Assembly (NCBI GenBank): GCA_030057915.1
Contig: JASGUC010000031.1
Span: forward strand, 1-64,000
Length of the DNA stretch: 64,000 nt
From: Pseudomonadota bacterium
GTDB taxonomy: Bacteria > Desulfobacterota > Syntrophia > Syntrophales > UBA8958
Direction: 5' to 3'
Notes under the pieces: model-generated
Told to the model about the DNA's origin: nothing
The model's input: the letters and a program-made list of their open reading frames with translations, nothing else
The model's database searches: none
Shown here: in pieces, positions 1-64,000 of the stretch
Layout of the letters: the number at the start of each line of letters is the position of its first letter
Numbering within the stretch: position 1 is the stretch's first letter
Made by a program: the position numbers and the translations under genes

Positions 1-594
1 AAACCCCTTGCGCTCCTCGTTCTTGATATAGAGGATATCAGCCGCCAGCCGGTTGATGTACTGGATGCCCAGGGCGGCTTCCAGAGAGGATTTCAGCCGC
101 ACCTCCGAGTGGTCGTCAGCGGCAATGGCCTGTATTTTCTCCCCATCAAAAAAGAAGAACTGGGTGATACCCGGCGGGATTATGGAGCGGATAAAGTCCT
201 GCCAGATCTCCTGGTTCTGCACCGAGACCCGCTTGCCGTCGCGCACCACCACCAGCCGCTCTGTCAAGTCCCTGGCTCTGGGGTCGCTGACCACCCCAGC
301 ACTCCATGAACGCTTGACCACCACCTTCGATAGGTCGTCCATCTCCATCACAAGCTCAAAAGAGACCGATGCATTGCCCCTGGCCTTTTCCCGGCGGTTG
401 ATGCTGCGGAAAATTACGTCTGCCTTGGCTCCGTACAGACAAAAATTGACTGCCTCCATGATGGAGGTCTTGCCCGCGCCGTTCATGCCTCCGATCAAAA
501 AGATACTCCGGCCGTCTTCACCCACCGGGAAACGGATTTCCGTAGCGAGCTGAAAGGACTTGTAGTTCTCAACGGTCAGCTTCAGGAACTTCAT
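1..594 (-). CDS. DndD-like SMC-type ATPase, N-terminal part (runs off window)
   Basis: The visible 198 residues begin at the ATG at 594 and continue past the window edge. They hold a Walker A loop of the form GGMNGAGKTS (residues 35-44) and the motif FFFFDGEKI (146-154) preceded by IPPGIT. This combination is typical of DndD, the SMC/Rad50-like ATPase of DNA phosphorothioation systems, and of its relatives. The start codon overlaps the stop of the upstream RAMA gene (ATGA at 591-594), so the two are translationally coupled. Walker B and the coiled coil should lie outside the window. It could instead be a generic Rad50-like defence ATPase; whether Dnd genes follow cannot be seen. Confidence 0.72.
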   Translation of the reverse strand, partial: MKFLKLTVENYKSFQLATEIRFPVGEDGRSIFLIGGMNGAGKTSIMEAVNFCLYGAKADVIFRSINRREKARGNASVSFELVMEMDDLSKVVVKRSWSAGVVSDPRARDLTERLVVVRDGKRVSVQNQEIWQDFIRSIIPPGITQFFFFDGEKIQAIAADDHSEVRLKSSLEAALGIQYINRLAADILYIKNEERKGF

Positions 595-1247
595 TGATCT
601 ACCTCCTTAGCAAGATACTTGGCTCTGATCTTTTCAAGGCTGATACTTGTTCCATCAGTATTGATTTTACGCCAAAGTTTCCAGCCATTCAGTGATTGTC
701 CGGCCAAATTCGATGCCGCCGTAGACAAGGAGTTATAGTGCTGCCACCCGTTGGAAGTTTTGACCATCACTGTACCATCAGATGTTACCTTTCCCGTAAG
801 CACGGGGCCGGACTTATGCCATTGAAGTTCTAAGCGGTCATCGGTCGACAGGACACGCGCATCAAGAAGATCTCGTAACGTAATTCCGTAGTCCTTTTTC
901 GAGGTTCTGATTTTTGTAGCCGGTTCAAGATTTTTTCTAATTGACCGGGCCATCTTGATAGTCTGCTCAAGCAATTGAATGAGGCTTTCTACAGCCTTCA
1001 GTCGGGCCTTTGTCTCTGGGTCGTTGATCTTTGGAGCATCTCTGGCAGCCAATCTCAGTTTAAGACGTTGAAAATCTTCCGGTATTGAGACCCTGTCACG
1101 CTGAAACTGAACAATGGCCTTGTTGACAATCTGCAATTGTTTCTTTTCTTCTGCAGACAAGCCTTCATGCCGTTCCGCCAAACGTTTAAATTGCGCGAGC
1201 CATTGTTCCAGTGATTTAATGTGCTCTCGAATCTCATCAGGTAACAT
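591..1247 (-). CDS. RAMA-domain protein of the modification/defence operon
   Basis: 218-residue protein. The N-terminal half is charged and predicted helical, with LxxLE-type heptads. The C-terminal portion (roughly residues 122-195) reads like a RAMA domain: GITLRDLLDARVL, then a strand-rich stretch, then SLSTAASNLAG and NGWKLW. RAMA domains occur with restriction or methylation enzymes and are thought to sense modified DNA. I place the start at ATG 1247, five bases after AGAGG, rather than the GTG at 1253. It sits between a 59-residue protein (gap 8 bp) and the DndD-like ATPase (4-bp overlap), so it probably belongs to the same DNA modification or recognition system. Exact role unknown. Confidence 0.7.
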   Translation of the reverse strand: MLPDEIREHIKSLEQWLAQFKRLAERHEGLSAEEKKQLQIVNKAIVQFQRDRVSIPEDFQRLKLRLAARDAPKINDPETKARLKAVESLIQLLEQTIKMARSIRKNLEPATKIRTSKKDYGITLRDLLDARVLSTDDRLELQWHKSGPVLTGKVTSDGTVMVKTSNGWQHYNSLSTAASNLAGQSLNGWKLWRKINTDGTSISLEKIRAKYLAKEVDQ

Positions 1248-1255
1248 AGGCACCT

Positions 1256-1435
1256 CTATTCTGCAGCAGGTTGACTTTTTAAAATATCGCGCAAGGCGTC
1301 ATAAACGCCGGTACGCCGCTCCTTGAATTCATAATCGCAAACCGTTTTCAGCATCTTGCGCACCTTGGCCGGGTTCACGTCGTTTCGCCGGCACAATTCA
1401 TCCAGCAATTGATGGTCTTCTTCGGATAGTTTCAT
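1256..1435 (-). CDS. Small 59-residue protein of the DNA-modification operon
   Basis: Starts MKLSEEDHQLLDEL and is all-helical by composition, with a CRRNDVNPAKVRKML segment and a FKERRTGVYDALRDIL segment. It resembles the small proteins repeatedly found beside DNA-modification genes (annotated in databases as DNA modification system-associated small protein), but I recall this family only loosely. GGAG lies 9 bases before ATG 1435. A longer start at 1456 is less likely. The gene lies 8 bp before the RAMA gene. Its ATG also overlaps a TGA (1432-1434) in the frame that would extend the upstream TOPRIM gene, which hints at an original ATGA coupling. Confidence 0.62.
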   Translation of the reverse strand: MKLSEEDHQLLDELCRRNDVNPAKVRKMLKTVCDYEFKERRTGVYDALRDILKSQPAAE

Positions 1436-1475
1436 GGTTTTATCTCCCACTGGCATGTGACACGTTCACCCATCC

Positions 1476-2135
1476 TTACATCTGCATCTTTCGAATAGAA
1501 GTCGGCCAGCTCCTTTTCGGCCTGTTTCTTGATTTCTCCTCTTTTATGACCCGCCGAAGGCAGGCAATTGCCCGTTTTAGACTTGCTGCTCGTCTGGCGG
1601 CGACCTCCAGTCGCCAATGGTTCAGGACATATTCGATCATTCTTGAAGCGTAGGCAGGCCCTACCGGCCATCCGCTGCCCTGCCGCGGCACCATGTCCTT
1701 TCGGATCGCCTCTTTTCGGGAACGGCGCGCAAGATTGACCATTTCCCTTTTCGGATCCGCAAGCCCCTCTGGGTCTTTGGGAATGATAGCGTGGCGGAGA
1801 CCAAGAAAAGAAGCCAAGGTTTCCGCGTCCGCCATCAGCCATGACTCCACCTCCCGCACGGCCACACGGAAACAGAGATAGGGAGAAGGGGCTGTCACCC
1901 ACTGGGTACAGAACGGAGGCGCGCATTCCGCATCATGGTCAAGGTCAACCAAAACCAGCCAGGGCCACGCTTTAGCCGCATTGTTGAATCCATGGATCTT
2001 TTGGTAAAGGAATACCTTGCCGGTTTTCCCGTAAATCGCTCCCGGAGAACCGCCCGCCTCAATAATCAGTTTTTGCACCACGGCCTCATCAATAATTCCC
2101 TCCACCGCCGCGTGGATGATCACGGTTCTGTCCAT
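1476..2135 (-). CDS. TOPRIM-type (DUF4276/RloB-like) protein paired with AAA ATPase
   Basis: 219 residues. The N-terminus carries VEGIIDEAV (Glu12) followed by VLVDLDHD (Asp64/Asp66), the Glu and DxD arrangement of TOPRIM nucleases, and a later conserved-looking EVESWLMAD. It starts 1 bp after the stop of the AAA_21 ATPase, so the two are almost certainly co-translated. The pair resembles split OLD-family systems such as PARIS (ATPase AriA with TOPRIM effector AriB) and other ATPase-DUF4276 pairs. The last 15-20 residues look unnatural (Arg/Lys/Trp/Met-rich) and may result from a frameshift near 1520-1545. Toxic-effector role is inference. Confidence 0.66.
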   Translation of the reverse strand: MDRTVIIHAAVEGIIDEAVVQKLIIEAGGSPGAIYGKTGKVFLYQKIHGFNNAAKAWPWLVLVDLDHDAECAPPFCTQWVTAPSPYLCFRVAVREVESWLMADAETLASFLGLRHAIIPKDPEGLADPKREMVNLARRSRKEAIRKDMVPRQGSGWPVGPAYASRMIEYVLNHWRLEVAARRAASLKRAIACLRRVIKEEKSRNRPKRSWPTSIRKMQM

Positions 2136-2136
2136 G

Positions 2137-3306
2137 TCAGATATCTCCGAACAGCGCCAATTGTTGTGATTTCTCCGGCCGTGTCTTGGGAATTACGACA
2201 TCGGCGAGGGAGAGCCCACCTTGGAGAAGCGTCTGTATGTCCTCATGCGCCGCAGCCGCAGTTACAACAGTACCTTCCTTTTCCGGGATGAAAAGCAGCA
2301 CCTCATCCAAACCGATTCCCTCATCCCGGAGCAGGTCGGGTGAATGGGTGCTGCTGAGGATTTGTCTGGCGGTGCGTCGCTGAATGCGGGCGAACATTTG
2401 TGGCAGCAACCGGATGATTTCAGGATGAAGGGAAAGCTCGGGTTCTTCCAGAAGCAGCGGACCGCTTCCCTCCATAGCCGCCCATAAAAGGCCCATGAGA
2501 CGCAAGGTGCCGTCCGAGAGTTGTTCCTCGGTCTGCCATGCGCCTCGTGACCGCCAGTGCTGGAATTTCCCCCGCAAGTGGGGTGTTCCACGGTTATCAC
2601 GTTCGAGCCCGATCTCCTGAAGCTGAGGGACGGCGACATGGAGGGCATCTTTTATTCGGCGCATTCGGGCATTGCGGGTCTTTTCCGGTGTCTTTGCAAT
2701 CTGTTCGAGGAAATCGCCTCCAAACGGATCAGCAGAACGGCCGACGGAGCGATCGGGCTCTCTCACAAGCTGAGGGACGATATGGAGGTAACGGATGGAA
2801 GAAAAAAATGTTGTCAGATCGCGGAAGGGACGATTCACATTTACCTGTTCAAGGTAGGTCTGTGATAATCGGGCTTCGTCGTCACGGTCTTCATCATTGG
2901 GGCGGTCCAAAAGAACCTTCCCGTTGAAGGCCACTCGTTCCTTTTGAAGGATTGGACGCCGTTGTTTGTTTTGGTTGAATATGATCTCGTATTCCCATTT
3001 TGAAGTATTGCCTGGGTCTTTGAGTTCAACAGACAACCCGACATCCGGGTCGCGCCGGGCAGCCAGGCAACGAAGGGCCGTGACGCCACCGCGGCGTTCG
3101 ATGGATTTTTGAAACCCTCCGCCAGGTGAAGCGAGATCTCTTAGAAAGCGGAACGTATCTAAAAAATTCGATTTTCCGGAGGCATTCGGCCCCACCAAAA
3201 AGGTGCGATTCTGGATGGCCACCTCCAAATTGGCGAAATTTTTCCAGTTCCTGAGACCTAAACGACAAAATATCAGGTTCTTGCTCACGGCTTCCCTTTC
3301 ATACAC
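2137..3306 (-). CDS. AAA_21/OLD-like ABC-type ATPase
   Basis: 389 residues with a full ABC-type ATPase set: Walker A VGPNASGKSN (residues 38-47), signature-like QLSDGTLRLMG, Walker B LLLEEPELSLHPE and a switch histidine in SSTHSPDLL. This is the AAA_21/AAA_15 family used by OLD nucleases, PARIS and retron-associated ATPases. No TOPRIM domain is fused; that function sits in the next gene, 1 bp downstream. Upstream, 3307-3356 carries three spaced GGTAAT copies (minus strand), possibly a regulatory site. Likely role, by family: sensor or ATPase of an abortive-infection module. Confidence 0.78.
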   Translation of the reverse strand: MYEREAVSKNLIFCRLGLRNWKNFANLEVAIQNRTFLVGPNASGKSNFLDTFRFLRDLASPGGGFQKSIERRGGVTALRCLAARRDPDVGLSVELKDPGNTSKWEYEIIFNQNKQRRPILQKERVAFNGKVLLDRPNDEDRDDEARLSQTYLEQVNVNRPFRDLTTFFSSIRYLHIVPQLVREPDRSVGRSADPFGGDFLEQIAKTPEKTRNARMRRIKDALHVAVPQLQEIGLERDNRGTPHLRGKFQHWRSRGAWQTEEQLSDGTLRLMGLLWAAMEGSGPLLLEEPELSLHPEIIRLLPQMFARIQRRTARQILSSTHSPDLLRDEGIGLDEVLLFIPEKEGTVVTAAAAHEDIQTLLQGGLSLADVVIPKTRPEKSQQLALFGDI

Positions 3307-3356
3307 ATTTCATAAATGCCCAACATTACCCTCTTTATTACCCCTTTTAAAGGGTA

Positions 3357-4193
3357 TTACCTCTTTTCCCTTCCGTATGGCTCGCTATCCTCCCTGAGTG
3401 TAATCGGTTTCGTCATGGCGTTTACTTCGAGCCAGTAGTGGGCGACCTTGGTCACTTCCCGCCAGGAGAATCTGGCCGGGTCTTTGATCGGCTCCTGCAT
3501 GATCGGATGGGTGGCGCCTGTACGCGGATCAGGCAGGCAGTTAGTGACCACGTAAAGCCAATAGCAATCCCGGCGATCCTCGGCCACACGCCTTTCGTTA
3601 GGCGTGAGGAGGATTGTGCCTGTGGCCGCGGCCAGACCCTTGACTTCGATGAGCCGCAACTCGCCGGAGTTTAGATCCAGGCTGGTAACGTCGTAACCCA
3701 GGTTCTTTTCATGAACATCGTAAACCTGGCGGCCCTGGGCTTGCTCATGTTCCATCACCACCCGCATGGCAATGGCCTCGGTCTCCAGGTTCGGCCGCAT
3801 ACGACGCACATCCGGCGCCTCTCGCTCGGGATGAGGAAGGACAAGGACGCTCGCTATCCGTTCCACCGCCTGCAGGGACAGCGACCGCTGACGTTCCAGC
3901 TCCTGCCGGCGCCGTTCCCGCCTGACCAGGAGTTCGGCGTGTCGGTTTTCGGCCTGAGCCAAACGGCCGTCCGCGCCGGCAATACCCTTTTCCTTGTCTT
4001 CGTTGGTTTTTCCTATTTCTTCATCCGCACGCTGCAGCAACTCGGTCAAGGACAGCTCGACATGTTCGGCAATGCGCTCCACCTCTGCCGAACATTCTTC
4101 CCGAGTTTCCGCAAGAAACGGATGAAGCGCGCTCTTATGCAGCCAGTCGGACGGCTCGGGCGCCGACGAGGCCGACGGTCCAAGTCCCGTCAT
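3357..4193 (-). pseudogene. C-terminal fragment of a DUF3883-containing helicase
   Basis: 278 codons. The N-terminal part is a charged coiled coil (HPFLAETREECSAEVERIAE, then LAQAENRHAELL). The C-terminal part is a DUF3883 domain with PD-(D/E)xK-like residues: GRQVYDVHEKNLGYDVTS, RLIEVKG, LTPNERRVAEDRRDCYWLYV. In related genomes this arrangement forms the tail of helicases of roughly 1,000 residues or more; the SNF2/DEAD motor is absent here. The frame is closed by a stop about 50 bp upstream of the ATG, and the first 20 residues look non-homologous. I therefore read it as a 5'-truncated remnant, though a stand-alone nuclease-like protein is possible. Confidence 0.6.
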
Positions 4194-4366
4194 GGCCGGT
4201 GCGAGCCGTCTCCACGCGCATCGGTTCGTTAAAGAGCGAACCGGTTAAAACACACCCTTCATGTATTGAATCGCTCGAAGCGGTCATCCCCCCTCCGCCT
4301 CCCCGCCATCCTGCACCTCCCCACGGCTAAAGCCGGGGGGTTCCAAAGGCGAATCCCTTGTTTGGG

Positions 4367-4555
4367 TCAGGCATTGCGGCCGCCATCCGCCCCGTCCGTC
4401 TTCACCCACTCGTCCACCTCGTCTCTGCGGAATTTCCACAGGCGGCCCATGCGGTGCGCTGGCATCCGCTTTTCAGAAATCCATTTGTAAACCGTATCCC
4501 GTTTGATCCCGAGATAGGCCGCTATCTCATCCACGGAGAGCCATCGATCTTCCAT
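4367..4555 (-). CDS. Excisionase-family helix-turn-helix protein
   Basis: 62 residues, MEDRWLSVDEIAAYLGIKRD then TVYKWISEKRMPAHRMGRLW and FRRDEVDEWV: the MerR-like winged HTH of the excisionase/HTH_17 family. The start at 4555 is supported by AGGAG six bases upstream and by a consensus promoter at 4683-4710, whose -10 would lie inside any longer version beginning at 4684. It is first in a co-directed set of genes and may be their regulator, or a relic of the element that carried them. Confidence 0.78.
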   Translation of the reverse strand: MEDRWLSVDEIAAYLGIKRDTVYKWISEKRMPAHRMGRLWKFRRDEVDEWVKTDGADGGRNA

Positions 4556-4682
4556 TGCCGACTCCTGTCGCTTCATTTTTCGTCCCATGTCCAAATGCCT
4601 TCGCCTTGTCGATTGTATTATCCGCCGCTGCAGGATGAACTTATCCGCTTTCATCCGGGGCAACCGGAACAAAGTGGCCGAC

Positions 4683-4710
4683 ATTATATATAAGTCGGCG
4701 TGCCTGTCAA
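4683..4710 (-). promoter_or_regulatory. Near-consensus sigma70 promoter of the defence island
   Basis: On the minus strand TTGACA (4705-4710) is followed after 16 bp by TATAAT (4683-4688). Transcription would start near 4676 and run into the HTH gene and the rest of the island. Both hexamers are perfect, which is rare in this window. Confidence 0.75.
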
Positions 4711-4863
4711 TGGATTATTTCGAGTTTCTCCGGTTTTGGCCGAACAGGGGCTAACGGGGCCTCCCGGCTGGATCGATCATGAGGACGCTCCCGAAAACCC
4801 CTGGCCAACGGGTAGAGACAGAATACGGAATGCCCGCAATCTCCCGGCGGGAATCCCGGGGGT

Positions 4864-4995
4864 GAGACCTTTGAAAATCCACGCCTTCCTGTCGCCCCGG
4901 CAAGAATCTCGGCCCGGAACTCCTTGAAAACACCGAATTCCGGCCTACGCCGGTATGACGATCAGGGAGTCGGAGAGGGCGTTTTTCAAAGGCCT
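4864..4995. repeat. R1 element, 132 bp
   Basis: Begins GAGACCTTTGAAAATC and ends GTTTTTCAAAGGCCT. The interior contains the R1 core blocks (CGCCCCGGCAAGAAT, CCTTGAAAACAC, GAATTCCGGCC, GGTATGACGA) shared with the copies at 10940 and 26925. No clean target duplication was found. Confidence 0.75.
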
Positions 4996-5103
4996 AAAGG
5001 GGTGGCTCGCGGTCCCCGCCGCACAGTTTACCGTTATCAGAGCCGACCCGATCTGTCCATGAACGAGTAGTTGCCCGCGGCGGAGAGTGAACGGTTAATC
5101 GGA

Positions 5104-5129
5104 GGGGGCGTCGCCGGGACGACGCCCCC
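5104..5129. terminator. Hairpin after the kelch protein gene
   Basis: Perfect 10-bp stem GGGGGCGTCG / CGACGCCCCC with a 6-base loop, 18 bp beyond the stop of the minus-strand gene ending at 5147. A T-run lies on the plus-strand side (5139-5144), so it may act in either direction. Confidence 0.5.
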
Positions 5130-5146
5130 TCATTGTCGTTTTTTGT

Positions 5147-7735
5147 CTAATTTCTCTTGCCCGCTATCGCCTGGAGGAGCCAGATCACCTCGGCCAAGCC
5201 GGACTTCGAGTCTCCATCCACATCCCAGGGTCCGGCCACAGCCAACAGATTCGTCGCCGTCTTGGACTGGGATGCGGCATCCGTCACCGTCAGGGTAACA
5301 TCGTAAAACCCCGGCTGGAGGTCCGTTAGATTTGGCGTCTTTCCGGTAGCCGTCCGGTTATAGGCGGCATTCGTGCGGTGGGTCAGGGTCCATGCGTAGG
5401 AGACGATGTTCCCCTGGGAGGCCCCGGCGTCCAGGACCACGCGGTCGAAGACGACCCGGTCGGGGCCAAGCACCGCTGTCGTCGGGGGATAGAAAGCAGC
5501 CGTGACGACCGTATTGCCGTTCAGCGTAACCGTACAGGCGCCCGTGCCGGAGCAACCGCCGCCGCTCCACCCGGAGAAGACGGACCCCGACGCCGGCGTG
5601 GCGGTGAGCGTGACCTGCGTCCCCGCGTTGAAGGAGTGGTTACAGGCGGCGCCACAAGAGATCCCTGCCGGCGCGCTGGTCACGGTCCCAACCCCGGTCC
5701 CCTCCTTGGCCACGGTCAGGGTGACATTAGCCGGGGGTGCTGTTGCAACGGTGAACAGCTCCGCCGTCCCGTTGACATCGCCTCCGACGATGAGGACATC
5801 GACCTCCGGTTCTCCAGTAAAGAGCGTGGTTGCCGTATGGAAGACCCGGGCCGTGGTCATGGGGGTCGTCACGGGTGTGAAGGTGTCCGTGGCCAGGTCG
5901 AGGATCTCCATGGTCGGGTTCCCGGCGTGGGCCCCACCGCTGACCAGGAACCGCCCAAGGGAAAGCTGAGCCACCGCATGGCCCCGCCGGGCCTGGTTCA
6001 GGGACGCATAGGGGTAAAAGGCGCCCGTGGACGGATCGAAGAATTCGGTGGAGGCCAGCCAGGCCTGGCCGTTCGTGACCCCGCCTCCAAAGACATTGTA
6101 TAAGTTGCCGATGCCGTGGGCCCGGCCGGCGGCCATCGACCCGGTGGAGGAAAAGGTCCCTGTCGTGGCGTCGTAGATCTCGGCACTGGCAAGGTAATCC
6201 GTGTAGTTGCTGCCCCCGGCGATAAGGACGTCATTCACGGGGATCGTCACGGGGCCGGCCGGCAGGTTGACGGTTCGGGGCGGACCCGGGACGACCACGG
6301 CCCGGTGGGTCCCTCGTCCGGTGACCAGGTTTCCCGTGGGGGTGAAGGTCTGCAAGGCCACGTCATAGATATCGGCCCTATTCGTGACGCTCCAGTTGTC
6401 TTCCGCCCCGCCGCTGGCGATCCCGCCGGCAATCAGGACCTTCATCGCATGGGTGATGGGGTCGGGAAACGCCGTTGCCGTGTGCTGCCGGCGCGGGGAA
6501 CTCATCCTCGAGGACAGAAGGGTGAACTGGCCTGTTGCCGGGTCGTAGAGTTCGGCGGTGTCGAGATTCGTGTGGACGCCCCCCTGGTAGTTGTACCCGC
6601 CGGCGATGAGGACCTTGCCGTCGGGCAGAGGGGTGGCCGTGTGGCCCCAGCGGGGGGCCTTCATGGTGCCCGTGGGGGTGAAGGTCCGGGTGGCCGGGTC
6701 GTAGAGTTCGGCGGTGGCAAGGGCGTCCCTTGTGCCGATGTTGGTATGGCCCCCGGCGATGAGGACCTTGCCGTCGGTCAGAAGGGTGGCGGTATGGTTC
6801 CCCGCCCGCCTGCTGTTGAGGGCCCCCAGGGATACGACGGAACGGGCCAGTGGCGTGGCCAACTGCAAGATGTCGAAGTTTTGCCCCCCGAGGCTGATCG
6901 TGGCTCTGCGGGCTGCTCCATTGGAGTTCGGGTTCGCGGTGGCGGCAACCTGGATCTGGCCGTTGCCGGCGCCGCTTGCGCCTCCGGAGATGGTCAGCCA
7001 GTCGGCCCCCGGGACAACGGAGGCGGTCCAGGAGCAGGTCGGTCCCGAGGCGGTGACCTCCAGCGTCGTCACGCCGGCTCCGGGGCCCAGAAACGCCCGG
7101 GGCGCTAAGGGCACGGCCCTTCCCAGGGGGCTGCCGGGCTTGTCGAGCTGGTAGGCACAGGCGGACGGGGCGGCGCCCTCCATCAGGGTGATGTCGTCCA
7201 CGGTGAAGTCGCCGGCATTCTCCTTGGCGATCTCGATCTTCGTGATCGCGGACGCCGTGTAAGGAAGGGTGACCGAGGCCGTGACGGTCCCCGTGAAGGT
7301 GGGGATGCCCTCCTGGGACACCGGGGTGGCGATCTCGGAATTGAGCGGATTGGCCAGCTTGTGGCGGACCGGGTTGCCACTGTACATGTAGGTGAGGTAA
7401 ACGGCCACGGTCCGCCACGAGTCATCGGGGGTTCCCGTCTTCAGCAGCTTCATCGAGAAGCTGTAGGACTTCCCCCCGACGCCCGTTACGCTCAGGTTCT
7501 GATAGATAACCGTCCCTGTGTAGCCGCTGTTCACGACGGGGTGAAGGTTCGCCCCGCCATTTGCCAGGGGCCAGGGAGGGGTCTCCCCGGCCGGCACGAT
7601 GGTCCACCCCGCCAGGCCGGCAGAAAAGTCCCCATTGGCGATGAGGTTCACGTTCTGGGCCTTCGCCGCGGGAAGAACGACCAGCGACGCCATGCAGACC
7701 AGAACGAACAAGAGTGATTTTGCTTGTCGTTTCAT
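5147..7735 (-). CDS. Secreted kelch-repeat protein with BACON, InlB-repeat, PKD and dockerin-like parts
   Basis: 862 residues with a Sec signal peptide (hydrophobic core about 7-22, ending AKA-QN). Then: a carbohydrate-binding-like beta domain (about 30-190), a BACON-like segment around CSWTASVVPGADWLTISGG, and a run of kelch-type repeats (about 300-660) marked by recurring HTATLL..GKVLIAGG and AELYDPATGTF. A divergent InlB B-repeat follows (ACNHSFNAGTQVTLTATPAS, FSGWSGGGCSG), then a PKD-like domain, and a C-terminus DVDGDSKSGLAEVIWLLQAI resembling half a dockerin repeat. Probably exported to the cell surface or medium; substrate unknown. It is flanked by intergenic DNA and appears monocistronic. 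Confidence 0.85.
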   Translation of the reverse strand: MKRQAKSLLFVLVCMASLVVLPAAKAQNVNLIANGDFSAGLAGWTIVPAGETPPWPLANGGANLHPVVNSGYTGTVIYQNLSVTGVGGKSYSFSMKLLKTGTPDDSWRTVAVYLTYMYSGNPVRHKLANPLNSEIATPVSQEGIPTFTGTVTASVTLPYTASAITKIEIAKENAGDFTVDDITLMEGAAPSACAYQLDKPGSPLGRAVPLAPRAFLGPGAGVTTLEVTASGPTCSWTASVVPGADWLTISGGASGAGNGQIQVAATANPNSNGAARRATISLGGQNFDILQLATPLARSVVSLGALNSRRAGNHTATLLTDGKVLIAGGHTNIGTRDALATAELYDPATRTFTPTGTMKAPRWGHTATPLPDGKVLIAGGYNYQGGVHTNLDTAELYDPATGQFTLLSSRMSSPRRQHTATAFPDPITHAMKVLIAGGIASGGAEDNWSVTNRADIYDVALQTFTPTGNLVTGRGTHRAVVVPGPPRTVNLPAGPVTIPVNDVLIAGGSNYTDYLASAEIYDATTGTFSSTGSMAAGRAHGIGNLYNVFGGGVTNGQAWLASTEFFDPSTGAFYPYASLNQARRGHAVAQLSLGRFLVSGGAHAGNPTMEILDLATDTFTPVTTPMTTARVFHTATTLFTGEPEVDVLIVGGDVNGTAELFTVATAPPANVTLTVAKEGTGVGTVTSAPAGISCGAACNHSFNAGTQVTLTATPASGSVFSGWSGGGCSGTGACTVTLNGNTVVTAAFYPPTTAVLGPDRVVFDRVVLDAGASQGNIVSYAWTLTHRTNAAYNRTATGKTPNLTDLQPGFYDVTLTVTDAASQSKTATNLLAVAGPWDVDGDSKSGLAEVIWLLQAIAGKRN

Positions 7736-8142
7736 CTTTTCCTCCTAACGAGCATTGACAGGGACCGGTTATTTAGTGTGACAATAGGGACATACTTTTG
7801 ACAGGTTTGATTTTAAGGAAGCTCCTTTTTAGTGTCAAGAGATATTTCATCTGGAGACCCCACTGCAATATATTGAATCAATTAAGTATTTTTCATAAAT
7901 CCTTCTTCTCGGAAGATTTTTTCGTTCCCCTTTGTGAAGGAACTTCCTCATGGGGTGTTTTCTCGAAAAACAGGGGTGAGATGATGCAGCCGGACTGTGT
8001 ATGTCGATTGGCGGCGTTCCTTCCGGCGGCGAAGACCGGCGGGGCGTGTTTATTAGCGGAAATCATTTCTATTCCCCTTGAAAGCAATCCTTTTCTGTGG
8101 TAGTTTTCCGCCTCACGATTTCGATGAAGGAAGGAGCGCGCC
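7736..8142. other. Intergenic region upstream of ileS
   Basis: About 400 bp between divergent genes, noticeably more AT-rich than its surroundings. It should hold the promoters of the kelch gene and ileS, but I see no convincing pair. TTGAAA at 8078 with a poor -10 17 bp on is the best plus-strand candidate. No T-box or other riboswitch pattern was recognised. Confidence 0.4.
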
Positions 8143-10941
8143 ATGGACTACAAGGAAACCTTGAACCTCCCCAAAACCGATTTTCCCATGAAGGCCAATC
8201 TCGCCGCCCGAGAACCGGAAATGCTGGCCCGGTGGGAGGAGATGCGTATCTACCACCGGATCCGCGCCGTGTCCAAGGGCCGGGAAGTCTATATCCTCCA
8301 TGACGGGCCTCCGTACGCCAACGGCAACATCCACCTCGGCACCGCCCTCAACAAGATCATCAAGGACATGGTCATCAAGACCAAGAACATGTCGGGTCTG
8401 GACAGCATCTACGTCCCCGGCTGGGATTGCCACGGCCTCCCCATCGAACATCAGGTCGATAAGGAGCTGGGGGACAAAAAATACGAGATCTCCCAGGCGG
8501 ACAAAAGGCGGGCCTGCCGGGCCTACGCGGAGCGCTTCGTGGACATCCAGCGGGAGCAGTTCAAGCGCCTCGGGGTCTTCGGGGAATGGGAAAATCCCTA
8601 CCTCACCATGACTTACGATTACGAGGCCATCACCGTGGCGGAATTCGGCAAGCTCTTCCTGGGCGGCGATGTCTATAAGGGCAAGAAGCCCGTTTACTGG
8701 TGCGCCACCTGCAAGACCGCCCTGGCGGAGGCGGAGGTGGAATACGGCGACCACACGACGCCGTCCATTTACGTCAAATTCCCCGTGATCTCCGACATCG
8801 CCGCGATCCGACCCAAACTGGCGGGGGAAAAGGTGCATGTGGTCATCTGGACTACCACCCCCTGGACGATCCCCGCCAACCTGGCCATCGCCTTCCACGA
8901 GGAGTTCATCTATGTGGCCGTGAAGACGGAGGGAGAGGTCCTGATCCTCGCCAAGGACCTCCTCGATTACTGCCTCGATGCCTTCGGACGACAGGGCAAG
9001 CCTTACGAGATCCTCGACGAGTTCCCCGGTGCGGTCATGGAGGGCCTGAAGACCCGCCATCCCCTCATCGACCGGGAAAGCGTCCTGATCCTCGCCCCCT
9101 TCGTCACCCTTGATGCCGGCACGGGCTGCGTCCACATCGCCCCCGGCCACGGTCAGGAGGACTATGAAATCGGGATGAAATACGGCCTGGACAACTACGC
9201 CCCCGTTGACGAGGACGGACGCTTCACGAAGGACGTGGCGGATTTCGCCGGGATGTTCGTCTTCGACGCCAACGACCCCGTCAACGACAAGCTCCGGGAG
9301 GTCGGGGCGCTCCTGGGTCTCGTCGATATCGATCATTCCTATCCCCACTGCTGGCGCTGCAAGGAGCCCATCATCTTCCGCTCCACGGAGCAATGGTTCA
9401 TCTCCATGGAAAGGAACGGCCTCCGGAAGAAGGCCCTGGAGGCCATCGCCAAGGGGGAATGGATCCCTTCGTGGGGGAAGGATCGGATCTACGGGATGGT
9501 GGAAAACCGTCCCGACTGGTGCATCTCCCGTCAGCGCCTCTGGGGCGTCCCGATCGCCATGTTCTACTGCAATGACTGCCAGAGCGAGTTCCTTACCAAG
9601 GAGATCCTCGACCATGTCGTCGCCCTGGTCCGGGAGCATGGGGCGGATGTCTGGTTCGAGCGGGAGGCGAGGGAGCTTGTCCCCGCCGGCACGGTCTGCC
9701 CGGTATGCAAAAAAGGCCGGGAATTCCGCAAAGAAACGAATATCCTCGATGTCTGGTTCGACTCCGGCGTGAGCCACGCCGCCGTCCTGGAGACCCGTCC
9801 CGATCACCGCTCCCCCTCGGACATGTATCTCGAAGGGAGCGACCAGCACCGGGGCTGGTTCCATTCGTCCCTTCTGGAATGCGTGGGCACCCGGGGCCAC
9901 GCCCCTTACAAGACCGTCCTGACCCACGGCTTCGTTGTCGATGGCGAAGGCAAAAAGATGTCGAAATCCGTAGGCAACGTCGTCGAGCCGGACGAGATCA
10001 TCGGCGAATACGGCGCGGAGATTCTTCGCCTCTGGGTGGCGGCGGAGGATTACACCGACGACATCCGCATCTCCAGGGAGATCCTCACCCGCCTGGTGGA
10101 GGCCTACCGGCGGATCCGCAATACTAGCCGCTACATCCTGGGGAATCTCTTCGACTTCGATCCGGGGAAGGACCGCCTCCCCTACGCCGAGCTGGAAGAG
10201 ATGGACCGCTGGGCCCTCCACCGCCTCCAAGAGGTCATCCGCCGGGTCCGGGAGGCTTACGACAGGTACCAGTTTCACATGGTCTATCATACCCTCTACA
10301 ACTTCTGCGCTGTTGACCTGAGCGCCCTCTACCTGGACGTCCTCAAGGACCGTCTCTACACCTCGAAGGCGGCCTCCCGCCAGCGCCGCTCCGCCCAGAC
10401 GGCCATGGAGATCATCCTGGACGCCATGGCCCGGCTGCTGGCCCCGATCCTCACCTTTACCGCCGAGGAGGTCTGGCTCGCCAGGCCCGCTTACGACGGC
10501 AAGGAGGAAAGCGTCCACCTCACGGAATTCCCCGCGGTAAATCCGGACTTCGTGGATGAGGAACTGGGGGAGAGGTGGCGGACCCTCGTCGCGGTCAAGG
10601 GGGAGATAGCCAAGGCCATCGAGACGGCCCGGAAAAACAAGATCGTCGGCCATTCCCTCGATGCGGCGGTGGCCGTCGCCCCGCCGGAGAACCTGCGGGA
10701 GCTTATCGCCGGACACCGGGAGGATCTCCAGGCCCTCCAGATCGTATCGCAACTGGACATCGTCACCCGAGGCGACCTAGACGCCGACGCCTACGAAAGC
10801 AAGGAAATCGAAGGCCTGTGCGTGGGGGTCGTCAAGGCCCGGGGGAAGAAATGCGGGCGCTGCTGGATCTACAGCGAAGACCTGGGGAAGGATCCGGAGC
10901 ATCCGACCATCTGCGACCGCTGCCTGGCGAACCTGAGGTGA
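8143..10941 (+). CDS. ileS: Isoleucyl-tRNA synthetase
   Basis: 932 residues, the normal length of a bacterial type I IleRS. The HIGH-type signature is GPPYANGNIHLGT (about 55-67) and the KMSKS loop is KKMSKSVGN (about 603-611). The CP1 editing region carries WTTTPWTIPANL, and the C-terminal zinc ribbon is CGRCW...CDRC. It charges tRNA-Ile in the cytosol. AAGGAAGGAG precedes the ATG. It is followed by lspA after a 154-bp gap occupied by an R1 element; the ileS-lspA pairing is common in bacteria. The stop TGA is the first three bases of a TGAGACCC R1 border. Confidence 0.97.
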   Translation: MDYKETLNLPKTDFPMKANLAAREPEMLARWEEMRIYHRIRAVSKGREVYILHDGPPYANGNIHLGTALNKIIKDMVIKTKNMSGLDSIYVPGWDCHGLPIEHQVDKELGDKKYEISQADKRRACRAYAERFVDIQREQFKRLGVFGEWENPYLTMTYDYEAITVAEFGKLFLGGDVYKGKKPVYWCATCKTALAEAEVEYGDHTTPSIYVKFPVISDIAAIRPKLAGEKVHVVIWTTTPWTIPANLAIAFHEEFIYVAVKTEGEVLILAKDLLDYCLDAFGRQGKPYEILDEFPGAVMEGLKTRHPLIDRESVLILAPFVTLDAGTGCVHIAPGHGQEDYEIGMKYGLDNYAPVDEDGRFTKDVADFAGMFVFDANDPVNDKLREVGALLGLVDIDHSYPHCWRCKEPIIFRSTEQWFISMERNGLRKKALEAIAKGEWIPSWGKDRIYGMVENRPDWCISRQRLWGVPIAMFYCNDCQSEFLTKEILDHVVALVREHGADVWFEREARELVPAGTVCPVCKKGREFRKETNILDVWFDSGVSHAAVLETRPDHRSPSDMYLEGSDQHRGWFHSSLLECVGTRGHAPYKTVLTHGFVVDGEGKKMSKSVGNVVEPDEIIGEYGAEILRLWVAAEDYTDDIRISREILTRLVEAYRRIRNTSRYILGNLFDFDPGKDRLPYAELEEMDRWALHRLQEVIRRVREAYDRYQFHMVYHTLYNFCAVDLSALYLDVLKDRLYTSKAASRQRRSAQTAMEIILDAMARLLAPILTFTAEEVWLARPAYDGKEESVHLTEFPAVNPDFVDEELGERWRTLVAVKGEIAKAIETARKNKIVGHSLDAAVAVAPPENLRELIAGHREDLQALQIVSQLDIVTRGDLDADAYESKEIEGLCVGVVKARGKKCGRCWIYSEDLGKDPEHPTICDRCLANLR

Positions 10942-11068
10942 GACCCTTGAACACCCGCGCTCCTTTCGCCCCGGCAAGGACCGGGGGCCGGAAGGCCTTG
11001 AGAACGCCCTATTCCGACCTCCACCGGCATGACGAAAGGGGATCGGAAACGGCGTTTTTCAAAGGTCG
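10940..11068. repeat. R1 element between ileS and lspA
   Basis: About 129 bp, GAGACCCTTGAACACC at the left and GGCGTTTTTCAAAGGTC at the right, with the same internal blocks as the copy at 4864 in the same order. The left border overlaps the ileS stop codon. It lies between two genes that would otherwise form an operon. Confidence 0.75.
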
Positions 11069-11095
11069 CGAAGCAGGGGATCGGCCGGCTGAGCG

Positions 11096-11572
11096 ATGAA
11101 AAAAGAGAACCTTGTCTTTGTGGCGACCGTGGCGGGGCTGCTGGTCCTCGACCAGGTCTCCAAGTGGGTCATCCACGCGGGGATGGCCCTCCATGAGTCC
11201 ATCGTCGTGATCCCGGGATTCTTCAGCATCACCTACATACGGAATCCCGGGGCGGCCTTCGGCCTCCTCGCCGGGGCCTCGCCGACCTTCCGCTACGTAT
11301 TCTTCATCGGCGTCACCTTGGCGGCCATCGGCCTCATCCTCCACTACCTGCGCATCCATGCCGACGACGATCGACTGCTGACGATCTCCCTGGGGATGAT
11401 CCTCTCCGGGGCCCTGGGGAACTTGATTGACCGGATCCGTTTCGGAGAGGTGATCGACTTCCTCGACTTCCATATCGGCGCCAACCATTGGCCCGCCTTC
11501 AATGTGGCCGATTCCGCCATTTCCTGCGGGGCCTTCGTCCTCTTCCTCCACATCGTCCGGAGGAAAAGATAA
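11096..11572 (+). CDS. lspA: Lipoprotein signal peptidase (signal peptidase II)
   Basis: 158 residues with four hydrophobic segments. Catalytic and conserved motifs are present: VLDQVSKW near the N-terminus, NPGAAFG, GALGNLIDR (catalytic Asp) and FNVADSAI (second catalytic Asp). It removes signal peptides from prolipoproteins in the inner membrane. The gene follows ileS; its stop TAA is the start of the R3 repeat copy (TAAACCCAAATTTT). Confidence 0.96.
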   Translation: MKKENLVFVATVAGLLVLDQVSKWVIHAGMALHESIVVIPGFFSITYIRNPGAAFGLLAGASPTFRYVFFIGVTLAAIGLILHYLRIHADDDRLLTISLGMILSGALGNLIDRIRFGEVIDFLDFHIGANHWPAFNVADSAISCGAFVLFLHIVRRKR

Positions 11573-11752
11573 ACCCAAATTTTCCCCCGGGGTTTCAGCC
11601 CTTTCGCCGCGGCGCCGGAGACGGCGGCCGCATGGATTGCCGGAACCCGCCCCAATGGAAGCCATTGGAGATTCTTCCTCGATTACATCGCGTGGCGTGG
11701 GCCCCGCGACCCGTTGGCCCATGACCCGGCGGCATCGCGCCATGAATCATGA
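11571..11752 (+). repeat. R3 repeat, copy 1 (about 180 bp)
   Basis: Runs from AAACCCAAATTTTC to GCCATGAATCATG. It aligns over its whole length with the reverse complement of 57062-57257 at roughly three quarters identity by eye. It begins exactly at the lspA stop. Reverse-strand frames in both copies give similar peptides (MARC..VM.QRVA, and AAAVSGAAAKG versus AAAICGAAEKG), with a frameshift here. Confidence 0.7.
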
Positions 11753-11753
11753 G

Positions 11754-11850
11754 GCGAGACCTTGGAAGAACGGCCTATCCTGTCCCGCAGGGCCGGATCC
11801 GGCATCCCGAAGACACTTGAAAACAAAAGATTCCGGCTTTCGTGTTAGCA
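11754..11850 (+). repeat. Partial R1 element abutting R3
   Basis: Starts GAGACCTTGGAAGAACGG and keeps the middle blocks (GGATCCGGCATCCCG, CACTTGAAAACA, GATTCCGGCTTTCG), then fades; no right border. Confidence 0.55.
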
Positions 11851-11992
11851 TCGGTGAGATTGTCCCCCTTTTTCATCGGTTGTAGATGCCCCCCATGGAG
11901 CATATACAACAGGTTTTTCTCTTCCCTTGTATCGTCACCCCCCCTGATATGGTGACGACAAAGAAACCAGAAAAACCAGAGAAATCAAAGGA

Positions 11993-12335
11993 CTAACCCA
12001 AGTTCATGATTTTTCCCCTCAAAAAGTGGTAATTTGGCAGTTTTTGAAAATATGAAGTTCGTTATATCAATAGGTTACGCTATCTCGGAGGCCAAAAAGC
12101 CGTTTGTAGTACCAAAATATTTATTAACGACTTGACATGGGTGCTTTTCTGTTATAGTGAGGCGGCATGTGGTCATTTATGATGCCCTGCATCTTTCTCA
12201 TCGGCCAGGCCAGACAATAAAAACGATCATCTGAGCCCCCTCCCAAAAATATGTAGTACCCAAACGACCGTTTCGCCGCTCGGAAGCACTCGATAATGCT
12301 AATAATATTTTTTACGATCATGAACTTGGGCTAAG
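11993..12335. mobile_element. AT-rich segment with inverted ends (possible MITE or IS remnant)
   Basis: A 343-bp AT-rich block bounded by inverted copies of a near-identical 18-19 bp sequence: CTAACCCAAGTTCATGAT at 11993 and its complement at 12317-12335, with one insertion and one mismatch. Inside are two GTAGTACC boxes and TTGACA/TATAGT hexamers 15 bp apart. No transposase frame, and no clear target duplication. Composition differs sharply from the flanks. The rest of 12336-12502 holds no gene. Confidence 0.5.
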
Positions 12336-12502
12336 AGAAACAAAAAAACAATAAAATATCTTTTGTCCATTTTTCAGGAACTAAAGGAAGCAAAAAAGAG
12401 CTACAAGGGGGGGGGACCACCGAATCGATGCTTTCGGGGGATGTTCAAACTGGTGATTACAGCTTTCGAGGGAATGACGGCGGGGGGTCGTGACGGCGCC
12501 TC

Positions 12503-13270
12503 TCAAAGGTCTCGCGGCGGGTTCAACTCGATTGCCAGGTCATCGTAAGTGGCGAAACTGGCGGGGAAGATGACGCGGGCGTCCTCCTCGGCCTCCCGGC
12601 GCAACTCCAGATCGGGATAGATCCGGGCGTCGAAATGGACCAGCGCCAGGCGCTTTGCCCGGGCCTCCCACGCTATCCGCGCCGCCGTCTCCGGATTCAA
12701 GTGGGGCCAGTCCTCGCTGCCCTGCCCCCGGCGGTAGGCGCATTCGGCGATCGCCAGGTCCGCCTCCCGGCACAGGGCGACGGCATTGGCGCAGTAGCCC
12801 GTGTCGGGGCAGTAGCTCAACGTCAGCCCCTCCAGAGTCAATCTGAAGCCCAGCGTCAGGGAGGCATGACGCAAGGGAAGGGCCGTGACCGGGAAGGGAA
12901 GCGACCCCCCTTCGTCGGGCAGTTCCAAAACGGCGGCGGGATAAGGAAGGTCCTGCAAGGGCACGGTAAACGGCTGATTCACCAGCGTCGTCAGGATGTT
13001 CCGGGCCCCGGCGGGACCGCAGATCGTAAGTCCGCCGGGAAAGGAGAACTTGACGAGGGTATGGAGCCCCGCCACGTGATCCAGGTGGAAGTGGCTGAGG
13101 AACATGAAGACCGGGCGGCCGTTGTCTCCGACGCCGTAACGGTCCGCCTTGGCCAGTCCGTAGCCCGCATCGAGGATGATGTCCCAGGCCGCCGTCCGCG
13201 CCAGAATGCAGATCGTGTTGCCCGTGGCCGTGTCGTACCAGCCGTTGGTTCCCAGGAAGACGATCTTCAT
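12503..13270 (-). CDS. MBL-fold metallohydrolase (RNase Z/phosphodiesterase-like)
   Basis: 255 residues beginning MKIVFLGTNGWYDTATGNT, with the metal motif SHFHLDHVAG (about 79-88) and further ligands in CPDTGY and LVHFDARIYPDLE. This is the tRNase Z-like branch of the metallo-beta-lactamase fold; substrate unknown. The ATG overlaps the stop of the upstream 99-residue gene (ATGA), so the two are coupled. The last residues RDL and the stop are encoded by an R1 border (GAGACCTTTGA read on the minus strand). Confidence 0.85.
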   Translation of the reverse strand: MKIVFLGTNGWYDTATGNTICILARTAAWDIILDAGYGLAKADRYGVGDNGRPVFMFLSHFHLDHVAGLHTLVKFSFPGGLTICGPAGARNILTTLVNQPFTVPLQDLPYPAAVLELPDEGGSLPFPVTALPLRHASLTLGFRLTLEGLTLSYCPDTGYCANAVALCREADLAIAECAYRRGQGSEDWPHLNPETAARIAWEARAKRLALVHFDARIYPDLELRREAEEDARVIFPASFATYDDLAIELNPPRDL

Positions 13271-13566
13271 TCGCCCAGGATCGCCCGCCGCGCCCGATCC
13301 ATGATCTCCGCCTTAAAAGACGGATAGCCGGGGATCGTCTGATTGAGAAATTTATGAACGTACTGGGTGTCCCAGACGAGCATCCGTTCGAAATCGGCCG
13401 TCTTTCCCATAGGTTCCAACTGCCTTGCCACCTCGGCGACAAAGAAATCCTCTATCCGCCGGGCATAATCCCGCCGTAGGACGCGCCGATCCTCCTCGGC
13501 CTGGCCTTCCAGCCGACCCGCCGCCGTCAATTCGTCGATCCACTCCTGGGCGATGTCTTGAAACAT
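13267..13566 (-). CDS. Conserved 99-residue protein coupled to MBL hydrolase
   Basis: Helical, acidic protein: MFQDIAQEWIDELTAAGRL, then RRDYARRIEDFFVAEVARQL and VHKFLNQTIPGYPSFKAEI. It looks like the small DUF5663-type helical proteins, but I am not sure of the family. A 4-bp overlap with the hydrolase gene implies a joint function. GGAGGAAGGTC precedes the ATG. Confidence 0.72.
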   Translation of the reverse strand: MFQDIAQEWIDELTAAGRLEGQAEEDRRVLRRDYARRIEDFFVAEVARQLEPMGKTADFERMLVWDTQYVHKFLNQTIPGYPSFKAEIMDRARRAILGE

Positions 13567-13666
13567 GACCTTCCTCCTCCCCCCTATCGTTGCGGCGGCT
13601 ATATGTCCTTACCGCCGGGACGGCCGCCAGGATCGAGGCCCTCGCCCCGGCGGGGCGAGCTTTATT

Positions 13667-13761
13667 CTTGACAAGCGCCGGGAAAGCCTCTACCAATGTC
13701 TCCGTCTTTTGAAGCAACCGGGATGATCGGTCACATCGCCCGCTTTATGGCGCTTGTCAAG
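13667..13761. promoter_or_regulatory. Perfect 13-bp inverted repeat in divergent promoter region
   Basis: CTTGACAAGCGCC (13667-13679) and GGCGCTTGTCAAG (13749-13761) are exact complements 69 bp apart. Each arm contains a TTGACA hexamer pointing inward. It lies between the minus-strand 99-residue gene and the plus-strand fusion enzyme. Plus-strand TTGACA is followed 17 bp later by TACCAA. Upstream, 13641-13659 is a GC-rich hairpin (CTCGCCCC/GGGGCGAG). Confidence 0.5.
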
Positions 13762-13837
13762 GACAAAAACGCCCGAAAGCGGGGGGAGTGGGAACCAAAA
13801 CGAGGAACGAACAGGAGCTATCGAGGAGGCAGCAATC

Positions 13838-15973
13838 ATGGCGCTCAATTTGGAGGCGATCGGCAAGATAATCGGCCCCGTCGTAAAGACCTACACCTGG
13901 AAGGACGTCGCCCTGTACGCCCTGGGGATCGGCGCGGGCTTCGACGAACTGGATTACGTCTATGAGAGGGACATCAAGGTCATCCCCAGCTTTTCCGTGG
14001 CGGCCATCTTCGACTTCTTCTGGCAGGCGGCCGCCGCCGCCAACGTGAATCCGGCGGGCGTCCTCCACGGCGAGCAGGACATCGTCTTCTACCGTCCCAT
14101 CCCCTCCGGGGGAACCCTGACCACCCAGGGGGAGCTAACCCACTACTACGACAAAAAGGACAAGGGGGCCATCGTCATCGCCCAGGGGGATACGGTCGAT
14201 GGGGACGGCAACAAGCTCTTCAAGAACGTAATGACCATCTTCAGCCGTCTCGACGGCAACTTCGGCGGGGAAGAGGGGAAGGCCACGCCCTTTGTTTTCC
14301 CGGCGGGCGAACCCGATTTCGTCGTCCCGGCTCGGCCTTCCCCGGATCAACCGCTTCTCTACCGCCTCTCGGGGGACCTCTTCCCGCTTCACGTCGATCC
14401 GGGCTTCGCCCGGCAGGCCGGATTCGAAAAGCCCATCATGCACGGCCTGTGCACCTACGGCTTTGCCTGTCGCGCCCTCATGGAAAAACTCACCCCGGGA
14501 CGGCCGGAACTGGTCCGGCGTCTGGCCTGCCGCTTCTCGAAGACCCTCTACCCCGGCGAACCCATCGAGACCCTCATCTGGAGGACCGGGGAGGGCCGGG
14601 CGGTCTGGCGGACCTTGAACGCCGAAACCGGTGCCATCGTCATCGACAACGGCCTCTTCGAGTATGGTCCCGTCGCCGCCGCGGACGAGATCCGTTTTGA
14701 CGGCCGGGTGGCGGTGATTACGGGGGCGGGAGGCGGATTGGGGCGGGTTTACGCCCTGGAGTTCGCCAAACGGGGCGCCCGGGTCGTGGTCAACGACTTC
14801 GGCGTCGCCCGGGACGGCGCCGGGGGCGGCGTCAGCTCCCCCGCCGACGCGGTCGTGGCGGAAATCAAGGCCGGCGGCGGCGAGGCCGTCGCCAACTACG
14901 ACAACGTCGCCACCCCCGCCGGCGGCGAGGGGATCGTCAAAGCCGCCCTGGACGCCTTCGGGCGTGTCGATATCCTTATCAACAACGCCGGCATCATCCG
15001 TGACAAGGGCCTCCTCAAGATGACGCCGGAAAACTGGCAAGCCGTCCTCGACGTCCATCTCAACGGCGCCTACCACGTCACCAGGCCCGCCTTCGCCGCC
15101 ATGCGCGACCAGGGCTACGGACGCATCGTCATGACCACCTCCGCCGCCGGCCTCTACGGCAACTACGGCCAGACCAACTACGCCTCCGCAAAGCTCGGTC
15201 TCGTGGGCTTCATGAACTCCCTCAAACAGGAAGGCCGGAAATACAACATCACCGTCAACGCCGTCGCCCCCATCGCCGCCTCCCGCCTTACCGAGGACGT
15301 CCTGCCGCCGGACATCTTCGCCCAACTCAAACCCGAGTTCGTCGCCCCCATCGTCCTCTATCTCGCCTCCGAGGCCTGCGGGGAAACGGGGAATATCTAC
15401 AACGCCGGGATGGGTTACTACAATCGCGCCGCCATTCTCACCGGCCCGGGAACCGTCGTCGGGGACGGCAGGAGGATCCCCACCGTGGAGGAGGTGGCGG
15501 CCAACTGGGAAAAGATCCGCAACATGCGGGGGGCCAAGGAGTATTCCCAGCTCATGGACCAGGTGACGGACCTCCTCGGCGCCTTCGCCCCGAAGGCCGA
15601 TGCGTCCGCCGCGGCCCCGGGCGAGGACGACGCCCCGCCCGCCGGGCCCACCGTGGCGGGGATCTTTGCCGGAATGCGTCAGGCCTTCCAGGCCGACAAG
15701 GCCGCCGGGATCAATGTCGTCTTCCAGTTTCACATCGCCGGCGAGGGCGGCGGCGACTGGTTGGCGGAGATCGAGGATGGGACGTGCCGCATCGAAGCGG
15801 GAAAACACGCCGCCCCCACTACGACCATCACCATGGCGGCCGGGGATTTTCTCGAGATGATGGGCGGGAGGCTCTCGGCCATGGAGGCCTATACCGCGGG
15901 CAAGGTCAAGATCGGCGGCGATCTCCTCAAGTCGCGGTTGATCGAGAAGCTCTTCAAGCTCGGCGACCTTTGA
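13838..15973 (+). CDS. Trifunctional hydratase-2 / SDR dehydrogenase / SCP2 fusion (MFE-2-like)
   Basis: 711 residues in three parts. Residues 1-285 are a double-hotdog R-specific enoyl-CoA hydratase 2 (MaoC-like) with YRLSGD at 175-180 and PLHVDP following; catalytic Asp180 and His185 are kept, but the usual Asn two residues after the Asp is Phe182. Residues about 288-560 are an SDR 3-hydroxyacyl-CoA dehydrogenase (TGAGGGLG, NNAG, Tyr448-x3-Lys452). Residues about 605-711 are an SCP2 lipid-carrier domain. It should carry out two steps of beta-oxidation on R-isomers. Peroxisomal MFE-2 has the order SDR-hydratase-SCP2, so the order here is permuted. Start chosen at 13838 because GAGGAGG lies 8 bases upstream. 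The stop lies in an R1 border. Confidence 0.9.
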   Translation: MALNLEAIGKIIGPVVKTYTWKDVALYALGIGAGFDELDYVYERDIKVIPSFSVAAIFDFFWQAAAAANVNPAGVLHGEQDIVFYRPIPSGGTLTTQGELTHYYDKKDKGAIVIAQGDTVDGDGNKLFKNVMTIFSRLDGNFGGEEGKATPFVFPAGEPDFVVPARPSPDQPLLYRLSGDLFPLHVDPGFARQAGFEKPIMHGLCTYGFACRALMEKLTPGRPELVRRLACRFSKTLYPGEPIETLIWRTGEGRAVWRTLNAETGAIVIDNGLFEYGPVAAADEIRFDGRVAVITGAGGGLGRVYALEFAKRGARVVVNDFGVARDGAGGGVSSPADAVVAEIKAGGGEAVANYDNVATPAGGEGIVKAALDAFGRVDILINNAGIIRDKGLLKMTPENWQAVLDVHLNGAYHVTRPAFAAMRDQGYGRIVMTTSAAGLYGNYGQTNYASAKLGLVGFMNSLKQEGRKYNITVNAVAPIAASRLTEDVLPPDIFAQLKPEFVAPIVLYLASEACGETGNIYNAGMGYYNRAAILTGPGTVVGDGRRIPTVEEVAANWEKIRNMRGAKEYSQLMDQVTDLLGAFAPKADASAAAPGEDDAPPAGPTVAGIFAGMRQAFQADKAAGINVVFQFHIAGEGGGDWLAEIEDGTCRIEAGKHAAPTTTITMAAGDFLEMMGGRLSAMEAYTAGKVKIGGDLLKSRLIEKLFKLGDL

Positions 15974-16214
15974 AAAACGTCACTGCGTCCCCCATATGGT
16001 CCTTCCCGGGAAAGCGGGGATCCAGGGTCTGCGACCTTTTTCTGGATGCCGGGTCAAGCCCGGCAGGGAATGGGCAACGGTTTTTCAAAATTGCCGCTGC
16101 CGCCGGCAGGGTGGCGGGGAGCGGGAGACGGAGTTCCTTGAAGGCCTCGAATCATGAACCTGTAAAATTTCTCTTGGAAAATCCGGGATTATGGGAGAGC
16201 TTTGAAAAGCCGGC
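15965..16214. repeat. R1 element plus extra R1 end
   Basis: GACCTTTGAAAAACGTC at 15965 contains the stop of the preceding gene. A degenerate right end (CGGTTTTTCAAAATTGCC) lies about 130 bp later, and a further solitary end GAGAGCTTTGAAAAGCC at 16195. The inner block CTTCCCGGGAAAGCGGG matches the sub-type at 29221 and 56403. The remaining bases to 16324 show nothing else. Confidence 0.65.
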
Positions 16215-16324
16215 GCTTATAGCCCGGTGATCCTCGCCCGCCGCCGTGTTCGCCACGAGGCCTTCGGCGAACCCGCCGCGAACCCGCGCCTGGCATGAAA
16301 AACGGGGCGAGAGGGCGTCGGGAG

Positions 16325-17770
16325 TCAAAAGAGGCTTTGCAGCAACTCCCCGAGGGTGCGGATGGCGATGAGGTCGATATCTTCCCTTTGGTCCATAGGA
16401 ACGCCGTCCCTCCCGAGAGACGGCATGAGGGTCGTCGCGGCGGCGCCTTCGCGTTCGGTCCGGGCCGTATAGGGAAGGAGGCAGCGGGTGAATCCCAGGC
16501 GGGCGGCCTCGCGGGCGCGGATATCGGCGCGGCTGATCCCCCGGATCTCCCCGGCGAGGCCCACCTCCCCGCAGACCACCGTCCCCGGCGCCACCACTCG
16601 GTCGAGAAAGCTCGAGGCCAGGGAGGAGACGATCCCCAGATCGATGGCCGGCTCGCTGACCTTGACGCCTCCCGCCACGTTGATGAAGATGTCGTGATTG
16701 CTCAGATGAAGGCCGCAGACCTTGTCCAGGACCGCCGCCAGGAGCGACACGCGGTTGGCGTCCACGCCGATGACCGTCCGCCGGGGCATCCCGAAATTAG
16801 TCGCTATCACGAGGGACTGGATCTCGATGAGGATGGGGCGCGTCCCTTCCAGACTGGGGACCACCACGGAGCCTGCCGCCTGCTGTGGTCGCTCCGCCAG
16901 GAAGAACGCCGAAGGGTTGGCCACCTCCCGCAGGCCGTCGCCCCGCATCTCGAAGACGCCGATCTCGTTCGTGGCCCCGAAGCGGTTCTTGATCCCCCGG
17001 ACGATCCGGTATGCATGGCCGCCGTCCCCCTCGAAGTACAGGACGGTGTCCACCATGTGCTCCAGGACCTTCGGCCCGGCGATGGCGCCGTCCTTGGTTA
17101 CGTGCCCCACGAGAAAGACGGGGATGCCCGTCTTCTTGGCCTGAATTATCAGACGCTCCGACGATTCCCGCACCTGACCCACGCTGCCGGGCGCGGAACC
17201 CAGGGCCGCCGAGCAGACCGTCTGGATGGAATCGACGACCACCGCCTGGGGCCGGGTCGCCTCGATCTGCCGCAGCATGCTGTCCAGGTCTATTTCCACC
17301 AGCACGAGGAGATTCACCGCCTCCGCGCCGACCCGTTTCCCCCGGAGCTTGATCTGCCGGGCCGATTCCTCCCCGGTGATATAGAGGACCTTCATCCCCC
17401 GGACCGCCAGGTTCTGGAGGAGTTGCAAAAGCAGCGTGGATTTGCCGATCCCGGGATCGCCCCCCACCAGGATCGCCGACCCCGGCACGATGCCTCCGCC
17501 TAGGACCCGGTCCATCTCCGCCATCCCCGTCCGCAACCGTTCCCCCTCATCGGCGGCGATGTCAGCGATGGGCTGTGGCGTCTCGGAAAACGAAAGGGAC
17601 ATCCTCCCCGGCGCCCCCGCTCCCCCCGCCGCTTCGCCCCATTCCTCTTCGACGAAGGCATTCCACTCCCCGCAGCCCGGACACTTTCCCAGCCATTTCG
17701 GGGAGTCATAACCGCAATTCCGGCAGAAAAAGGCCGTCCGCGGTTTCTTGTCAACCGATCTCTTCGACAT
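16325..17770 (-). CDS. radA: DNA repair protein RadA (Sms)
   Basis: 481 residues: N-terminal zinc finger CRNCGYDSPKWLGKCPGC, RecA-like ATPase with Walker A GGDPGIGKSTLL, the RadA-specific KNRFGATNEIG motif, and a C-terminal Lon-like domain (DLGIVSSLASSF). RadA is a DnaB-type helicase that processes recombination intermediates. I start at ATG 17768-17770. The frame extends upstream, but those codons derive from a tandem 18-bp repeat encoding IRPVGM twice and then an R1 element. No good ribosome site is visible at either start. Confidence 0.95.
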   Translation of the reverse strand: MSKRSVDKKPRTAFFCRNCGYDSPKWLGKCPGCGEWNAFVEEEWGEAAGGAGAPGRMSLSFSETPQPIADIAADEGERLRTGMAEMDRVLGGGIVPGSAILVGGDPGIGKSTLLLQLLQNLAVRGMKVLYITGEESARQIKLRGKRVGAEAVNLLVLVEIDLDSMLRQIEATRPQAVVVDSIQTVCSAALGSAPGSVGQVRESSERLIIQAKKTGIPVFLVGHVTKDGAIAGPKVLEHMVDTVLYFEGDGGHAYRIVRGIKNRFGATNEIGVFEMRGDGLREVANPSAFFLAERPQQAAGSVVVPSLEGTRPILIEIQSLVIATNFGMPRRTVIGVDANRVSLLAAVLDKVCGLHLSNHDIFINVAGGVKVSEPAIDLGIVSSLASSFLDRVVAPGTVVCGEVGLAGEIRGISRADIRAREAARLGFTRCLLPYTARTEREGAAATTLMPSLGRDGVPMDQREDIDLIAIRTLGELLQSLF

Positions 17771-17822
17771 GCCAACAGGGCGAATCATGCCAACTGGACG
17801 AATAGGGGACGGTCCTCGTGGG

Positions 17823-17925
17823 GAGGTCTTTGAAAAACGCCGCCTCCGAGTTCTTCTCGCCATGCCGGCGGCACCCGGGGCGTTTTGTTTTCAAGGCGCT
17901 CCCGAGCCCGGATTAGGCCGGGGCG
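17823..17925. repeat. R1 element, inverted orientation, upstream of radA
   Basis: GAGGTCTTTGAAAAACGCCG followed by blocks complementary to the 10940 copy (CCATGCCGGCGGCA, GTTTTCAAGGCG, GGCCGGGGCGG). It lies just upstream of the radA start and could affect its transcription. Confidence 0.6.
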
Positions 17926-18028
17926 GCAGGCAATTGTCAACTCGCGAAGGTCTCGTGGTCGCTATCGCCACGCCGCCGTCACGGGGGGAACGTCCCATGG
18001 TTCCGAGGGATAAATATGGGAAATGTCT

Positions 18029-18553
18029 CTATTTTTCAAGGATCCATCTACGGGGGGCAAAGGTTTCCTCGAGGCCGATTCGCCAGGCGCCGTCCTCCTT
18101 CTTCAGGAGGAGGTTCGCCGGGTTTTCCGATTTTCGGTAGTGGATGATTACCCTGGCCTCGGCCCCTTTGATCGAGCCTAGGGACCAGCGGCTCTGCTCG
18201 AGGACCAGGTCGGGATCGAAGATGTCGAGATAGGCTCTCCAATAGGCGCTGGCCTGGGGGCCTCCCACGGCGAAGTCATTTCTCAGTTGCGCCGTCGTTA
18301 GCTCATATCCGGTTTTAGCGGCACCTTTGAGGACGCTCTTGACAATCTCCTCTTTGGTCTTGGCGGTCAGACCCGCCCAAATCGCCGGGAAGTCCCGGGC
18401 CTTCATGGCCTTGAAGACCCCCTCGGCAGCGTTGAGCACCGCCTCCGTCTCGGGGTTCAGGGGCTGCGCCGACGCCCAGGGCGGCATAAGCTGGACCGTC
18501 GCAAGCAAAACGACAACCGCCACCAATCTCGAAACGAAGATCCCTCGTCGCAT
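18029..18553 (-). CDS. Exported NTF2-like hypothetical protein
   Basis: 174 residues from MRRGIFVSRLVAVVVLLATV, a clear signal peptide ending near ASAQP. The mature part has the feel of small exported NTF2/DUF4878-like proteins: an amphipathic N-terminal helix (AAEGVFKAMKARDFPAIWAG), then SEARVIIHYRKSENPANLLLKKEDGAWRI-type beta strands. Function unknown. It lies downstream of the Gly/Ala-rich protein and its terminator, so it is probably transcribed separately. Start uncertain: no good ribosome site, and the frame is open further upstream. Confidence 0.65.
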   Translation of the reverse strand: MRRGIFVSRLVAVVVLLATVQLMPPWASAQPLNPETEAVLNAAEGVFKAMKARDFPAIWAGLTAKTKEEIVKSVLKGAAKTGYELTTAQLRNDFAVGGPQASAYWRAYLDIFDPDLVLEQSRWSLGSIKGAEARVIIHYRKSENPANLLLKKEDGAWRIGLEETFAPRRWILEK

Positions 18554-18610
18554 GAGTATGCAGTGAAAAAAGCAGCATGCCGCGATCCCCCGGGCATGCT
18601 GCAAACAAGG

Positions 18611-18654
18611 AAAAAAGCCGCTCTTGCCGCGATATCCTCTCGGCAAAGAGCGGC
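18611..18654 (-). terminator. Rho-independent terminator of the polysaccharide export cluster
   Basis: Minus strand: stem GCCGCTCTTTGCCG / CGGCAAGAGCGGC followed by six T. It lies just after the Gly/Ala-rich gene. Confidence 0.85.
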
Positions 18655-18666
18655 CGGTGTCACTAT

Positions 18667-19086
18667 TTAGTGGTGTGGTGTCGTATGGGTCGGAGGCGTG
18701 GAATCGCTCTTGGTCGAAGCGGAAGCGATCGCCGCGGTAGCTATCGCCGCCGCCGCCACGGCGCCCGCGGCGATGGTCCCTGCCCCGACACCCGCCGCCA
18801 CCCCGGCGCCCGCCGCGGCGCCCGCGCCAGCCGCGCCGGCCGCGCCTGCCCCAGCCGCTCCGGCACCAGCCGTGCCTGCCCCCGCCCCGGTCGCTCCGGC
18901 CCCAGCCCCAGCTCCGGCACCCGCTCCGGTACCCGTTCCGGTACCCGTTCCGGCGCCCGCTCCGGCCGCGCCCCCCGCGCCTTCCGCCTGGGCGAAGACG
19001 CTCATGGGGAGCATCGCCAGAAAAAAGACCACCAAGACGACGAGGACATGCCTGCCAACGGTTTTTATCCTTCTTGCCTTTCTCAT
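18667..19086 (-). CDS. Secreted Gly/Ala-repeat protein with His-rich tail
   Basis: 139 residues: a signal peptide (VLVVLVVFFLAMLPMSVFAQ), about 70 residues of GA/GT/GAG repeats, a short AAAAIATAAIASAS helix, then DSTPPTHTTPHH. A very strong ribosome site (AAGGAGAAGGAGAGGG) and a terminator directly behind show it is a real gene, despite the low complexity. It is the last gene of the Wzz/SLBB cluster and may be a structural or adhesive surface component; this is inference. Repeat number is likely to vary between strains. Confidence 0.72.
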   Translation of the reverse strand: MRKARRIKTVGRHVLVVLVVFFLAMLPMSVFAQAEGAGGAAGAGAGTGTGTGTGAGAGAGAGAGATGAGAGTAGAGAAGAGAAGAAGAGAAAGAGVAAGVGAGTIAAGAVAAAAIATAAIASASTKSDSTPPTHTTPHH

Positions 19087-19194
19087 ACCCTCTCCTTCTC
19101 CTTTCTACCTATCTCCCTGAGTTTATTATAATTATACCCCTAGGCCTGATCGACAAAGTACCACCTGATTTTATAATTGTCAAGGAATATTTTG

Positions 19195-22100
19195 CTACCA
19201 CAACTTGATAATCGTCGCCGCTACCACGGCGGTGTTCATCAGGATCTGGGTGATGTCCCGGATCTCCCTGAGCCAGGCGATGCCCTCGAGCTTTTCCGGA
19301 ACGATGATCGTATCGCCCGGCTCGATGACTTGGATATCCTGACCAAAGGACGCCACTTCCCATCGGTCGTCCTTATCACTCCAGTTCAAGGCTCCTCTTT
19401 TTAGCCTACGGGCGCTGCCATCGGCTTTCAGAACAAAAGTCTCCGACTCAAATGCGTAATTGGAGAAGCCTCCCGCCATGTTTATATAATCCTTATAGGT
19501 GAATTTGTCGAGGTAGATGAAGCTGCCCTGCGACATGACAGCCCCCATGACGTTCACAACGCTATTCTTTTTGGGAATGAAGAGGCTGTCGCCATTCTCC
19601 AACTCGATATCGAACTCGCTTCCTTTCAGCAGCCGTTGATTTGCCAAACGAATCGTCATCCGGCCCACGGCCTCGAGATTCCTTATCGTCTGGATGAATT
19701 TATGCCGCTGCGCAATCTCCACCTCTTTCGCCTTCACTTCATCCGCCGACAGGGAAGTGGAAATGCTCTTGCCGCTCTCGGCCAGCAGTTCCCTTTCCAG
19801 ACGCTTCGCCATTTCTTCGAGGCCTTTTTGCTGCATCGCCCGCACCGATTCCCGTCGGAAGATGGCGCCACGCAGATATGCCTCATTCGTGTAGCCGCCA
19901 GCCCTGTCAATGAGAGAAGACATCTTCTCTTCCTTGCGCACGGCATATCGCCCTGGAAACTTGACTTCCCCGGCTATGGTGACGAATTCTTCCCGCCGCC
20001 AGTCCGTAATGCGTTTGATCAGGACCCGATCGTAGGGTTTGAGCTTTACGTTCTGCTCCGGATCACCGGCCAGGGCCTTCTGGAGATTAAAATTTTCAAT
20101 CACGATCTTAGCGATCTTGCCACCATCGACGATCATGGATGACACTTCCGCTTCGTCGAGATATGCGGATTCTTGAATATTTCCGGCGGCAAAAACAAGA
20201 TCCCGCACCGTCATCCCCTCGGTGTACTGAAACGTCCCTGGTTTATGGACGTCGCCATCAATGCTCACGCTCTTTTTGAAGATCTGTTCCCAGACGGAAT
20301 GCACAACCAGGTGGTCCAGATCCTTCAGCGGCAGGTTATGCTCCGGATCACCAGAAAGGGCTTTTCTCAGGTCCAGTTTCCGCAGAACAACTTCCTTAGT
20401 CCGCCAATCGGTCCGATACAGTTCCACCTGGTCGTAATAAGTATCACGGGTAGGACCGCCAGCCTTGAAGAACAGATCCGCCACACGCATGTTATCCATG
20501 AGGGGAGTATCGAGGTTTTTTTTCACCTCGCCGGTGATCGACACCGTCTCACGCCATTTTTCCTCCCATATGGAATGTATGACAATCTGGTCCTCATCCA
20601 GGAGGAGAATGTTCTCCTGGACGTCGCCGGCCATGGCCTTGGCGGGGTTAAAATAGATTGTCTGATACTCCCGCTGCTTATTGACGCGAATGATCTCTCC
20701 TTTTTTCAGATGGGCGTTCCGGGTGAAATCCCCGGCAGCCAGGATGGCGTCACGGACTCGGTAATTATCGTTGAGATCAAACCGCCCGCCCTGGCGTACT
20801 TCGCCAGAAACGGTAAACATCGGCTTATCTTTGAAAAACCACTTATTAAAGATAAATATTTGGTCCGACGGTTGCAGGGGGATATTCTCGGCCTGATCCT
20901 GATGGAAAATGATTTTTCCCAAGTTAAATGGAATCAGCATGGGTTCCATGGAGGGAGGTTTCAAGCGCTTTATCAGGGCATAGTCCATATAAGTTTCCGG
21001 CAACAGCTCATCCGGTCTGGAAAGTATGTCCTTGAAGGTCATCCCCACCTTGTATTCATATTTTCCGGGACGCTTCACGTTGCCGTTAAGGTAGATGGCA
21101 TTGACATTGGCATCGACAATGGAAAAAACCTTGACTAAGTCCGCATCCTGGAGTTCGAATTGAATCGCCCTTTCCATGTGTTTGTCGTTTATATCGACAA
21201 CAACATGCTTCTCCCCCTTGATAATTCTTTCGATCTGAAGCTGCTGGGTATAGGCCGTCGGAATGATGCCTCCGGCGTAGGCGACAAGATGTTCGAGATC
21301 GTGATGGTCTCTAAGTTCATAAACAGCGGGACGCTTCACGTTTCCCGCTATCCCTACCAACGGGCCCGTTACGGGCACAAAAATCACATCGCCAGACTGG
21401 AGGACCACATCTTTTGACTTGTCTCCCTTGAGCAGGAGATCGTAGAGGTCGAAGGTCGTCAACAGCCTGTCCTTTCGTTTCACCTGAATCTTGCGCATTG
21501 TGCCGATGTCCGACGGTCCTCCCGCAATCATGAGGGCGTCGGTGATGGTGGCAAAGGAGCCGATGGTATAGGCCCCGGGCCGTCGTACATCGCCGAGGAC
21601 AAATATGGGAATTGTCTTTAGGGAGCCCATGGAGATATCGATGTTCGTACCAACGATCTGTTCCGCCTGTTTGATGAGATTTTTTGACATCTCTTCAAAA
21701 GTCATCCCCGCGACAAAGATGGGACCCACATTAGGAATGGTGATCTTGCCGTCGCGATCCACCGTCAGGTTGTGTTGCGCGTTCACGCGACCCCAAAGGA
21801 GTAACCGCACTTCATCGCCGGGCCCGACGACGTATTTGAGGGGCACCGGTATATCCTTCCGGTCCGTCGCTACCCGAACCGCGGCATCCCGAAAGAACTC
21901 CGATCCGAAGAGGCGGAGATTAAGGGATACCGCCTGATATCTGCCCACCCGCCTGGATCGTTCAAAAAGGGAATCTTCAACAGATTCACCGCCGATCACT
22001 GTCTTTTCCACCCAGGGAGGGTCTTTTTTCTCATGCGCTTCTCCTTTCTTCTTCCCGACCTTATCATCATCTGTTTTTTCCGGGGCCTTTTCCTGCTGGT

Positions 22101-22518
22101 CGAGAAGTTGCTTGCCTTTGTTCACATCATCAGGGGATAAACCCTTGAATTCCGGTCGCGCCTTCAGGGCCTCCACCGCCTGAGGCGTTAACTGACCGTC
22201 TGTTTTCCCCAGTTCTTGCCGCAGCTCTTGCTGCTGCGCCGGGGAAAGCTTCTGATAGGCATCCGCCTGTTGAGTGGTCATCTGGGACCTGGCTGCCTGG
22301 GGAACGGTGGCGCCGGCGCCGTCAGCGACAGGAATTGCCTGAACGGTAGGCGACGGACCAGGCGAGGATGGCGGCGCTATCGAACCCGTCGCAGGCGCTG
22401 ATGCCGCCGACGCCTCTCCTCCTCCCGTCGATTGAGCGCGGGCATCGAGACAAAACATACAGGCCAGGCAAACGAATATTGCAAAAATGGTCAAATATCC
22501 TTTTATAGAAAACCTCAT
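19195..22518 (-). CDS. Large polysaccharide export protein with about eight SLBB domains
   Basis: 1107 residues with a signal peptide (to about 29, ARAQS) and a Pro/Ala/Gln-rich linker. The Poly_export (Wza) domain is around YVVGPGDEVRLLLWGRVNAQ. Eight successive SLBB-like units follow, each with a strand of type GDVRRPGAY or GEVKFPGRY and an AGG turn. The C-terminal hydrophobic segment is NTAVVAATIIKLW. Ordinary Wza has two or three SLBB domains in under 400 residues, so this is an extended periplasm-spanning form. GAGG lies 6 bases before the ATG. It follows the Wzz-like gene by 58 bp and almost certainly works with it in capsule or exopolysaccharide secretion. Confidence 0.9.
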   Translation of the reverse strand: MRFSIKGYLTIFAIFVCLACMFCLDARAQSTGGGEASAASAPATGSIAPPSSPGPSPTVQAIPVADGAGATVPQAARSQMTTQQADAYQKLSPAQQQELRQELGKTDGQLTPQAVEALKARPEFKGLSPDDVNKGKQLLDQQEKAPEKTDDDKVGKKKGEAHEKKDPPWVEKTVIGGESVEDSLFERSRRVGRYQAVSLNLRLFGSEFFRDAAVRVATDRKDIPVPLKYVVGPGDEVRLLLWGRVNAQHNLTVDRDGKITIPNVGPIFVAGMTFEEMSKNLIKQAEQIVGTNIDISMGSLKTIPIFVLGDVRRPGAYTIGSFATITDALMIAGGPSDIGTMRKIQVKRKDRLLTTFDLYDLLLKGDKSKDVVLQSGDVIFVPVTGPLVGIAGNVKRPAVYELRDHHDLEHLVAYAGGIIPTAYTQQLQIERIIKGEKHVVVDINDKHMERAIQFELQDADLVKVFSIVDANVNAIYLNGNVKRPGKYEYKVGMTFKDILSRPDELLPETYMDYALIKRLKPPSMEPMLIPFNLGKIIFHQDQAENIPLQPSDQIFIFNKWFFKDKPMFTVSGEVRQGGRFDLNDNYRVRDAILAAGDFTRNAHLKKGEIIRVNKQREYQTIYFNPAKAMAGDVQENILLLDEDQIVIHSIWEEKWRETVSITGEVKKNLDTPLMDNMRVADLFFKAGGPTRDTYYDQVELYRTDWRTKEVVLRKLDLRKALSGDPEHNLPLKDLDHLVVHSVWEQIFKKSVSIDGDVHKPGTFQYTEGMTVRDLVFAAGNIQESAYLDEAEVSSMIVDGGKIAKIVIENFNLQKALAGDPEQNVKLKPYDRVLIKRITDWRREEFVTIAGEVKFPGRYAVRKEEKMSSLIDRAGGYTNEAYLRGAIFRRESVRAMQQKGLEEMAKRLERELLAESGKSISTSLSADEVKAKEVEIAQRHKFIQTIRNLEAVGRMTIRLANQRLLKGSEFDIELENGDSLFIPKKNSVVNVMGAVMSQGSFIYLDKFTYKDYINMAGGFSNYAFESETFVLKADGSARRLKRGALNWSDKDDRWEVASFGQDIQVIEPGDTIIVPEKLEGIAWLREIRDITQILMNTAVVAATIIKLW

Positions 22519-22576
22519 CTAAACCTCACTTCGATATTGCAAAAGTCAAAAGCTTTACACAGGTAAAGCTTCAAGA

Positions 22577-23845
22577 TTAAAGTTTTTTTCTCAGCCCGGG
22601 CAACGCAACAATCCATTTTCGCAGACCCGGCATTAATTTCCCGACAATCGGCATCTCACTCAATTTATCAGGCGTTACATAGTTTTCCACCTTAATCCCA
22701 TGTTTTTCCAGATACTCCAGGAAAAATGCCGTGAAGCCCCCGATGAACAACGCCACGACAAAGGACAGCACAACCATCTGGGCCCGCTTCGGTTTGAACT
22801 TCCGGTCCGGGGCCTTGGGGGGATCGAGAATCTTGAAGGCGAAGTTTTCCTTCACCTCCGCCATCATGGAGGTCTCCACCTGCTGGGCGATGAGATTGAA
22901 TATCTTCTGTTTGATAAAGGGATCTGTCGCCCCGCCCAACTGGCTCTCCAGGTATTTCTGGTTGGTGAGGGCCACCCGCCGGGCCTCGGCGCTCATGTGG
23001 TCCGTCAGGGTCGTGAGGAAGTATTCCACAAGCTTCGCCGCCAGTTCGGGATCAGGGAATTGGCCGGTAATGGTAATGACGCCCTGTTTCATGTCGTGCT
23101 TCACCGTCACCATCTTGTCCAGGGCCCGGATGCCGTCCCAGACGTCGGGGATTCCCGGCTTCTTTTTGGCGATGCTGGGCGGGGGTGGCGGCCGCACCAG
23201 GGCGAGAAGGCTGGAAACCCAGGAAAGGGGATTCAGGTTTATACGGAATCCGCCCCCGCCCCCTTCCGCCTTCCAGCGCTGTTTCTCCGCATCCCAGTCT
23301 TCTTCGAAAAGCACCGGCAGCAGTTTGTGCTGCTCGATAACCTTCTCCCGCAACACATTGGATTTCAGAAGGCTGACGATCTCCTGCATCGATGTGGCGC
23401 CCGGCGTCGCGATCCCGGGCAGAGCGCCAAACTGGGCGGCCAGCGCCGCCGCCGCCCCGCCGCCCGCGCCTCCTTCCTTGCCGGCGACCGGCACGATCAC
23501 CGCCTCGGACTGATAAATATTGGTCATGAGCAGTGAGACCGCCACCGTCAGGAAGACCATCGCCGCCACGATATACCCTATAAGCCGCCGCCGTTTCCAG
23601 ATCACCCCCCAGATCTCCAGCAGGTCGATCTCGTCCTCCCCGGAGGAGCTCGTATCTCGGCCTATGTTGTATCCCAGGCCGGGCGGCGGTCCGGAGGAGG
23701 CCATTTCAGGCGATGGGCTTGCAGCTTGCCGGTTGGTGAACGGCGGGCTTGACGCGGCGGCGGGCGGGCCGCCGGTTGACGTTCGCGGATCCCGGCGAAT
23801 GCCGGCGCCGGTCTCTTCCGGCGTCCCCGCGGGTGAATCTGTCAT
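22577..23845 (-). CDS. Wzz-type chain-length determinant / polysaccharide co-polymerase
   Basis: 422 residues. A Pro/Gly/Ser-rich cytoplasmic tail (1-65) leads to EIDLLEIWGVIWKRRRLIGY and a first membrane span (about 88-108). A periplasmic domain with Gly/Ala-rich and Pro-rich insertions follows. The diagnostic proline-rich motif KILDPPKAPDRKFKPKR precedes the second span (VVLSFVVALFIGGFTAFFL). It sets polymer length together with the SLBB exporter downstream. No kinase domain is fused. A promoter at 23902-23930 reads into it. Confidence 0.88.
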   Translation of the reverse strand: MTDSPAGTPEETGAGIRRDPRTSTGGPPAAASSPPFTNRQAASPSPEMASSGPPPGLGYNIGRDTSSSGEDEIDLLEIWGVIWKRRRLIGYIVAAMVFLTVAVSLLMTNIYQSEAVIVPVAGKEGGAGGGAAAALAAQFGALPGIATPGATSMQEIVSLLKSNVLREKVIEQHKLLPVLFEEDWDAEKQRWKAEGGGGGFRINLNPLSWVSSLLALVRPPPPPSIAKKKPGIPDVWDGIRALDKMVTVKHDMKQGVITITGQFPDPELAAKLVEYFLTTLTDHMSAEARRVALTNQKYLESQLGGATDPFIKQKIFNLIAQQVETSMMAEVKENFAFKILDPPKAPDRKFKPKRAQMVVLSFVVALFIGGFTAFFLEYLEKHGIKVENYVTPDKLSEMPIVGKLMPGLRKWIVALPGLRKKL

Positions 23846-23888
23846 GCTGTTGAATCCCCTTCCTCTATCTGAACGTGCACTATTATGG

Positions 23889-23931
23889 CTTGACAGGAGG
23901 AGCTATAATCAAGATGGCTCTTCCTGTCAAG
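23889..23931 (-). promoter_or_regulatory. Promoter inside a 15-bp inverted repeat
   Basis: CTTGACAGGAGGAGC and GCTCTTCCTGTCAAG form a 15-bp inverted repeat with one mismatch and a 13-bp spacer. On the minus strand TTGACA (23925-23930), 17 bp, TATAGC (23902-23907) make a good promoter for the wzz gene. The palindrome suggests an operator. The plus-strand gene at 24017 has its own TTGACA at 23969. Confidence 0.6.
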
Positions 23932-24016
23932 GCGCAACAAAGATTTCGGGGCGGGGCGGCGTTCCCCCTTGACATAAGCCGGATTTTGAGGATAGGAAGC
24001 TCCCTGAGGGCCGCCC

Positions 24017-24622
24017 ATGAGAAGAACCATTTTCGACACCCCCGTGCTGAAGCAGGTCCTGTACCTGCTGGCCGTCTCTTATATGCGGGTCTTTCGCTGG
24101 AAAAAGGAAGGGCAGGTCCCCGATGCGCCGAAGTTCGTCATGATCGCCGCGCCCCACACCTCCAATTGGGATCTCCCCATGACCCTCTTTCTCTCCCTGG
24201 CCTTCCGGATGAAGGTCTTCTGGCTGGGAAAGCACACGATCTTCCAGCCCCCCTTCGGCAAGCTTTTCAAGTGGCTGGGAGGGATTCCCGTGGATCGCCG
24301 GCAGGCCAACAACCTGGTGGCCCAATGCATCGAGACCTTCCGGAAGAGCGACCGCCTGATCATGATCATCCCCCCGGAAGGGACCCGTTCCAGGGTCCGT
24401 TACTGGAAGACGGGATTCTGCTACATCGCCCACGGCGCCGGCGTCCCCATCTCCCTGGGGTATGTGGACTACAAACGCAAGGCCGGCGGCATTGGCCCCA
24501 CCGTAATCACCACGGGGAATATCGAGGCGGACATGGGGCAGATCCGCTCCTTTTACGCCGGGGTGACGGGGGAAAATCCCCACCAGTGGGCGGAACAGGC
24601 CATCGGCGTTACCCGCAAATAG
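24017..24622 (+). CDS. PlsC-like 1-acylglycerol-phosphate acyltransferase family
   Basis: 201 residues with the acyltransferase HX4D motif HTSNWD (about 47-52), GKHTIFQPPFG, GGIPVDRR and PPEGTRS, in the order expected for the PlsC/LPLAT superfamily. It should transfer acyl groups in membrane lipid or surface glycolipid synthesis. It is short compared with PlsC (about 240) and lacks an obvious N-terminal span. Transcribed divergently from wzz. Confidence 0.85.
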   Translation: MRRTIFDTPVLKQVLYLLAVSYMRVFRWKKEGQVPDAPKFVMIAAPHTSNWDLPMTLFLSLAFRMKVFWLGKHTIFQPPFGKLFKWLGGIPVDRRQANNLVAQCIETFRKSDRLIMIIPPEGTRSRVRYWKTGFCYIAHGAGVPISLGYVDYKRKAGGIGPTVITTGNIEADMGQIRSFYAGVTGENPHQWAEQAIGVTRK

Positions 24623-24663
24623 AAAAAATGGGGGCGCATCCAGTTCGACGCCATCATATTTTT

Positions 24664-24815
24664 ATGGACTTTTTACGATGTCGTCTATTTTCATCTGAGA
24701 ACGCGCTCGCATATAATCGACTTCAGTCGCGCCGGCGGCGGATCTGAAGGTCCGCGCTACATTTTCATCCCCCTTTGCGACGGAACGCCGTCATGAGCGT
24801 TTCATCTTTTAGCTC
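24664..24815 (-). repeat. R4 repeat, copy 1
   Basis: Read on the minus strand: TGAAACGCTCATGACGG, CCGTCGCAAAGGGGGATGAA, about 75 bp, then TCTCAGATGAAAATAGACG. The same two blocks in the same order occur at 55905-56099. This copy overlaps the 3' end of the FmdB gene region. Confidence 0.55.
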
Positions 24816-24973
24816 TTCCGGCTGGTTTTGATCAGGAAGCTACTGATCTGCTGTTTGACCTTCTCGCTCTTGCATTTGGGACAGGTCACCTTTGTCTTGC
24901 CATGTTCCGAGATCTTCTGGATCAAGGTGAAGGACTTTTTGCAAGCCTCGCAGCGATATTCATACGTTGCCAT
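24809..24973 (-). CDS. FmdB-family zinc ribbon protein
   Basis: 54 residues from MATYEYRCEACKKSF, with CEAC and CPKCKS zinc ligands: the FmdB/CxxC_CxxC_SSSS putative regulator family. Start at 24973 follows the family's conserved N-terminus; the frame continues upstream without homology. A small cytosolic protein of unknown function, common in deltaproteobacteria. Confidence 0.85.
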   Translation of the reverse strand: MATYEYRCEACKKSFTLIQKISEHGKTKVTCPKCKSEKVKQQISSFLIKTSRKS

Positions 24974-25077
24974 GGTCATTTCCTCCCTCAACTAAAAAGT
25001 TTTGTCCGGAAAACGGGGACGGCGCTCCGCTTCGCCGCCCCATCCCATTCCGATTTCTTACCATTTCTTGCGATTCT

Positions 25078-26394
25078 TCAGTCGAAGAGGCCCGTGGCGG
25101 CGAATTCGGCGATCCGCTCCTCCGTATATCCCAGGGACAAGAGGACCTCCCGGTTGTGGGCGCCGGTCTTTACGCCCGCAAAGGGATAGGAAACCGGGGT
25201 GCGGGAGAACTTCACCGGGTTGGCCAGTTGGCGCACCGCGGCGGCCGGCGCGGCGCCCCTTCCGCCGCCCGCCCCTCCTTCCCCCATCTCCGTCGTTCGG
25301 TCGCCGTGGCGCTCCCCTGTCGTCGCGGCGGCAGACATGCCTTTGGGACCTGCCGCTCCACTCCCGCCGTCCGCCGCCCGCAGCGGCACGTCCACCACCA
25401 TCTCCCGCCCCCGGGCCAGTTCGCCCTCCAGGGCCTCCGCCAGGGACAGGACGGGCTCCACGCAGGCATCTACCTCCTTGAAAATCGCCTCCCATTCCGC
25501 CCGGGTCCTGGCGCGGACAATCGCCCGGATCTCCTCCCGCACCCGCTCGAAATCCTGGGGTTTGGGCGTTACGCCGCCGGGGATGAGATCGGGGCGACCG
25601 ATGACCTCGCAAAGAACCCTGAAGAACTGCGGCTCCAGGCTGCCGATGCTCAGATAGCCGCCGTCTTTCGTCGCGTAGAAGTCGTAGAGCGACCCTCCGT
25701 TGAGCCAGTTTTCCTCCCGTCCCGGCGCCTCGCCCCCGGCGAGATAGGCGGCCCCCGCCATGGCGTTGAGCGCCATCACCCCGTCGGTCATGGAGATGTC
25801 GATATGCTGTCCCTCCCCGGTCTCGGCGCGGCTCACCACCGCCGCCAGGATCCCGATTATGGCATTGTTGGACCCTGAGGCGAGGTCGGCGATCTGAATC
25901 CCCATGAGCGTCGGCCCCGTGGCCTTCCGCCCCGAATAGCCCATCACCCCCGACAGGGCCATATAGTTCATGTCGTGCCCCGCCCGGTCCCGGAGGGGAC
26001 CCGTCTGGCCGTAGCCGGAGATGGAGCAGTAGATCACCCGGGGATTGACCTTGTTGAGACTGGGGTAATCCAACCCCAGCTTGGCCATTATCCCCGGCCG
26101 GAACTGCTCGATGACGATGTCATAGTCCGCCAGCAGTCGATGGACGATCTCGATTCCCCGGGGGTCCTTGAGGTTTAGGGCCAGGGAGCGCTTCCCCCGA
26201 CCCAGATAGGCGCTCACGGCGCCCACCCCTGTCGCGGGGATCCGGGGAGGGAGGAATTCCACCAGATCGGGTCGCGATCCCGAAGTGACGCGCAGGACGT
26301 CCGCCCCCATGTCGGCGAGGCACATCGTCGCGAAAGGCCCTGGCAATAACGTGGTAAAATCCAATACCTTAAGTGATCTCAGCGCTCCGGACAC
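25078..26394 (-). CDS. CaiB/BaiF family CoA transferase, racemase-like
   Basis: 438 residues. Typical family III features: LKVLDFTTLLPGPFATMCLADMGAD-type start, LNLKDPRG, PRVIYCSISGYGQTGP. AGHDMNYMALSG (His, as in alpha-methylacyl-CoA racemase) and IQIADLASGS (Asp) favour the racemase branch over true CoA transferases. A 45-50 residue Gly/Ala-rich stretch (about 345-395) interrupts the C-terminal part before KFSRTPVSYPF and may be a lineage-specific insertion. It could act with the MFE-2-like enzyme on branched acyl-CoAs (inference). Confidence 0.88.
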   Translation of the reverse strand: MSGALRSLKVLDFTTLLPGPFATMCLADMGADVLRVTSGSRPDLVEFLPPRIPATGVGAVSAYLGRGKRSLALNLKDPRGIEIVHRLLADYDIVIEQFRPGIMAKLGLDYPSLNKVNPRVIYCSISGYGQTGPLRDRAGHDMNYMALSGVMGYSGRKATGPTLMGIQIADLASGSNNAIIGILAAVVSRAETGEGQHIDISMTDGVMALNAMAGAAYLAGGEAPGREENWLNGGSLYDFYATKDGGYLSIGSLEPQFFRVLCEVIGRPDLIPGGVTPKPQDFERVREEIRAIVRARTRAEWEAIFKEVDACVEPVLSLAEALEGELARGREMVVDVPLRAADGGSGAAGPKGMSAAATTGERHGDRTTEMGEGGAGGGRGAAPAAAVRQLANPVKFSRTPVSYPFAGVKTGAHNREVLLSLGYTEERIAEFAATGLFD

Positions 26395-26420
26395 AGCCCC
26401 CTCCTTTTACCTTGATGACT

Positions 26421-26540
26421 GAGAGCTTTGAATAACCGCCATTTTGTAATTTCGACCGAAGGGAGAAATCTTTAACAAACTGCCATGATTAGGATTTCTC
26501 GTCGCTCGCCCTCCTCGAAATGACATTTTTCAAAGGTCTC
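26421..26540. mobile_element. R1 element with 6-bp target duplication (120 bp)
   Basis: GAGAGCTTTGAATAACCGCC at the left, TTTTTCAAAGGTCTC at the right, flanked by ATGACT at 26415-26420 and 26541-26546. The core contains TTTCGACCGAAGGGAGAAAT and its complement-like partner GATTTCTCGTCGCT. Together with the copy at 30542 this shows the family moves by insertion. Confidence 0.8.
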
Positions 26541-26742
26541 ATGACTTAAGGTATCATAAACGGGCGTCATTTTCCAGCAGGATTCCCCCGGCATCGGCCC
26601 CGGCGCCCGGTTCCTCTCCGCCCTGACCGCAGGGCCAATTGGTTCTTTCTGCCGCCGCTCGATTTCCTGGGGCTGCAAAAGACGGGAAACCCGCTATTTC
26701 GGCTTATTTCGAGGGGCGCGAACCTGTCCTGGCCCTGACTGT

Positions 26743-26846
26743 CACGGTAAATTTGTTCTATCTCTAAATGGCTGAAAACAGGACGTGCCTCAGTTTTAGT
26801 AGCTCATTCAAGATCAACTACTTACCTTGAGAACAAATTTACCCTG
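26743..26846. mobile_element. R2 MITE, copy 1 (104 bp)
   Basis: Inverted ends CACGGTAAATTTGTTCT and (complement of right end) CAGGGTAAATTTGTTCT, 16 of 17 matching. Flanked by 10-bp duplications CCCTGACTGT (26733-26742) and CCCTGACCGT (26847-26856). It differs from the copy at 51877 by six substitutions and no indel. No coding capacity. It lies between the divergent CoA transferase and transketolase genes. Confidence 0.88.
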
Positions 26847-26924
26847 CCCTGACCGTTTCCCCGGTTGACAGGCCGTCGAAAATGTGAAATCTTCACGGAC
26901 CGGCCCCAAGGCACATGCCTTATC

Positions 26925-27056
26925 GAGCCCTTTGAAAATCTACGATTTGCTTTCGCCCCGCTAAAATCCGGGGTCGGAGATACCTTGAAAACACAGTATT
27001 CCGGCTGCCACTGGGATGACGATGGGGACTCGGAAAACGGCGTTTTTCAAAGGTCT
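26925..27056. repeat. R1 element upstream of transketolase
   Basis: 132 bp, GAGCCCTTTGAAAATC to GGCGTTTTTCAAAGGTCT, full-length and in the same orientation as 4864. Flanks CTTATC and TTTATC may be a worn target duplication. It ends 30 bp before the tkt start, so transcripts starting upstream would carry it. Confidence 0.75.
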
Positions 27057-27086
27057 TTTATCATAAAATCAAGAAGGTATGAGACA

Positions 27087-29222
27087 ATGATCGAAGAGAG
27101 ATGCATCAACGCCATTCGTTTTCTGGCCGCCGACGCCGCCGAAAAGGCCAAGTCCGGGCATCCGGGAATGCCCATGGGGGCGGCGGCCCTGGCCTACGCC
27201 CTCTGGATGCGCCATCTCAAGCACAATCCCGCCGATCCCGCCTGGCCGGACCGGGACCGGGTCGTCCTGTCCGCCGGACATGCCTCGATGCTGCTCTACA
27301 GCCTCCTGCACCTCACCGGCTACGACCTCTCCCGCGAGGACCTTCGGAGCTTCCGGCAATGGGGAAGCAAGACACCGGGGCATCCGGAACGGGGCCGCCC
27401 TCCGGGAACGGAGATGACCACCGGCCCCCTGGGCCAGGGGATCGGCCACGCCGTGGGCATGGCGCTGGCGGAGGCCCACCTGGCGGCGACATACAACCGT
27501 CCCGGACACGGGATTGTGGATCACTTCACCTATGTCCTGGCCAGCGACGGCGACATCATGGAAGGCGTCACCGCCGAGGCCTGCGCCCTGGCCGGCCATC
27601 TCGGTCTGGGAAAACTCATCGTCCTGTATGACGACAATGGCGTATCCCTCGCCGGGGCCACGGCCCTCGCCTTCACCGAGGACGTGGGCGGACGCTTCGC
27701 CGCCATGGGCTGGCAGGTCCTGGAGGTGGCGGAGGGCAACGACGTCGCCGCCATCGCCGCCGCCATCGCCACCGCCAAGGAGGAACGGCGTCGGCCCACC
27801 CTCATCGGGGTGCGGACCTGCATCGGCTACGGCGCCCCGACAAAGGAAGGCACCGCCGCCTGTCACGGCTCGCCCCTGGGGAAGGATGAGCTGGCCGCCG
27901 CCAAGGCGCGCCTGGGCTGGCCGGAGGCGCCGGATTTCCACGTCCCCGAGGAAGTCCTGGCCCACTGCCGGCGGCCGTCCCTGGAAAGAGGCGCCGCCTG
28001 GCAAAAGGCCTGGGAGGAGGCATTCGAAGCTTATGCGGCGGCCTTTCCCGAAGCGGCGGCAGAATTCCGCCGGGTCATGGCGGGGGAACTGCCCGCGGGA
28101 TGGGAAGAGGCCGTTCCGGATTTCTCCGTGCCGGCGGGTGAGCAAACGGGCATCTCCACCCGCAAGGTCTCGGAAACGGTGATGCAGGCCCTGGCCTCCC
28201 GCCTCCCCGAACTCATGGGGGGCTCGGCGGATTTGAATCCTTCCTGTCTGACGTGGCTCAAGGGAAAAGGGGACTTCCAGCCTCCCCCCGGCGATGCCCT
28301 CACCTCCGGAACGACGCCTGCCTCCTCCGGGACACAGCGCCAGGACGACGCTGGCCAGGGAGAGGGCGATCATGCCCCTCCTTCCATCTCCGGCGCCGTC
28401 GGCGGCGGCTGGAGCTACCGGGGTCGCAACATCCACTTCGGGGTCCGGGAGCATGCCATGGGCGCCATCGCCGGCGGCATGGCCGTCCACGGCGGCCTGA
28501 TCCCCTATACGGCCACCTTCCTCACCTTCGTGGACTACATGCGGCCGCCCATGCGCCTGGCCGCCCTCATGGGCCTCCGGGTGATCTACGTCTTCACCCA
28601 CGACAGCATCGCCGTCGGCGAGGACGGCCCCACCCACCAGCCCGTAGAGCAGATCATGAACCTCCGGGCCGTGCCCAACCTCAGCGTCATCCGCCCCGCC
28701 GACGCCGCCGAGACGGCTCAAGCCTGGCAGGCCGCCGTCGCTCGCCGGGAGGGACCCACCGCCCTGATCTTCACGCGCCAAAACGTGTCGCTGCTCGACC
28801 GCCGGGAGCTGGCCGACGCCGCGGGCCTCCAAAGGGGGGGCTACATCCTCTGGGATTCCTCCCTCGTCAAGCCGGATATCATCTTTATCGCCACGGGGTC
28901 GGAACTCCAGCTCGCCCTGGCAGCGGCACGAAAACTGGCCACGGAAGCAATCCGGGTCCGTGTCGTCTCCCTCCCCTCCTGGGATATCTTCGATGCCCAG
29001 CCGGCGGACTATCGGGAGCGCGTCCTCCCCCCGTCCGTCAAGGCCCGCATCGCCGTGGAGGCCGGGGTAAAGCTGGGCTGGGAGCACTACACGGGCCTCG
29101 ACGGGGCCGTTATCGGCATGGAGGGCTTCGGCGCCAGCGCCCCCGCCTCCGTTCTCCACGAACGGTTCGGCTTCACGGTGGATAGCATCGCCGACTGCGC
29201 CCGTTCCCTCCTCGGGAAATGA
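27087..29222 (+). CDS. tkt: Transketolase
   Basis: 711 residues. Thiamine diphosphate motif [19 protein letters not shown] with YDDN downstream, [10 protein letters not shown] near the N-terminus, [19 protein letters not shown] and [17 protein letters not shown] in the pyrimidine domain, C-terminal domain present. It moves two-carbon units in the pentose phosphate pathway. The frame is open to 26865, but those codons are R1 sequence; the start at 27087 follows GAAGG and matches the family. A 35-45 residue Gly/Ser/Gln-rich segment between PPPGDAL and GGGWSYRG interrupts a normally tight region. The stop TGA opens another R1 border. Confidence 0.95.
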
Positions 29223-29536
29223 GACCCTTGCAAAACCCCGTTGTGTCCTCCCTGCGGCCCTCCCGGGAAAGAGGGAATCCCGCGTCGAGACCTTAGTCCA
29301 AAGTCCAAAGTCCATTGAAAAACGCCGTTGGCGACCCCTGCCGCCGTTCCGGAGGAAGCCGGAATGCCCTGTTCTCGAGGTGTCCCCGACCCCGAATTAT
29401 ATCGGGACGACAGGAAGGATTTCTCAGTCGCTTCGCTCCTTCGAAATGACATCTGGGTAGGCTCGCGCTCCTTCGAAATGACATTTTTCAAAGGTCTCGC
29501 CCGACAGGGCATGGGCGGCGGCTTTTCAAAGGCCTC
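29221..29536. repeat. Composite nest of R1 pieces after tkt
   Basis: GAGACCCTTGCAAAACCCCG and CTCCCGGGAAAGAGGG (sub-type also at 56403), then GTCCAAAGTCCAAAGTCC direct repeats, a second border TTGAAAAACGCC, a GACATTTTTCAAAGGTCTC end and another TTTTCAAAGGCCTC end. At least three elements appear stacked or nested. Confidence 0.65.
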
Positions 29537-29569
29537 AAAATAGCCCGGGAGGTTGGCAAAGTGCCTATT

Positions 29570-30511
29570 TTAAAGACCTGACCCCGAGGATTCCGGGCGA
29601 TTGCCGACATGGAGGTAGGTGGCGCCGAGGGTGAGGGGATATTGGACGATGTCGCGGAGGCCCGCCGCCGCCATAAGGGACCCAAAGGCGGCAGGGCCGG
29701 GGAAATTGGATATAGAATCAACCAGATAGCGGTAGGCTGCGGGATTGGCGGAGAAGAGGCCGGCGATCCGGGGGAGCAGGCGATTCAGGTAGAGGCGGTA
29801 CAGGGGACCCATATACGGACTTTCCGGCAGATGCATCTCCAGGATCATCACCTGGCCCCCGGGGACGACGCAGCGGATCATCTCCTTCAGGACCCCCTGA
29901 CGGTCCGCCACGGGGACATTCCGGATCCCGAAGGCGATGGCGGCGACATCGAAGTCCGCTCCCCGAAACGGCAATTCCCGGACATCTCCCTGGACAAGAT
30001 CAATCCGCCCCGGCCCCCGGATCCGCCCCAGCGACGTCTCCTCCCCCACCGCCATCATGTCCGGGCCTGGCCGCCCCGGACGGTCTCGTTCTGCTAAACA
30101 TCCTCCTTCTCCTCCGCGCCCTGCTCCCGGCCCGCTTTCCCGGAGTCCGCCCCACCTTCTCTTCCGGACCGCCCGCCGGGTCTTTTCCAGCCCCCGCATC
30201 AGCATCTGCCGGGCAAAATCCAGTCCCACAACCTCGATGTCGCCATGGCGCCGCAGCGCCGCCAGGGCCAGATCCGCCGTTCCCGTCGCCAAATCGAGGA
30301 GCCGGCGGGTCTGGAAGAACCTCATCCGCTCCACGGCAAAGCGCCGCCATGCAACATCCCGCCGCAGGCTCAAGACGCGGTTGAGAAGGTCGTAAGCTTC
30401 GGGGACGGTATCGAATATCTCCTGAACTACCTCGGCGTGCCGTTTTCCGGGGAGTTCGCTGACGGGGGGATAGGCTGTTTGTTTCACTTTCGATCCTGCA
30501 AGAATATCCAT
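29570..30511 (-). CDS. ubiE: UbiE/MenG-type C-methyltransferase
   Basis: 313 residues with SAM motif LLDLATGTADLALAALRR, GLDFARQML, a motif II-like DVAAIAFGIRNV and the family's FDTVPEAYDLLNRVLS opening. It should methylate demethylmenaquinone or a quinone precursor. About 55 residues rich in Arg/Gly/Pro (roughly 115-170) lie between GLDFARQMLMRGLEKTRR and RIDLVQGDVRELPF, so the protein is longer than the usual 230-260. The stop (GGTCTTTAAAA) resembles an R1 border. Anaerobe context favours menaquinone, but this cannot be decided here. Confidence 0.87.
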   Translation of the reverse strand: MDILAGSKVKQTAYPPVSELPGKRHAEVVQEIFDTVPEAYDLLNRVLSLRRDVAWRRFAVERMRFFQTRRLLDLATGTADLALAALRRHGDIEVVGLDFARQMLMRGLEKTRRAVRKRRWGGLRESGPGAGRGGEGGCLAERDRPGRPGPDMMAVGEETSLGRIRGPGRIDLVQGDVRELPFRGADFDVAAIAFGIRNVPVADRQGVLKEMIRCVVPGGQVMILEMHLPESPYMGPLYRLYLNRLLPRIAGLFSANPAAYRYLVDSISNFPGPAAFGSLMAAAGLRDIVQYPLTLGATYLHVGNRPESSGSGL

Positions 30512-30541
30512 CCTTTAAGGCCCGAACCCATGGGCGTCTCT

Positions 30542-30700
30542 GAGAGCTTTGAATAACCGCCATTTTTGTCATTTCGACCGAAGGGAGAAATCCATGTCCC
30601 GAATGTAATGAGGGATCTTAGGATTTCTCGTCACTTCGCTCCTTCGAAATGACATGAGGGTAGGCTCGCGCTCCTCGAAATGACATTTTTCAAAGGTCTC
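30542..30700. mobile_element. R1 element with 6-bp target duplication (159 bp)
   Basis: GAGAGCTTTGAATAACCGCC to TTTTTCAAAGGTCTC, flanked by GTCTCT at 30536-30541 and 30701-30706. The core is longer than in the 26421 copy by an extra CTCGCGCTCCTCGAAATGA repeat block. The right duplication overlaps the stop codon of the YjbH-type gene. Confidence 0.8.
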
Positions 30701-30704
30701 GTCT

Positions 30705-32825
30705 CTAAAAGGCTAGGCCCGACCCCAGACGGCCGCGGTCCTTCTTCCAGTACACCTCCTGGTTGCGGCCTATGAAACCGAAGAGGCTGTTGGCGTGGTC
30801 GATGTCTTGGGCGACGTCCCGGGTCCAGGGGGAGATGGCGAAGGAGTATGTGGATTTGGTGTCTCTCCCGATGAACATCCGCAGCGGCCAGACGATCCCG
30901 ATGCCCTTGTTGTGATAACCCCGGTTGTAGGAATCGACGAAGACGTCGTTCGTATTGGTGAAGCTGTACCAGGCATACAGGATGATCCCGTTGAAGAACT
31001 TCGACAACGTCACCCGGGTCCCCCGGTCCCCCGCCAGAAACTGACCCGTCCGCAGATCCAGCGTCATATCCGCCTCGGGGACGTTCAGGGCCGTGTTGAG
31101 GAAGGCCGTGGCGTAGGAGTTCTTCCAATCGTTCTCCTTGAATGAGAAGGCCTTCCCTATCTCCCGTTTCTTAACCACACTGCCGCTGAGCCCCACCATG
31201 AGGCGTCCCCCCCACAGCGGCTTGGCCACCTCCCAGTCCATCCCTGCATACTCCGTCTCCAGATAGCCTACGGCCGCCCGGGCGTAGAATTCATGGGGCA
31301 GCTTCACCATTTGCTCCACCAGCAGCTTGTCCATGAGCACCTTCTCGTGGGTGTAAAAGACGTAATCCGTCCGCACCGGCTGGGACGACGCCACGTTGAC
31401 GGTGGAGACGTTATTGAGGGGATACTGCTCCAGGGCCGCCATGAGGGTCGAGCCCTTCCAGGGAAAGACGCGGACATATTCGTTGAAGCCCGCCCGGTAT
31501 TTGAAGAACCCCGACGGGTCGTTGACGAAGAACCGGAAGGCCGGGTTGACTCCCCAGTCCCACCAGGTACGGTGCTTCTTCTCTACCTCCAGGTTCCGAT
31601 AGACGTCCGTACGATACTTGGAGACATGCAGGAATTCCCCCAGACTCAGTTTGTCTGCGAAGAAGGCGACGATGTCTTCTCGGTGGGTGGCAAAGCTCAG
31701 GGTGGGAATCCCCAGATCCGTGAAGGCGATATGCACGTTCTCAATATGGGAGGGGAGGAGATCCCTGAGGATTCGCAGGACCACCCCCAGTCCTTTAGGG
31801 TCGTAATAGTACTTGTCGTTCCGAGCCTCGATGCGGATGTCATTCCCGACGAGCCGTATGCCGATGTCGGAGAAGCCCGACTCGCCCAGCGCCCGCGTCA
31901 GCCGTTCCACCAGGGGATGGGGCCGCAGCTCCGTCTTTTCCCGATACGGCAGATCATAAATGGGCAGGAACGGCCGCCCCAGTTCGAAGTTCATGGAGAT
32001 ATTCACCCCCAACTGCTGCCCCCTCTGGTAGCTCACATCCGCCTCCAGCCAGTCCCAGGGCCGCCACCGCACACCATAATTGAACTTGGAGGGCACGGCA
32101 CTCTGAAAATATTTACGATGCGCCGGATCGGAGGTCTGCTGGTCATAACGGATGGGGCTGTATTCCGCCATGAGGATCAGTCGGTCCGTCACGGCGAACT
32201 GCACCCCCCCGAAGAGCAACCCGTCGGATAGCCAACTCCGGGGGTCCTGAAAAATCTCGAACTTGAAATCGTCACCGCTGCTGGGCAGCGGTCTCCGCCC
32301 ATAGCGGCCGTTTCCAAAACCAATAGTGAAGTCAAATGGATACAACTGTTTGCTGGCAACGATGAATTGGGAGCCGTATAGGCGCGTCCCGTGGGGGTCG
32401 TACAGGCCCAACGCCAAGCCGGGAAACCATTTCGTCTCCGGCAAAAACTGGAACTTTATGCCCACAACCTTGTCCTTGTTATTACCGTAGCCCTGCCAAT
32501 ACGGATCGTTGGGATTGACCGGTGTATCGGCGACCTCCGTGAACCGTCCGTCTATCTCCACGCCCCGGAAAGGGCTGATCGCCCCATAGTAGTGCCGATA
32601 CGGCTCCACCAGCCCCACCCCGAAACGGAACTGTCCCTCCTTCAGGACCCGCGCCGTAGGAACCTCCATAATCCCGGTGCCCCCCCAGTTACCGGGCGTG
32701 ACAAACGGCTCTTCCCCCGCCCACGCCACCCCGGCGGCAAGCAGAAAAAAAATAAAAAAAATGGGGACTGTCCCTTTTTTTCGCAAGAAAAACGGAGGCC
32801 GTCCCCAGTTTTTTCTTTCCTTCAT
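30705..32825 (-). CDS. YjbH-type outer-membrane beta-barrel protein of exopolysaccharide secretion
   Basis: 706 residues. A signal peptide (PIFFIFFLLAAGVAWA) is followed by GNWGGTGIMEVPTARVLKEG, the conserved opening of YjbH/WbfB proteins. Then come many alternating aromatic strands (e.g. FRFGVGLVEPYRHYYGA) and a C-terminal aromatic residue typical of barrels. YjbH proteins occur with polysaccharide export genes; here the Wzz/SLBB cluster lies about 7 kb away. The stretch coding for residues about 4-23 lies in a palindromic repeat (32754-32815), so the precise start is uncertain. The start overlaps the upstream stop (TAATG). Confidence 0.85.
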   Translation of the reverse strand: MKERKNWGRPPFFLRKKGTVPIFFIFFLLAAGVAWAGEEPFVTPGNWGGTGIMEVPTARVLKEGQFRFGVGLVEPYRHYYGAISPFRGVEIDGRFTEVADTPVNPNDPYWQGYGNNKDKVVGIKFQFLPETKWFPGLALGLYDPHGTRLYGSQFIVASKQLYPFDFTIGFGNGRYGRRPLPSSGDDFKFEIFQDPRSWLSDGLLFGGVQFAVTDRLILMAEYSPIRYDQQTSDPAHRKYFQSAVPSKFNYGVRWRPWDWLEADVSYQRGQQLGVNISMNFELGRPFLPIYDLPYREKTELRPHPLVERLTRALGESGFSDIGIRLVGNDIRIEARNDKYYYDPKGLGVVLRILRDLLPSHIENVHIAFTDLGIPTLSFATHREDIVAFFADKLSLGEFLHVSKYRTDVYRNLEVEKKHRTWWDWGVNPAFRFFVNDPSGFFKYRAGFNEYVRVFPWKGSTLMAALEQYPLNNVSTVNVASSQPVRTDYVFYTHEKVLMDKLLVEQMVKLPHEFYARAAVGYLETEYAGMDWEVAKPLWGGRLMVGLSGSVVKKREIGKAFSFKENDWKNSYATAFLNTALNVPEADMTLDLRTGQFLAGDRGTRVTLSKFFNGIILYAWYSFTNTNDVFVDSYNRGYHNKGIGIVWPLRMFIGRDTKSTYSFAISPWTRDVAQDIDHANSLFGFIGRNQEVYWKKDRGRLGSGLAF
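32754..32815. repeat. Palindromic REP-like repeat inside a signal-peptide coding region
   Basis: AAAAAAATGGGGACTGTCC at 32754 and, as complement of 32795-32815, AAAAAACTGGGGACGGCC. The TGGGGAC(T/G)G core is of the kind seen in many dispersed bacterial REP palindromes. It encodes the NWGRPPFFLRKKGTVP part of the YjbH-type protein. Confidence 0.6.
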
Positions 32826-33346
32826 TACTTTCCTTTGTTTACGGACCTATGAGCCGCCACGAACCTCTCCACAAGCACCATCGCATCGCCCCGAATAATA
32901 TGCAGGTTCCCGATATTAGCAATACCCGTCATGTTCATACTCCAGGTCGTCGCCATCGTCCGCACCAACGGGTTGGCCTCCAGGCAAACCACCTGCCGCA
33001 GCTCCACTTTGACATCATAGGCAAACCAGTACTTCTCCGTCTCATGGGTGTTGATGCTGACGTACAGAAAGGGGTTGCCGGGAGTCCGCCGCCACTCCTC
33101 GCTCTCCACCATGACAATGCCCGCCGCGGCCAAGCGTCTCTCGGTTTCCTTTTTGATCGCTTCTCTCTCAATCCCAGCCTTCTCGGCATATCGCTTGATG
33201 TTCGGCTGGATTTCTTCCACAAAAACGGATAACCTCTTCAAACTCGTCAGGGTTTCCCGGCTGACCTCCGAATCTTCAGCGCCAACCGGACAGGCAACAA
33301 GAGTACACACAAGCAAAACAAAATAGATCAACCCCCGGCAATTCAT
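32825..33346 (-). CDS. Periplasmic hypothetical protein paired with YjbH-type barrel
   Basis: 173 residues with a signal peptide (LIYFVLLVCTLVACPVGAED; no clean lipobox) and a mixed alpha/beta mature domain: SVFVEEIQPNIKRYAEKAGI, TERRLAAAGIVMVESEEW, NPFLYVSINTHETEKYWFAYDVKVELRQ. The TAATG junction with the barrel gene implies coupled expression. The family is not recognised with certainty; similar small exported proteins accompany polysaccharide and outer-membrane systems. Confidence 0.75.
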   Translation of the reverse strand: MNCRGLIYFVLLVCTLVACPVGAEDSEVSRETLTSLKRLSVFVEEIQPNIKRYAEKAGIEREAIKKETERRLAAAGIVMVESEEWRRTPGNPFLYVSINTHETEKYWFAYDVKVELRQVVCLEANPLVRTMATTWSMNMTGIANIGNLHIIRGDAMVLVERFVAAHRSVNKGK

Positions 33347-33475
33347 AATCCCTCCTCATTCGCTGCTCCTTAACAGACGACCGCGCACTGTCCGGTCAAG
33401 GAACGGGCAGCGCCATTTAACATAGGGACAAAAACAATAAATGACCGACTTTCCCTCTTTCCGATTGCCTTGGCG

Positions 33476-33561
33476 CACTGCCTTCTCAGGCATGGGCCTC
33501 CCCCCCCTGCCGGAGGCTAAACGGGTGGCCGCATTGCCTTCCAGGCATGGGCCTCCCCCTG
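33476..33561. repeat. Direct repeat pair
   Basis: GCACTGCCTTCTCAGGCATG and GCATTGCCTTCCAGGCATGG, both continuing into GGCCTCCCCC, lie about 57 bp apart. The rest of 33347-33735 contains no convincing gene. Confidence 0.5.
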
Positions 33562-33739
33562 GACAATTCAGGAGGAGGTTGTCGAGAATAATCGGGAAAA
33601 TCCTTAACGCATAAATATATGAGCGCCATGCCAAAGCATGAATTCCCCGCACGTGTCAAGGGATATGACAGAAGCCTCTTCAGGTAAGGCCGCATATTTT
33701 TTCCAAGGGGCGGCGCGGCGTCTTCGCAATGGCGCCATG

Positions 33740-33771
33740 AAAAAACCTCCGCCGGCGCCCCGGCAGAGGTT
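33740..33771 (-). terminator. Terminator after the hotdog thioesterase
   Basis: Minus strand: AACCTCTGCCGG / CCGGCGGAGGTT hairpin followed by six T, about 165 bp beyond the thioesterase stop at 33936. Confidence 0.75.
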
Positions 33772-33935
33772 AAATGATGGATATTAGCAGAGAATTCATG
33801 ACATGGCCCGCCTTGATCGCTTTTTTTCCCTCCCTCGCCGCCAGGCCGGTCCGGCCGGCCGCAACCTGGGAACCATCCCGTTGGGCCGCTTTGGGTCAAG
33901 GAGACTGCGATGGCGGGGAGGCGCGATAAGACCGA

Positions 33936-34445
33936 TCAATCCCGATGGCTGTTCTTGGGCGGCCTTTCCCGAAGCCGGAGGAAGGTTGCGGAGACCCGGC
34001 AGACATTCCGGCCGGCGTCATCCGTGATAAGGCAGTCACCGATGATGAGGCTCTGGCCCGTCTTGAACACCCTAGCCGTGGCGGTGACGGCGCCGGAATG
34101 CACCGCCGCCAGGAAGTCGCTTTTCAATTCGATGGTGGTCAAACCTTCCCGGTCATTCAGGGCGGTGATCATGGCATGGGCGAGGGCTTCGTCCGCCAGG
34201 GACACCATCAGGCCGCCCTGTAGCCTGCCCGCGCCCTGCAGGTATTCCGGACGGACCGGCAGCCGGAAGCGGGCATAACCTTCTTCGATTTCCAGGGGTT
34301 CGATCCCCATATAATCCATAAAGGGATTCAATCCCCTTTTACCCGCCCGTATATTCTCCAGGTATTTCTTGAGGTCAGGAATGGCTATCCTCCTTGTCTT
34401 CCCGTCGCCGTCTCGGACGTCCCGGCCCCGCCGGCCCGGCGCCAT
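33936..34445 (-). CDS. PaaI-like hotdog thioesterase
   Basis: Up to 169 residues. MDYMGIEPLEIEEGYARFRL, GRLQGGLMVSLADEALAHAM and the closing strand IIGDCLITDDAGRNVCRVSATFLRL fit the PaaI/YbgC-type acyl-CoA thioesterases. The N-terminus is unclear. Homology seems to begin near IPDLKKYLENI (about 34380), where AAGGAGG is followed six bases later by ATT, a rare initiation codon. The ATG at 34445 gives an Arg/Gly-rich extension with no obvious ribosome site. Confidence 0.75.
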   Translation of the reverse strand: MAPGRRGRDVRDGDGKTRRIAIPDLKKYLENIRAGKRGLNPFMDYMGIEPLEIEEGYARFRLPVRPEYLQGAGRLQGGLMVSLADEALAHAMITALNDREGLTTIELKSDFLAAVHSGAVTATARVFKTGQSLIIGDCLITDDAGRNVCRVSATFLRLRERPPKNSHRD

Positions 34446-34523
34446 CAGGGGTCCGCCGGGAGAGCGCCTCCGCCAGTCGCGCTTCGTCCCCCCGTCCGGT
34501 CCGCCTCGGGCGGCCAGTCGTCG

Positions 34524-34934
34524 TTACAGATCGTAATTGCCCGCCGCCTCGGGCTGGTATAGGACGCTGACGATCTTGTAAGTCCGTTTCTTCCCCGAGG
34601 GGAGGGGCCATTGAATCTCGTCGCCGGCGCTCAGGCCCAAAAGGGCCGTGCCCACCGGGGCCAGGATGGAGATCAGCCTCCGGTTCACGTCGGCCCGGGA
34701 CGGATAAACCAAGGTGACCTCCGTCTCCTCTTCCGTTTCCAGGTCCCGGAAGACGACCCGGGAATTCATGGTCACCACATCGGCGGGTATCTCCGCGGAG
34801 CGGACGATCACGGCCCGTTCCAGTTCCTCCCGCAGTCTTCCGATGTTGGGATGGTTTCCCGCCGCCGCCACCATGGGTTCCAGACGTTCCATGTCCTTTT
34901 CCGTGATGAATATATTCCTCTTCTCGGTGTTCAT
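34524..34934 (-). CDS. rnk: Rnk-type GreA/GreB C-terminal-domain protein
   Basis: 136 residues from MNTEKRNIFITEKDMERLEP: a short coiled-coil N-terminus (IGRLREELERAVIV), then the FKBP-like GreA C-terminal domain (VVTMNSRVVFRDLETEEETEVTLVYPSRAD, ISILAPVGTALLGLSAGD, KKRTYKIVSVLYQPEA). Rnk binds RNA polymerase and is named as regulator of nucleoside diphosphate kinase. AGGAGG lies 9 bases before ATG 34934; the longer frame to 35054 lacks homology. Confidence 0.9.
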   Translation of the reverse strand: MNTEKRNIFITEKDMERLEPMVAAAGNHPNIGRLREELERAVIVRSAEIPADVVTMNSRVVFRDLETEEETEVTLVYPSRADVNRRLISILAPVGTALLGLSAGDEIQWPLPSGKKRTYKIVSVLYQPEAAGNYDL

Positions 34935-35259
34935 GGCCAAAATCCTCCTCAGGCCGGAGGGATAGGGTTCATTGTTTCCTCCGGGCGTTTTGCGCCGGCG
35001 CTTGTCGATCAGGATGGAACCACGTCCCATGCCCCGCTCGGCGTCGCGCAACATGGGGGCTATCCGGCCTGGCGCGGATATTTTTATCTTTAACGGTCTG
35101 TTGCAAAACTAATATGAAACAACGCTTCTGTCAACGCGAAAAGGAGTTGATTGCAGGGAAGGCGGCAAATCTGATAAGCAGGCGGGACGCGTCGCCGGGG
35201 CATCGCCGCGCCGCCGGAGGTGCGGGAAGGGGGGGCGGGAGGAGCGAGGCGCCTGGACG

Positions 35260-36420
35260 ATGAGCGAAGGTAAGATGAGATACGGCCCCCTGGTCCGGAC
35301 GGGGATGCTCATGGGGCTGAGGAAGGGATGGAGCGGATTCATCTGGATGATGAAGATCGTCCTGCCCATTTCTTTGCTCACGGCGCTCCTGGAATGGAGC
35401 GGCTGGCTCCGACACATGGACTTCCTCCTCACGCCGGCGATGAGTCTCCTCCATCTTCCCGCCGCTGCCGCCCTCCCCTTGATCGTCGGGATGCTGGCCA
35501 ACATCTACGGCGGGATCGCCGCAATGGTCCTGTTACCCCTCACGGAAGGGCAGATGACCCTCATCGGCGTCTTCCTCCTCATGGCCCACAACCTCATCCA
35601 GGAAGGGATGATTCAGGGCCGGTCGGGCATCCACCCGTTGAAGGTCACACTGTTTCGCATTGCAACGGCCTCCCTTACCGTGATGATCATCGGCCCCTGG
35701 GTGGCCCCCGATCCCATCGTCCCACCGCCGCCGCCGACCCCGCTAGCCGCCGGTCCCGTCGCCGATTCCATCGCCGGTCCCGCCGCCGCCCGATCCGGGA
35801 TCGAAGGGATGGGGCGTCGGGGACCCCTTGACGCTCCATCGCCGCCGGCCACCGGGAATCAGACAATCCCGATGACCGGACGCCCCGTCCCCGGGGAGGA
35901 CGATCCGGGTTCCCCGACCTCGCGGGCCGGGGGAATCGCCGCGGCGAACGCTTCCCCCGCCCTCCCCCTGGGAGACATGCTCCGGCAGTGGCTCTGGACC
36001 ACGGCGGTCCTCTGCGGCAAGATCTTTCTCATCATCATGGGGATCATGACCCTGCTGGAAACGATGAAGTTTCTTGACTGGATCAAGCACATCGTCCGCC
36101 TCTTTTCGCCACTTCTCCGGGTGATGGGCCTGGACGCCCAGATGGGTCTCCTCTGGATGACGGCCATCGTCTTCGGGCTGGCCTACGGCGGCGCGGTAAT
36201 CGTCGAGGAGGCGAAAGCGGAGCGCCTCTCCAAGGACGAACTGGAGATCCTCCACCTATCCATCGGCATCAACCATTCCATGGTGGAAGACCCGCCCCTG
36301 TTCATATCCCTGGGCCTGAGCCCCTTCTGGCTCTACATCCCCCGCCTGGTCGTGGCCCTGGCGACGGCACGCCTGATCCGCCTTTGGCGTCGGGTCCGCC
36401 GATCCCGGTCCGGGCGGTGA
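35260..36420 (+). CDS. Nucleoside-recognition (Gate) domain membrane protein
   Basis: 386 residues with hydrophobic spans around 30-50, 65-95, 100-120, 130-150 and again 250-385. Motifs such as LLTPAMSLLHLPAAAALPLIVGMLANIYGG and LAYGGAVIVEEAK with INHSMVEDPPLF fit the Gate/SpmA-SpmB superfamily in two halves. The halves are separated by about 85 residues of Pro/Gly/Ala-rich sequence (about 158-238), which looks inserted. Transported substrate unknown. The start may be ATG 35260, or ATG 35275 preceded by AAGGT. Confidence 0.8.
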   Translation: MSEGKMRYGPLVRTGMLMGLRKGWSGFIWMMKIVLPISLLTALLEWSGWLRHMDFLLTPAMSLLHLPAAAALPLIVGMLANIYGGIAAMVLLPLTEGQMTLIGVFLLMAHNLIQEGMIQGRSGIHPLKVTLFRIATASLTVMIIGPWVAPDPIVPPPPPTPLAAGPVADSIAGPAAARSGIEGMGRRGPLDAPSPPATGNQTIPMTGRPVPGEDDPGSPTSRAGGIAAANASPALPLGDMLRQWLWTTAVLCGKIFLIIMGIMTLLETMKFLDWIKHIVRLFSPLLRVMGLDAQMGLLWMTAIVFGLAYGGAVIVEEAKAERLSKDELEILHLSIGINHSMVEDPPLFISLGLSPFWLYIPRLVVALATARLIRLWRRVRRSRSGR

Positions 36421-36810
36421 TGCCGGCGCCGGTCCACCGATTCGTGCGAACCCCGGCAACGCCCCCGCGGACAAGGACCCCATGGACCACCGGCAGGTCC
36501 GAAACGCGGCGATCGACGCTCGCGGCGAGTCTCCCGGAAGGAACCCCGAAATAATCCTTGCTATTTTCCGGCGCGACCTGTAAGCGCCATCCCGTGCCCG
36601 CCATGGTCGCCGGCCTTCTCCCGCTTCTCTTTCCGGAAACCCTGGCGGGAAGTCCGGATCATCCCGCCGAATCACGGCCGGCGGCGATGTCATGGCTCTC
36701 GTCCGGACCGGCGCGGAGAATCTCGACCCCCGGGCGGCGGCGGGACGGCCTTCCGGGGTCATCTCGAGCCCTCGCAACCGCGGCGGCCCGAGAAAAGGGG
36801 AGACTCACCC
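36421..36810. other. Intergenic region without recognised features
   Basis: About 390 bp of GC-rich sequence between two plus-strand genes. No repeat of the dispersed families, no convincing promoter and no supported gene. Confidence 0.4.
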
Positions 36811-37488
36811 ATGCCTTCAAAACTGCGGCTGCTGCTTGGAACCAGATGCTTTCATTTCTGCGCGTACCATCTTATCCGGATTTACAGCCTGACGTTCCGG
36901 CTGCGGGTCGAAAACGAGCAGGGATGGATGGACCACCTCCGGGGCGGCGGCCGGGTTGTGTTGTGCGCCTGGCATCAGCAATTCTTCGCCGCCATCGGAT
37001 ATTTCCGGGTCTATCGCGAATTCGAGCCGGCGATCATGATCAGTAAGAGTTCCGACGGGGACATCATCGCGGATGTCGCGGAGAGAAGCGGCTGGCGTGC
37101 GGTGCGGGGCTCCTCCTCCCGGGGGGGGAAGGAGGCCTTGAGAAAAATGATCGACCATTTGCGCCTGACCGGGCTGGCCGGACATATTCTGGACGGCCCC
37201 CGGGGACCGGCGGGGATTGTGAAGGCGGGGGTCATCGAACTCGCTCATGCCGCCGATGCGGTCATTGCCCCTTTTTACACCTCCGCCGATCGGACCTGGC
37301 GCTTCAACAGTTGGGACGGATTCCTTCTACCCAAACCCTTCGCCAGGGTAATGATTTCCTTCGGAGAGACGATCGAACTATCACCCATGGAGGACGAGGG
37401 CGCCTTTGAGCGTCAGCGGCGGGAACTGGAAAAGACCATGCTTCCCGGACTTAGGGCGCATCCCGCCGGAAAATCCGCCCATGCGTGA
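36811..37488 (+). CDS. DUF374 lysophospholipid acyltransferase family protein
   Basis: 225 residues. VVLCAWHQQFFAA, IMISKSSDGDIIADVAERSGW, AVRGSSSRGGKEALRKMI, ILDGPRGPAGIVKAG and FARVMISFGETIEL are the hallmark blocks of DUF374, related to LpxL-type acyltransferases. By family it should acylate a lipid A or Kdo-lipid intermediate at the inner membrane. The gene stands apart from other lipid genes. Confidence 0.88.
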   Translation: MPSKLRLLLGTRCFHFCAYHLIRIYSLTFRLRVENEQGWMDHLRGGGRVVLCAWHQQFFAAIGYFRVYREFEPAIMISKSSDGDIIADVAERSGWRAVRGSSSRGGKEALRKMIDHLRLTGLAGHILDGPRGPAGIVKAGVIELAHAADAVIAPFYTSADRTWRFNSWDGFLLPKPFARVMISFGETIELSPMEDEGAFERQRRELEKTMLPGLRAHPAGKSAHA

Positions 37489-37628
37489 TCGCGCCGCCCC
37501 AAGCCCGCCCCATCTCCCCGGGAGACCTTGTCCATAAGCCGGTCGGGACGCAAATTCGCTCCCGCATTTCCCGGAATCGGCCCGAGTCCGAAATGATTCC
37601 CCCTTGCCCGGGGGTGCTTCTTTTGCTA

Positions 37629-37634
37629 TATAAT
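37629..37634 (+). promoter_or_regulatory. Candidate -10 element upstream of paaK
   Basis: A perfect TATAAT, with TTGCCC 19 bp upstream as a poor -35. It is immediately followed by the R1-like element at 37643. Confidence 0.35.
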
Positions 37635-37642
37635 CACCGACG

Positions 37643-37717
37643 GAGACCTTCACAAAACCTCGAAAAACATTCGATTCGCCGCCGGCTAAACATTCTTCCG
37701 AGGTTATGCAAGGCTCT
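37643..37717. repeat. Short R1-like element in paaK leader (75 bp)
   Basis: GAGACCTTCACAAAACCTCG and, as complement of the right end, GAGCCTTGCATAACCTCG form imperfect inverted ends. It would be in the paaK transcript leader. Confidence 0.5.
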
Positions 37718-37750
37718 TAGAGAAAGAATGAAACAGGAGAGGATGGCCCC

Positions 37751-39058
37751 ATGATCTACAACGACGAATTTGAAACCCTGCCCAGGGAAGCCCTGGAAGC
37801 CCTGCAACTCAAGCGCCTTCAGCAGACGGCGCAGCGGGTGTATCACACCGTGGGCTTCTACAAGCGCACCTTCGACGCCGCCGGGGCGACGCCGGACGAC
37901 ATCAGGACGATCGGCGATCTGCAACGCCTCCCCTTTACCTCCAAGCAGGATCTTCGGGACAATTACCCCTTCGGCCTCTTCGCCGTTCCCATGAGCAGCG
38001 TCGTGCGGCTCCACGCCTCGTCGGGAACGACGGGACGGGCCACCGTGGTGGGCTATACCCACCGGGACATCGAAACGTGGTCGGAACTCGTGGCGCGGTG
38101 CTTTGTGGCGGCGGGCCTGACCAAGAACGACATCATCCACAATGCTTATGGCTATGGTCTCTTTACCGGCGGCCTGGGCGCCCACTACGGCGCGGAGAAA
38201 CTGGGGGCCAGCGTGATCCCCATATCCGGGGGCAATACAAAGCGACAACTCATGATCCTCCAGGATTTCGGTCCCACGGCCATCTGCTGCACCCCCTCCT
38301 ATGCCCTGAATCTGGTCGAGCAGGGAAGAGCCATGGGGGTGGATATGCAGGCGCTGAAACTCCGGGTCGGAATCTTCGGGGCGGAGCCATGGAGCGACAA
38401 GATGCGCGACGAAATAGAAAGGGCCTTGGATATCATGGCGTTGAACATCTACGGGCTTTCGGAGGTCATGGGTCCCGGGGTTGCCATGGAATGCCAGGAA
38501 GGCCGGGAGGGGATGCACGTTTTCGAAGATCACTTTCTGGTGGAAACCATCGACCCGGAGACGGGCGAAGTCCTGCCTCCGGGAGAGACGGGGGAAATCG
38601 TTTTCACCACCCTGACCAAGGAGGCCTTTCCCCTGATCCGTTACCGGACCCGGGACATCTCCCGGTTGATCACCGCCCCGTGCCGGTGCGGACGAACCCA
38701 TTTCCGCATGGACCGGATCCAGGGAAGGAGCGACGACATGCTCATCATCCGGGGGGTGAACGTCTTCCCCTCCCAGATCGAGGCAGTCCTCGTGGGCATC
38801 CAGGGCGTCGAGCCCCATTATCAGCTTATCGTGGATCGCGAGGGCGCCCTGGACACCCTGGAGGTACAGGTGGAGGTGAGCGACGCCCTCTTTTCCAACG
38901 CCGACGAGGTGCGGGTCCTCCAGAAGATCGAGAGACGCATCGACAAGGATTTGAGGGACTATCTTGGCATCTCGGCCAAGATCAAGCTGGTGGAGCCCAA
39001 GTCTATCCAGCGTTCCGAGGGCAAGGCCAGCCGGGTGATCGACAAAAGACAGTTTTGA
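37751..39058 (+). CDS. paaK: Phenylacetate-CoA ligase family protein
   Basis: 435 residues, the typical length. AMP-binding motif [16 protein letters not shown] (about 94-109), [21 protein letters not shown], and the C-terminal [20 protein letters not shown]. It forms an aryl- or acyl-CoA thioester at the cost of ATP to AMP; the natural acid may be phenylacetate, indoleacetate or another aromatic acid. AACAGGAGAGG precedes the ATG. It is followed 16 bp later by a double-ACT protein, a pairing common in anaerobic deltaproteobacteria and archaea. Confidence 0.93.
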
Positions 39059-39074
39059 CGGGGAGGTAAAACCC

Positions 39075-39506
39075 ATGAAGGTCGAACAGGTATCAGTGTT
39101 TTTGGAAAACAAGCCGGGGTCGCTGGAGGAGGTGACGAGGATCCTCAAAGAGGCGGACATCAACATCCGGACCCTGTCCCTGGCGGACACCACCGATTTC
39201 GGTATCCTCCGTCTCATCGTCAACAACGTGGATGTCACCAGTCGGGTCCTCCGGGACAATGGATTCCGGGTCAGCCGGACCACCGTCGTCGCCGTCGAGG
39301 TGCCGGATCGCCCCGGCGGCCTCCACGGCATCCTGGCGGCGCTGAAAAACGACAACGTCATGGTCGAGTATCTCTACGCCTTCGTGGAGAAAAGCGGGGA
39401 AAACGCCGTGATCATCTTCCGCTTCGATGATTCCGACGCCGCCATCGACGTCCTCCGGAAGAACGGTTTCAATGTCATTTCGGGGGAGAAACTGTACAGT
39501 TTCTGA
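39075..39506 (+). CDS. Tandem ACT-domain regulatory protein
   Basis: 143 residues, two ACT domains: [20 protein letters not shown] (about 4-23) and [20 protein letters not shown] (about 75-95). No catalytic domain. ACT domains bind amino acids; stand-alone double-ACT proteins next to PaaK may tune the ligase in response to an aromatic amino acid (inference). GGGAGG lies before the ATG. Confidence 0.9.
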
Positions 39507-39544
39507 AGGGACGCATTAGCAATCAACCAAAGGAGGGTCGTGGG

Positions 39545-40222
39545 ATGAGAGGAAAATCGATACGCTCGGCGGAAGCGCTGGTGGAGGAACAACTGGGGAA
39601 ATGGCGTCTGGCGGGAACCGTGAGAAAAAAGGAAAAGACCAAAGCGGGTCCGGTCATAACCGTTTCCCGGGAGTCGGGCTGCGGAGGCACAAAGATCGCC
39701 CAGAGACTGGCAAAGGAGCTGGGCTTCGACCTCATGGGCGGCAAGATCATCCAGATGGTGGCGGAAAGCGTCGAAATGAGCGAGAAGGTCATCTGCTCTC
39801 TCGACGAAAAGGAGGTCACCAAACGGGACGACTGGCTCACTTCCCTTTTTGAATCCCGACACCTCTGGCCCGATCAGTACCTGCACCACCTAACCAAGGT
39901 TATCGGCACCATCGGCCGTCATGGGAATGCCGTAATCCTGGGCCGCGGGGCCAACTATATCCTGCCTCAGGAAAACACCTTCCGGGTGCGGATCATCGGC
40001 CCCTTCGACCAGCGGCTCAAAAACGCGACCCGCAATACCGAAGAGGAAGCCCGACGCTATCTCATCAAGGTGGACGCGGATCGGGAGGCCTTCATCCGGA
40101 AATACTTCAACGCCGACGTCAAGGACCCCGCCCACTATGACCTGGTCCTCAACATGCGGGTCGTTTCCATCGACGGAGCGGTAAGAGCCGTCATCGCCGC
40201 CTTCAATTCCTGGAAACGCTGA
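39545..40222 (+). CDS. Cytidylate-kinase-like family protein
   Basis: 225 residues. VITVSRESGCGGTKIAQRLAKELG is a P-loop variant (SRESGCGG) of the cytidylate kinase-like family, then GNAVILGRGANYILP, VRIIGPFDQRLKNATR and DLVLNMRVVSIDGAVRAVIAAF. The classical GxxGxGKS is altered, as usual in this family, whose substrate is unknown. Third in the paaK-ACT-kinase-GGDEF row, 38 bp after the ACT gene with AAAGGAGGG before the start. Confidence 0.85.
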   Translation: MRGKSIRSAEALVEEQLGKWRLAGTVRKKEKTKAGPVITVSRESGCGGTKIAQRLAKELGFDLMGGKIIQMVAESVEMSEKVICSLDEKEVTKRDDWLTSLFESRHLWPDQYLHHLTKVIGTIGRHGNAVILGRGANYILPQENTFRVRIIGPFDQRLKNATRNTEEEARRYLIKVDADREAFIRKYFNADVKDPAHYDLVLNMRVVSIDGAVRAVIAAFNSWKR

Positions 40223-40250
40223 GCGGGCGGGCCAAGATGCGCAGACCTGA

Positions 40251-41579
40251 ATGATCCTCAATATCCGCCGCAAACTGTTCCTCGGTTATCTCGCCATGGC
40301 CCTTCTTGCCATTGTGGCCAGCGCGTATGCCGTGGGGCATCTGCGCTCCCTCAACAACCTGGCCGCCAAGATGATCCATCAGGATGCCCGCCTCCTCGAC
40401 AGGGAAAAGAAGATGATGGACGACCTATTGGCCTGGGAGGGGGCGGAGAAGAGGTATCTGATCCTCAAGGACCCCTCCCTGGCGGATATCTTTTGGACCC
40501 GGAGCAAGGACTTTCAATCCCAGTTGGAAAAACTCAAGACAGAGGCCCCTCCGGAACAGGTTCCCGCTATCGCCGACCTGGCGGCGCTGGCCGGTCAATA
40601 CGCGGAGATCTTTTCCCGGGAGGTCGTCCTGGCGGAGGAGAGTCGCCTCGAGGAAGCGGCGGCCCTGTCGTCTCACGAGGGACGGCAGGCGATGGAAAAG
40701 ATGGAACTGGCCCTGCGGGCCCTCCAGGCGCAAACGGAGAAGAACATCGACCAACGGATGAAGGCCATCAATGTCAAGGCCCTGGAGGCGAGCCGCATGA
40801 CCATCGCCCTGACGGCGGCCAGCCTTCTTGTCGGCATGATCCTGGCCGCCGCCATCACCTTCAATATATCCAGGCGATTGCGAAAATTGGAGGCGGCGAC
40901 GGGCGATGTCGCGGAAGGCAATTTCGACCGGGAGATCGACATCCGGGGGAAAGACGAGATCTGCAGCCTTGCCGCGGCATTCAACGCCATGACGAAGCGC
41001 CTCAAGGTCCTGGAGGCCATGAACATCGACGCCAGCCCCCTTACGGGGCTGCCGGGCAATCTGGCCATCGAGCAGGAAATCCGTCGTCGTCTGGAATTGA
41101 AGAGGCCGTTTTCCCTGTGTCATCTCGATCTGGACAATTTCAAGCCTTTTGCCGATCACTACGGATACGCCTGGGGAAGCGAGGTCATCAAGGAGGTAGC
41201 GGCGATTCTCGCCGAGGGCAAGCGGCTGCGGGGTGAGGCCGGAGATTTCATCGGTCATATCGGCGGGGACGATTTCGTCCTCATAACGGAACCGGGGCGG
41301 GCGGAAGGGCTTTGCGGGTTTGTTGCGGCCGAATTCGATACGCGGGTCGGGAGGTTCTACAGCGAGGAGGACCGCCGCCGCGGCTTCATCCTCGCCAAGG
41401 ACCGCCAGGGGCGGCGTCAGGAATTTCCCCTGATCACCATTACGATCTCTATCGTGAGCGACGACGGCTCGCAGTATCGCAACCCCCTGGAGATGGCCAA
41501 GATGGCCGCGGAGGTCAAGAATTACGGCAAATCCCTGCCCGGAAGCAAATATGTCCTCAAGGAAGACATGCCGGCCTGA
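40251..41579 (+). CDS. Membrane HAMP-GGDEF signalling protein with atypical active site
   Basis: 442 residues: transmembrane segment (about 9-27), a helical periplasmic sensor domain to about 180, second span (AASLLVGMILAAAITFNI), HAMP (ISRRLRKLEAATGDVAEGNF) and a GGDEF-like domain from about 265. The signature loop is GGDDF instead of GG(D/E)EF. In the nucleotide pocket, FKPFAD replaces FKxIND (Asn to Ala), and YGYAWGSEVI has Ser where cyclases have Asp. SPLTGLPGNLAIEQEI replaces the DxLTGLxNR entry. It may be a degenerate cyclase, a c-di-nucleotide sensor, or a cyclase with changed base preference. Confidence 0.85.
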   Translation: MILNIRRKLFLGYLAMALLAIVASAYAVGHLRSLNNLAAKMIHQDARLLDREKKMMDDLLAWEGAEKRYLILKDPSLADIFWTRSKDFQSQLEKLKTEAPPEQVPAIADLAALAGQYAEIFSREVVLAEESRLEEAAALSSHEGRQAMEKMELALRALQAQTEKNIDQRMKAINVKALEASRMTIALTAASLLVGMILAAAITFNISRRLRKLEAATGDVAEGNFDREIDIRGKDEICSLAAAFNAMTKRLKVLEAMNIDASPLTGLPGNLAIEQEIRRRLELKRPFSLCHLDLDNFKPFADHYGYAWGSEVIKEVAAILAEGKRLRGEAGDFIGHIGGDDFVLITEPGRAEGLCGFVAAEFDTRVGRFYSEEDRRRGFILAKDRQGRRQEFPLITITISIVSDDGSQYRNPLEMAKMAAEVKNYGKSLPGSKYVLKEDMPA

Positions 41580-41676
41580 CCTATGTCCTCAAGGTCCAAA
41601 GTCCAATTTGTCATTTCGACCGAAGGAAGAAATCTTTAACAAATTGCCATGATAAGGAAGACATGCCGGCCTGACC
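41550..41676. repeat. Tandem duplication with inserted repeat and 4-bp target duplication
   Basis: A 32-bp segment covering the end of the GGDEF gene (41550-41581) is repeated at 41582-41676. The second copy is split by 59 bp (41595-41653) containing GTCATTTCGACCGAAGGAAG, the core of the 26421/30542 elements. AAGG flanks the insert on both sides (41591-41594, 41654-41657). Confidence 0.75.
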
Positions 41677-41702
41677 GGAGTGGAAAAACCGTGACTAAGG
41701 TC

Positions 41703-42284
41703 ATGAATCCTATCGATATTGCAGGACAACATCCCTGTCGCCCTCGCTGGACTTGCCGATCCCTGACGGTTCTGTTGCTGGCCGCGGCGGTCGCCCTCTT
41801 GACGGCCTGCGCGGCTAAGGGACCGCCGCCTCCCCCGGGAAGCCTGGCGGCCCGCTTCCAGTCCGACGCCGCCCTGTTCCAGGAGGGATGCGAGCGCCTC
41901 CGGGGGGTGGAAAGACCGAAGGATGAGGAGATAGCCCGGCAGGCATTCATCATGTTGACGGAGCGATATCCGAAAAGCAAATGGCGCGGCTACGCCGAGC
42001 TTTATCTCCGCCTCCTCGAGGAAGAGCGACGGCGCCAAGAAGAATTGCAGGAACTCCGCAACGGGGCGCGGGCCAGTCGGGAAGAGGCAACCGCCCGGGA
42101 AGCGTCTCTGGAAGGACAACGGCGGGAGCTGGAATCCCTGCTCGAGAAGGGGCGGGCGGAGACGCTGCGGCTGCAACAGGAGAACCAGTCCCTGCGCCAT
42201 GAAAACGACCGGCTCCGGCACAATATCGACTCCCTGAAACGACTGGAGATCGAGTTGGATCGGCGGGACAAGCTCTACCGTTGA
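41703..42284 (+). CDS. Coiled-coil lipoprotein
   Basis: 193 residues. A signal peptide ends at the lipobox LLTAC; Pro-rich PPPPPG follows, then a short alpha-helical region (ALFQEGCERLRGVERPKDEE and MLTERYPKSKWRGYAELYLR, reminiscent of TPR helices), and a long coiled coil (about 105-190). Probably anchored in the periplasm. It overlaps the convergent Nudix gene by 10 bp at their 3' ends. The start may be ATG 41703, or GTG 41691 in the same frame. Confidence 0.78.
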   Translation: MNPIDIAGQHPCRPRWTCRSLTVLLLAAAVALLTACAAKGPPPPPGSLAARFQSDAALFQEGCERLRGVERPKDEEIARQAFIMLTERYPKSKWRGYAELYLRLLEEERRRQEELQELRNGARASREEATAREASLEGQRRELESLLEKGRAETLRLQQENQSLRHENDRLRHNIDSLKRLEIELDRRDKLYR

Positions 42285-42775
42285 AGGGCCAGGGTCAGCC
42301 CCAAGGCCGTTTTCACATCCCGAATGGAACCGTCGGCCAGCAAGGCGCGGACCTCCGCCGGCGATGCCTTGACGATGGCGATGTCTTCGCCGGGGTCGGG
42401 AGGAAGGGGCGCCGCCTCCAGATCCTCCGCCAGATAGAAATGCATATACTCGTTGCCGTAGCCGGGGAGGAGATAACCCTCGAATAGCTTGATGATCCGG
42501 CCGGCGCGATAACCCGTTTCCTCCCGCAACTCCCTTTGCGCGCAAAGCTCCGGCGCCTCTCCCGGCGTCATGCCGCCCGCGGGTATCTCCAGGAGGCTGC
42601 CGCCCGTGGCATGGCGGTATTGGCTGATCAAGATGAAAGCGCCGGTTTCGTCCCTGGGCGCCACGGCGACGCAGGGGTGGTGGTCGATCCAACTGAGGCG
42701 GGAGCGCCGTCCGTTGGGGAGGGCGACTTCTTCTTCCAGAACCCTGAAGATGGGACAGGCATAAACGACGGGCAT
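42275..42775 (-). CDS. Nudix hydrolase (ADP-ribose pyrophosphatase-like)
   Basis: 166 residues with a complete Nudix box, GGMTPGEAPELCAQ then RELREETGY (GX5EX7REUXEEXGU). YRHATGGSLLEIPAGG before it and FEGYLLPGYGNEYMHFYLAEDL after it are typical of the ADP-ribose pyrophosphatase group. GGAAGGAGAGG lies upstream of the ATG. It lies 20 bp downstream of the thioredoxin gene in the same direction. Confidence 0.92.
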   Translation of the reverse strand: MPVVYACPIFRVLEEEVALPNGRRSRLSWIDHHPCVAVAPRDETGAFILISQYRHATGGSLLEIPAGGMTPGEAPELCAQRELREETGYRAGRIIKLFEGYLLPGYGNEYMHFYLAEDLEAAPLPPDPGEDIAIVKASPAEVRALLADGSIRDVKTALGLTLALQR

Positions 42776-42795
42776 GGGCCTCTCCTTCCGGGGGA

Positions 42796-43362
42796 TCAGT
42801 TCGGTTTCATGACCGCCAGGAGGCGGCGTTCGATCTCTTCCTTGGGAAGGACGCCGACGGTGCGACTGAGGAGCTTGCCGTCCCGAAAGAAAAGCAGGGT
42901 GGGGATATTGCGGATGTCGAACTGGGCGGCGGTGACGGGGTTTTCATCCACGTTGAGCTTGGCGATCCGGACTCCCCCGGCGTATTTCGCCGCCAGTTCC
43001 TCCAGGAGGGGCGCCACCATCCGGCAGGGGGCGCACCAGGGGGCCCAACAATCGACGACCACGGTTCCGGGCGGCGTCAAAACCTCGCGGGTGAAGGCGG
43101 CGTCGGTGATGTCGAAGGGCCGGCCGGCCTCGCCGACGACGACCAGCGGGGCGCCGCACCGGCCGCATCGCGGTCGTTCGTTGAGCCTTGTCTCGGGCAT
43201 GCGGTTCTTCGTCCCGCAGCTCAAACAGCGGATAATCATATCGTCCAGGGGCGCCCGACATTTGCCGCAGGTCGGGCGGTCCTGCATCCGCTCCCGGGGG
43301 ATGCGGTTCTTCGTACCGCAATTCAGGCAGCGGACGACGATCTGTTCATCCGATCCAGACAT
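42796..43362 (-). CDS. Thioredoxin with two N-terminal zinc ribbons (TrxC-like)
   Basis: 188 residues. Two successive ribbon units, RCLNCGTKNRIP...CGKC and RCLSCGTKNRMP...CGRC (about 11-36 and 45-70), precede a thioredoxin fold with WCAPC and NIPTLLFFRDG. E. coli TrxC has only one such ribbon, so the metal module looks duplicated in tandem. Cytosolic disulfide reductase, possibly redox- or zinc-sensitive. Coexpressed with the Nudix and YbaK genes. Confidence 0.9.
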   Translation of the reverse strand: MSGSDEQIVVRCLNCGTKNRIPRERMQDRPTCGKCRAPLDDMIIRCLSCGTKNRMPETRLNERPRCGRCGAPLVVVGEAGRPFDITDAAFTREVLTPPGTVVVDCWAPWCAPCRMVAPLLEELAAKYAGGVRIAKLNVDENPVTAAQFDIRNIPTLLFFRDGKLLSRTVGVLPKEEIERRLLAVMKPN

Positions 43363-43374
43363 TGTCGTTTAAAC

Positions 43375-43863
43375 TCACCTTTCTATCGCCGCCCGCACCG
43401 GGACGGGCCGCAGGATCCGGTCGAGTTCCCCAGGGCTCATCTCCGCCAGGATCCCCCGGCCGCCGGCGTTGATGAGGATGGTGGGCATGGAGAGGATGGT
43501 CTCCTCGATATAGACGGGCAGTCGCTTTCTGGTTCCGAAGGGGGAGACGCCCCCTACCCTATAGCCGGTATGGCGCTCCACGACTTTAGGGTCGCAGGGA
43601 TTGATCGCCTTGACGCCGAGAATCCGCGCCATGGATTTCGTGGAGACATCCCGATCGCCGTGCATGAGGACGATCAGGGGGCGGCCGCTCTCGTCTTCCA
43701 TGACCAGGGTCTTGATCACCATGTGCTCGTCCACCCCCAGCTCCTGGGCGGAGACGCGCGTTCCACCCCGGTCCACATATTTATAGGCCACAAGCTGGAA
43801 AACCGCTTCCCGGCTTCTCAGCTCCCGCATGGCCGGCGTCGTGGGGAATTTATCTTTCGACAT
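43375..43863 (-). CDS. ybaK: YbaK-type aminoacyl-tRNA deacylase
   Basis: 162 residues. TPAMRELRSREAVFQLVAY, VIKTLVMED, IVLMHGDRDVSTKSMARILG, GYRVGGVSPFGTRKRLPVYIEETIL and ILINAGGRGILAEMSP are the standard YbaK/EbsC blocks. It hydrolyses Cys-tRNA-Pro in trans. First of a three-gene minus-strand set with the thioredoxin and Nudix genes. Confidence 0.92.
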   Translation of the reverse strand: MSKDKFPTTPAMRELRSREAVFQLVAYKYVDRGGTRVSAQELGVDEHMVIKTLVMEDESGRPLIVLMHGDRDVSTKSMARILGVKAINPCDPKVVERHTGYRVGGVSPFGTRKRLPVYIEETILSMPTILINAGGRGILAEMSPGELDRILRPVPVRAAIER

Positions 43864-44019
43864 GCGAACCCCTGCTGTCCGGTAAGATATTGATTCTCGA
43901 CGGAAGAGTCAATACGCTGCCTGGCAACCATAGCCGAAAACGCCTCGCATGTAAAGATCAAGACTTTTTCACCGTTCTGTTGTATATTCGCGGGCATTCA
44001 AGGAATGCGGGAGGACGTC

Positions 44020-45378
44020 ATGCGCGTCATCATTATCGGCGCCGGCGAGGTCGGCTATCATATTGCGAAAAAACTGTCCGACGAGAACCAGGAAGTGGTT
44101 CTCATCGACCAGAATCCCGCCAAGATCAGGAGGATCAACGACAATCTCGACGTGCAATCCTTCCTGGGGTCCGGAACGAGTCCCCGGATCCTCCGCGCCG
44201 CGGGCATCGAGGAAGCGGAATTGATGGTGGCCGCCACGGACAGCGACGAGGTGAATCTGATTGCCTGCCTGCTGGCGAGGAATCTCAACCGTCATATGGT
44301 CAAGGTGGCCCGGGTCCGCAACCGGGAGTATCTGCAGGAGCGATCGCTGTTCAGCAAGGAACTCCTCGGCGTGGACCTCCTCATCAATACCCGGGATATG
44401 ATGGTGGAGACGGTCCTGGGACTCATGGAAGTCCCCGGGGCGTCGGAGGTCATCGACTTTGTGGGCGGCAAGGTGAAGATGGTGAGCTTTCTCATCTCCG
44501 GCGATTCGCCCCTGGCCGGGAAAAAGCTCAGCGATTTGAAGGCCTATGAGGGGAATCTCCTGGTCGGGGCCATCGTCCGGGGCCACGGGATCGTCATCCC
44601 CAGCGGACGGGATGCCATCCAGCCCCACGATCTGGTGTATTTCGTCATGAAAAGGACCGAACTGGAAGCCTCCCTGGGCAGGCTCAACATGGCGAACCGA
44701 CCCATGAAAAACATCATGGTCGTCGGGGCGGGGGAGACGGGGATGGCCATCGCCCAAGCTTTGGACCAAAGGCGTCTGAACGTGAAGATCATCGATCAGG
44801 ACGGGGAAAGATGCAAAAAACTGGCCGGCAGTCTGAATCGGGTGGTTGTGATCCGGGGCGATGGCGCCGATCGGGACCTCCTACGGGAGGAAAACGCCGG
44901 GAAGATGGACCTCATCGTCGCCGTGACCGGGGACGAGGAGAGCAACGTCCTGATCTCCCTGCTGGCCAAGGAACTGGGCGCTCGACGCACCATCACCCGG
45001 GTTAGCAAACTCAGTTATATGTCCGTCGTCTCCGCCGTGGGGTTGGACACGGTCATCAACCCCCGCATGGCGGCGGTGCGGGCGATCCTCCAGTACATCC
45101 GCCGGGGCCGGATCCTGTCCGTGGCGCCCCTGCGGGAGGAACAGGCCGAGGCCATCGAGGCGGAGGCCCTGGAGACCTCGGACATCGTCAACACCCCCCT
45201 GCATCGGGTCAACTTTCCGCCCGGCGCCATCCTGGGGGCCATCGTTCGAGGCGAGGAGATCATCATCCCCCGAGGAGACTCCATCGTCCTTCCCCATGAT
45301 CGAATAATCATCTTCGCCCTCCAGCGGGTCCTTCCCAAACTGGAAGAGCTGCTGACCGTAAAGCTGGAGTTTTTTTGA
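44020..45378 (+). CDS. trkA: Trk potassium uptake regulatory protein TrkA
   Basis: 452 residues: two RCK units, each with a Rossmann motif (IIIGAGEVGYHIAKKL at the start; VVGAGETGMAIAQAL about 230) and a TrkA_C part. GGGAGG at 6 bases favours ATG 44020 over 44005. The stop overlaps the trkH start (TGATG), the normal coupling for this pair. It binds NAD(H) or nucleotides and gates TrkH. Confidence 0.96.
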   Translation: MRVIIIGAGEVGYHIAKKLSDENQEVVLIDQNPAKIRRINDNLDVQSFLGSGTSPRILRAAGIEEAELMVAATDSDEVNLIACLLARNLNRHMVKVARVRNREYLQERSLFSKELLGVDLLINTRDMMVETVLGLMEVPGASEVIDFVGGKVKMVSFLISGDSPLAGKKLSDLKAYEGNLLVGAIVRGHGIVIPSGRDAIQPHDLVYFVMKRTELEASLGRLNMANRPMKNIMVVGAGETGMAIAQALDQRRLNVKIIDQDGERCKKLAGSLNRVVVIRGDGADRDLLREENAGKMDLIVAVTGDEESNVLISLLAKELGARRTITRVSKLSYMSVVSAVGLDTVINPRMAAVRAILQYIRRGRILSVAPLREEQAEAIEAEALETSDIVNTPLHRVNFPPGAILGAIVRGEEIIIPRGDSIVLPHDRIIIFALQRVLPKLEELLTVKLEFF

Positions 45379-46829
45379 TGAACATTCGCCTCATCGCCTA
45401 TCTGGTGGCGGTTCTGCTGTGCTGCCTCGGGCTGTCCATGGCGGCGCCCCTGAGCGTGGCCCTATACTTCGGCGACGGCAGCGCCCCGGCCTTCGCGGGC
45501 TCTCTTTTGCTGAGCTGCGGCGTCGGGGGCGGGATCTTTCTGTGGACGCGGGGACAGGAGGACTTCCATCTGAGCCATCGGGACGGGGTGGTCATCGTCA
45601 CCCTGGGCTGGTTGGCCGCGGGGCTGGCTGCGACGCTGCCCTACCTCTTTTCCGGGACGATCCCCGTTTTCACGGATGCCTATTTTGAAAGCATCTCCGG
45701 ATTGACGACCACCGGTTCGAGCATTCTGAAGGATGTCGAGGCCATGCCGCCGGGAATCCTCTTCTGGCGCGCCCAGACACAATGGCTGGGTGGGATGGGA
45801 ATCATCGTCCTGTCCATCGCCATCCTCCCCTTTCTGGGCATCGGCGGCATGCAGCTCTACAAAGCCGAAACCCCCAGCCCCGTGGTGGACAAGCTGACTC
45901 CCCGGATTTCCGACACCGCCCAGGCCCTCTGGAGGATCTACATCGTCCTCACCATCATCCAGGTCCTCCTGCTGATGGCCGGAGGGATGCACTGGTACGA
46001 TTCGGTCTGTCATGCCTTCGCCACCATGCCGACCGGAGGTTTCTCCATAAAGAATGCCAGCATCGGGCATTACCGAAGCGTCTATATCGATTTCGTCATC
46101 CTCCTGTTCATGTTCGTGGCGGGGATCAATTTCTCCCTGCATTACAAACTCCTCAAAGGAGACGCCCGGCGGTTCCTTGGGGATCCGGAGCTTCGCGCCT
46201 ACCTGTTCATTACCGCGGCGATCACCCTGGCGATCGCCATCGATCTCCACGGCGCCGCAATCTACAAGGGGATCTTCGAGGCCTTCCGCTATGCCTCCTT
46301 CCAGGTGGTGTCCATCATGACCACCACCGGTTTCGTCACCGCGGATTTCGAGCAATGGCCCACCCTGTCCCAGCAGCTCCTGCTGCTCTGCATGTTCCTG
46401 GGGAGCATGGCGGGATCGACCGGAGGCGGCATCAAGATCATGCGCGTCGTCCTGCTGCTCAAGCATTGCTATCTGGAGATCTTGCGCATCATCCATCCCC
46501 ATGCCGTAACCGTGGTGAAACTGGGGGAGATACCCGTTCCCCAGACCGTCATGCGGAGCATCTGGGGATTTTTTCTCCTCTACGTGGGGATCTACATCGT
46601 CGCCACCGTGGCGATGGCGGCTTTGGGACTGGACATGATCTCCTCGATCTCCGCCGTGGCCACCTGCCTGGGGAACGTGGGCCCCGGCCTGGGCAGCGTG
46701 GGTCCCATGGACAACTTCTCCGGAATACCCTTCCTGGGCAAATGGATTCTCATTTTCTGCATGCTCCTGGGGCGCCTGGAGATTTACACGATCATCGTCC
46801 TGCTCATGCCGGGCTTCTGGAGGAAGTAA
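45378..46829 (+). CDS. trkH: Trk potassium transporter membrane subunit TrkH
   Basis: 483 residues, about ten or more hydrophobic spans. Pore-loop motifs characteristic of Trk/Ktr/HKT subunits: SISGLTTTGSS, TMPTGGFS, IMTTTGFVTADF, CLGNVGPGLGSVGP; also GGMGIIVLSIAILP and GSMAGSTGGGIKIMR. Potassium uptake in the inner membrane, together with TrkA encoded just upstream. Confidence 0.96.
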   Translation: MNIRLIAYLVAVLLCCLGLSMAAPLSVALYFGDGSAPAFAGSLLLSCGVGGGIFLWTRGQEDFHLSHRDGVVIVTLGWLAAGLAATLPYLFSGTIPVFTDAYFESISGLTTTGSSILKDVEAMPPGILFWRAQTQWLGGMGIIVLSIAILPFLGIGGMQLYKAETPSPVVDKLTPRISDTAQALWRIYIVLTIIQVLLLMAGGMHWYDSVCHAFATMPTGGFSIKNASIGHYRSVYIDFVILLFMFVAGINFSLHYKLLKGDARRFLGDPELRAYLFITAAITLAIAIDLHGAAIYKGIFEAFRYASFQVVSIMTTTGFVTADFEQWPTLSQQLLLLCMFLGSMAGSTGGGIKIMRVVLLLKHCYLEILRIIHPHAVTVVKLGEIPVPQTVMRSIWGFFLLYVGIYIVATVAMAALGLDMISSISAVATCLGNVGPGLGSVGPMDNFSGIPFLGKWILIFCMLLGRLEIYTIIVLLMPGFWRK

Positions 46830-46978
46830 CCGTCCCGTTCCGGCCCCATCCTCCGGCATGTCCAGGCCGGTTTTTCAAAGTTCTCGCGCTTGCCCTTTGA
46901 CAGCCGCCGCGAATCTATTGTAGCTAAAGGTCCGGGAGGCATCCCAGCTTCGATCGTCAAGGCAGGAGGCCCATCTTC

Positions 46979-47434
46979 ATGAAGAAAATCTTGATTGTCT
47001 ATCACACCCAGACGGGGAACACGGAAACAATGGCCCAGGAAGTGGCGGCGGGGGCCCGGGCCATCGAGGATACGGAGGTAGTTTGCAAACGGGCCGCCGA
47101 CGCTACCCTGGAGGACCTCCTGACCGCCGACGGCCTGGCCGTGGGCACTCCCGAGAACTTTGGGTATATGTCGGGAATGATCAAGGATTTTTTTGACCGA
47201 ACCTATTATCCCGCCCAGGACAAGGTCTTCCGTAAACCCTACGTGGTGTTCATCAGCGCCGGCAATGACGGCACGGGGGCGCTCAAGGCCATCGAGCGCA
47301 TCGCCCTGGGCTACAAGTTCAAGCCGGTCTATAATGCCGTCATCTCCCGGGGAAAGCTCACGCCGGAGGTCCTGGCCCAGTGCCGGGAACTGGGCGGCGT
47401 CCTTGCCGCGGGCTGCCAGGCGGGGATCTTCTGA
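46979..47434 (+). CDS. Flavodoxin-like NAD(P)H-dependent reductase
   Basis: 151 residues. The phosphate-binding loop HTQTGNTETMA, DGLAVGTPENFGYMSGMIKDFFDRTYY and VVFISAGNDG fit the flavodoxin/WrbA group. A small electron carrier or quinone/FMN reductase; partner unknown. A TTGACA at 46897 could be its -35, but the -10 is poor. Convergent with the nitroreductase gene 8 bp away. Confidence 0.87.
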   Translation: MKKILIVYHTQTGNTETMAQEVAAGARAIEDTEVVCKRAADATLEDLLTADGLAVGTPENFGYMSGMIKDFFDRTYYPAQDKVFRKPYVVFISAGNDGTGALKAIERIALGYKFKPVYNAVISRGKLTPEVLAQCRELGGVLAAGCQAGIF

Positions 47435-47441
47435 ACGAGTC

Positions 47442-48011
47442 CTAAGGGACGATGATGTCTTCCAGGCGTCGTTTCGGGACGTGGTGAACCCCCTGGGGGT
47501 CCCGCCAGTACCTGATGTCGCCATGGGCGTCGATGGTCTCGAGCGCCACCTTTTCCGCCGGTTTCCCCAGGGCGATGACCAGGGCGATGTCGCACCTTGT
47601 GGGGACGGCCAGCTCGGCGCGCAACGCCTCCCTTTCGATGGAAGCGATCATACAGCCGCCGAGGCCGATTTCCGTGGCCCCCAAGAGGATCGTCTGGGCG
47701 GCGATGCCCAGGTCGTGAGGCGCGCCAGGACTGATGTCCCGATCCACGAGCATGACTATGTAGGCGCTGGGCCGCTCCCCCTTGTCCGGGCCGGGCCAGT
47801 CATGGAGATAACCGGCCCAGGACAGCAGGGGAAATATCCTGTCGTTGGTCTCCGACCTCCAGGAGAGCAGGTATTTAAGCGGCTGGCGATTGGCCGCCGA
47901 GGCCGTCTGCCTGGCGAGATCCACCAGCCCCAGGAGGACATCCCGACCGACTGGCGCGGATTCATCAAAACGGCGGTAACTGCGATTCTTCAAAACCAGT
48001 TCTTTCAGCAT
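47442..48011 (-). CDS. Nitroreductase-family protein
   Basis: 189 residues from MLKELVLKNRSYRRFDE. Typical features: RSYRRF, ARQTASAANRQPLKY, DLGIAAQTILLGATEIGLGGCMIAS and LVIALGKPAEKVALE. FMN-dependent NAD(P)H oxidoreductase of the nitroreductase fold. The start at 48011 matches the family; the longer frame to 48044 runs into the upstream gene. Confidence 0.92.
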   Translation of the reverse strand: MLKELVLKNRSYRRFDESAPVGRDVLLGLVDLARQTASAANRQPLKYLLSWRSETNDRIFPLLSWAGYLHDWPGPDKGERPSAYIVMLVDRDISPGAPHDLGIAAQTILLGATEIGLGGCMIASIEREALRAELAVPTRCDIALVIALGKPAEKVALETIDAHGDIRYWRDPQGVHHVPKRRLEDIIVP

Positions 48012-48024
48012 GGGGGCCTCCCGG

Positions 48025-49365
48025 TTATGGCGTTGCGGCTTCACGCGGTTGTGACGTTGCGGACCCTCCCGACGGGGCGCCGCTTGCCCCGTCGTTATTT
48101 AACAACTTCTCGAAGAAAAGCCTTCGGCAGGTCGTCTCCAGTTCTTCCAGAAGGCGGAAGGCATCCCGAAAATCTTCCCGCCCCGCGGTGAATACGCCGT
48201 GACCGTGGACGATGGCGGCGCCGGTCTCCCGGACGGCGGGCGGAACGGCCCGGTCCAGGCCGTGGGGTCCGCCGCCAGCCTCGCCGGAGACGACGGCGTG
48301 GCCGGCGATCCGACGTTCCCGAGGACAAAAGCGGTGACAATCCCCCCGCGCCGGACAGTCGTATTCCCGGCAGTCCAGGGAGAGGATTACGCAAAACGGC
48401 GGATGGCCGTGCAGAACCGCCCGGTACGGGGTTTCCAGGACGATGCGCCGGTGCGCGGGGAGTTCCGTCGAAGCACCGGCGTCCCGCGGCGCCGGACCCC
48501 CCAGCGGGACGACGACGATTCCACCCTCCAGGTCGTCCAGGGCCCTGCCCCGGCCGGTTATGAAAAGCTCATCGTTCCGGCGATAGGAGATATTGCCGAA
48601 GCTGGAGTTTACCAGACCCGTCGCCACGGTCCTGCGTCCCGTCGCGGCGATGGCGGCCCGGATCGCCGTCTCCGTCGCGAAGGGCCCGACCGGGAGGGGG
48701 GTGGTCGCTTCGGGCGGAGGGTCTCCCCTGGGGGGGCGATCGAGCTGGGAACGGATCTTCGCTGCCAGGGCAGCCGTCGTTTCGTCCGGCGCCCGCCGCT
48801 GCCCCGGACGCGGCAGCAGATCGAGGAAAAATTTGACGAAAACGGCGAAACTCACGGCGCTGTAAATGACAATCGCCGTCTCCAGCTCCCTCTTGGCCGT
48901 GGCGACGATCATCCCGTCCGCGGCGACGACGGCCCGACGCCTTTCCAGCCGCGTCGTCAACTCTTCCTCCCCGCCGGTTTTCCATACGGGCAGGTCGGTG
49001 AGAAAGACCCGGGTTTCAAAATCCTGGGGTCGGATGACGCCCTCCGGGGCGGCGGCGAGGCAGCGGACGATGGACCGGCATGGCTCGGGCGGGATGGCGG
49101 CGAGGATCGCCCCGCGACCCAGGCGGCGGGCCGCATTCGTCAGCGTCGTCGTCAGGGAATCCGCACGGTTCCAGATCATCCCGCCTCGCTCCCCGGGGGC
49201 GGAGGGGGCGCCGCCTTCCCCGGCGGGGGATTGCCGAGGATGGGGAGGGGCTGAAGGGACGACCGGGGGCGTGGCCGCGCCCAAGAGCAGCGTCTCCCCG
49301 GCGGCGGCAAGACCCGCCCGGATCAGCTTTTCCTCGTAGCGTTCAAAAGGCCCCAATCCATCCAT
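48025..49365 (-). CDS. Class II aldolase/adducin-domain protein with unknown N-terminal domain
   Basis: 446 residues. The C-terminal half (about 235-430) is a class II aldolase/adducin domain: TGLVNSSFGNISYRR, LFITGRGRALDDL, AVLHGHPPFC (zinc His pair) and AAIVHGHGVFTAG. It contains a Cys-rich insertion CREYDCPARGDCHRFC. The N-terminal half (about 1-215) is a separate domain I do not recognise (RRLERRRAVVAADGMIV, ELETAIVIYSAVSFAVFVKFFLDL), with a Pro/Gly-rich stretch at 33-60. GAAGCGGG..P-rich linkers join the halves. Aldolase or dehydratase on a sugar phosphate is likely; substrate unknown. Confidence 0.78.
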   Translation of the reverse strand: MDGLGPFERYEEKLIRAGLAAAGETLLLGAATPPVVPSAPPHPRQSPAGEGGAPSAPGERGGMIWNRADSLTTTLTNAARRLGRGAILAAIPPEPCRSIVRCLAAAPEGVIRPQDFETRVFLTDLPVWKTGGEEELTTRLERRRAVVAADGMIVATAKRELETAIVIYSAVSFAVFVKFFLDLLPRPGQRRAPDETTAALAAKIRSQLDRPPRGDPPPEATTPLPVGPFATETAIRAAIAATGRRTVATGLVNSSFGNISYRRNDELFITGRGRALDDLEGGIVVVPLGGPAPRDAGASTELPAHRRIVLETPYRAVLHGHPPFCVILSLDCREYDCPARGDCHRFCPRERRIAGHAVVSGEAGGGPHGLDRAVPPAVRETGAAIVHGHGVFTAGREDFRDAFRLLEELETTCRRLFFEKLLNNDGASGAPSGGSATSQPREAATP

Positions 49366-49712
49366 ACGTTCAGGGAATCGACCGTTCCGGCATACCTACT
49401 CAAAGCTGCTTATACAGACTAAAAGCTGACCTCCTGTCTCCCCATATTGTATAGAATAGCACAGAATTAGTCAGATTACAAGCGAGCTGTTAAAACCCCT
49501 GCCGTTCCTCATCGCCGCCCATCGCCGCAGGGAGGCACCGAATCGTCATGATCCTCGCCGCCCTCCCCCGCTCCGGCGGCAAGACGACAGACGGCATTCC
49601 CCGCGCCTCCGCATATGTCCTTTGCCAGTTCCAGCAGGTCGCGCGCAATGAAAACGATGGCCCGCGAGGCACGCCGGCGGGGGAAGTTCGGTCTTGCAAG
49701 GGCCTTCCCATG
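49366..49712. other. Intergenic region, minus-strand promoter likely
   Basis: An AT-rich patch at 49430-49500 contains, on the minus strand, TTGTAA, 17 bp, TATTCT, a modest promoter for the class II aldolase gene. The rest is GC-rich and featureless. Confidence 0.35.
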
Positions 49713-49845
49713 GAGACCTTTGAAAAACTCCTCCACTATCTCCCCGGTCGCCATCCCGACGGGAGACAAATGCCGTGTTTCCAAGATGTTCTGGAAGCCG
49801 GTTTTAGTCGGGTCCTCGGGAAAGGGTAGCTTTTCAAAGCTCTCC
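49713..49845. repeat. R1 element (133 bp)
   Basis: GAGACCTTTGAAAAACTCC at the left and GCTTTTCAAAGCTCTC at the right, with a diverged interior (CCATCCCGACGGGAG, TTTCCAAGATGTTC). It lies 87 bp beyond the stop of the alcohol dehydrogenase gene. Confidence 0.65.
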
Positions 49846-49932
49846 CATAGGGAGGCGATCATTATCGGACCCCGCCGCCGGTCCGGCCATTTCTCGCCCC
49901 GACCCGGCCAGGCGGCGGACCTCCCCGCTTTC

Positions 49933-50964
49933 TCACCCTTGCCCGTGGGGGAGGAGGATCACCTTCAGACCTTCGCCGCCGTCCGCCACGAGCCGGAACC
50001 CCCGCTGGGCCTCCGTCAGGGGCAGGCGATGGGTGATCATCCGCTCCACGGGGACGCGACCCAGGCGGATCAGCTCGATGGCCGTCACGGCGTCCTGAGG
50101 GCTGTTGCCGTAAGAGGGCATGATCTTGATCTCATTGCGCCAGAAGTCGTTGATCGGGACGGCCAGATCGATGCCCGGCGCCGTGGTGGCGAAGCAGAGA
50201 ATCGTCCCCCCCCGGTCCACGCACTGAAGGGACTGGACGAAGGCCGCCGGGGCGCCGGCGCAGACGATGACCAGGTCGGCCAGTCGGCCTTCGTTGACCT
50301 GCCGCACCCAGGCCGGAATATCGTCACGGGCGTCAGCCACGGCGTCGGCGCCGAGGCGGGCGGCCTGATCCCGGCGATAGGCGCTGATGTCCGTAGCCAT
50401 TATGTTTCCCGCCCCGGTAGCCCGGGCCAGCATGACGTGGAGAATCCCGGAGATGCCGCTGCCCAGGATCAGCGCCGATTGGCCGGGCTGGAGCCGGGCC
50501 AGGCGCTGTCCCCTGACGACGCAGGCCAAAGGCTCGATCATCGCCCCGGCGGCGAAGGAGACGTTCCCGGGCAGGAGAAAGGTCCCCCGGTCGACATTGA
50601 GGCGGGGAACCCGCAAATACTCGGCGAAACCGCCGGGATCGTAGTTGCCGCCATGGAGGGTCTCGCAGGCGGTATGACAGCCCGAAAGGCAGTACCGGCA
50701 GGTGTTGCAGGGTATATGGTGGGAGACGAAGACCCGGTCGCCCGGATGCCAGGCGTCAACTCCGTCGCCCACCGCGACGACGGTCCCTGCGATTTCGTGG
50801 CCCAATACCAGGGGGGCCTTCTTCATCCGGTACCACTCCATGATATCGCTGCCGCAGATCCCGCTGGCCATTACCTTGACCAGCAGCTCCCCGGGGCCGA
50901 TATCCGGAATGGGCCGCTCTTCGATCCGGACATCATCGTTGCGATAATACATGGCGACGCGCAT
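49933..50964 (-). CDS. Zinc-dependent medium-chain alcohol/polyol dehydrogenase
   Basis: 343 residues. Catalytic zinc ligands in SGICGSD and GHEIAGTVVAVG, structural zinc loop CNTCRYCLSGCHTAC, and a nucleotide fold starting at ALILGSGISGILHVMLA. This is the sorbitol/threonine dehydrogenase-like group. It follows the LsrF-like gene by 24 bp in the same direction, suggesting joint action on a sugar-derived or ketone substrate. Confidence 0.9.
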   Translation of the reverse strand: MRVAMYYRNDDVRIEERPIPDIGPGELLVKVMASGICGSDIMEWYRMKKAPLVLGHEIAGTVVAVGDGVDAWHPGDRVFVSHHIPCNTCRYCLSGCHTACETLHGGNYDPGGFAEYLRVPRLNVDRGTFLLPGNVSFAAGAMIEPLACVVRGQRLARLQPGQSALILGSGISGILHVMLARATGAGNIMATDISAYRRDQAARLGADAVADARDDIPAWVRQVNEGRLADLVIVCAGAPAAFVQSLQCVDRGGTILCFATTAPGIDLAVPINDFWRNEIKIMPSYGNSPQDAVTAIELIRLGRVPVERMITHRLPLTEAQRGFRLVADGGEGLKVILLPHGQG

Positions 50965-50988
50965 GGTCTCCTCCCTATCGTCGGCCTT

Positions 50989-51813
50989 TCACCTTTTTCT
51001 TGCCGCCTTGCCCTCTTTTTTCGTCTTCTTCCCCTTGAGGTCGTTGAACAGCTCCCAGGCCTCCGCGGCGTCGAGACCGCCATGGATGATGCCGTGCAGG
51101 GCCTGCATCATCGCCGTCGGATAGGGGTTCTGCCAGACGTTTCGTCCCAGGTTGAGACCCACGGCCCCGTTTTGCATCCCGTCGTAAACGAAATCCATGA
51201 CCTCCTTTTCCGTTTCGCATTTGGGTCCGCCGGCCATGACCACCGGCACGGGACAGCCGCAGGTGACCTTATCGAAATCCTTGCACCAGTAAGTCTTTAC
51301 CACCCGGGCCCCGAGTTCGGCGGCGATGCGCGAGGCCAGGGCCAGATAGCGGGCGTCCCGTTTTTCCAGCTCTTTCCCCACGGCGGTGACGGCCATGACG
51401 GGGATGCCGAAATCCTCGCATCGATTGACGATTTCCGCCAGATTCATCAGGGATTCCCGTTCGTAATCGCTGCCCACGAAGATCGATATGCCCACGGCGG
51501 CGGCGTTCAGGCGCAGGATCTCCTCCACGGAGGTGGTCAGGGATTCATTGGCCAGATCGCCCCCCAGGACGCTCGTTCCTCCGGACACCCGCAGGATGAT
51601 GGGCTTGCTGCCCACGGGATTGACGGCGGCCCGCAGGACCCCCCGGGTGACGAACAGGGCGTCGCAGTATGGAAGCAGCGGCTTGATCGTCTCCCCCGGT
51701 TTTTCGAGACAAGAGGTCGGCCCCTGAAAGTAACCGTGGTCGATGGGCAAAAAAAAGCAGCGCCCATCGGCCTGAATGAGTTGCGAAAGGCGGTTTTCCA
51801 TTCCCCAGTCCAT
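50989..51813 (-). CDS. lsrF: LsrF-like 3-hydroxy-5-phosphonooxypentane-2,4-dione thiolase / class I aldolase
   Basis: 274 residues. MDWGMENRLSQ, LPIDHGYFQGPTSCLEKPGE, FVTRGVLRAAV, VGSDYERESLMN, MAVTAVGKELEKRDARY, KTYWCKDFDKVTCGCPVPVV and GAVGLNLGRNVWQ agree block by block with the E. coli LsrF sequence as I remember it. The catalytic lysine is in VVKTYW. LsrF ends autoinducer-2 catabolism, but no other lsr genes are present, so the true substrate may differ (DeoC/FbaB family). Start 51813 is preceded by GAGAGGAAG. A 104-bp MITE sits 63 bp upstream. Confidence 0.82.
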   Translation of the reverse strand: MDWGMENRLSQLIQADGRCFFLPIDHGYFQGPTSCLEKPGETIKPLLPYCDALFVTRGVLRAAVNPVGSKPIILRVSGGTSVLGGDLANESLTTSVEEILRLNAAAVGISIFVGSDYERESLMNLAEIVNRCEDFGIPVMAVTAVGKELEKRDARYLALASRIAAELGARVVKTYWCKDFDKVTCGCPVPVVMAGGPKCETEKEVMDFVYDGMQNGAVGLNLGRNVWQNPYPTAMMQALHGIIHGGLDAAEAWELFNDLKGKKTKKEGKAARKR

Positions 51814-51876
51814 AATCTTCCTCTCCCAAATGTTTTGGAACAGGCATAGCACATTCCCCTCCGCAAGGATAGAGGG

Positions 51877-51980
51877 CACAGTAAATTTGTTCTATCTCTA
51901 AGTGGCTGAAAACAGGACGTGCCTCGGTTTTAGTAGATCATTCAAGATCAACTACTTACATTGAGAAAAAATTTACCCTG
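51877..51980. mobile_element. R2 MITE, copy 2 (104 bp)
   Basis: Same 104 bp as 26743-26846 apart from six substitutions. Perfect 10-bp duplications GGATAGAGGG at 51867-51876 and 51981-51990. It lies in the promoter region between the divergent lsrF-like and rubredoxin genes. Confidence 0.9.
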
Positions 51981-52126
51981 GGATAGAGGGATATTGCCGG
52001 ATCGCCGCCGGGACGGGATTTGCCCTGGCATATGGCGCGGAATTCATATATGCTGCCCCGGAGGCGTCGGGGATGGAGGTTTCCACGGCAACCGCCGACG
52101 CCAAATGACTAAGGGGGCAGGGAACC

Positions 52127-52813
52127 ATGAACAGAGAAGCCTTTCGGAAGATTAGTTACGGCCTGTATGTGGTCAGTTCCATTCAAGACGGCAAGTTCAA
52201 CGGTCAAATCGCCAACAGCATGTTCCAGGTCACCTCGGAACCCTCCACCATCGCCGTGAGCATCGCCAAGGAAAACCTCACCCATGCCTATATCGCCTCC
52301 AGCCGGGTTTTCTCCGTCTCCATCCTCGCCGAGGACACCCCCATGACGTTTATCGGCCTGTTCGGCTTCAAATCGGGGCGGGATACGGATAAGTTCAAGA
52401 ACCTCAAGCACAGGATCGGCAAAACCGGCGCCCCCATCGTTCTGGACCATGCCGTGGCGTATCTGGAGGCGAAGGTGGTCCAGGAGCTGGAATGCGGCTC
52501 CCACACCATCTTCGTCGGCGAGGTGGCGGACTACGACAGCCTTGGCAACGAGGCGCCCATGACCTACTCCTATTACCACACCGTCCGGAAGGGCAAGGCG
52601 CCGAAAACGGCGCCGACCTACGAAAGGGAAGAGCCGCGGGCCACGGCGGCGGCGTCTCGTTATGTCTGCACCCTCTGCGGCTATGTTTATGATCCCGCCC
52701 TCGGGGACCCGGAGAGCGGAGTCCCGGCGGGACGCGCCTTTGAAGACCTGCCGGCGGATTGGACCTGCCCGGTCTGCGGCGCCGGCAAGGATCAATTCGA
52801 GCCCGAGCAATAA
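52127..52813 (+). CDS. hrb: High-molecular-weight rubredoxin (flavin reductase-rubredoxin fusion)
   Basis: 228 residues. 1-160 is a flavin reductase domain ([65 protein letters not shown]). 175-228 is a rubredoxin with [10 protein letters not shown] and [13 protein letters not shown]. In acetogens the same fusion (Hrb) passes electrons from NADH to flavodiiron protein for NO or O2 detoxification. No flavodiiron gene is in the window. GGGGGCAGGG precedes the ATG. Confidence 0.93.
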
Positions 52814-52825
52814 CCTGCGACGGGC

Positions 52826-53431
52826 GTGGAAGCGACGATTCCCCTCCTGGCCCTGTTGTTCGGCGGCGGGCTTTTTATCCTCTTGTCGGTTCGCAGGGGG
52901 GCGACCCTGACGGCCCGGGAGGTCCTGATCAACTACCTTGACGCACGCCGCCGGGGCCGCGCCGAGGAAGCCTATCGTTGTCTTGCCGCCACCACCCGGG
53001 CCGGCTGCGGCCTTGAGGGATACAAGGAGGCGAATTCCCTGGGCAGCGGACTCGTGGCCGAATTAGTGGGACGCCATGTCTCCTTTACGGTGGAGCGGAT
53101 CGAGGAGAATCCGGATCGGGTCGTGGCGCGGGTAGCCGTCACGGCCCCCGATTTCCCCCTGATGCTCGGGGATATCTGTCGGGCCCTGGACCCCGCCCGC
53201 TTTCCGGAGGATCCACTTGCCGCCCAGACCTTTCTGTGCCGCCGGATAAGCGCCTTCCTCGACGCATATCGACGGGAGGGTCCGCCGTTGCGGACGACGA
53301 CGGCGGACTATCTCCTGCAACTCGAGGCGAACGGCTGGAAGATCGCCGCGACGCCGCCTTCAGATGCCGTTGCCCTTCCTCGCCGTCCGGCGGAGACGCA
53401 GGGAGTTGCTCACGACGGAGACGGAGCTTAG
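52826..53431 (+). CDS. Membrane-anchored hypothetical protein
   Basis: 201 residues from a GTG. N-terminal span (IPLLALLFGGGLFILLSV), then a small alpha/beta domain of the NTF2/DUF4878 look (EVLINYLDARRRGRAEEAYRCLAATTRA, HVSFTVERIEENPDRVVARVAV, TADYLLQLEANGWKIA). Function unknown. It starts 12 bp after the rubredoxin gene, so it is probably cotranscribed. Its last 72 bp overlap the convergent copA gene, so the true C-terminus may be shorter in function than in sequence. Confidence 0.65.
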   Translation: MEATIPLLALLFGGGLFILLSVRRGATLTAREVLINYLDARRRGRAEEAYRCLAATTRAGCGLEGYKEANSLGSGLVAELVGRHVSFTVERIEENPDRVVARVAVTAPDFPLMLGDICRALDPARFPEDPLAAQTFLCRRISAFLDAYRREGPPLRTTTADYLLQLEANGWKIAATPPSDAVALPRRPAETQGVAHDGDGA

Positions 53432-55765
53432 GGCCATGGCGGCGGCGGCGAACTCGGGATTGAGGAGGATGCCGCCGAAGGGGTAAAGCGCCCCGGCGGC
53501 GATAGGGATGCCGATGACGTTGTAGAGGAAGGCCCAGAAGAGATTCTGGCGGATCACCCGCATCGTCTGGTGGGACAGGCGGATGGCCGCCGGCACGGCC
53601 CGGAGGTCCTCCCGCATGATGGCCATGTCGCTGGCCTCCATGGCCACGTCGGCGCCGCCGCCGATGGCGATGCCGATATCGGCCGCAGCCAGGGCCGGGG
53701 CGTCGTTGACGCCGTCCCCCACCATGGCCACCACCTCGCCGTTTTTCTGCAATCTGCCGATTTCCGCAGCCTTGTCTTCCGGAAGGACCTCCGCAAGCAC
53801 CGTGTCGATCCGCAGGGCCGTCCCCACCGCCCGGGCCGTCCGGGCGTTGTCGCCGGAGATCAGGGCCACCTTCAGGCCCATGCCTTTAAGGATCGCCACC
53901 GCCTCTCCGGCGGTGTCCCTGGGGGTATCCGACAGGCCGAAAAGACCGATGACGTCCTTGCCCCGGGCGATATAGACGCCGGTTTTGCCCGCCTCGGCCA
54001 GCTCCTCCTCCTGCTTTTCCCAGTTCCGGACGGCGATGCCGGCACTTTCCAGGTAACGCCGGTTGCCCAGGAAGCAGCTTTGACCGGCGACGCGGCCCCG
54101 GGCCCCCAGTCCGGCCGCGGACTCGAATTCCTCCGCCGCCTCGGCGGACAAGCCCCGCCGGCGTCCCTCCCGGACGATAGCGACGCCGAGGGGGTGCTCG
54201 GAGACCGTTTCGACGGCCAAGGCGGTCCGGAGCAGGTCGTCTTCGGCCACCCCCGGTCCGGTAAGGATATCCGTCACCCGAGGTTCTCCCCGGGTAAGGG
54301 TCCCCGTCTTGTCGAAGACGACCATGGTTAGCCGGCAGGCCTTTTCCAGGGCTTCGCCTCCCTTGATGAGGATACCCCGCTCCGCTCCGAGGCCGGTGCC
54401 CACCATGACGGCCGTGGGGGTGGCAAGACCGAGGGCGCAGGGACAGGCAATGACCAGGACGGAGACGAAGTTCAAAAGGGCCCGGCTGAAGCTGCCGTCG
54501 GGAACGAAAAGCCACCAGACGACAAAGGTTACGATGCCGACGGCGAAAACCGCGGGGACGAACACCGCCGCCACCCGGTCGGCGAGGCGCTGGATGGGCG
54601 CCTTGGCTCCCTGGGCCTGTTCGACCAGGGCAATGATCCGCGCCAGGGCCGTTTCCGCGCCGATCCTCGTGGCGGTAAAGGCAAAGGCGCCGCTTTTGTT
54701 GATCGTGGCGGCGTAAACAGCGTGGCCCGGCTCTTTGAGGACGGGCATACTCTCCCCGGTGAGCATGGCTTCGTCAACGGCGGAAGACCCGGAGACGATC
54801 ACGCCGTCCGTGGGGATCCTTTCGCCGGGCCGGACCAGGAGGAGATCGCCCCGGACGATGCCGGCGATGGGTATATCCCTCTCCTCGCCGTTGCGGATGA
54901 CCCGGGCGGTCTTGGGCCGGAGTTCCATGAGCCGCTGGATGGCCGCCGAGGTCTTCCCCTTGGCCCCGGCCTCGAGCAGACGGCCCAGGATGATGAGGGT
55001 AACGATGAGGGCGGCGCCGTCGTAATAGACGTGGGGCGCGACGCCTGCCGCGGCGAACAGCGTCGGCACGAAGGTGGCCAGGGCGGAATAGGCATAAGCG
55101 CTGAAGGCCCCGACGGCGACCAGGGTGTTCATGTCCGTGGTTCCCTGCCGGGCGGCCTTGAGGGCCCCGACAAAGAAGCGGCTGCCCACCCAGAAGACGA
55201 CGGGGGTCGTAAGGATGAATGTGGCGATGAGCAGAGACGTCCGGGGCAGGGCGGCCAGGAAGGGAAACCAATGCTGCATGGAACCGAAGAAGATCACGAC
55301 GCTCAGGATCATGCCCACGGCAAACCGACGCCTGAGGTCCCTTATCTCCTCCGTGCGGGCCGCGGCGATGGGATCGACCAGGAATTCCTCCGGCGGGCCC
55401 AAATAGTCGTAGCCCGTTGCCGTGATGGTCTTCCCCACTTCGTCCAGCCCGGCCCAGTCGGGGCGGTGGCGGAGGGTTGCCCGGCCCGTGGCGAGATTGA
55501 CGGCGGCCTCTTCCACCCCCGACAGGGACTGGAGGGCCTTCTCGACCCGGCGCACGCAGGCCGCACAGGTCATGCCCCCCACGATGACCGTCGTTTCCGG
55601 ACGGGGGTCGTCGGGGGCGGCGGGGGTTCGCCGGGGGCCGAGACCGGAAGGCTCGGTCCCGTTTTCGACGCCCGGGGGCGCCGGCGCGGCGGCCTCAGGA
55701 TCTTTCCGATGAAAAGGCGCTCGCAACATACGGCTCAAGGAAGATCGTACGCGGGAAGATCGCAC
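53360..55765 (-). CDS. copA: Copper-exporting P1B-type ATPase
   Basis: 801 residues. One N-terminal heavy-metal domain (VGGMTCAACVRRVEKAL, about 62-78), preceded by a Pro/Gly-rich leader. TGES in the actuator, the ion-binding CPC (VIACPCALGLATPTAVM), phosphorylation site DKTGTLTRGEP, SEHPLG, and MVGDGVNDAPALAAADIG. It moves Cu(I) out of the cytosol. The small chaperone gene at 56560 is divergent. The start may be internal (Met13); no strong ribosome site seen. Confidence 0.95.
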   Translation of the reverse strand: MRSSRVRSSLSRMLRAPFHRKDPEAAAPAPPGVENGTEPSGLGPRRTPAAPDDPRPETTVIVGGMTCAACVRRVEKALQSLSGVEEAAVNLATGRATLRHRPDWAGLDEVGKTITATGYDYLGPPEEFLVDPIAAARTEEIRDLRRRFAVGMILSVVIFFGSMQHWFPFLAALPRTSLLIATFILTTPVVFWVGSRFFVGALKAARQGTTDMNTLVAVGAFSAYAYSALATFVPTLFAAAGVAPHVYYDGAALIVTLIILGRLLEAGAKGKTSAAIQRLMELRPKTARVIRNGEERDIPIAGIVRGDLLLVRPGERIPTDGVIVSGSSAVDEAMLTGESMPVLKEPGHAVYAATINKSGAFAFTATRIGAETALARIIALVEQAQGAKAPIQRLADRVAAVFVPAVFAVGIVTFVVWWLFVPDGSFSRALLNFVSVLVIACPCALGLATPTAVMVGTGLGAERGILIKGGEALEKACRLTMVVFDKTGTLTRGEPRVTDILTGPGVAEDDLLRTALAVETVSEHPLGVAIVREGRRRGLSAEAAEEFESAAGLGARGRVAGQSCFLGNRRYLESAGIAVRNWEKQEEELAEAGKTGVYIARGKDVIGLFGLSDTPRDTAGEAVAILKGMGLKVALISGDNARTARAVGTALRIDTVLAEVLPEDKAAEIGRLQKNGEVVAMVGDGVNDAPALAAADIGIAIGGGADVAMEASDMAIMREDLRAVPAAIRLSHQTMRVIRQNLFWAFLYNVIGIPIAAGALYPFGGILLNPEFAAAAMALSSVSVVSNSLRLRRTARKGNGI

Positions 55766-55904
55766 GGCGGATGTAGTATCATGCTAAACCTCCACGCCTG
55801 GGGGCAGGCGCAACCAAAGCTGAAGCCTCCATGACGACGCCCGACACAAAGGGGCATGAAGATGTACGATCTCCCATGGATTATTCCGCTGGCAATTATT
55901 GCAA

Positions 55905-56099
55905 TAGCCTAAAGGCGAATTTTCAGGTGAAACGCCCATGACGGTATCCCGTCACAAAGGGGGATGAAAGCGAAGCTTAATGTTCACAAAATGCGAGACC
56001 CATCCCCACCTTGATCATCCCCTCGAAGGGGAAAAAATTATAAGTGAATGAAGACAAGCATGTAGGAGAGCATTTTCAGATGAAAATATCCGAACGGTT
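55905..56099 (+). repeat. R4 repeat, copy 2, with a degenerate neighbour
   Basis: GTGAAACGCCCATGACGG, CCGTCACAAAGGGGGATGAA, about 115 bp, then GAGCATTTTCAGATGAAAAT. A shorter variant (CATGACGACGCCCGACACAA then AGGGGCATGAA) lies at 55829-55864. The remaining 55766-56402 DNA, about 640 bp between copA and the R1 element, contains no gene I can support. Confidence 0.55.
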
Positions 56100-56402
56100 G
56101 CAGGCATTTCCTTGGAGTGCATCGAAGAGGGGGCCTTGCCCGCCCATGCCCGCCCTTCGAACCCCAGAAGATGCCCCTTGACTAATTCGGCAAATCGCCT
56201 TATCGACTCGTCCATGCATCGAGGGCTTTGAAAAATGGCTTCGCCGCGGCGCGGAGTTTTTTCGCTCCGCCATGGGCAACGCGTCATTCCCATGAGCATG
56301 AAAACGCCGCCGCGCTCCCTTCCCGGGGCTTCAGGAGCCGGGAGGTTAATCTACCAAAATGGCGACGCCTTTGCATCTTAATTCTTTGGGGTTGCATAAA
56401 CG

Positions 56403-56535
56403 GAGGCCTTTGAAAAACTGCCGCCCAGGCCCTGGCGGGCTTGAGACGGCATCCAGAAAAAACTCGAGGACACCGGATCCTCAACTTCCCGGGAAGGACC
56501 ATGGGGAGGACACAACGGGGTTTTGCAAAGGTCTC
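56403..56535. repeat. R1 element upstream of copZ (133 bp)
   Basis: GAGGCCTTTGAAAAACTGCC at the left, GGGTTTTGCAAAGGTCTC at the right. The interior (AACTTCCCGGGAAGG, GGACACAACGGGG) is the reverse complement of the sub-type beginning at 29221. It ends 25 bp before the copZ start and overlaps its probable promoter region. Confidence 0.7.
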
Positions 56536-56559
56536 AAAGGACGAAAGGAGCGATCGAAC

Positions 56560-56760
56560 ATGAAGACCACCATCGCGATAAGGGGAATGTCCTGCGGACA
56601 CTGCGTGGCGGCGGTCGCGGGGGCGCTGTCCGGCCTGCCGGGGGTGAAGAACGTCCAGGTAAGCCTGGAGCGGGGGGAAGCGACCTTTGAGGAGGAAACG
56701 CCGGTCTCCCGGGAGTCGATCCGGAAGGCCATCGCCGCAGCGGGGTATGAAACGGACTGA
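56560..56760 (+). CDS. copZ: Copper chaperone CopZ-like HMA protein
   Basis: 66 residues, a single heavy-metal-associated domain with GMSCGHC near residue 9 and LPGVKNVQVSLERGEATFEE. AAAGGAG lies 10 bases before ATG 56560; the frame is open upstream only through repeat DNA. It should deliver Cu(I) to CopA, encoded divergently about 0.8 kb away. Confidence 0.88.
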   Translation: MKTTIAIRGMSCGHCVAAVAGALSGLPGVKNVQVSLERGEATFEEETPVSRESIRKAIAAAGYETD

Positions 56761-56860
56761 GGAGCAAAGGCCCCCGGGGCGCGACGGCCCGCATGGCGAA
56801 AACGCCGCCCGCCGATCGCCGCCGGCGCCGTCCGTCAGCGGTTCGTCAAAGAGGGCAAGG

Positions 56861-56900
56861 AAAAAGGGGGCCAAGCAATGGTTGCCCATGCACGACCCCC
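56861..56900 (-). terminator. Terminator after tRNA-Leu
   Basis: Minus strand: GGGGG ... TGCATGG GCAA CCATTGC ... CCCCC followed by TTTTT, just downstream of the tRNA. Confidence 0.75.
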
Positions 56901-56912
56901 TGATCATCCCCA

Positions 56913-57000
56913 TGGTGCCGAAGCCGGGATTTGAACCCGGACAGGCCTACGCCCACTAGACCCTGAACCTAGCGCGTCTACCAATTCCGCCACTTCGGCA
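56913..57000 (-). tRNA. tRNA-Leu (anticodon CAG)
   Basis: 88 nt including an encoded CCA. Acceptor stem TGCCGAA / TTCGGCA, D-loop GGAATTGGTAGAC, anticodon stem CTAGG / TCTAG with loop TTCAGGG (anticodon CAG), a long variable arm (GTGGGCGTAGGCCTGT region) as in class II tRNAs, and T-loop GTTCAAATC. The invariant positions are intact. It reads CUG codons. Confidence 0.95.
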
Positions 57001-57015
57001 TTTCCGCGAGGTTGT

Positions 57016-57045
57016 TTTTTACACTTGTCCTCGTCTCCTTGTCAA
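57016..57045 (-). promoter_or_regulatory. Promoter of tRNA-Leu
   Basis: Minus strand TTGACA (57040-57045), 18 bp, TAAAAA (57016-57021), placed about 15-20 bp before the mature tRNA 5' end at 57000. Confidence 0.55.
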
Positions 57046-57061
57046 GCAAAATTGACCATTG

Positions 57062-57345
57062 GAAGGTTCACGGGTCCATGATTCATGGCGCGATGCCCCT
57101 GGGTCATGGACCAACGGGTCGCATGGCGAAGACGACATAATGAAATCGATGAAGAATTTCTGATGGTTTCCCTGGGGCAGGCTCCGGAAATCCTTGCGGC
57201 CGCCATCTGCGGCGCCGCCGAGAAAGGGCGGAAACCTCCTGATGGAAAATTTGGGTTAAAAAAATTCCGTTTCCGAGGCCCTATCGTCATCCCAGTGGCA
57301 GCCGGAATACGTGTTTTCAAGGCGTTCCTGACCCCGGACCATGCC
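57062..57345 (-). repeat. R3 copy 2 joined to a partial R1 element
   Basis: 57062-57257 is the inverse of the R3 copy at 11571-11752. 57265-57345 is an inverse, right-truncated R1 (blocks CGTCATCCCAGTGGCAGCCG and GTGTTTTCAAGGCG match the 26925 copy). The order of R3 and R1 is the reverse of that at 11571. Confidence 0.7.
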
Positions 57346-57405
57346 CCTGGCCGATCCGGAAAGGGGATCTTGCCGGAGCGGCGATCTTGGAGGCGAAAAA
57401 AATTC

Positions 57406-57434
57406 TTGACAAAAACTGCCCGGTTTCGTACGTT
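57406..57434 (+). promoter_or_regulatory. Candidate promoter of the ilv operon
   Basis: TTGACA (57406-57411), 17 bp, TACGTT (57429-57434). The -35 is perfect, the -10 is weak. The start would be near 57441, about 33 bases before the leader peptide ATG. Confidence 0.6.
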
Positions 57435-57473
57435 GCCTCCACTTTTCCATTTGAAAGCGGACGGGGCGTCAAG

Positions 57474-57551
57474 ATGAAGAATAAACTCATTGTACCGGGC
57501 ATGGTCGTCGTAGTCGTCGTACCGGGGGGGACTGCTGCTCGGTGTTTTTAA
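57474..57551 (+). CDS. ilvL: ilv leader peptide with six consecutive valine codons
   Basis: 25 codons plus TAA, beginning ATG AAG AAT AAA CTC ATT GTA and containing GTC GTC GTA GTC GTC GTA in a row; seven Val in total, with one Leu and one Ile. It precedes a Rho-independent hairpin and the ilvB gene, the arrangement of translation-coupled attenuators such as E. coli ilvL and ivbL. Scarcity of charged tRNA-Val would stall ribosomes here. The 3' end of the frame sits in an AT-rich hairpin (GTTTTTAAA/TTTAAAAAC, 57544-57566). Only a weak ribosome site (ACGGGGCG) is visible. Confidence 0.8.
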   Translation: MKNKLIVPGMVVVVVVPGGTAARCF

Positions 57552-57570
57552 ACAACCTTTAAAAACCAGA

Positions 57571-57601
57571 GCCGCGGGCCCCTGAAACCCGCGGCTTTTT
57601 T
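57571..57601 (+). terminator. Attenuator hairpin of the ilv operon
   Basis: Perfect 8-bp stem GCCGCGGG / CCCGCGGC with a 9-base loop and a run of six T, 19 bp after the leader-peptide stop. Confidence 0.85.
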
Positions 57602-57609
57602 GTTGACGA

Positions 57610-57648
57610 AAGCCGCATCTCCAAAAAAGGATCGCGGCTTTTTTTGTT
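57610..57648 (+). terminator. Second terminator-like hairpin before ilvB
   Basis: AAGCCGC ... GCGGCTT with an 18-base loop and seven T. Its 3' arm and tail (CGCGGCTTTTTTTGTTG) repeat those of the first hairpin with one extra T, so it looks like a tandem copy. It lies about 40 bp before the ilvB start. Confidence 0.7.
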
Positions 57649-57685
57649 GCGGATAAAACGAACATCCATAAGGGAGGTACATACC

Positions 57686-59383
57686 GTGCAATTGAAAGGA
57701 GCGGAAATACTGATCAAGGTTTTGCGGCAGGAGGGGGTCCACACGATCTTCGGCTATCCCGGAGGCGTGCTATTGGACATTTATGATGAACTCCACAAAG
57801 GCGATATCCGTCATATCCTGGTCCGCCATGAACAGGGGGCCGTTCACGCCGCCGACGGATTCGCCCGGGCCTCCGGACAGGTCGGGGTGGCCCTGGTGAC
57901 CTCCGGACCCGGAGCGTCCAATACCGTGACGGGGATCGCCAACGCCTACATGGATTCCATCCCCATCGTCGTCCTCACCGGCCAGGTCCCCACGCATCTC
58001 ATCGGAACCGACGCCTTCCAGGAAGTGGACATCGTGGGCATCACCCGACCCTGCACGAAGCATAACTTCCTCATCAAGCGGGTGGAAGAGGTGGCCAAAA
58101 CCCTTCACGAGGCCTTCCATATCGCCCGCTCCGGGCGGCCGGGCCCCGTGCTCGTGGACCTGCCCAAGGATGTCATGGCGGCTCTGACGGAATACAAGCC
58201 CCAGCTCCCGCAAAAAGCCGCAGAGGCGCCGCCCCGCCCTGCCTCGAAGAAGGCCTTTTATGTCATGGACCTCATCGCCGAATCCACCAAGCCGATGATC
58301 CTTTCCGGCGGCGGCGTCATCCTTGGCGGCGCTTCGGCGGAACTCCGGAAGATGGCCTGGCTCACCAAAATGCCCGTTTCGTCCACCCTCATGGGACTGG
58401 GGGCCTTTCCCGGCTCCGATCCTCTCTGGCTGGGCATGCCGGGGATGCATGGAACATATTATGCGAACATGGCCATCAGCCATTGCGATCTTCTCATCGC
58501 CATCGGCATGCGCTTCGATGACCGTGTTACCGGCAAGATCGATCACTTCGCCCCCAACGCCAAGATCGTCCATGTGGACGTGGATCCCTCGTCGATCAAC
58601 AAGAATGTCATGGTGGACGTCCCCATCGTCAGCGACTGCAAGAGCGCCCTCCAGAGCTTCAACGCCCTTCTGGAGCAGCAGAAGTTCGTCGTTGGCGATG
58701 ACCAACGCCAGGAGTGGTTCGACCAGATCGCGGCCTGGCGAAAGGAAAACCCCTTGAGCTACTGCCACAGCGACACGGAGATCAAACCCCAGTTCGTCAT
58801 CGAAACCCTCTACAAGCTGACCAGGGGCAGGGCCATCATTACCACCGAGGTGGGGCAGAATCAGATGTGGGCGGCCCAGTTCTATCACTATGACGAACCC
58901 AACACCTTCCTGTCGTCGGGAGGATTGGGGACCATGGGCTACGGCTTCCCGGCGGCCCTGGGCGCGAAGATCGCCTTCCCCGACAAGCTGGTCATCGATA
59001 TCGCCGGCGACGGGAGCATTCAGATGAACATCCAGGAGATGGCCACGGCGATCCAGGACAACATCCCCGTGAAGATCGTCCTTTTGAACAACGGCTATCT
59101 GGGCATGGTCCGCCAGTGGCAGCAGCTTTTCTACGGCCGTCGGTATTCCCAAACCGACATAACCTACCAGCCAGATTTTCTGAAGCTGGCCGAGGCCTAC
59201 GGATGGCTGGGACTCCGGGCGACCAGGCCCGAAGAGGTGGAGACGGTTCTGAAGCAGGGCCTGGAGGCGCCCGGACCGGCCCTGATGGACTTTCGCGTCT
59301 CCCGCGAGGAATGCGTCTATCCCATGGTGCGCCCCGGCGGCCCGATTCATGAAATGGCCCTGGGACGGGAGATGGCTAATTGA
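57686..59383 (+). CDS. ilvB: Acetolactate synthase, large (catalytic) subunit
   Basis: 565 residues from a GTG preceded 8 bases earlier by AGGGAGG. GYPGGVLLDIYDEL, RHEQGAVHAADGFARASG (catalytic Glu), TSGPGASNTVTGIANAYMDS, and the thiamine diphosphate motif GDGSIQMNIQEMATAIQDNIP followed by LNNGYLGMVRQWQ. It condenses pyruvate with pyruvate or 2-ketobutyrate. First enzyme gene of the attenuated ilv operon. Confidence 0.97.
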   Translation: MQLKGAEILIKVLRQEGVHTIFGYPGGVLLDIYDELHKGDIRHILVRHEQGAVHAADGFARASGQVGVALVTSGPGASNTVTGIANAYMDSIPIVVLTGQVPTHLIGTDAFQEVDIVGITRPCTKHNFLIKRVEEVAKTLHEAFHIARSGRPGPVLVDLPKDVMAALTEYKPQLPQKAAEAPPRPASKKAFYVMDLIAESTKPMILSGGGVILGGASAELRKMAWLTKMPVSSTLMGLGAFPGSDPLWLGMPGMHGTYYANMAISHCDLLIAIGMRFDDRVTGKIDHFAPNAKIVHVDVDPSSINKNVMVDVPIVSDCKSALQSFNALLEQQKFVVGDDQRQEWFDQIAAWRKENPLSYCHSDTEIKPQFVIETLYKLTRGRAIITTEVGQNQMWAAQFYHYDEPNTFLSSGGLGTMGYGFPAALGAKIAFPDKLVIDIAGDGSIQMNIQEMATAIQDNIPVKIVLLNNGYLGMVRQWQQLFYGRRYSQTDITYQPDFLKLAEAYGWLGLRATRPEEVETVLKQGLEAPGPALMDFRVSREECVYPMVRPGGPIHEMALGREMAN

Positions 59384-59546
59384 CAGAGAACGCGAACGGA
59401 TCAAGCCTTCGCTAAAAAAGGCGGCCACCGCGTCGATGGCCGCCGCGGGGCGGGGGCCGGGGCAAAGGGGCGCAACGAATCCCCAGGGGACCGCCCCCCG
59501 GCGCCTAGGGATGACGTCTATATTCAACAGGAGGAAACGTTTAGAC

Positions 59547-60032
59547 ATGGAGAAGAAAGAATACACATTGGCGCTGCTCGTCAGCAACAAACCCGATGTC
59601 CTGGCCCGCGTGGCCGGCATCCTGGGCGGCCGGGGTTACAACATCGAAACCCTGTGCGTTGATGCAACCCTGGATCCCGCCTATTCCAAGATCATCCTCA
59701 CGGTGATTCAGGATAAGACGACGATGACCAAAATCGAAAAACAGCTCATCAAACTCATCGACGTCCACAAGGTGACGGACCTCACCAAGGTGGAATCGGT
59801 AACCCGGGAACTCATGCTGGTCCGGATGAAGCTCTCCGATACGAACAAGGGGCTCTTGGCCCTGATCATCGACACCTTCAACGGCCGGGTGGTAACGATG
59901 AACGGCGACAACTGCGTCATCGAGATAACCGGCGACCGGGCGTTGATCGAAAAGGCCGTGGCGAGCTTGAAACCTCTGGGCATCGACGATATGGCCCGAA
60001 CGGGGATCATTTCCCTGGAACGACAGAATTGA
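59547..60032 (+). CDS. ilvN: Acetolactate synthase, small (regulatory) subunit
   Basis: 161 residues from MEKKEYTLALLVSNKPDVL: an ACT domain (VLARVAGILGGRGYNIETLCVD), then the C-terminal ALS small-subunit domain (RELMLVRMKLSD, VVTMNGDNCVIEITGDRALIEKAV). It confers valine feedback inhibition. The frame is open to 59349, but AGGAGGAAACG before 59547 and the family start favour this ATG. The 163-bp gap after ilvB has no visible element. Confidence 0.95.
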   Translation: MEKKEYTLALLVSNKPDVLARVAGILGGRGYNIETLCVDATLDPAYSKIILTVIQDKTTMTKIEKQLIKLIDVHKVTDLTKVESVTRELMLVRMKLSDTNKGLLALIIDTFNGRVVTMNGDNCVIEITGDRALIEKAVASLKPLGIDDMARTGIISLERQN

Positions 60033-60066
60033 CGCCCATGCCAGCGGCGGGCGTAAACGAAAGGGC

Positions 60067-60190
60067 CAATTGCAAAACTGCCGGAAATTGCTTTTTGTCA
60101 TTCCCCACTTGATACGGAAGTCAGTGAATTCAATTGGTTCTTGATTCCGTCCCACATTGGAGTGGCAGATTTGACGAGTTTTGCAATTGA
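60067..60190. repeat. R5 element between ilvN and ilvC
   Basis: Inverted ends CAATTGCAAAAC (60067) and GTTTTGCAATTG (60178-60189) enclose about 124 bp with TTTTTGTCATTCCCCACTT and TTGATTCCGTCCCAC blocks. No coding capacity and no clear target duplication. It would be part of the ilv transcript. Confidence 0.65.
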
Positions 60191-60256
60191 CTCGAGAGAT
60201 AAAGGCATTCAGATAGTTGCGGACATTTTCAAGCTAAGGAAAAGGAGGAGGCGGTT

Positions 60257-61303
60257 ATGGCAAAATTGAACATTGGCGGAGTTGTCGAAGACGTGATCAC
60301 CGCGGAGGAGTTCACCCTGGACATGGCCCGGAAGGCCCTCAAGGACGAGGTGGTCGCCGTTATCGGTTATGGGGTCCAGGGGCGGGGCCAGTCCCTGAAC
60401 ATGAAGGATAACGGGATCAACGTCATCGTCGGCGAGGGCGCTTACAATTGGCAAAAGGCGATCGACGAGGGCTTCGTCCCCGGTAAAACCCTCTTTCCCC
60501 CCATGGAGGCCGCGGCACGGGGGACGATCATCCAGTATCTACTCTCCGACGCCCAGCAGAAGGCGATCTGGCCGGAATTGAAGCCCCATCTGACCAAGGG
60601 CAAGGCCCTGTATTTCTCCCACGGCTTTTCCATCGTTTACAAGGAGCAGACCGGCGTGATTCCACCGCCGGACATCGACGTGATCCTCGTGGCCCCCAAG
60701 GGGGCGGGACGGACGGTGCGGGACAACTTCCTCGCCGGCAGTGGCATCAATTCCAGCTTTGCCGTCTTCCAGGACGCCACGGGCCGGGCCCGGGAGCGGG
60801 CCCTGGCCGCCGGCGTAGCCATTGGCTCCGGCTACCTCTTCCCGACGACCTTCGAGATGGAGGTTTACAGCGACCTGACCGGCGAGCGCGGCGTCCTGAT
60901 GGGCTGCCTAGCCGGCATCCTGGAGGCCCAGTACAACGAGCTGCGGAAACGGGGCCACAGCCCCAGCGAGGCCTTCAACGAAACCGTGGAGGAGTTGACC
61001 CAGAGCCTCATGCCCCTGGTGGCCCAGAACGGCATGGACTGGATGTTCTCCAATACCAGCACCACTGCCCAGCGGGGCGCCCTGGACTGGAAAGACCGCT
61101 TCCGCGACGCCGTCGCCCCGGTGTTCACGGAACTGTATGACCGCGTAGCCGCGGGCAAGGAGACGGAGATCGTCCTGAAGGCTTGCGCCGCCGTCGATTA
61201 TCGCGACACGCTCCAAAAGGAATTGGATCTGATGAAAAACAGTGAGATGTGGCAGGCCGGCGCCACTCTCCGGGCACTCCGTCCGGAGCGCCGGAAGAAA
61301 TAA
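60257..61303 (+). CDS. ilvC: Ketol-acid reductoisomerase
   Basis: 348 residues, class I length. NADPH fold with [44 protein letters not shown], and the C-terminal knotted domain with [15 protein letters not shown] and [13 protein letters not shown]. It converts acetolactate to dihydroxyisovalerate. AAAAGGAGGAGG precedes the ATG. Confidence 0.97.
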
Positions 61304-61317
61304 CGGAGGAGGAATAC

Positions 61318-62979
61318 ATGCGCAGCGACTTGATGAAAAAGGGCCTGGAGCGGGCGCCCCACCGCTCCCTGTTCAAGGCCATGGGTTACACCGACGAGGA
61401 ACTCCGCCGCCCCATCATCGGCGTTGTCAATTCCGCCAACGAAATCGTCCCCGGCCACATCCACCTGCGAATCATTGCGGACGACGTCAAGGCGGGCATC
61501 CGTCTCGCCGGTGGGACGCCGGTGGAATTTCCCGCCATCGGCATCTGCGACGGGATTGCCATGGGACATACGGGGATGAAGTACTCCCTTGCCAGCCGGG
61601 AGCTTATCGCCGATTCCGTGGAGGCCATGGCCATGGCCCATCCCTTCGACGCGCTGGTAATGATCCCCAACTGCGACAAGATCATTCCGGGGATGCTCAT
61701 GGCGGCCATGCGCCTCAACATCCCCTCCATCTTCATCAGTGGCGGCCCCATGCTGGCGGGAAAGCTCAAGGGCGAGACCATCGACCTCATCAGCGTCTTC
61801 GAGGGAGTGGGCAAGGTGAAGGCCGGCAAGATCTCCCAGCGGGAACTCGATGCCATTGAAGATTGCGCCTGTCCCGGCTGCGGCTCCTGCTCCGGGATGT
61901 ACACCGCCAATTCCATGAACTGCGTCACCGAGGCCCTGGGACTCGGCCTGCCGGGCAACGGCACGGTGCTCGCCGTCCACGCCGCCCGGCGGCGCCTGGC
62001 CAAGGAAGCGGGGATGAAAATCATACAACTCGTAAAGGAAGACGTAAAACCCCGGGACATTGCCACCCTCGCCGCCTTTAAGAACGCCATCGCCGTGGAT
62101 ATGGCCCTGGGCTGCTCCACCAATACCGTTCTCCACATCCCCGCCATTGCCCACGAGGCGGGAATCGAACTGAATCTGGACATCTTCAATGAAATCAGCA
62201 GGAAGATCCCCAATCTCTGCAAACTGAGTCCGGCGGGGGCCCATCATATCGAGGATCTGGAGGCCGCGGGGGGGATTCAGGCGGTCCTGAAGCGTCTCCT
62301 CCCCCTCCGGGTAATCGATCAAAAGGCCATCACCGTTTCGGGAAAGACCGTGGGCGAAAACATCAAGTCCGCGGCCGTCCTGGACGACGACGTGATCCGA
62401 CCCCTCGACAACCCCTACACGAAAGAGGGGGGGCTGGCCATCCTCCGGGGCAATATCGCCCCTGACGGCTGCGTCGTCAAACAATCCGCCGTGGCGGAAA
62501 ACATGCTGATCAACGAAGGCGCCGCCCGGGTATTCGATTCGGAGGACGATGCCATCCAGGCCATCCTGGGCGGCAGGATCAAACCGGGAGACATCGTGGT
62601 GATTCGTTATGAAGGTCCCAAGGGCGGTCCGGGGATGCGGGAGATGCTGGGCCCCACCTCGGCCATCGCCGGCATGGGGCTGGACACCACCGTGGCCCTC
62701 CTCACCGACGGGCGTTTCAGCGGCGGCACCCGGGGCGCCGCCATTGGGCACATCTCTCCGGAAGCGGCGGAAGGTGGTCCCATCGCCCTGGTGAAGGAGG
62801 GGGACATCATCGCCATCGACATCCCGAAGAAAAAGATCTCCCTCAAGGTTTCCACGGAGGAGTTGAAAAAACGCCAGAAGGCCTGGAAGCCCAAGGCGCC
62901 TGCCATCACCTCCGGCTATCTGGCTCGCTACGCCAAGCTGGTGACATCGGCGAGCACCGGGGCGGTCTTCAAGGACTGA
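61318..62979 (+). CDS. ilvD: Dihydroxy-acid dehydratase
   Basis: 553 residues. Iron-sulfur cysteines in NCDKIIPGM and [56 protein letters not shown]. It makes the branched 2-keto acids. ATG 61318 follows GGAGGAGG closely, 15 bp after ilvC. A longer frame from 61249 overlaps ilvC and is not used. Confidence 0.97.
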
Positions 62980-63045
62980 CCCGGCGGACCCGGCGGCAGT
63001 GGCTTCTTGGCACAACGGCCGGGACATGCGCGAACCTTCACCTGC

Positions 63046-63098
63046 AACGCCCCCGATTACGATGTGCGATCACATATGTAATCCGGGGCGTTTTCATT
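63046..63098 (+). terminator. Terminator of the ilv operon
   Basis: AACGCCCCCGATTAC (63046-63060) pairs with GTAATCCGGGGCGTT (63078-63092); an inner ATGTG/CACAT stem extends it. Followed by TTTTCATTT. Confidence 0.85.
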
Positions 63099-63212
63099 TC
63101 CAGAAATGTTTGACCTCTTGTCTGATGTCAATTATTATGAAGGGGGAGAAAATTGTTGCGAGTGAAATCGAGCATTGAGGAGTGCATTATCCGATAAAAG
63201 GAGGCCGACATC

Positions 63213-63503
63213 ATGAAAATGTTTCTTGTCGTTTATGCGGACTACTTCGATGAACGCATCAGCAAAACGTTCTTGGAAGCCGGGTTTGGAAAATATACGA
63301 AAGTGCATGGGGTTACGGGTCGGGGCGAGGAGTCGGAGGCAAAGTTGGGCACCCATTATTCCCCCGGAAAAAACAACAGCATTTTCATGGCCGTGCAGGA
63401 CGAGGAGATTCCCCGTCTTCTCGAAGTCATTCGGGACCTCAGAGCGGAGTATCCCGGCTCCGGGTTCCGGGCGTTTACCCTGCCCCTGGAGGAATGCATC
63501 TAA
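63213..63503 (+). CDS. PII-like (PG0541-type) small protein
   Basis: 96 residues, MKMFLVVYADYFDERISKTF opening, then GFGKYTKVHGVTGRGEES and HYSPGKNNSIFMAVQDEEIPRLLEVIRDL, ending LPLEECI. It resembles PG0541-type PII-like proteins that usually accompany efflux transporters; none is seen before the window ends. AAAAGGAGG lies 9 bases upstream, next to an R4-like ATTATCCGATAAAAGG box at 63184-63200. Confidence 0.75.
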   Translation: MKMFLVVYADYFDERISKTFLEAGFGKYTKVHGVTGRGEESEAKLGTHYSPGKNNSIFMAVQDEEIPRLLEVIRDLRAEYPGSGFRAFTLPLEECI

Positions 63504-63840
63504 TTCTTATTCGCATTCAAGTTGATGCAAATGGTTTGTCACGCTGCTACCATATGCAGTTATTGACGTAGGGATAACATATCGCCTTGTTTGCAAAAAG
63601 GAATAACGATAGTAAGCGGCGTCTGTTCCAGGACCATTATGATCGGCAACGGCACACGTTTCCCGGGACCTTATACAGGCCGAAACCTTGACCTCCATGG
63701 CAAACGGTCATGATGGAGCCATGTGAACCGGAGGGGCGATCAGAGCTGCCGGTCGAATGGCGCGTCAGGAGGCCGTGACTATAAAGGAAACAAATATGGC
63801 CGGCCACTCTGCCGATCCTGTCGCTCCCCCCGGCGCCGGC
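63504..63840. other. Intergenic region
   Basis: 337 bp between a plus-strand gene and the 3' end of a minus-strand gene. No repeat of the families above, no clear terminator, no supported gene. Confidence 0.4.
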
Positions 63841-64000
63841 TTAACCACCTTCCCAGCCCTTGAAGCCGCTCAGGGTAGGAGCGGTTATCGGGTTGTAATG
63901 ATAGACGTCATATTCCGTCTTTACCCCCAACAGGTCGTCGATCCGCTTCTGGATCGTCATCCGTTCCGGACTGGACTGCCATTGCCTCCAGGCCGCAACA
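63841..64000 (-). CDS. C-terminal end of an unidentified protein
   Basis: 53 codons ending in TAA at 63841-63843, reading ...SSPERMTIQKRIDDLLGVKT, EYDVYHYNPITAP, TLSGFKGWEGG. The codon use and the smooth amphipathic-then-beta pattern argue for a real gene, but I do not recognise the family; the rest lies beyond the window. Confidence 0.6.
   Translation of the reverse strand, partial: VAAWRQWQSSPERMTIQKRIDDLLGVKTEYDVYHYNPITAPTLSGFKGWEGG

Follow-up and report, generated by a model that had tools for sequence, protein, structure and literature searches.

The window analysed here (the whole 64,000-nucleotide stretch of DNA) belongs to a 2.85-Mb draft assembly of 64 contigs (G000), whose flavin reductase gene is closest to those of Syntrophus-like MAGs (89% for JAKQIZ010000075.1, approximately 80% for Syntrophus sp.). 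Two copies of a short element, R2, are present in minus orientation; as described in the first-pass annotation, they are of equal length (104 bp) and differ at six positions (94% identity). Copy 1 (26743–26846, with the right-type end, CACGG, at position 26743 and the left-type end, CAGGG, at position 26846) is located in the divergent intergenic region between a CoA-transferase III and a transketolase gene, copy 2 (51877–51980) in the divergent intergenic region between a DeoC-type aldolase and a flavin reductase-rubredoxin gene. The 17-bp inverted ends, CACGGTAAATTTGTTCT and CAGGGTAAATTTGTTCT, are identical at 16 of 17 positions. Copy 1 is bordered by the 10-bp target copies CCCTGACTGT (26733–26742) and CCCTGACCGT (26847–26856), which match at 9 of 10 positions, and copy 2 by GGATAGAGGG on both flanks (51867–51876 and 51981–51990; 10/10). 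With a length below 500 bp, terminal inverted repeats and no transposase gene, R2 conforms to the definition of a prokaryotic MITE; this earlier identification is strengthened by its multiple copies, its target duplications and an empty site. The latter was found for copy 2 in JAKQIZ010000075.1, where the orthologous site contains a single GGATAGTGGG. Since the flanks of the two window loci share no similarity and the copy 2 site is empty in this relative, segmental duplication is excluded as the source of the two copies.

Directly to the left of copy 1 lies X (26630–26732, plus orientation; approximately 103 bp), an older, diverged sister MITE of the R2 superfamily that was inserted earlier at the same target: the target copy at 26733–26742 is common to both elements, and the outer target copy of X, GCCCTGACCG (26620–26629), agrees with GCCCTGACTG at 9 of 10 positions. 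On the transketolase side of copy 1, the plus strand reads TTCCCCGG-TTGACA-17-AATCTT, i.e. an 8-bp spacer (26857–26864) separates the target copy from a predicted −35 box (TTGACA, 26865–26870), which is followed after 17 bp by a predicted −10 box (AATCTT, 26888–26893). In four congeners the intergenic region is compact and MITE-free with the promoter retained; TTGAC and AAATGTGAAATCTT are conserved in all four, and at the corresponding position the congeners have TTGAC(T/A)-TGTTTGAAAAAATGTGA-AATCTT or close variants of it. Because of these near-identical −35 and −10 boxes, the predicted transketolase promoter beside copy 1 is regarded as ancestral. The first-pass annotation had placed both copies in divergent promoter regions: both are indeed in divergent intergenic DNA, copy 1 exactly 8 bp upstream of the conserved −35 box, whereas copy 2 has no sigma70 promoter at this offset and is an exception to the address described below.

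Two further intergenic repeats occur near copy 1. One of approximately 120 bp (26421–26541) contains ATTTCGACCGAAGGGAGAAATCT and has more than 12 genomic copies at 93–97% identity; the other, of 132 bp (26925–27057, also 4864–4995 and 10938–11069), ends with GTTTTTCAAAGGTCT, has further genomic copies, is situated between the transketolase promoter and its gene at 26925–27057, and gave a weak, sub-threshold match to isrK (E 0.04).

Genomic copies and related insertion sequences

A search of the genome with the 104-mer scored at least 41 copies of R2. The end pattern with up to two mismatches matched 94 times in forward and 93 times in reverse orientation (reversed control pattern: 1 and 1), and thus about 93 pairs of ends are present; most copies retain one CAGGG-type and one CACGG-type end. 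In 54 extracted copies, about half of those in the genome, the 10-bp duplication was exact in 25, had at most one mismatch in 46 and at most two in 49, whereas duplication lengths of 8, 9, 11 and 12 bp matched in just 0–4 of the 54, and left and right flanks paired across different copies agreed with at most two mismatches in 5 of 2862 pairs. Most of the copies extracted from the genome carry the 10-bp duplications rather than lacking them. The duplication pairs differ by 0.55 mismatches per 10 bp, the copies deviate by approximately 3% from their consensus, and flanks of different copies are unrelated except for other short repeats. Neither an internal consensus (every position at most 0.2 bits) nor a palindromic target was detected in the duplications. 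No Rfam family fits R2, and comparisons with plasmids by DNA similarity and with phages by protein similarity yielded no match. A 210-bp version (L180:619-828; G000 C56:1118-1327) is lengthened in its interior by approximately 106 bp and flanked by an exact 10-bp duplication; it is either a progenitor or a nested insertion.

Full-length elements bounded by R2-type ends were found in three Syntrophales relatives: G235 (1918 bp, L169:1115-3032), G064 (1917 bp, L189:1468-3384) and G129 (2126 bp, L190:344-2469). The 17-bp right end is identical to that of R2 in the first two and has one mismatch in the third; the polarity at base 3 (CAGGG left, CACGG right) is the same in insertion sequences and R2. 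Domain searches on the G235 element assigned its products to the ISAs1 family (NF033564; ORF2, 128 bits at a cut-off of 70) with PF13808 (DDE_Tnp_1_assoc) in ORF1 and PF01609 (DDE_Tnp_1), and a DruA-like domain (PF14236, 8.9e-24) is located N-terminal to the ISAs1 domains. In all three elements the frame is interrupted at CACCCAAAAAAAGT, which reads A AAA AAG in the first frame. This conserved slippery heptamer separates the DDE_Tnp_1_assoc portion from most of the DDE domain and suggests that programmed −1 frameshifting is likely at this site. A relative from Thiodictyon crosses the A AAA AAG site in a single open frame.

MITEs with R2 ends are also present in relatives, at 101–103 bp in G009, G052/G064 and G129 and at 184 bp in G291, G384, G514 and G438; the interiors of the approximately 100-bp elements are still alignable. 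The 184-bp size class (L154, L155, L156, L163) has the same ends and occurs in other Desulfobacterota families. An internally deleted, decayed ISAs1 element of 1033 bp with R2-type ends (L153:1501-2533, G463) is an intermediate between insertion sequence and MITE. G052 and G064, which are placed in different genera, have one and the same MITE insertion in common, with identical flanks (L148, L149), possibly because of binning contamination.

In the 64-contig draft of G000 no ISAs1 transposase (NF033564) was matched, nor was one found with the ORF2 query in the 11 genomes of its family; R2 is hence orphaned in this assembly, and its partner transposase may be lost or unassembled. The two DDE_Tnp_1 (IS4-type) transposases of G000 itself were rejected as partners, as their ends do not match those of R2. 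ISAs1-family elements generate target duplications of 8–10 bp, a value with which the 10-bp duplications of R2 and of both Thiodictyon insertion sequence copies (see below) agree. From ends, domains and duplication length we infer that R2 would have been mobilised by an ISAs1/DruA transposase.

Position relative to predicted promoters

On alignment of the R2 sites in element orientation, TTGACA became apparent 8 bp beyond the duplication. Offsets are given as the distance outward from the target duplication to the start of the −35-like hexamer; 47 copies (about half of all genomic copies) were scored on both sides, i.e. 94 flanks. TTGACA with at least 5/6 matches occurred at offset 8 in 16 of the 94 flanks (split 11 to 5 between the two sides) versus 0.31 expected at the density of such sites in the window (binomial p 7e-23), and at any other offset at most three times (none at 7, three at 9, one at 11). 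With an E. coli-based sigma70 model, applied to a Syntrophales host and yielding promoter predictions, the mean score of the 47 copies at offset 8 was 4.69 compared to a background of −2.93 (sd across offsets 0.61); 16 copies scored at least 8 at this offset, and at most three at any other. When the side was chosen by the −35 box alone, a −10 box appeared at offset 31, corresponding to a 17-bp spacer (mean 0.61 versus −4.4), and when it was chosen by the −10 box alone, the −35 score peaked at offset 8. As each box predicts the other, the address sites are predicted to be promoters. A −10 box was present at 8 of 18 R2 sites versus 6% of the TTGACA-like sites in the window, and at 7 of 18 versus 8% of intergenic −35-like sites. 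Among the 22 best copies, either end of the MITE faces the promoter (14 to 8), and the −35 box is at offset 8 in 19, whereas the distance to the −10 box is variable. About half of the R2 copies, including window copy 2, are without a clear promoter at offset 8–9. Gene context derived from open reading frames for all copies was discarded as too crude, some clear promoter sites being labelled intragenic.

X follows the same address. At least 58 matches to a sequence model of X were obtained in the genome, and X carries 10-bp duplications of its own (e.g. CGTCAAGACG and GGGGCGTCTT, 10/10). Among the 30 best X copies, R2 is located at 9–11 bp in seven and within 4–13 bp in three more, in a ranking biased towards copies next to R2, from which the model had been derived, and with some X ends set by hand; approximately 0.03 pairs would be expected genome-wide by chance, as estimated from 58 X, 95 R2 and 14 allowed positions. 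The three target copies (outer, middle and inner) can still be recognised as one sequence (e.g. GATTGACGAT / GATTGGAGAT / GATTGAAGAT), and several loci, including window copy 1, show the order target-X-target-R2-target-8bp-TTGACA, with R2 between X and the promoter in each clear case. Twenty lone X copies have their promoter peak 18 bp (10+8) from the X end (1.33 versus −3.0, sd 0.82). Attraction of R2 by the end of X was set aside because R2 is on the promoter side at every locus with a clear promoter and lone X copies share the offset; a single address rule explains the X-R2 stacks.

Outside this genome, the G129 insertion sequence (whose matching duplications are lost) has TTGACA 18–19 bp beyond each of its ends, and the same spacing was found at the G514 MITE, at an end in G255 and on a viral contig (L147); the MITEs of G009, G384 and G129 have the hexamer at other short distances, others not at all. 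A DruA-ISAs1 element is also carried by two plasmids of the gammaproteobacterium Candidatus Thiodictyon syntrophicum, where its 10-bp duplications, GATACCCTGG and CCTCGCAGGC, are exact and TTGACC / TTGACA lies at offset 9; no good −10 box was recognised by eye at these sites. The promoter address thus seems to belong to this DruA-ISAs1 transposase group. It is unlikely to characterise the whole family, since ISAs1 elements overall are reported to be over-represented between convergent genes (PMC9208149).

Proposed mechanism and alternative readings

With a probability of roughly 0.8, R2 is the MITE of a DruA-fused ISAs1-family insertion sequence whose transposase targets an edge 8 bp upstream of the sigma70 −35 box. 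According to this model, R2 was built from the two ends of such an element; the ISAs1/DruA transposase would have recognised these ends and made staggered cuts 10 bp apart, the complex favouring targets with one edge 8 bp upstream of a −35 hexamer, i.e. at approximately −54 to −45, about 45–54 bp upstream of transcription starts. Copies would then settle beside promoters and leave the core promoter intact. The older wave X would have obeyed the same rule, and as each insertion would duplicate the target beside the promoter, where a later element can use it, later insertions would stack on the promoter side.

An IS4/IS231-like transposase had been put forward in the first-pass annotation as the mobilising enzyme. 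IS4-type elements do produce duplications of 10–12 bp and have ends starting with CA, and ISAs1 transposases share the DDE_Tnp_1 fold, but the mismatched ends of both DDE_Tnp_1 genes of G000 and the matching ends around NF033564 transposases in three relatives render this assignment highly improbable: movement by a transposase with 10-bp duplications stands, whereas insertion sequences with R2 ends, which do exist in relatives, are of the ISAs1 family and not of the IS4 type. Domestication of R2 as a regulatory module, retained because it modulates neighbouring promoters, is very unlikely. Its location next to core promoters and the ability of its palindromic ends to fold (z −3.7 and −4.0 in copy 1) would be in line with such a role, but the variation among copies and within duplication pairs looks neutral, either end faces the promoter, relatives at the copy 1 locus have the promoter without the element, and the Rfam search points away from it as well.

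Pure survivorship, i.e. insertion blind to promoters with selection tolerating copies just upstream of core promoters, gains some weight from the fact that observable copies are survivors only and that MITEs are typically intergenic (PMC10969869). It is nevertheless unlikely: the peak is one base wide, whereas selection ought to tolerate a broad range of positions upstream of −45, and the same offset recurs in X and in full-length insertion sequence copies. The address would accordingly reflect targeting rather than survival, as we infer from the width of this peak. Guidance by RNA polymerase, in which polymerase bound at the promoter, or the DNA that it bends, makes contact with the transposase or a partner and insertion follows at the upstream edge of the complex (−54 to −45), deserves consideration as a possibility of less than even odds. 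The enrichment of −10 boxes keeps it in play, as does some −10 signal at copies with a weak −35 box (−1.9 to −2.8 versus −4.6, sd 0.76); on the other hand, intergenic DNA is in any case rich in promoters, and the anchoring of the offset to the −35 instead of the −10 box, together with the Thiodictyon sites, favours direct reading of TTGAC(A) by the transposase, which would be slightly more likely. That promoter-bound polymerase, or the DruA-like domain recognising the promoter as a unit, guides integration to a fixed position upstream of the −35 box and so yields ordered tandem stacks of successive MITE waves is a rather doubtful extension; promoter-guided integration by the DruA-ISAs1 group would resemble the polymerase-guided integration of retroelements.

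If the preferred reading of transposase targeting is true, a choice of the promoter edge to the single base would explain how a 2.85-Mb genome bears approximately 90 MITE copies with little apparent damage, and the element would flag promoters across the genome and serve as a tool for promoter-addressed insertion. The data suggest a bacterial transposon that homes on promoters, and raise the questions whether its transposase reads a promoter element or follows RNA polymerase, and which role is played within a transposase by the DruA domain, familiar in other contexts from Druantia defence. In the literature searched, with most subscription journals outside it, no promoter-addressed bacterial insertion sequence or MITE was reported, an absence that does not prove novelty.

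Most bacterial insertion sequences exhibit weak target choice. Tn7, which integrates at attTn7, and Ty3, which integrates at Pol III starts, resemble R2 in that they insert a set distance away from some feature of the host and spare the gene. The full-length R2-ended elements share with the ISAs1 family (NF033564; DDE_Tnp_1_assoc and DDE_Tnp_1) the transposase domains, the CA(G/C)GG ends and the 10-bp duplication; they differ in their size (1.9–2.1 kb), the N-terminal DruA-like domain, the catalytic gene split at A AAA AAG in three relatives, and their location at promoters, in contrast to the preference of the whole family for sites between convergent genes (PMC9208149). The Chunjie MITE of Geobacter uraniireducens, compared by its description only (PMC10969869), is likewise an intergenic Desulfobacterota element of comparable abundance with inverted ends and direct repeats, but it is longer (178–235 bp), and this description includes no promoter address. 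Correia elements and other promoter-carrying MITEs are, like R2, located just upstream of genes; according to the same description (PMC10969869), however, these elements bring their own promoters, whereas R2 settles beside pre-existing ones.
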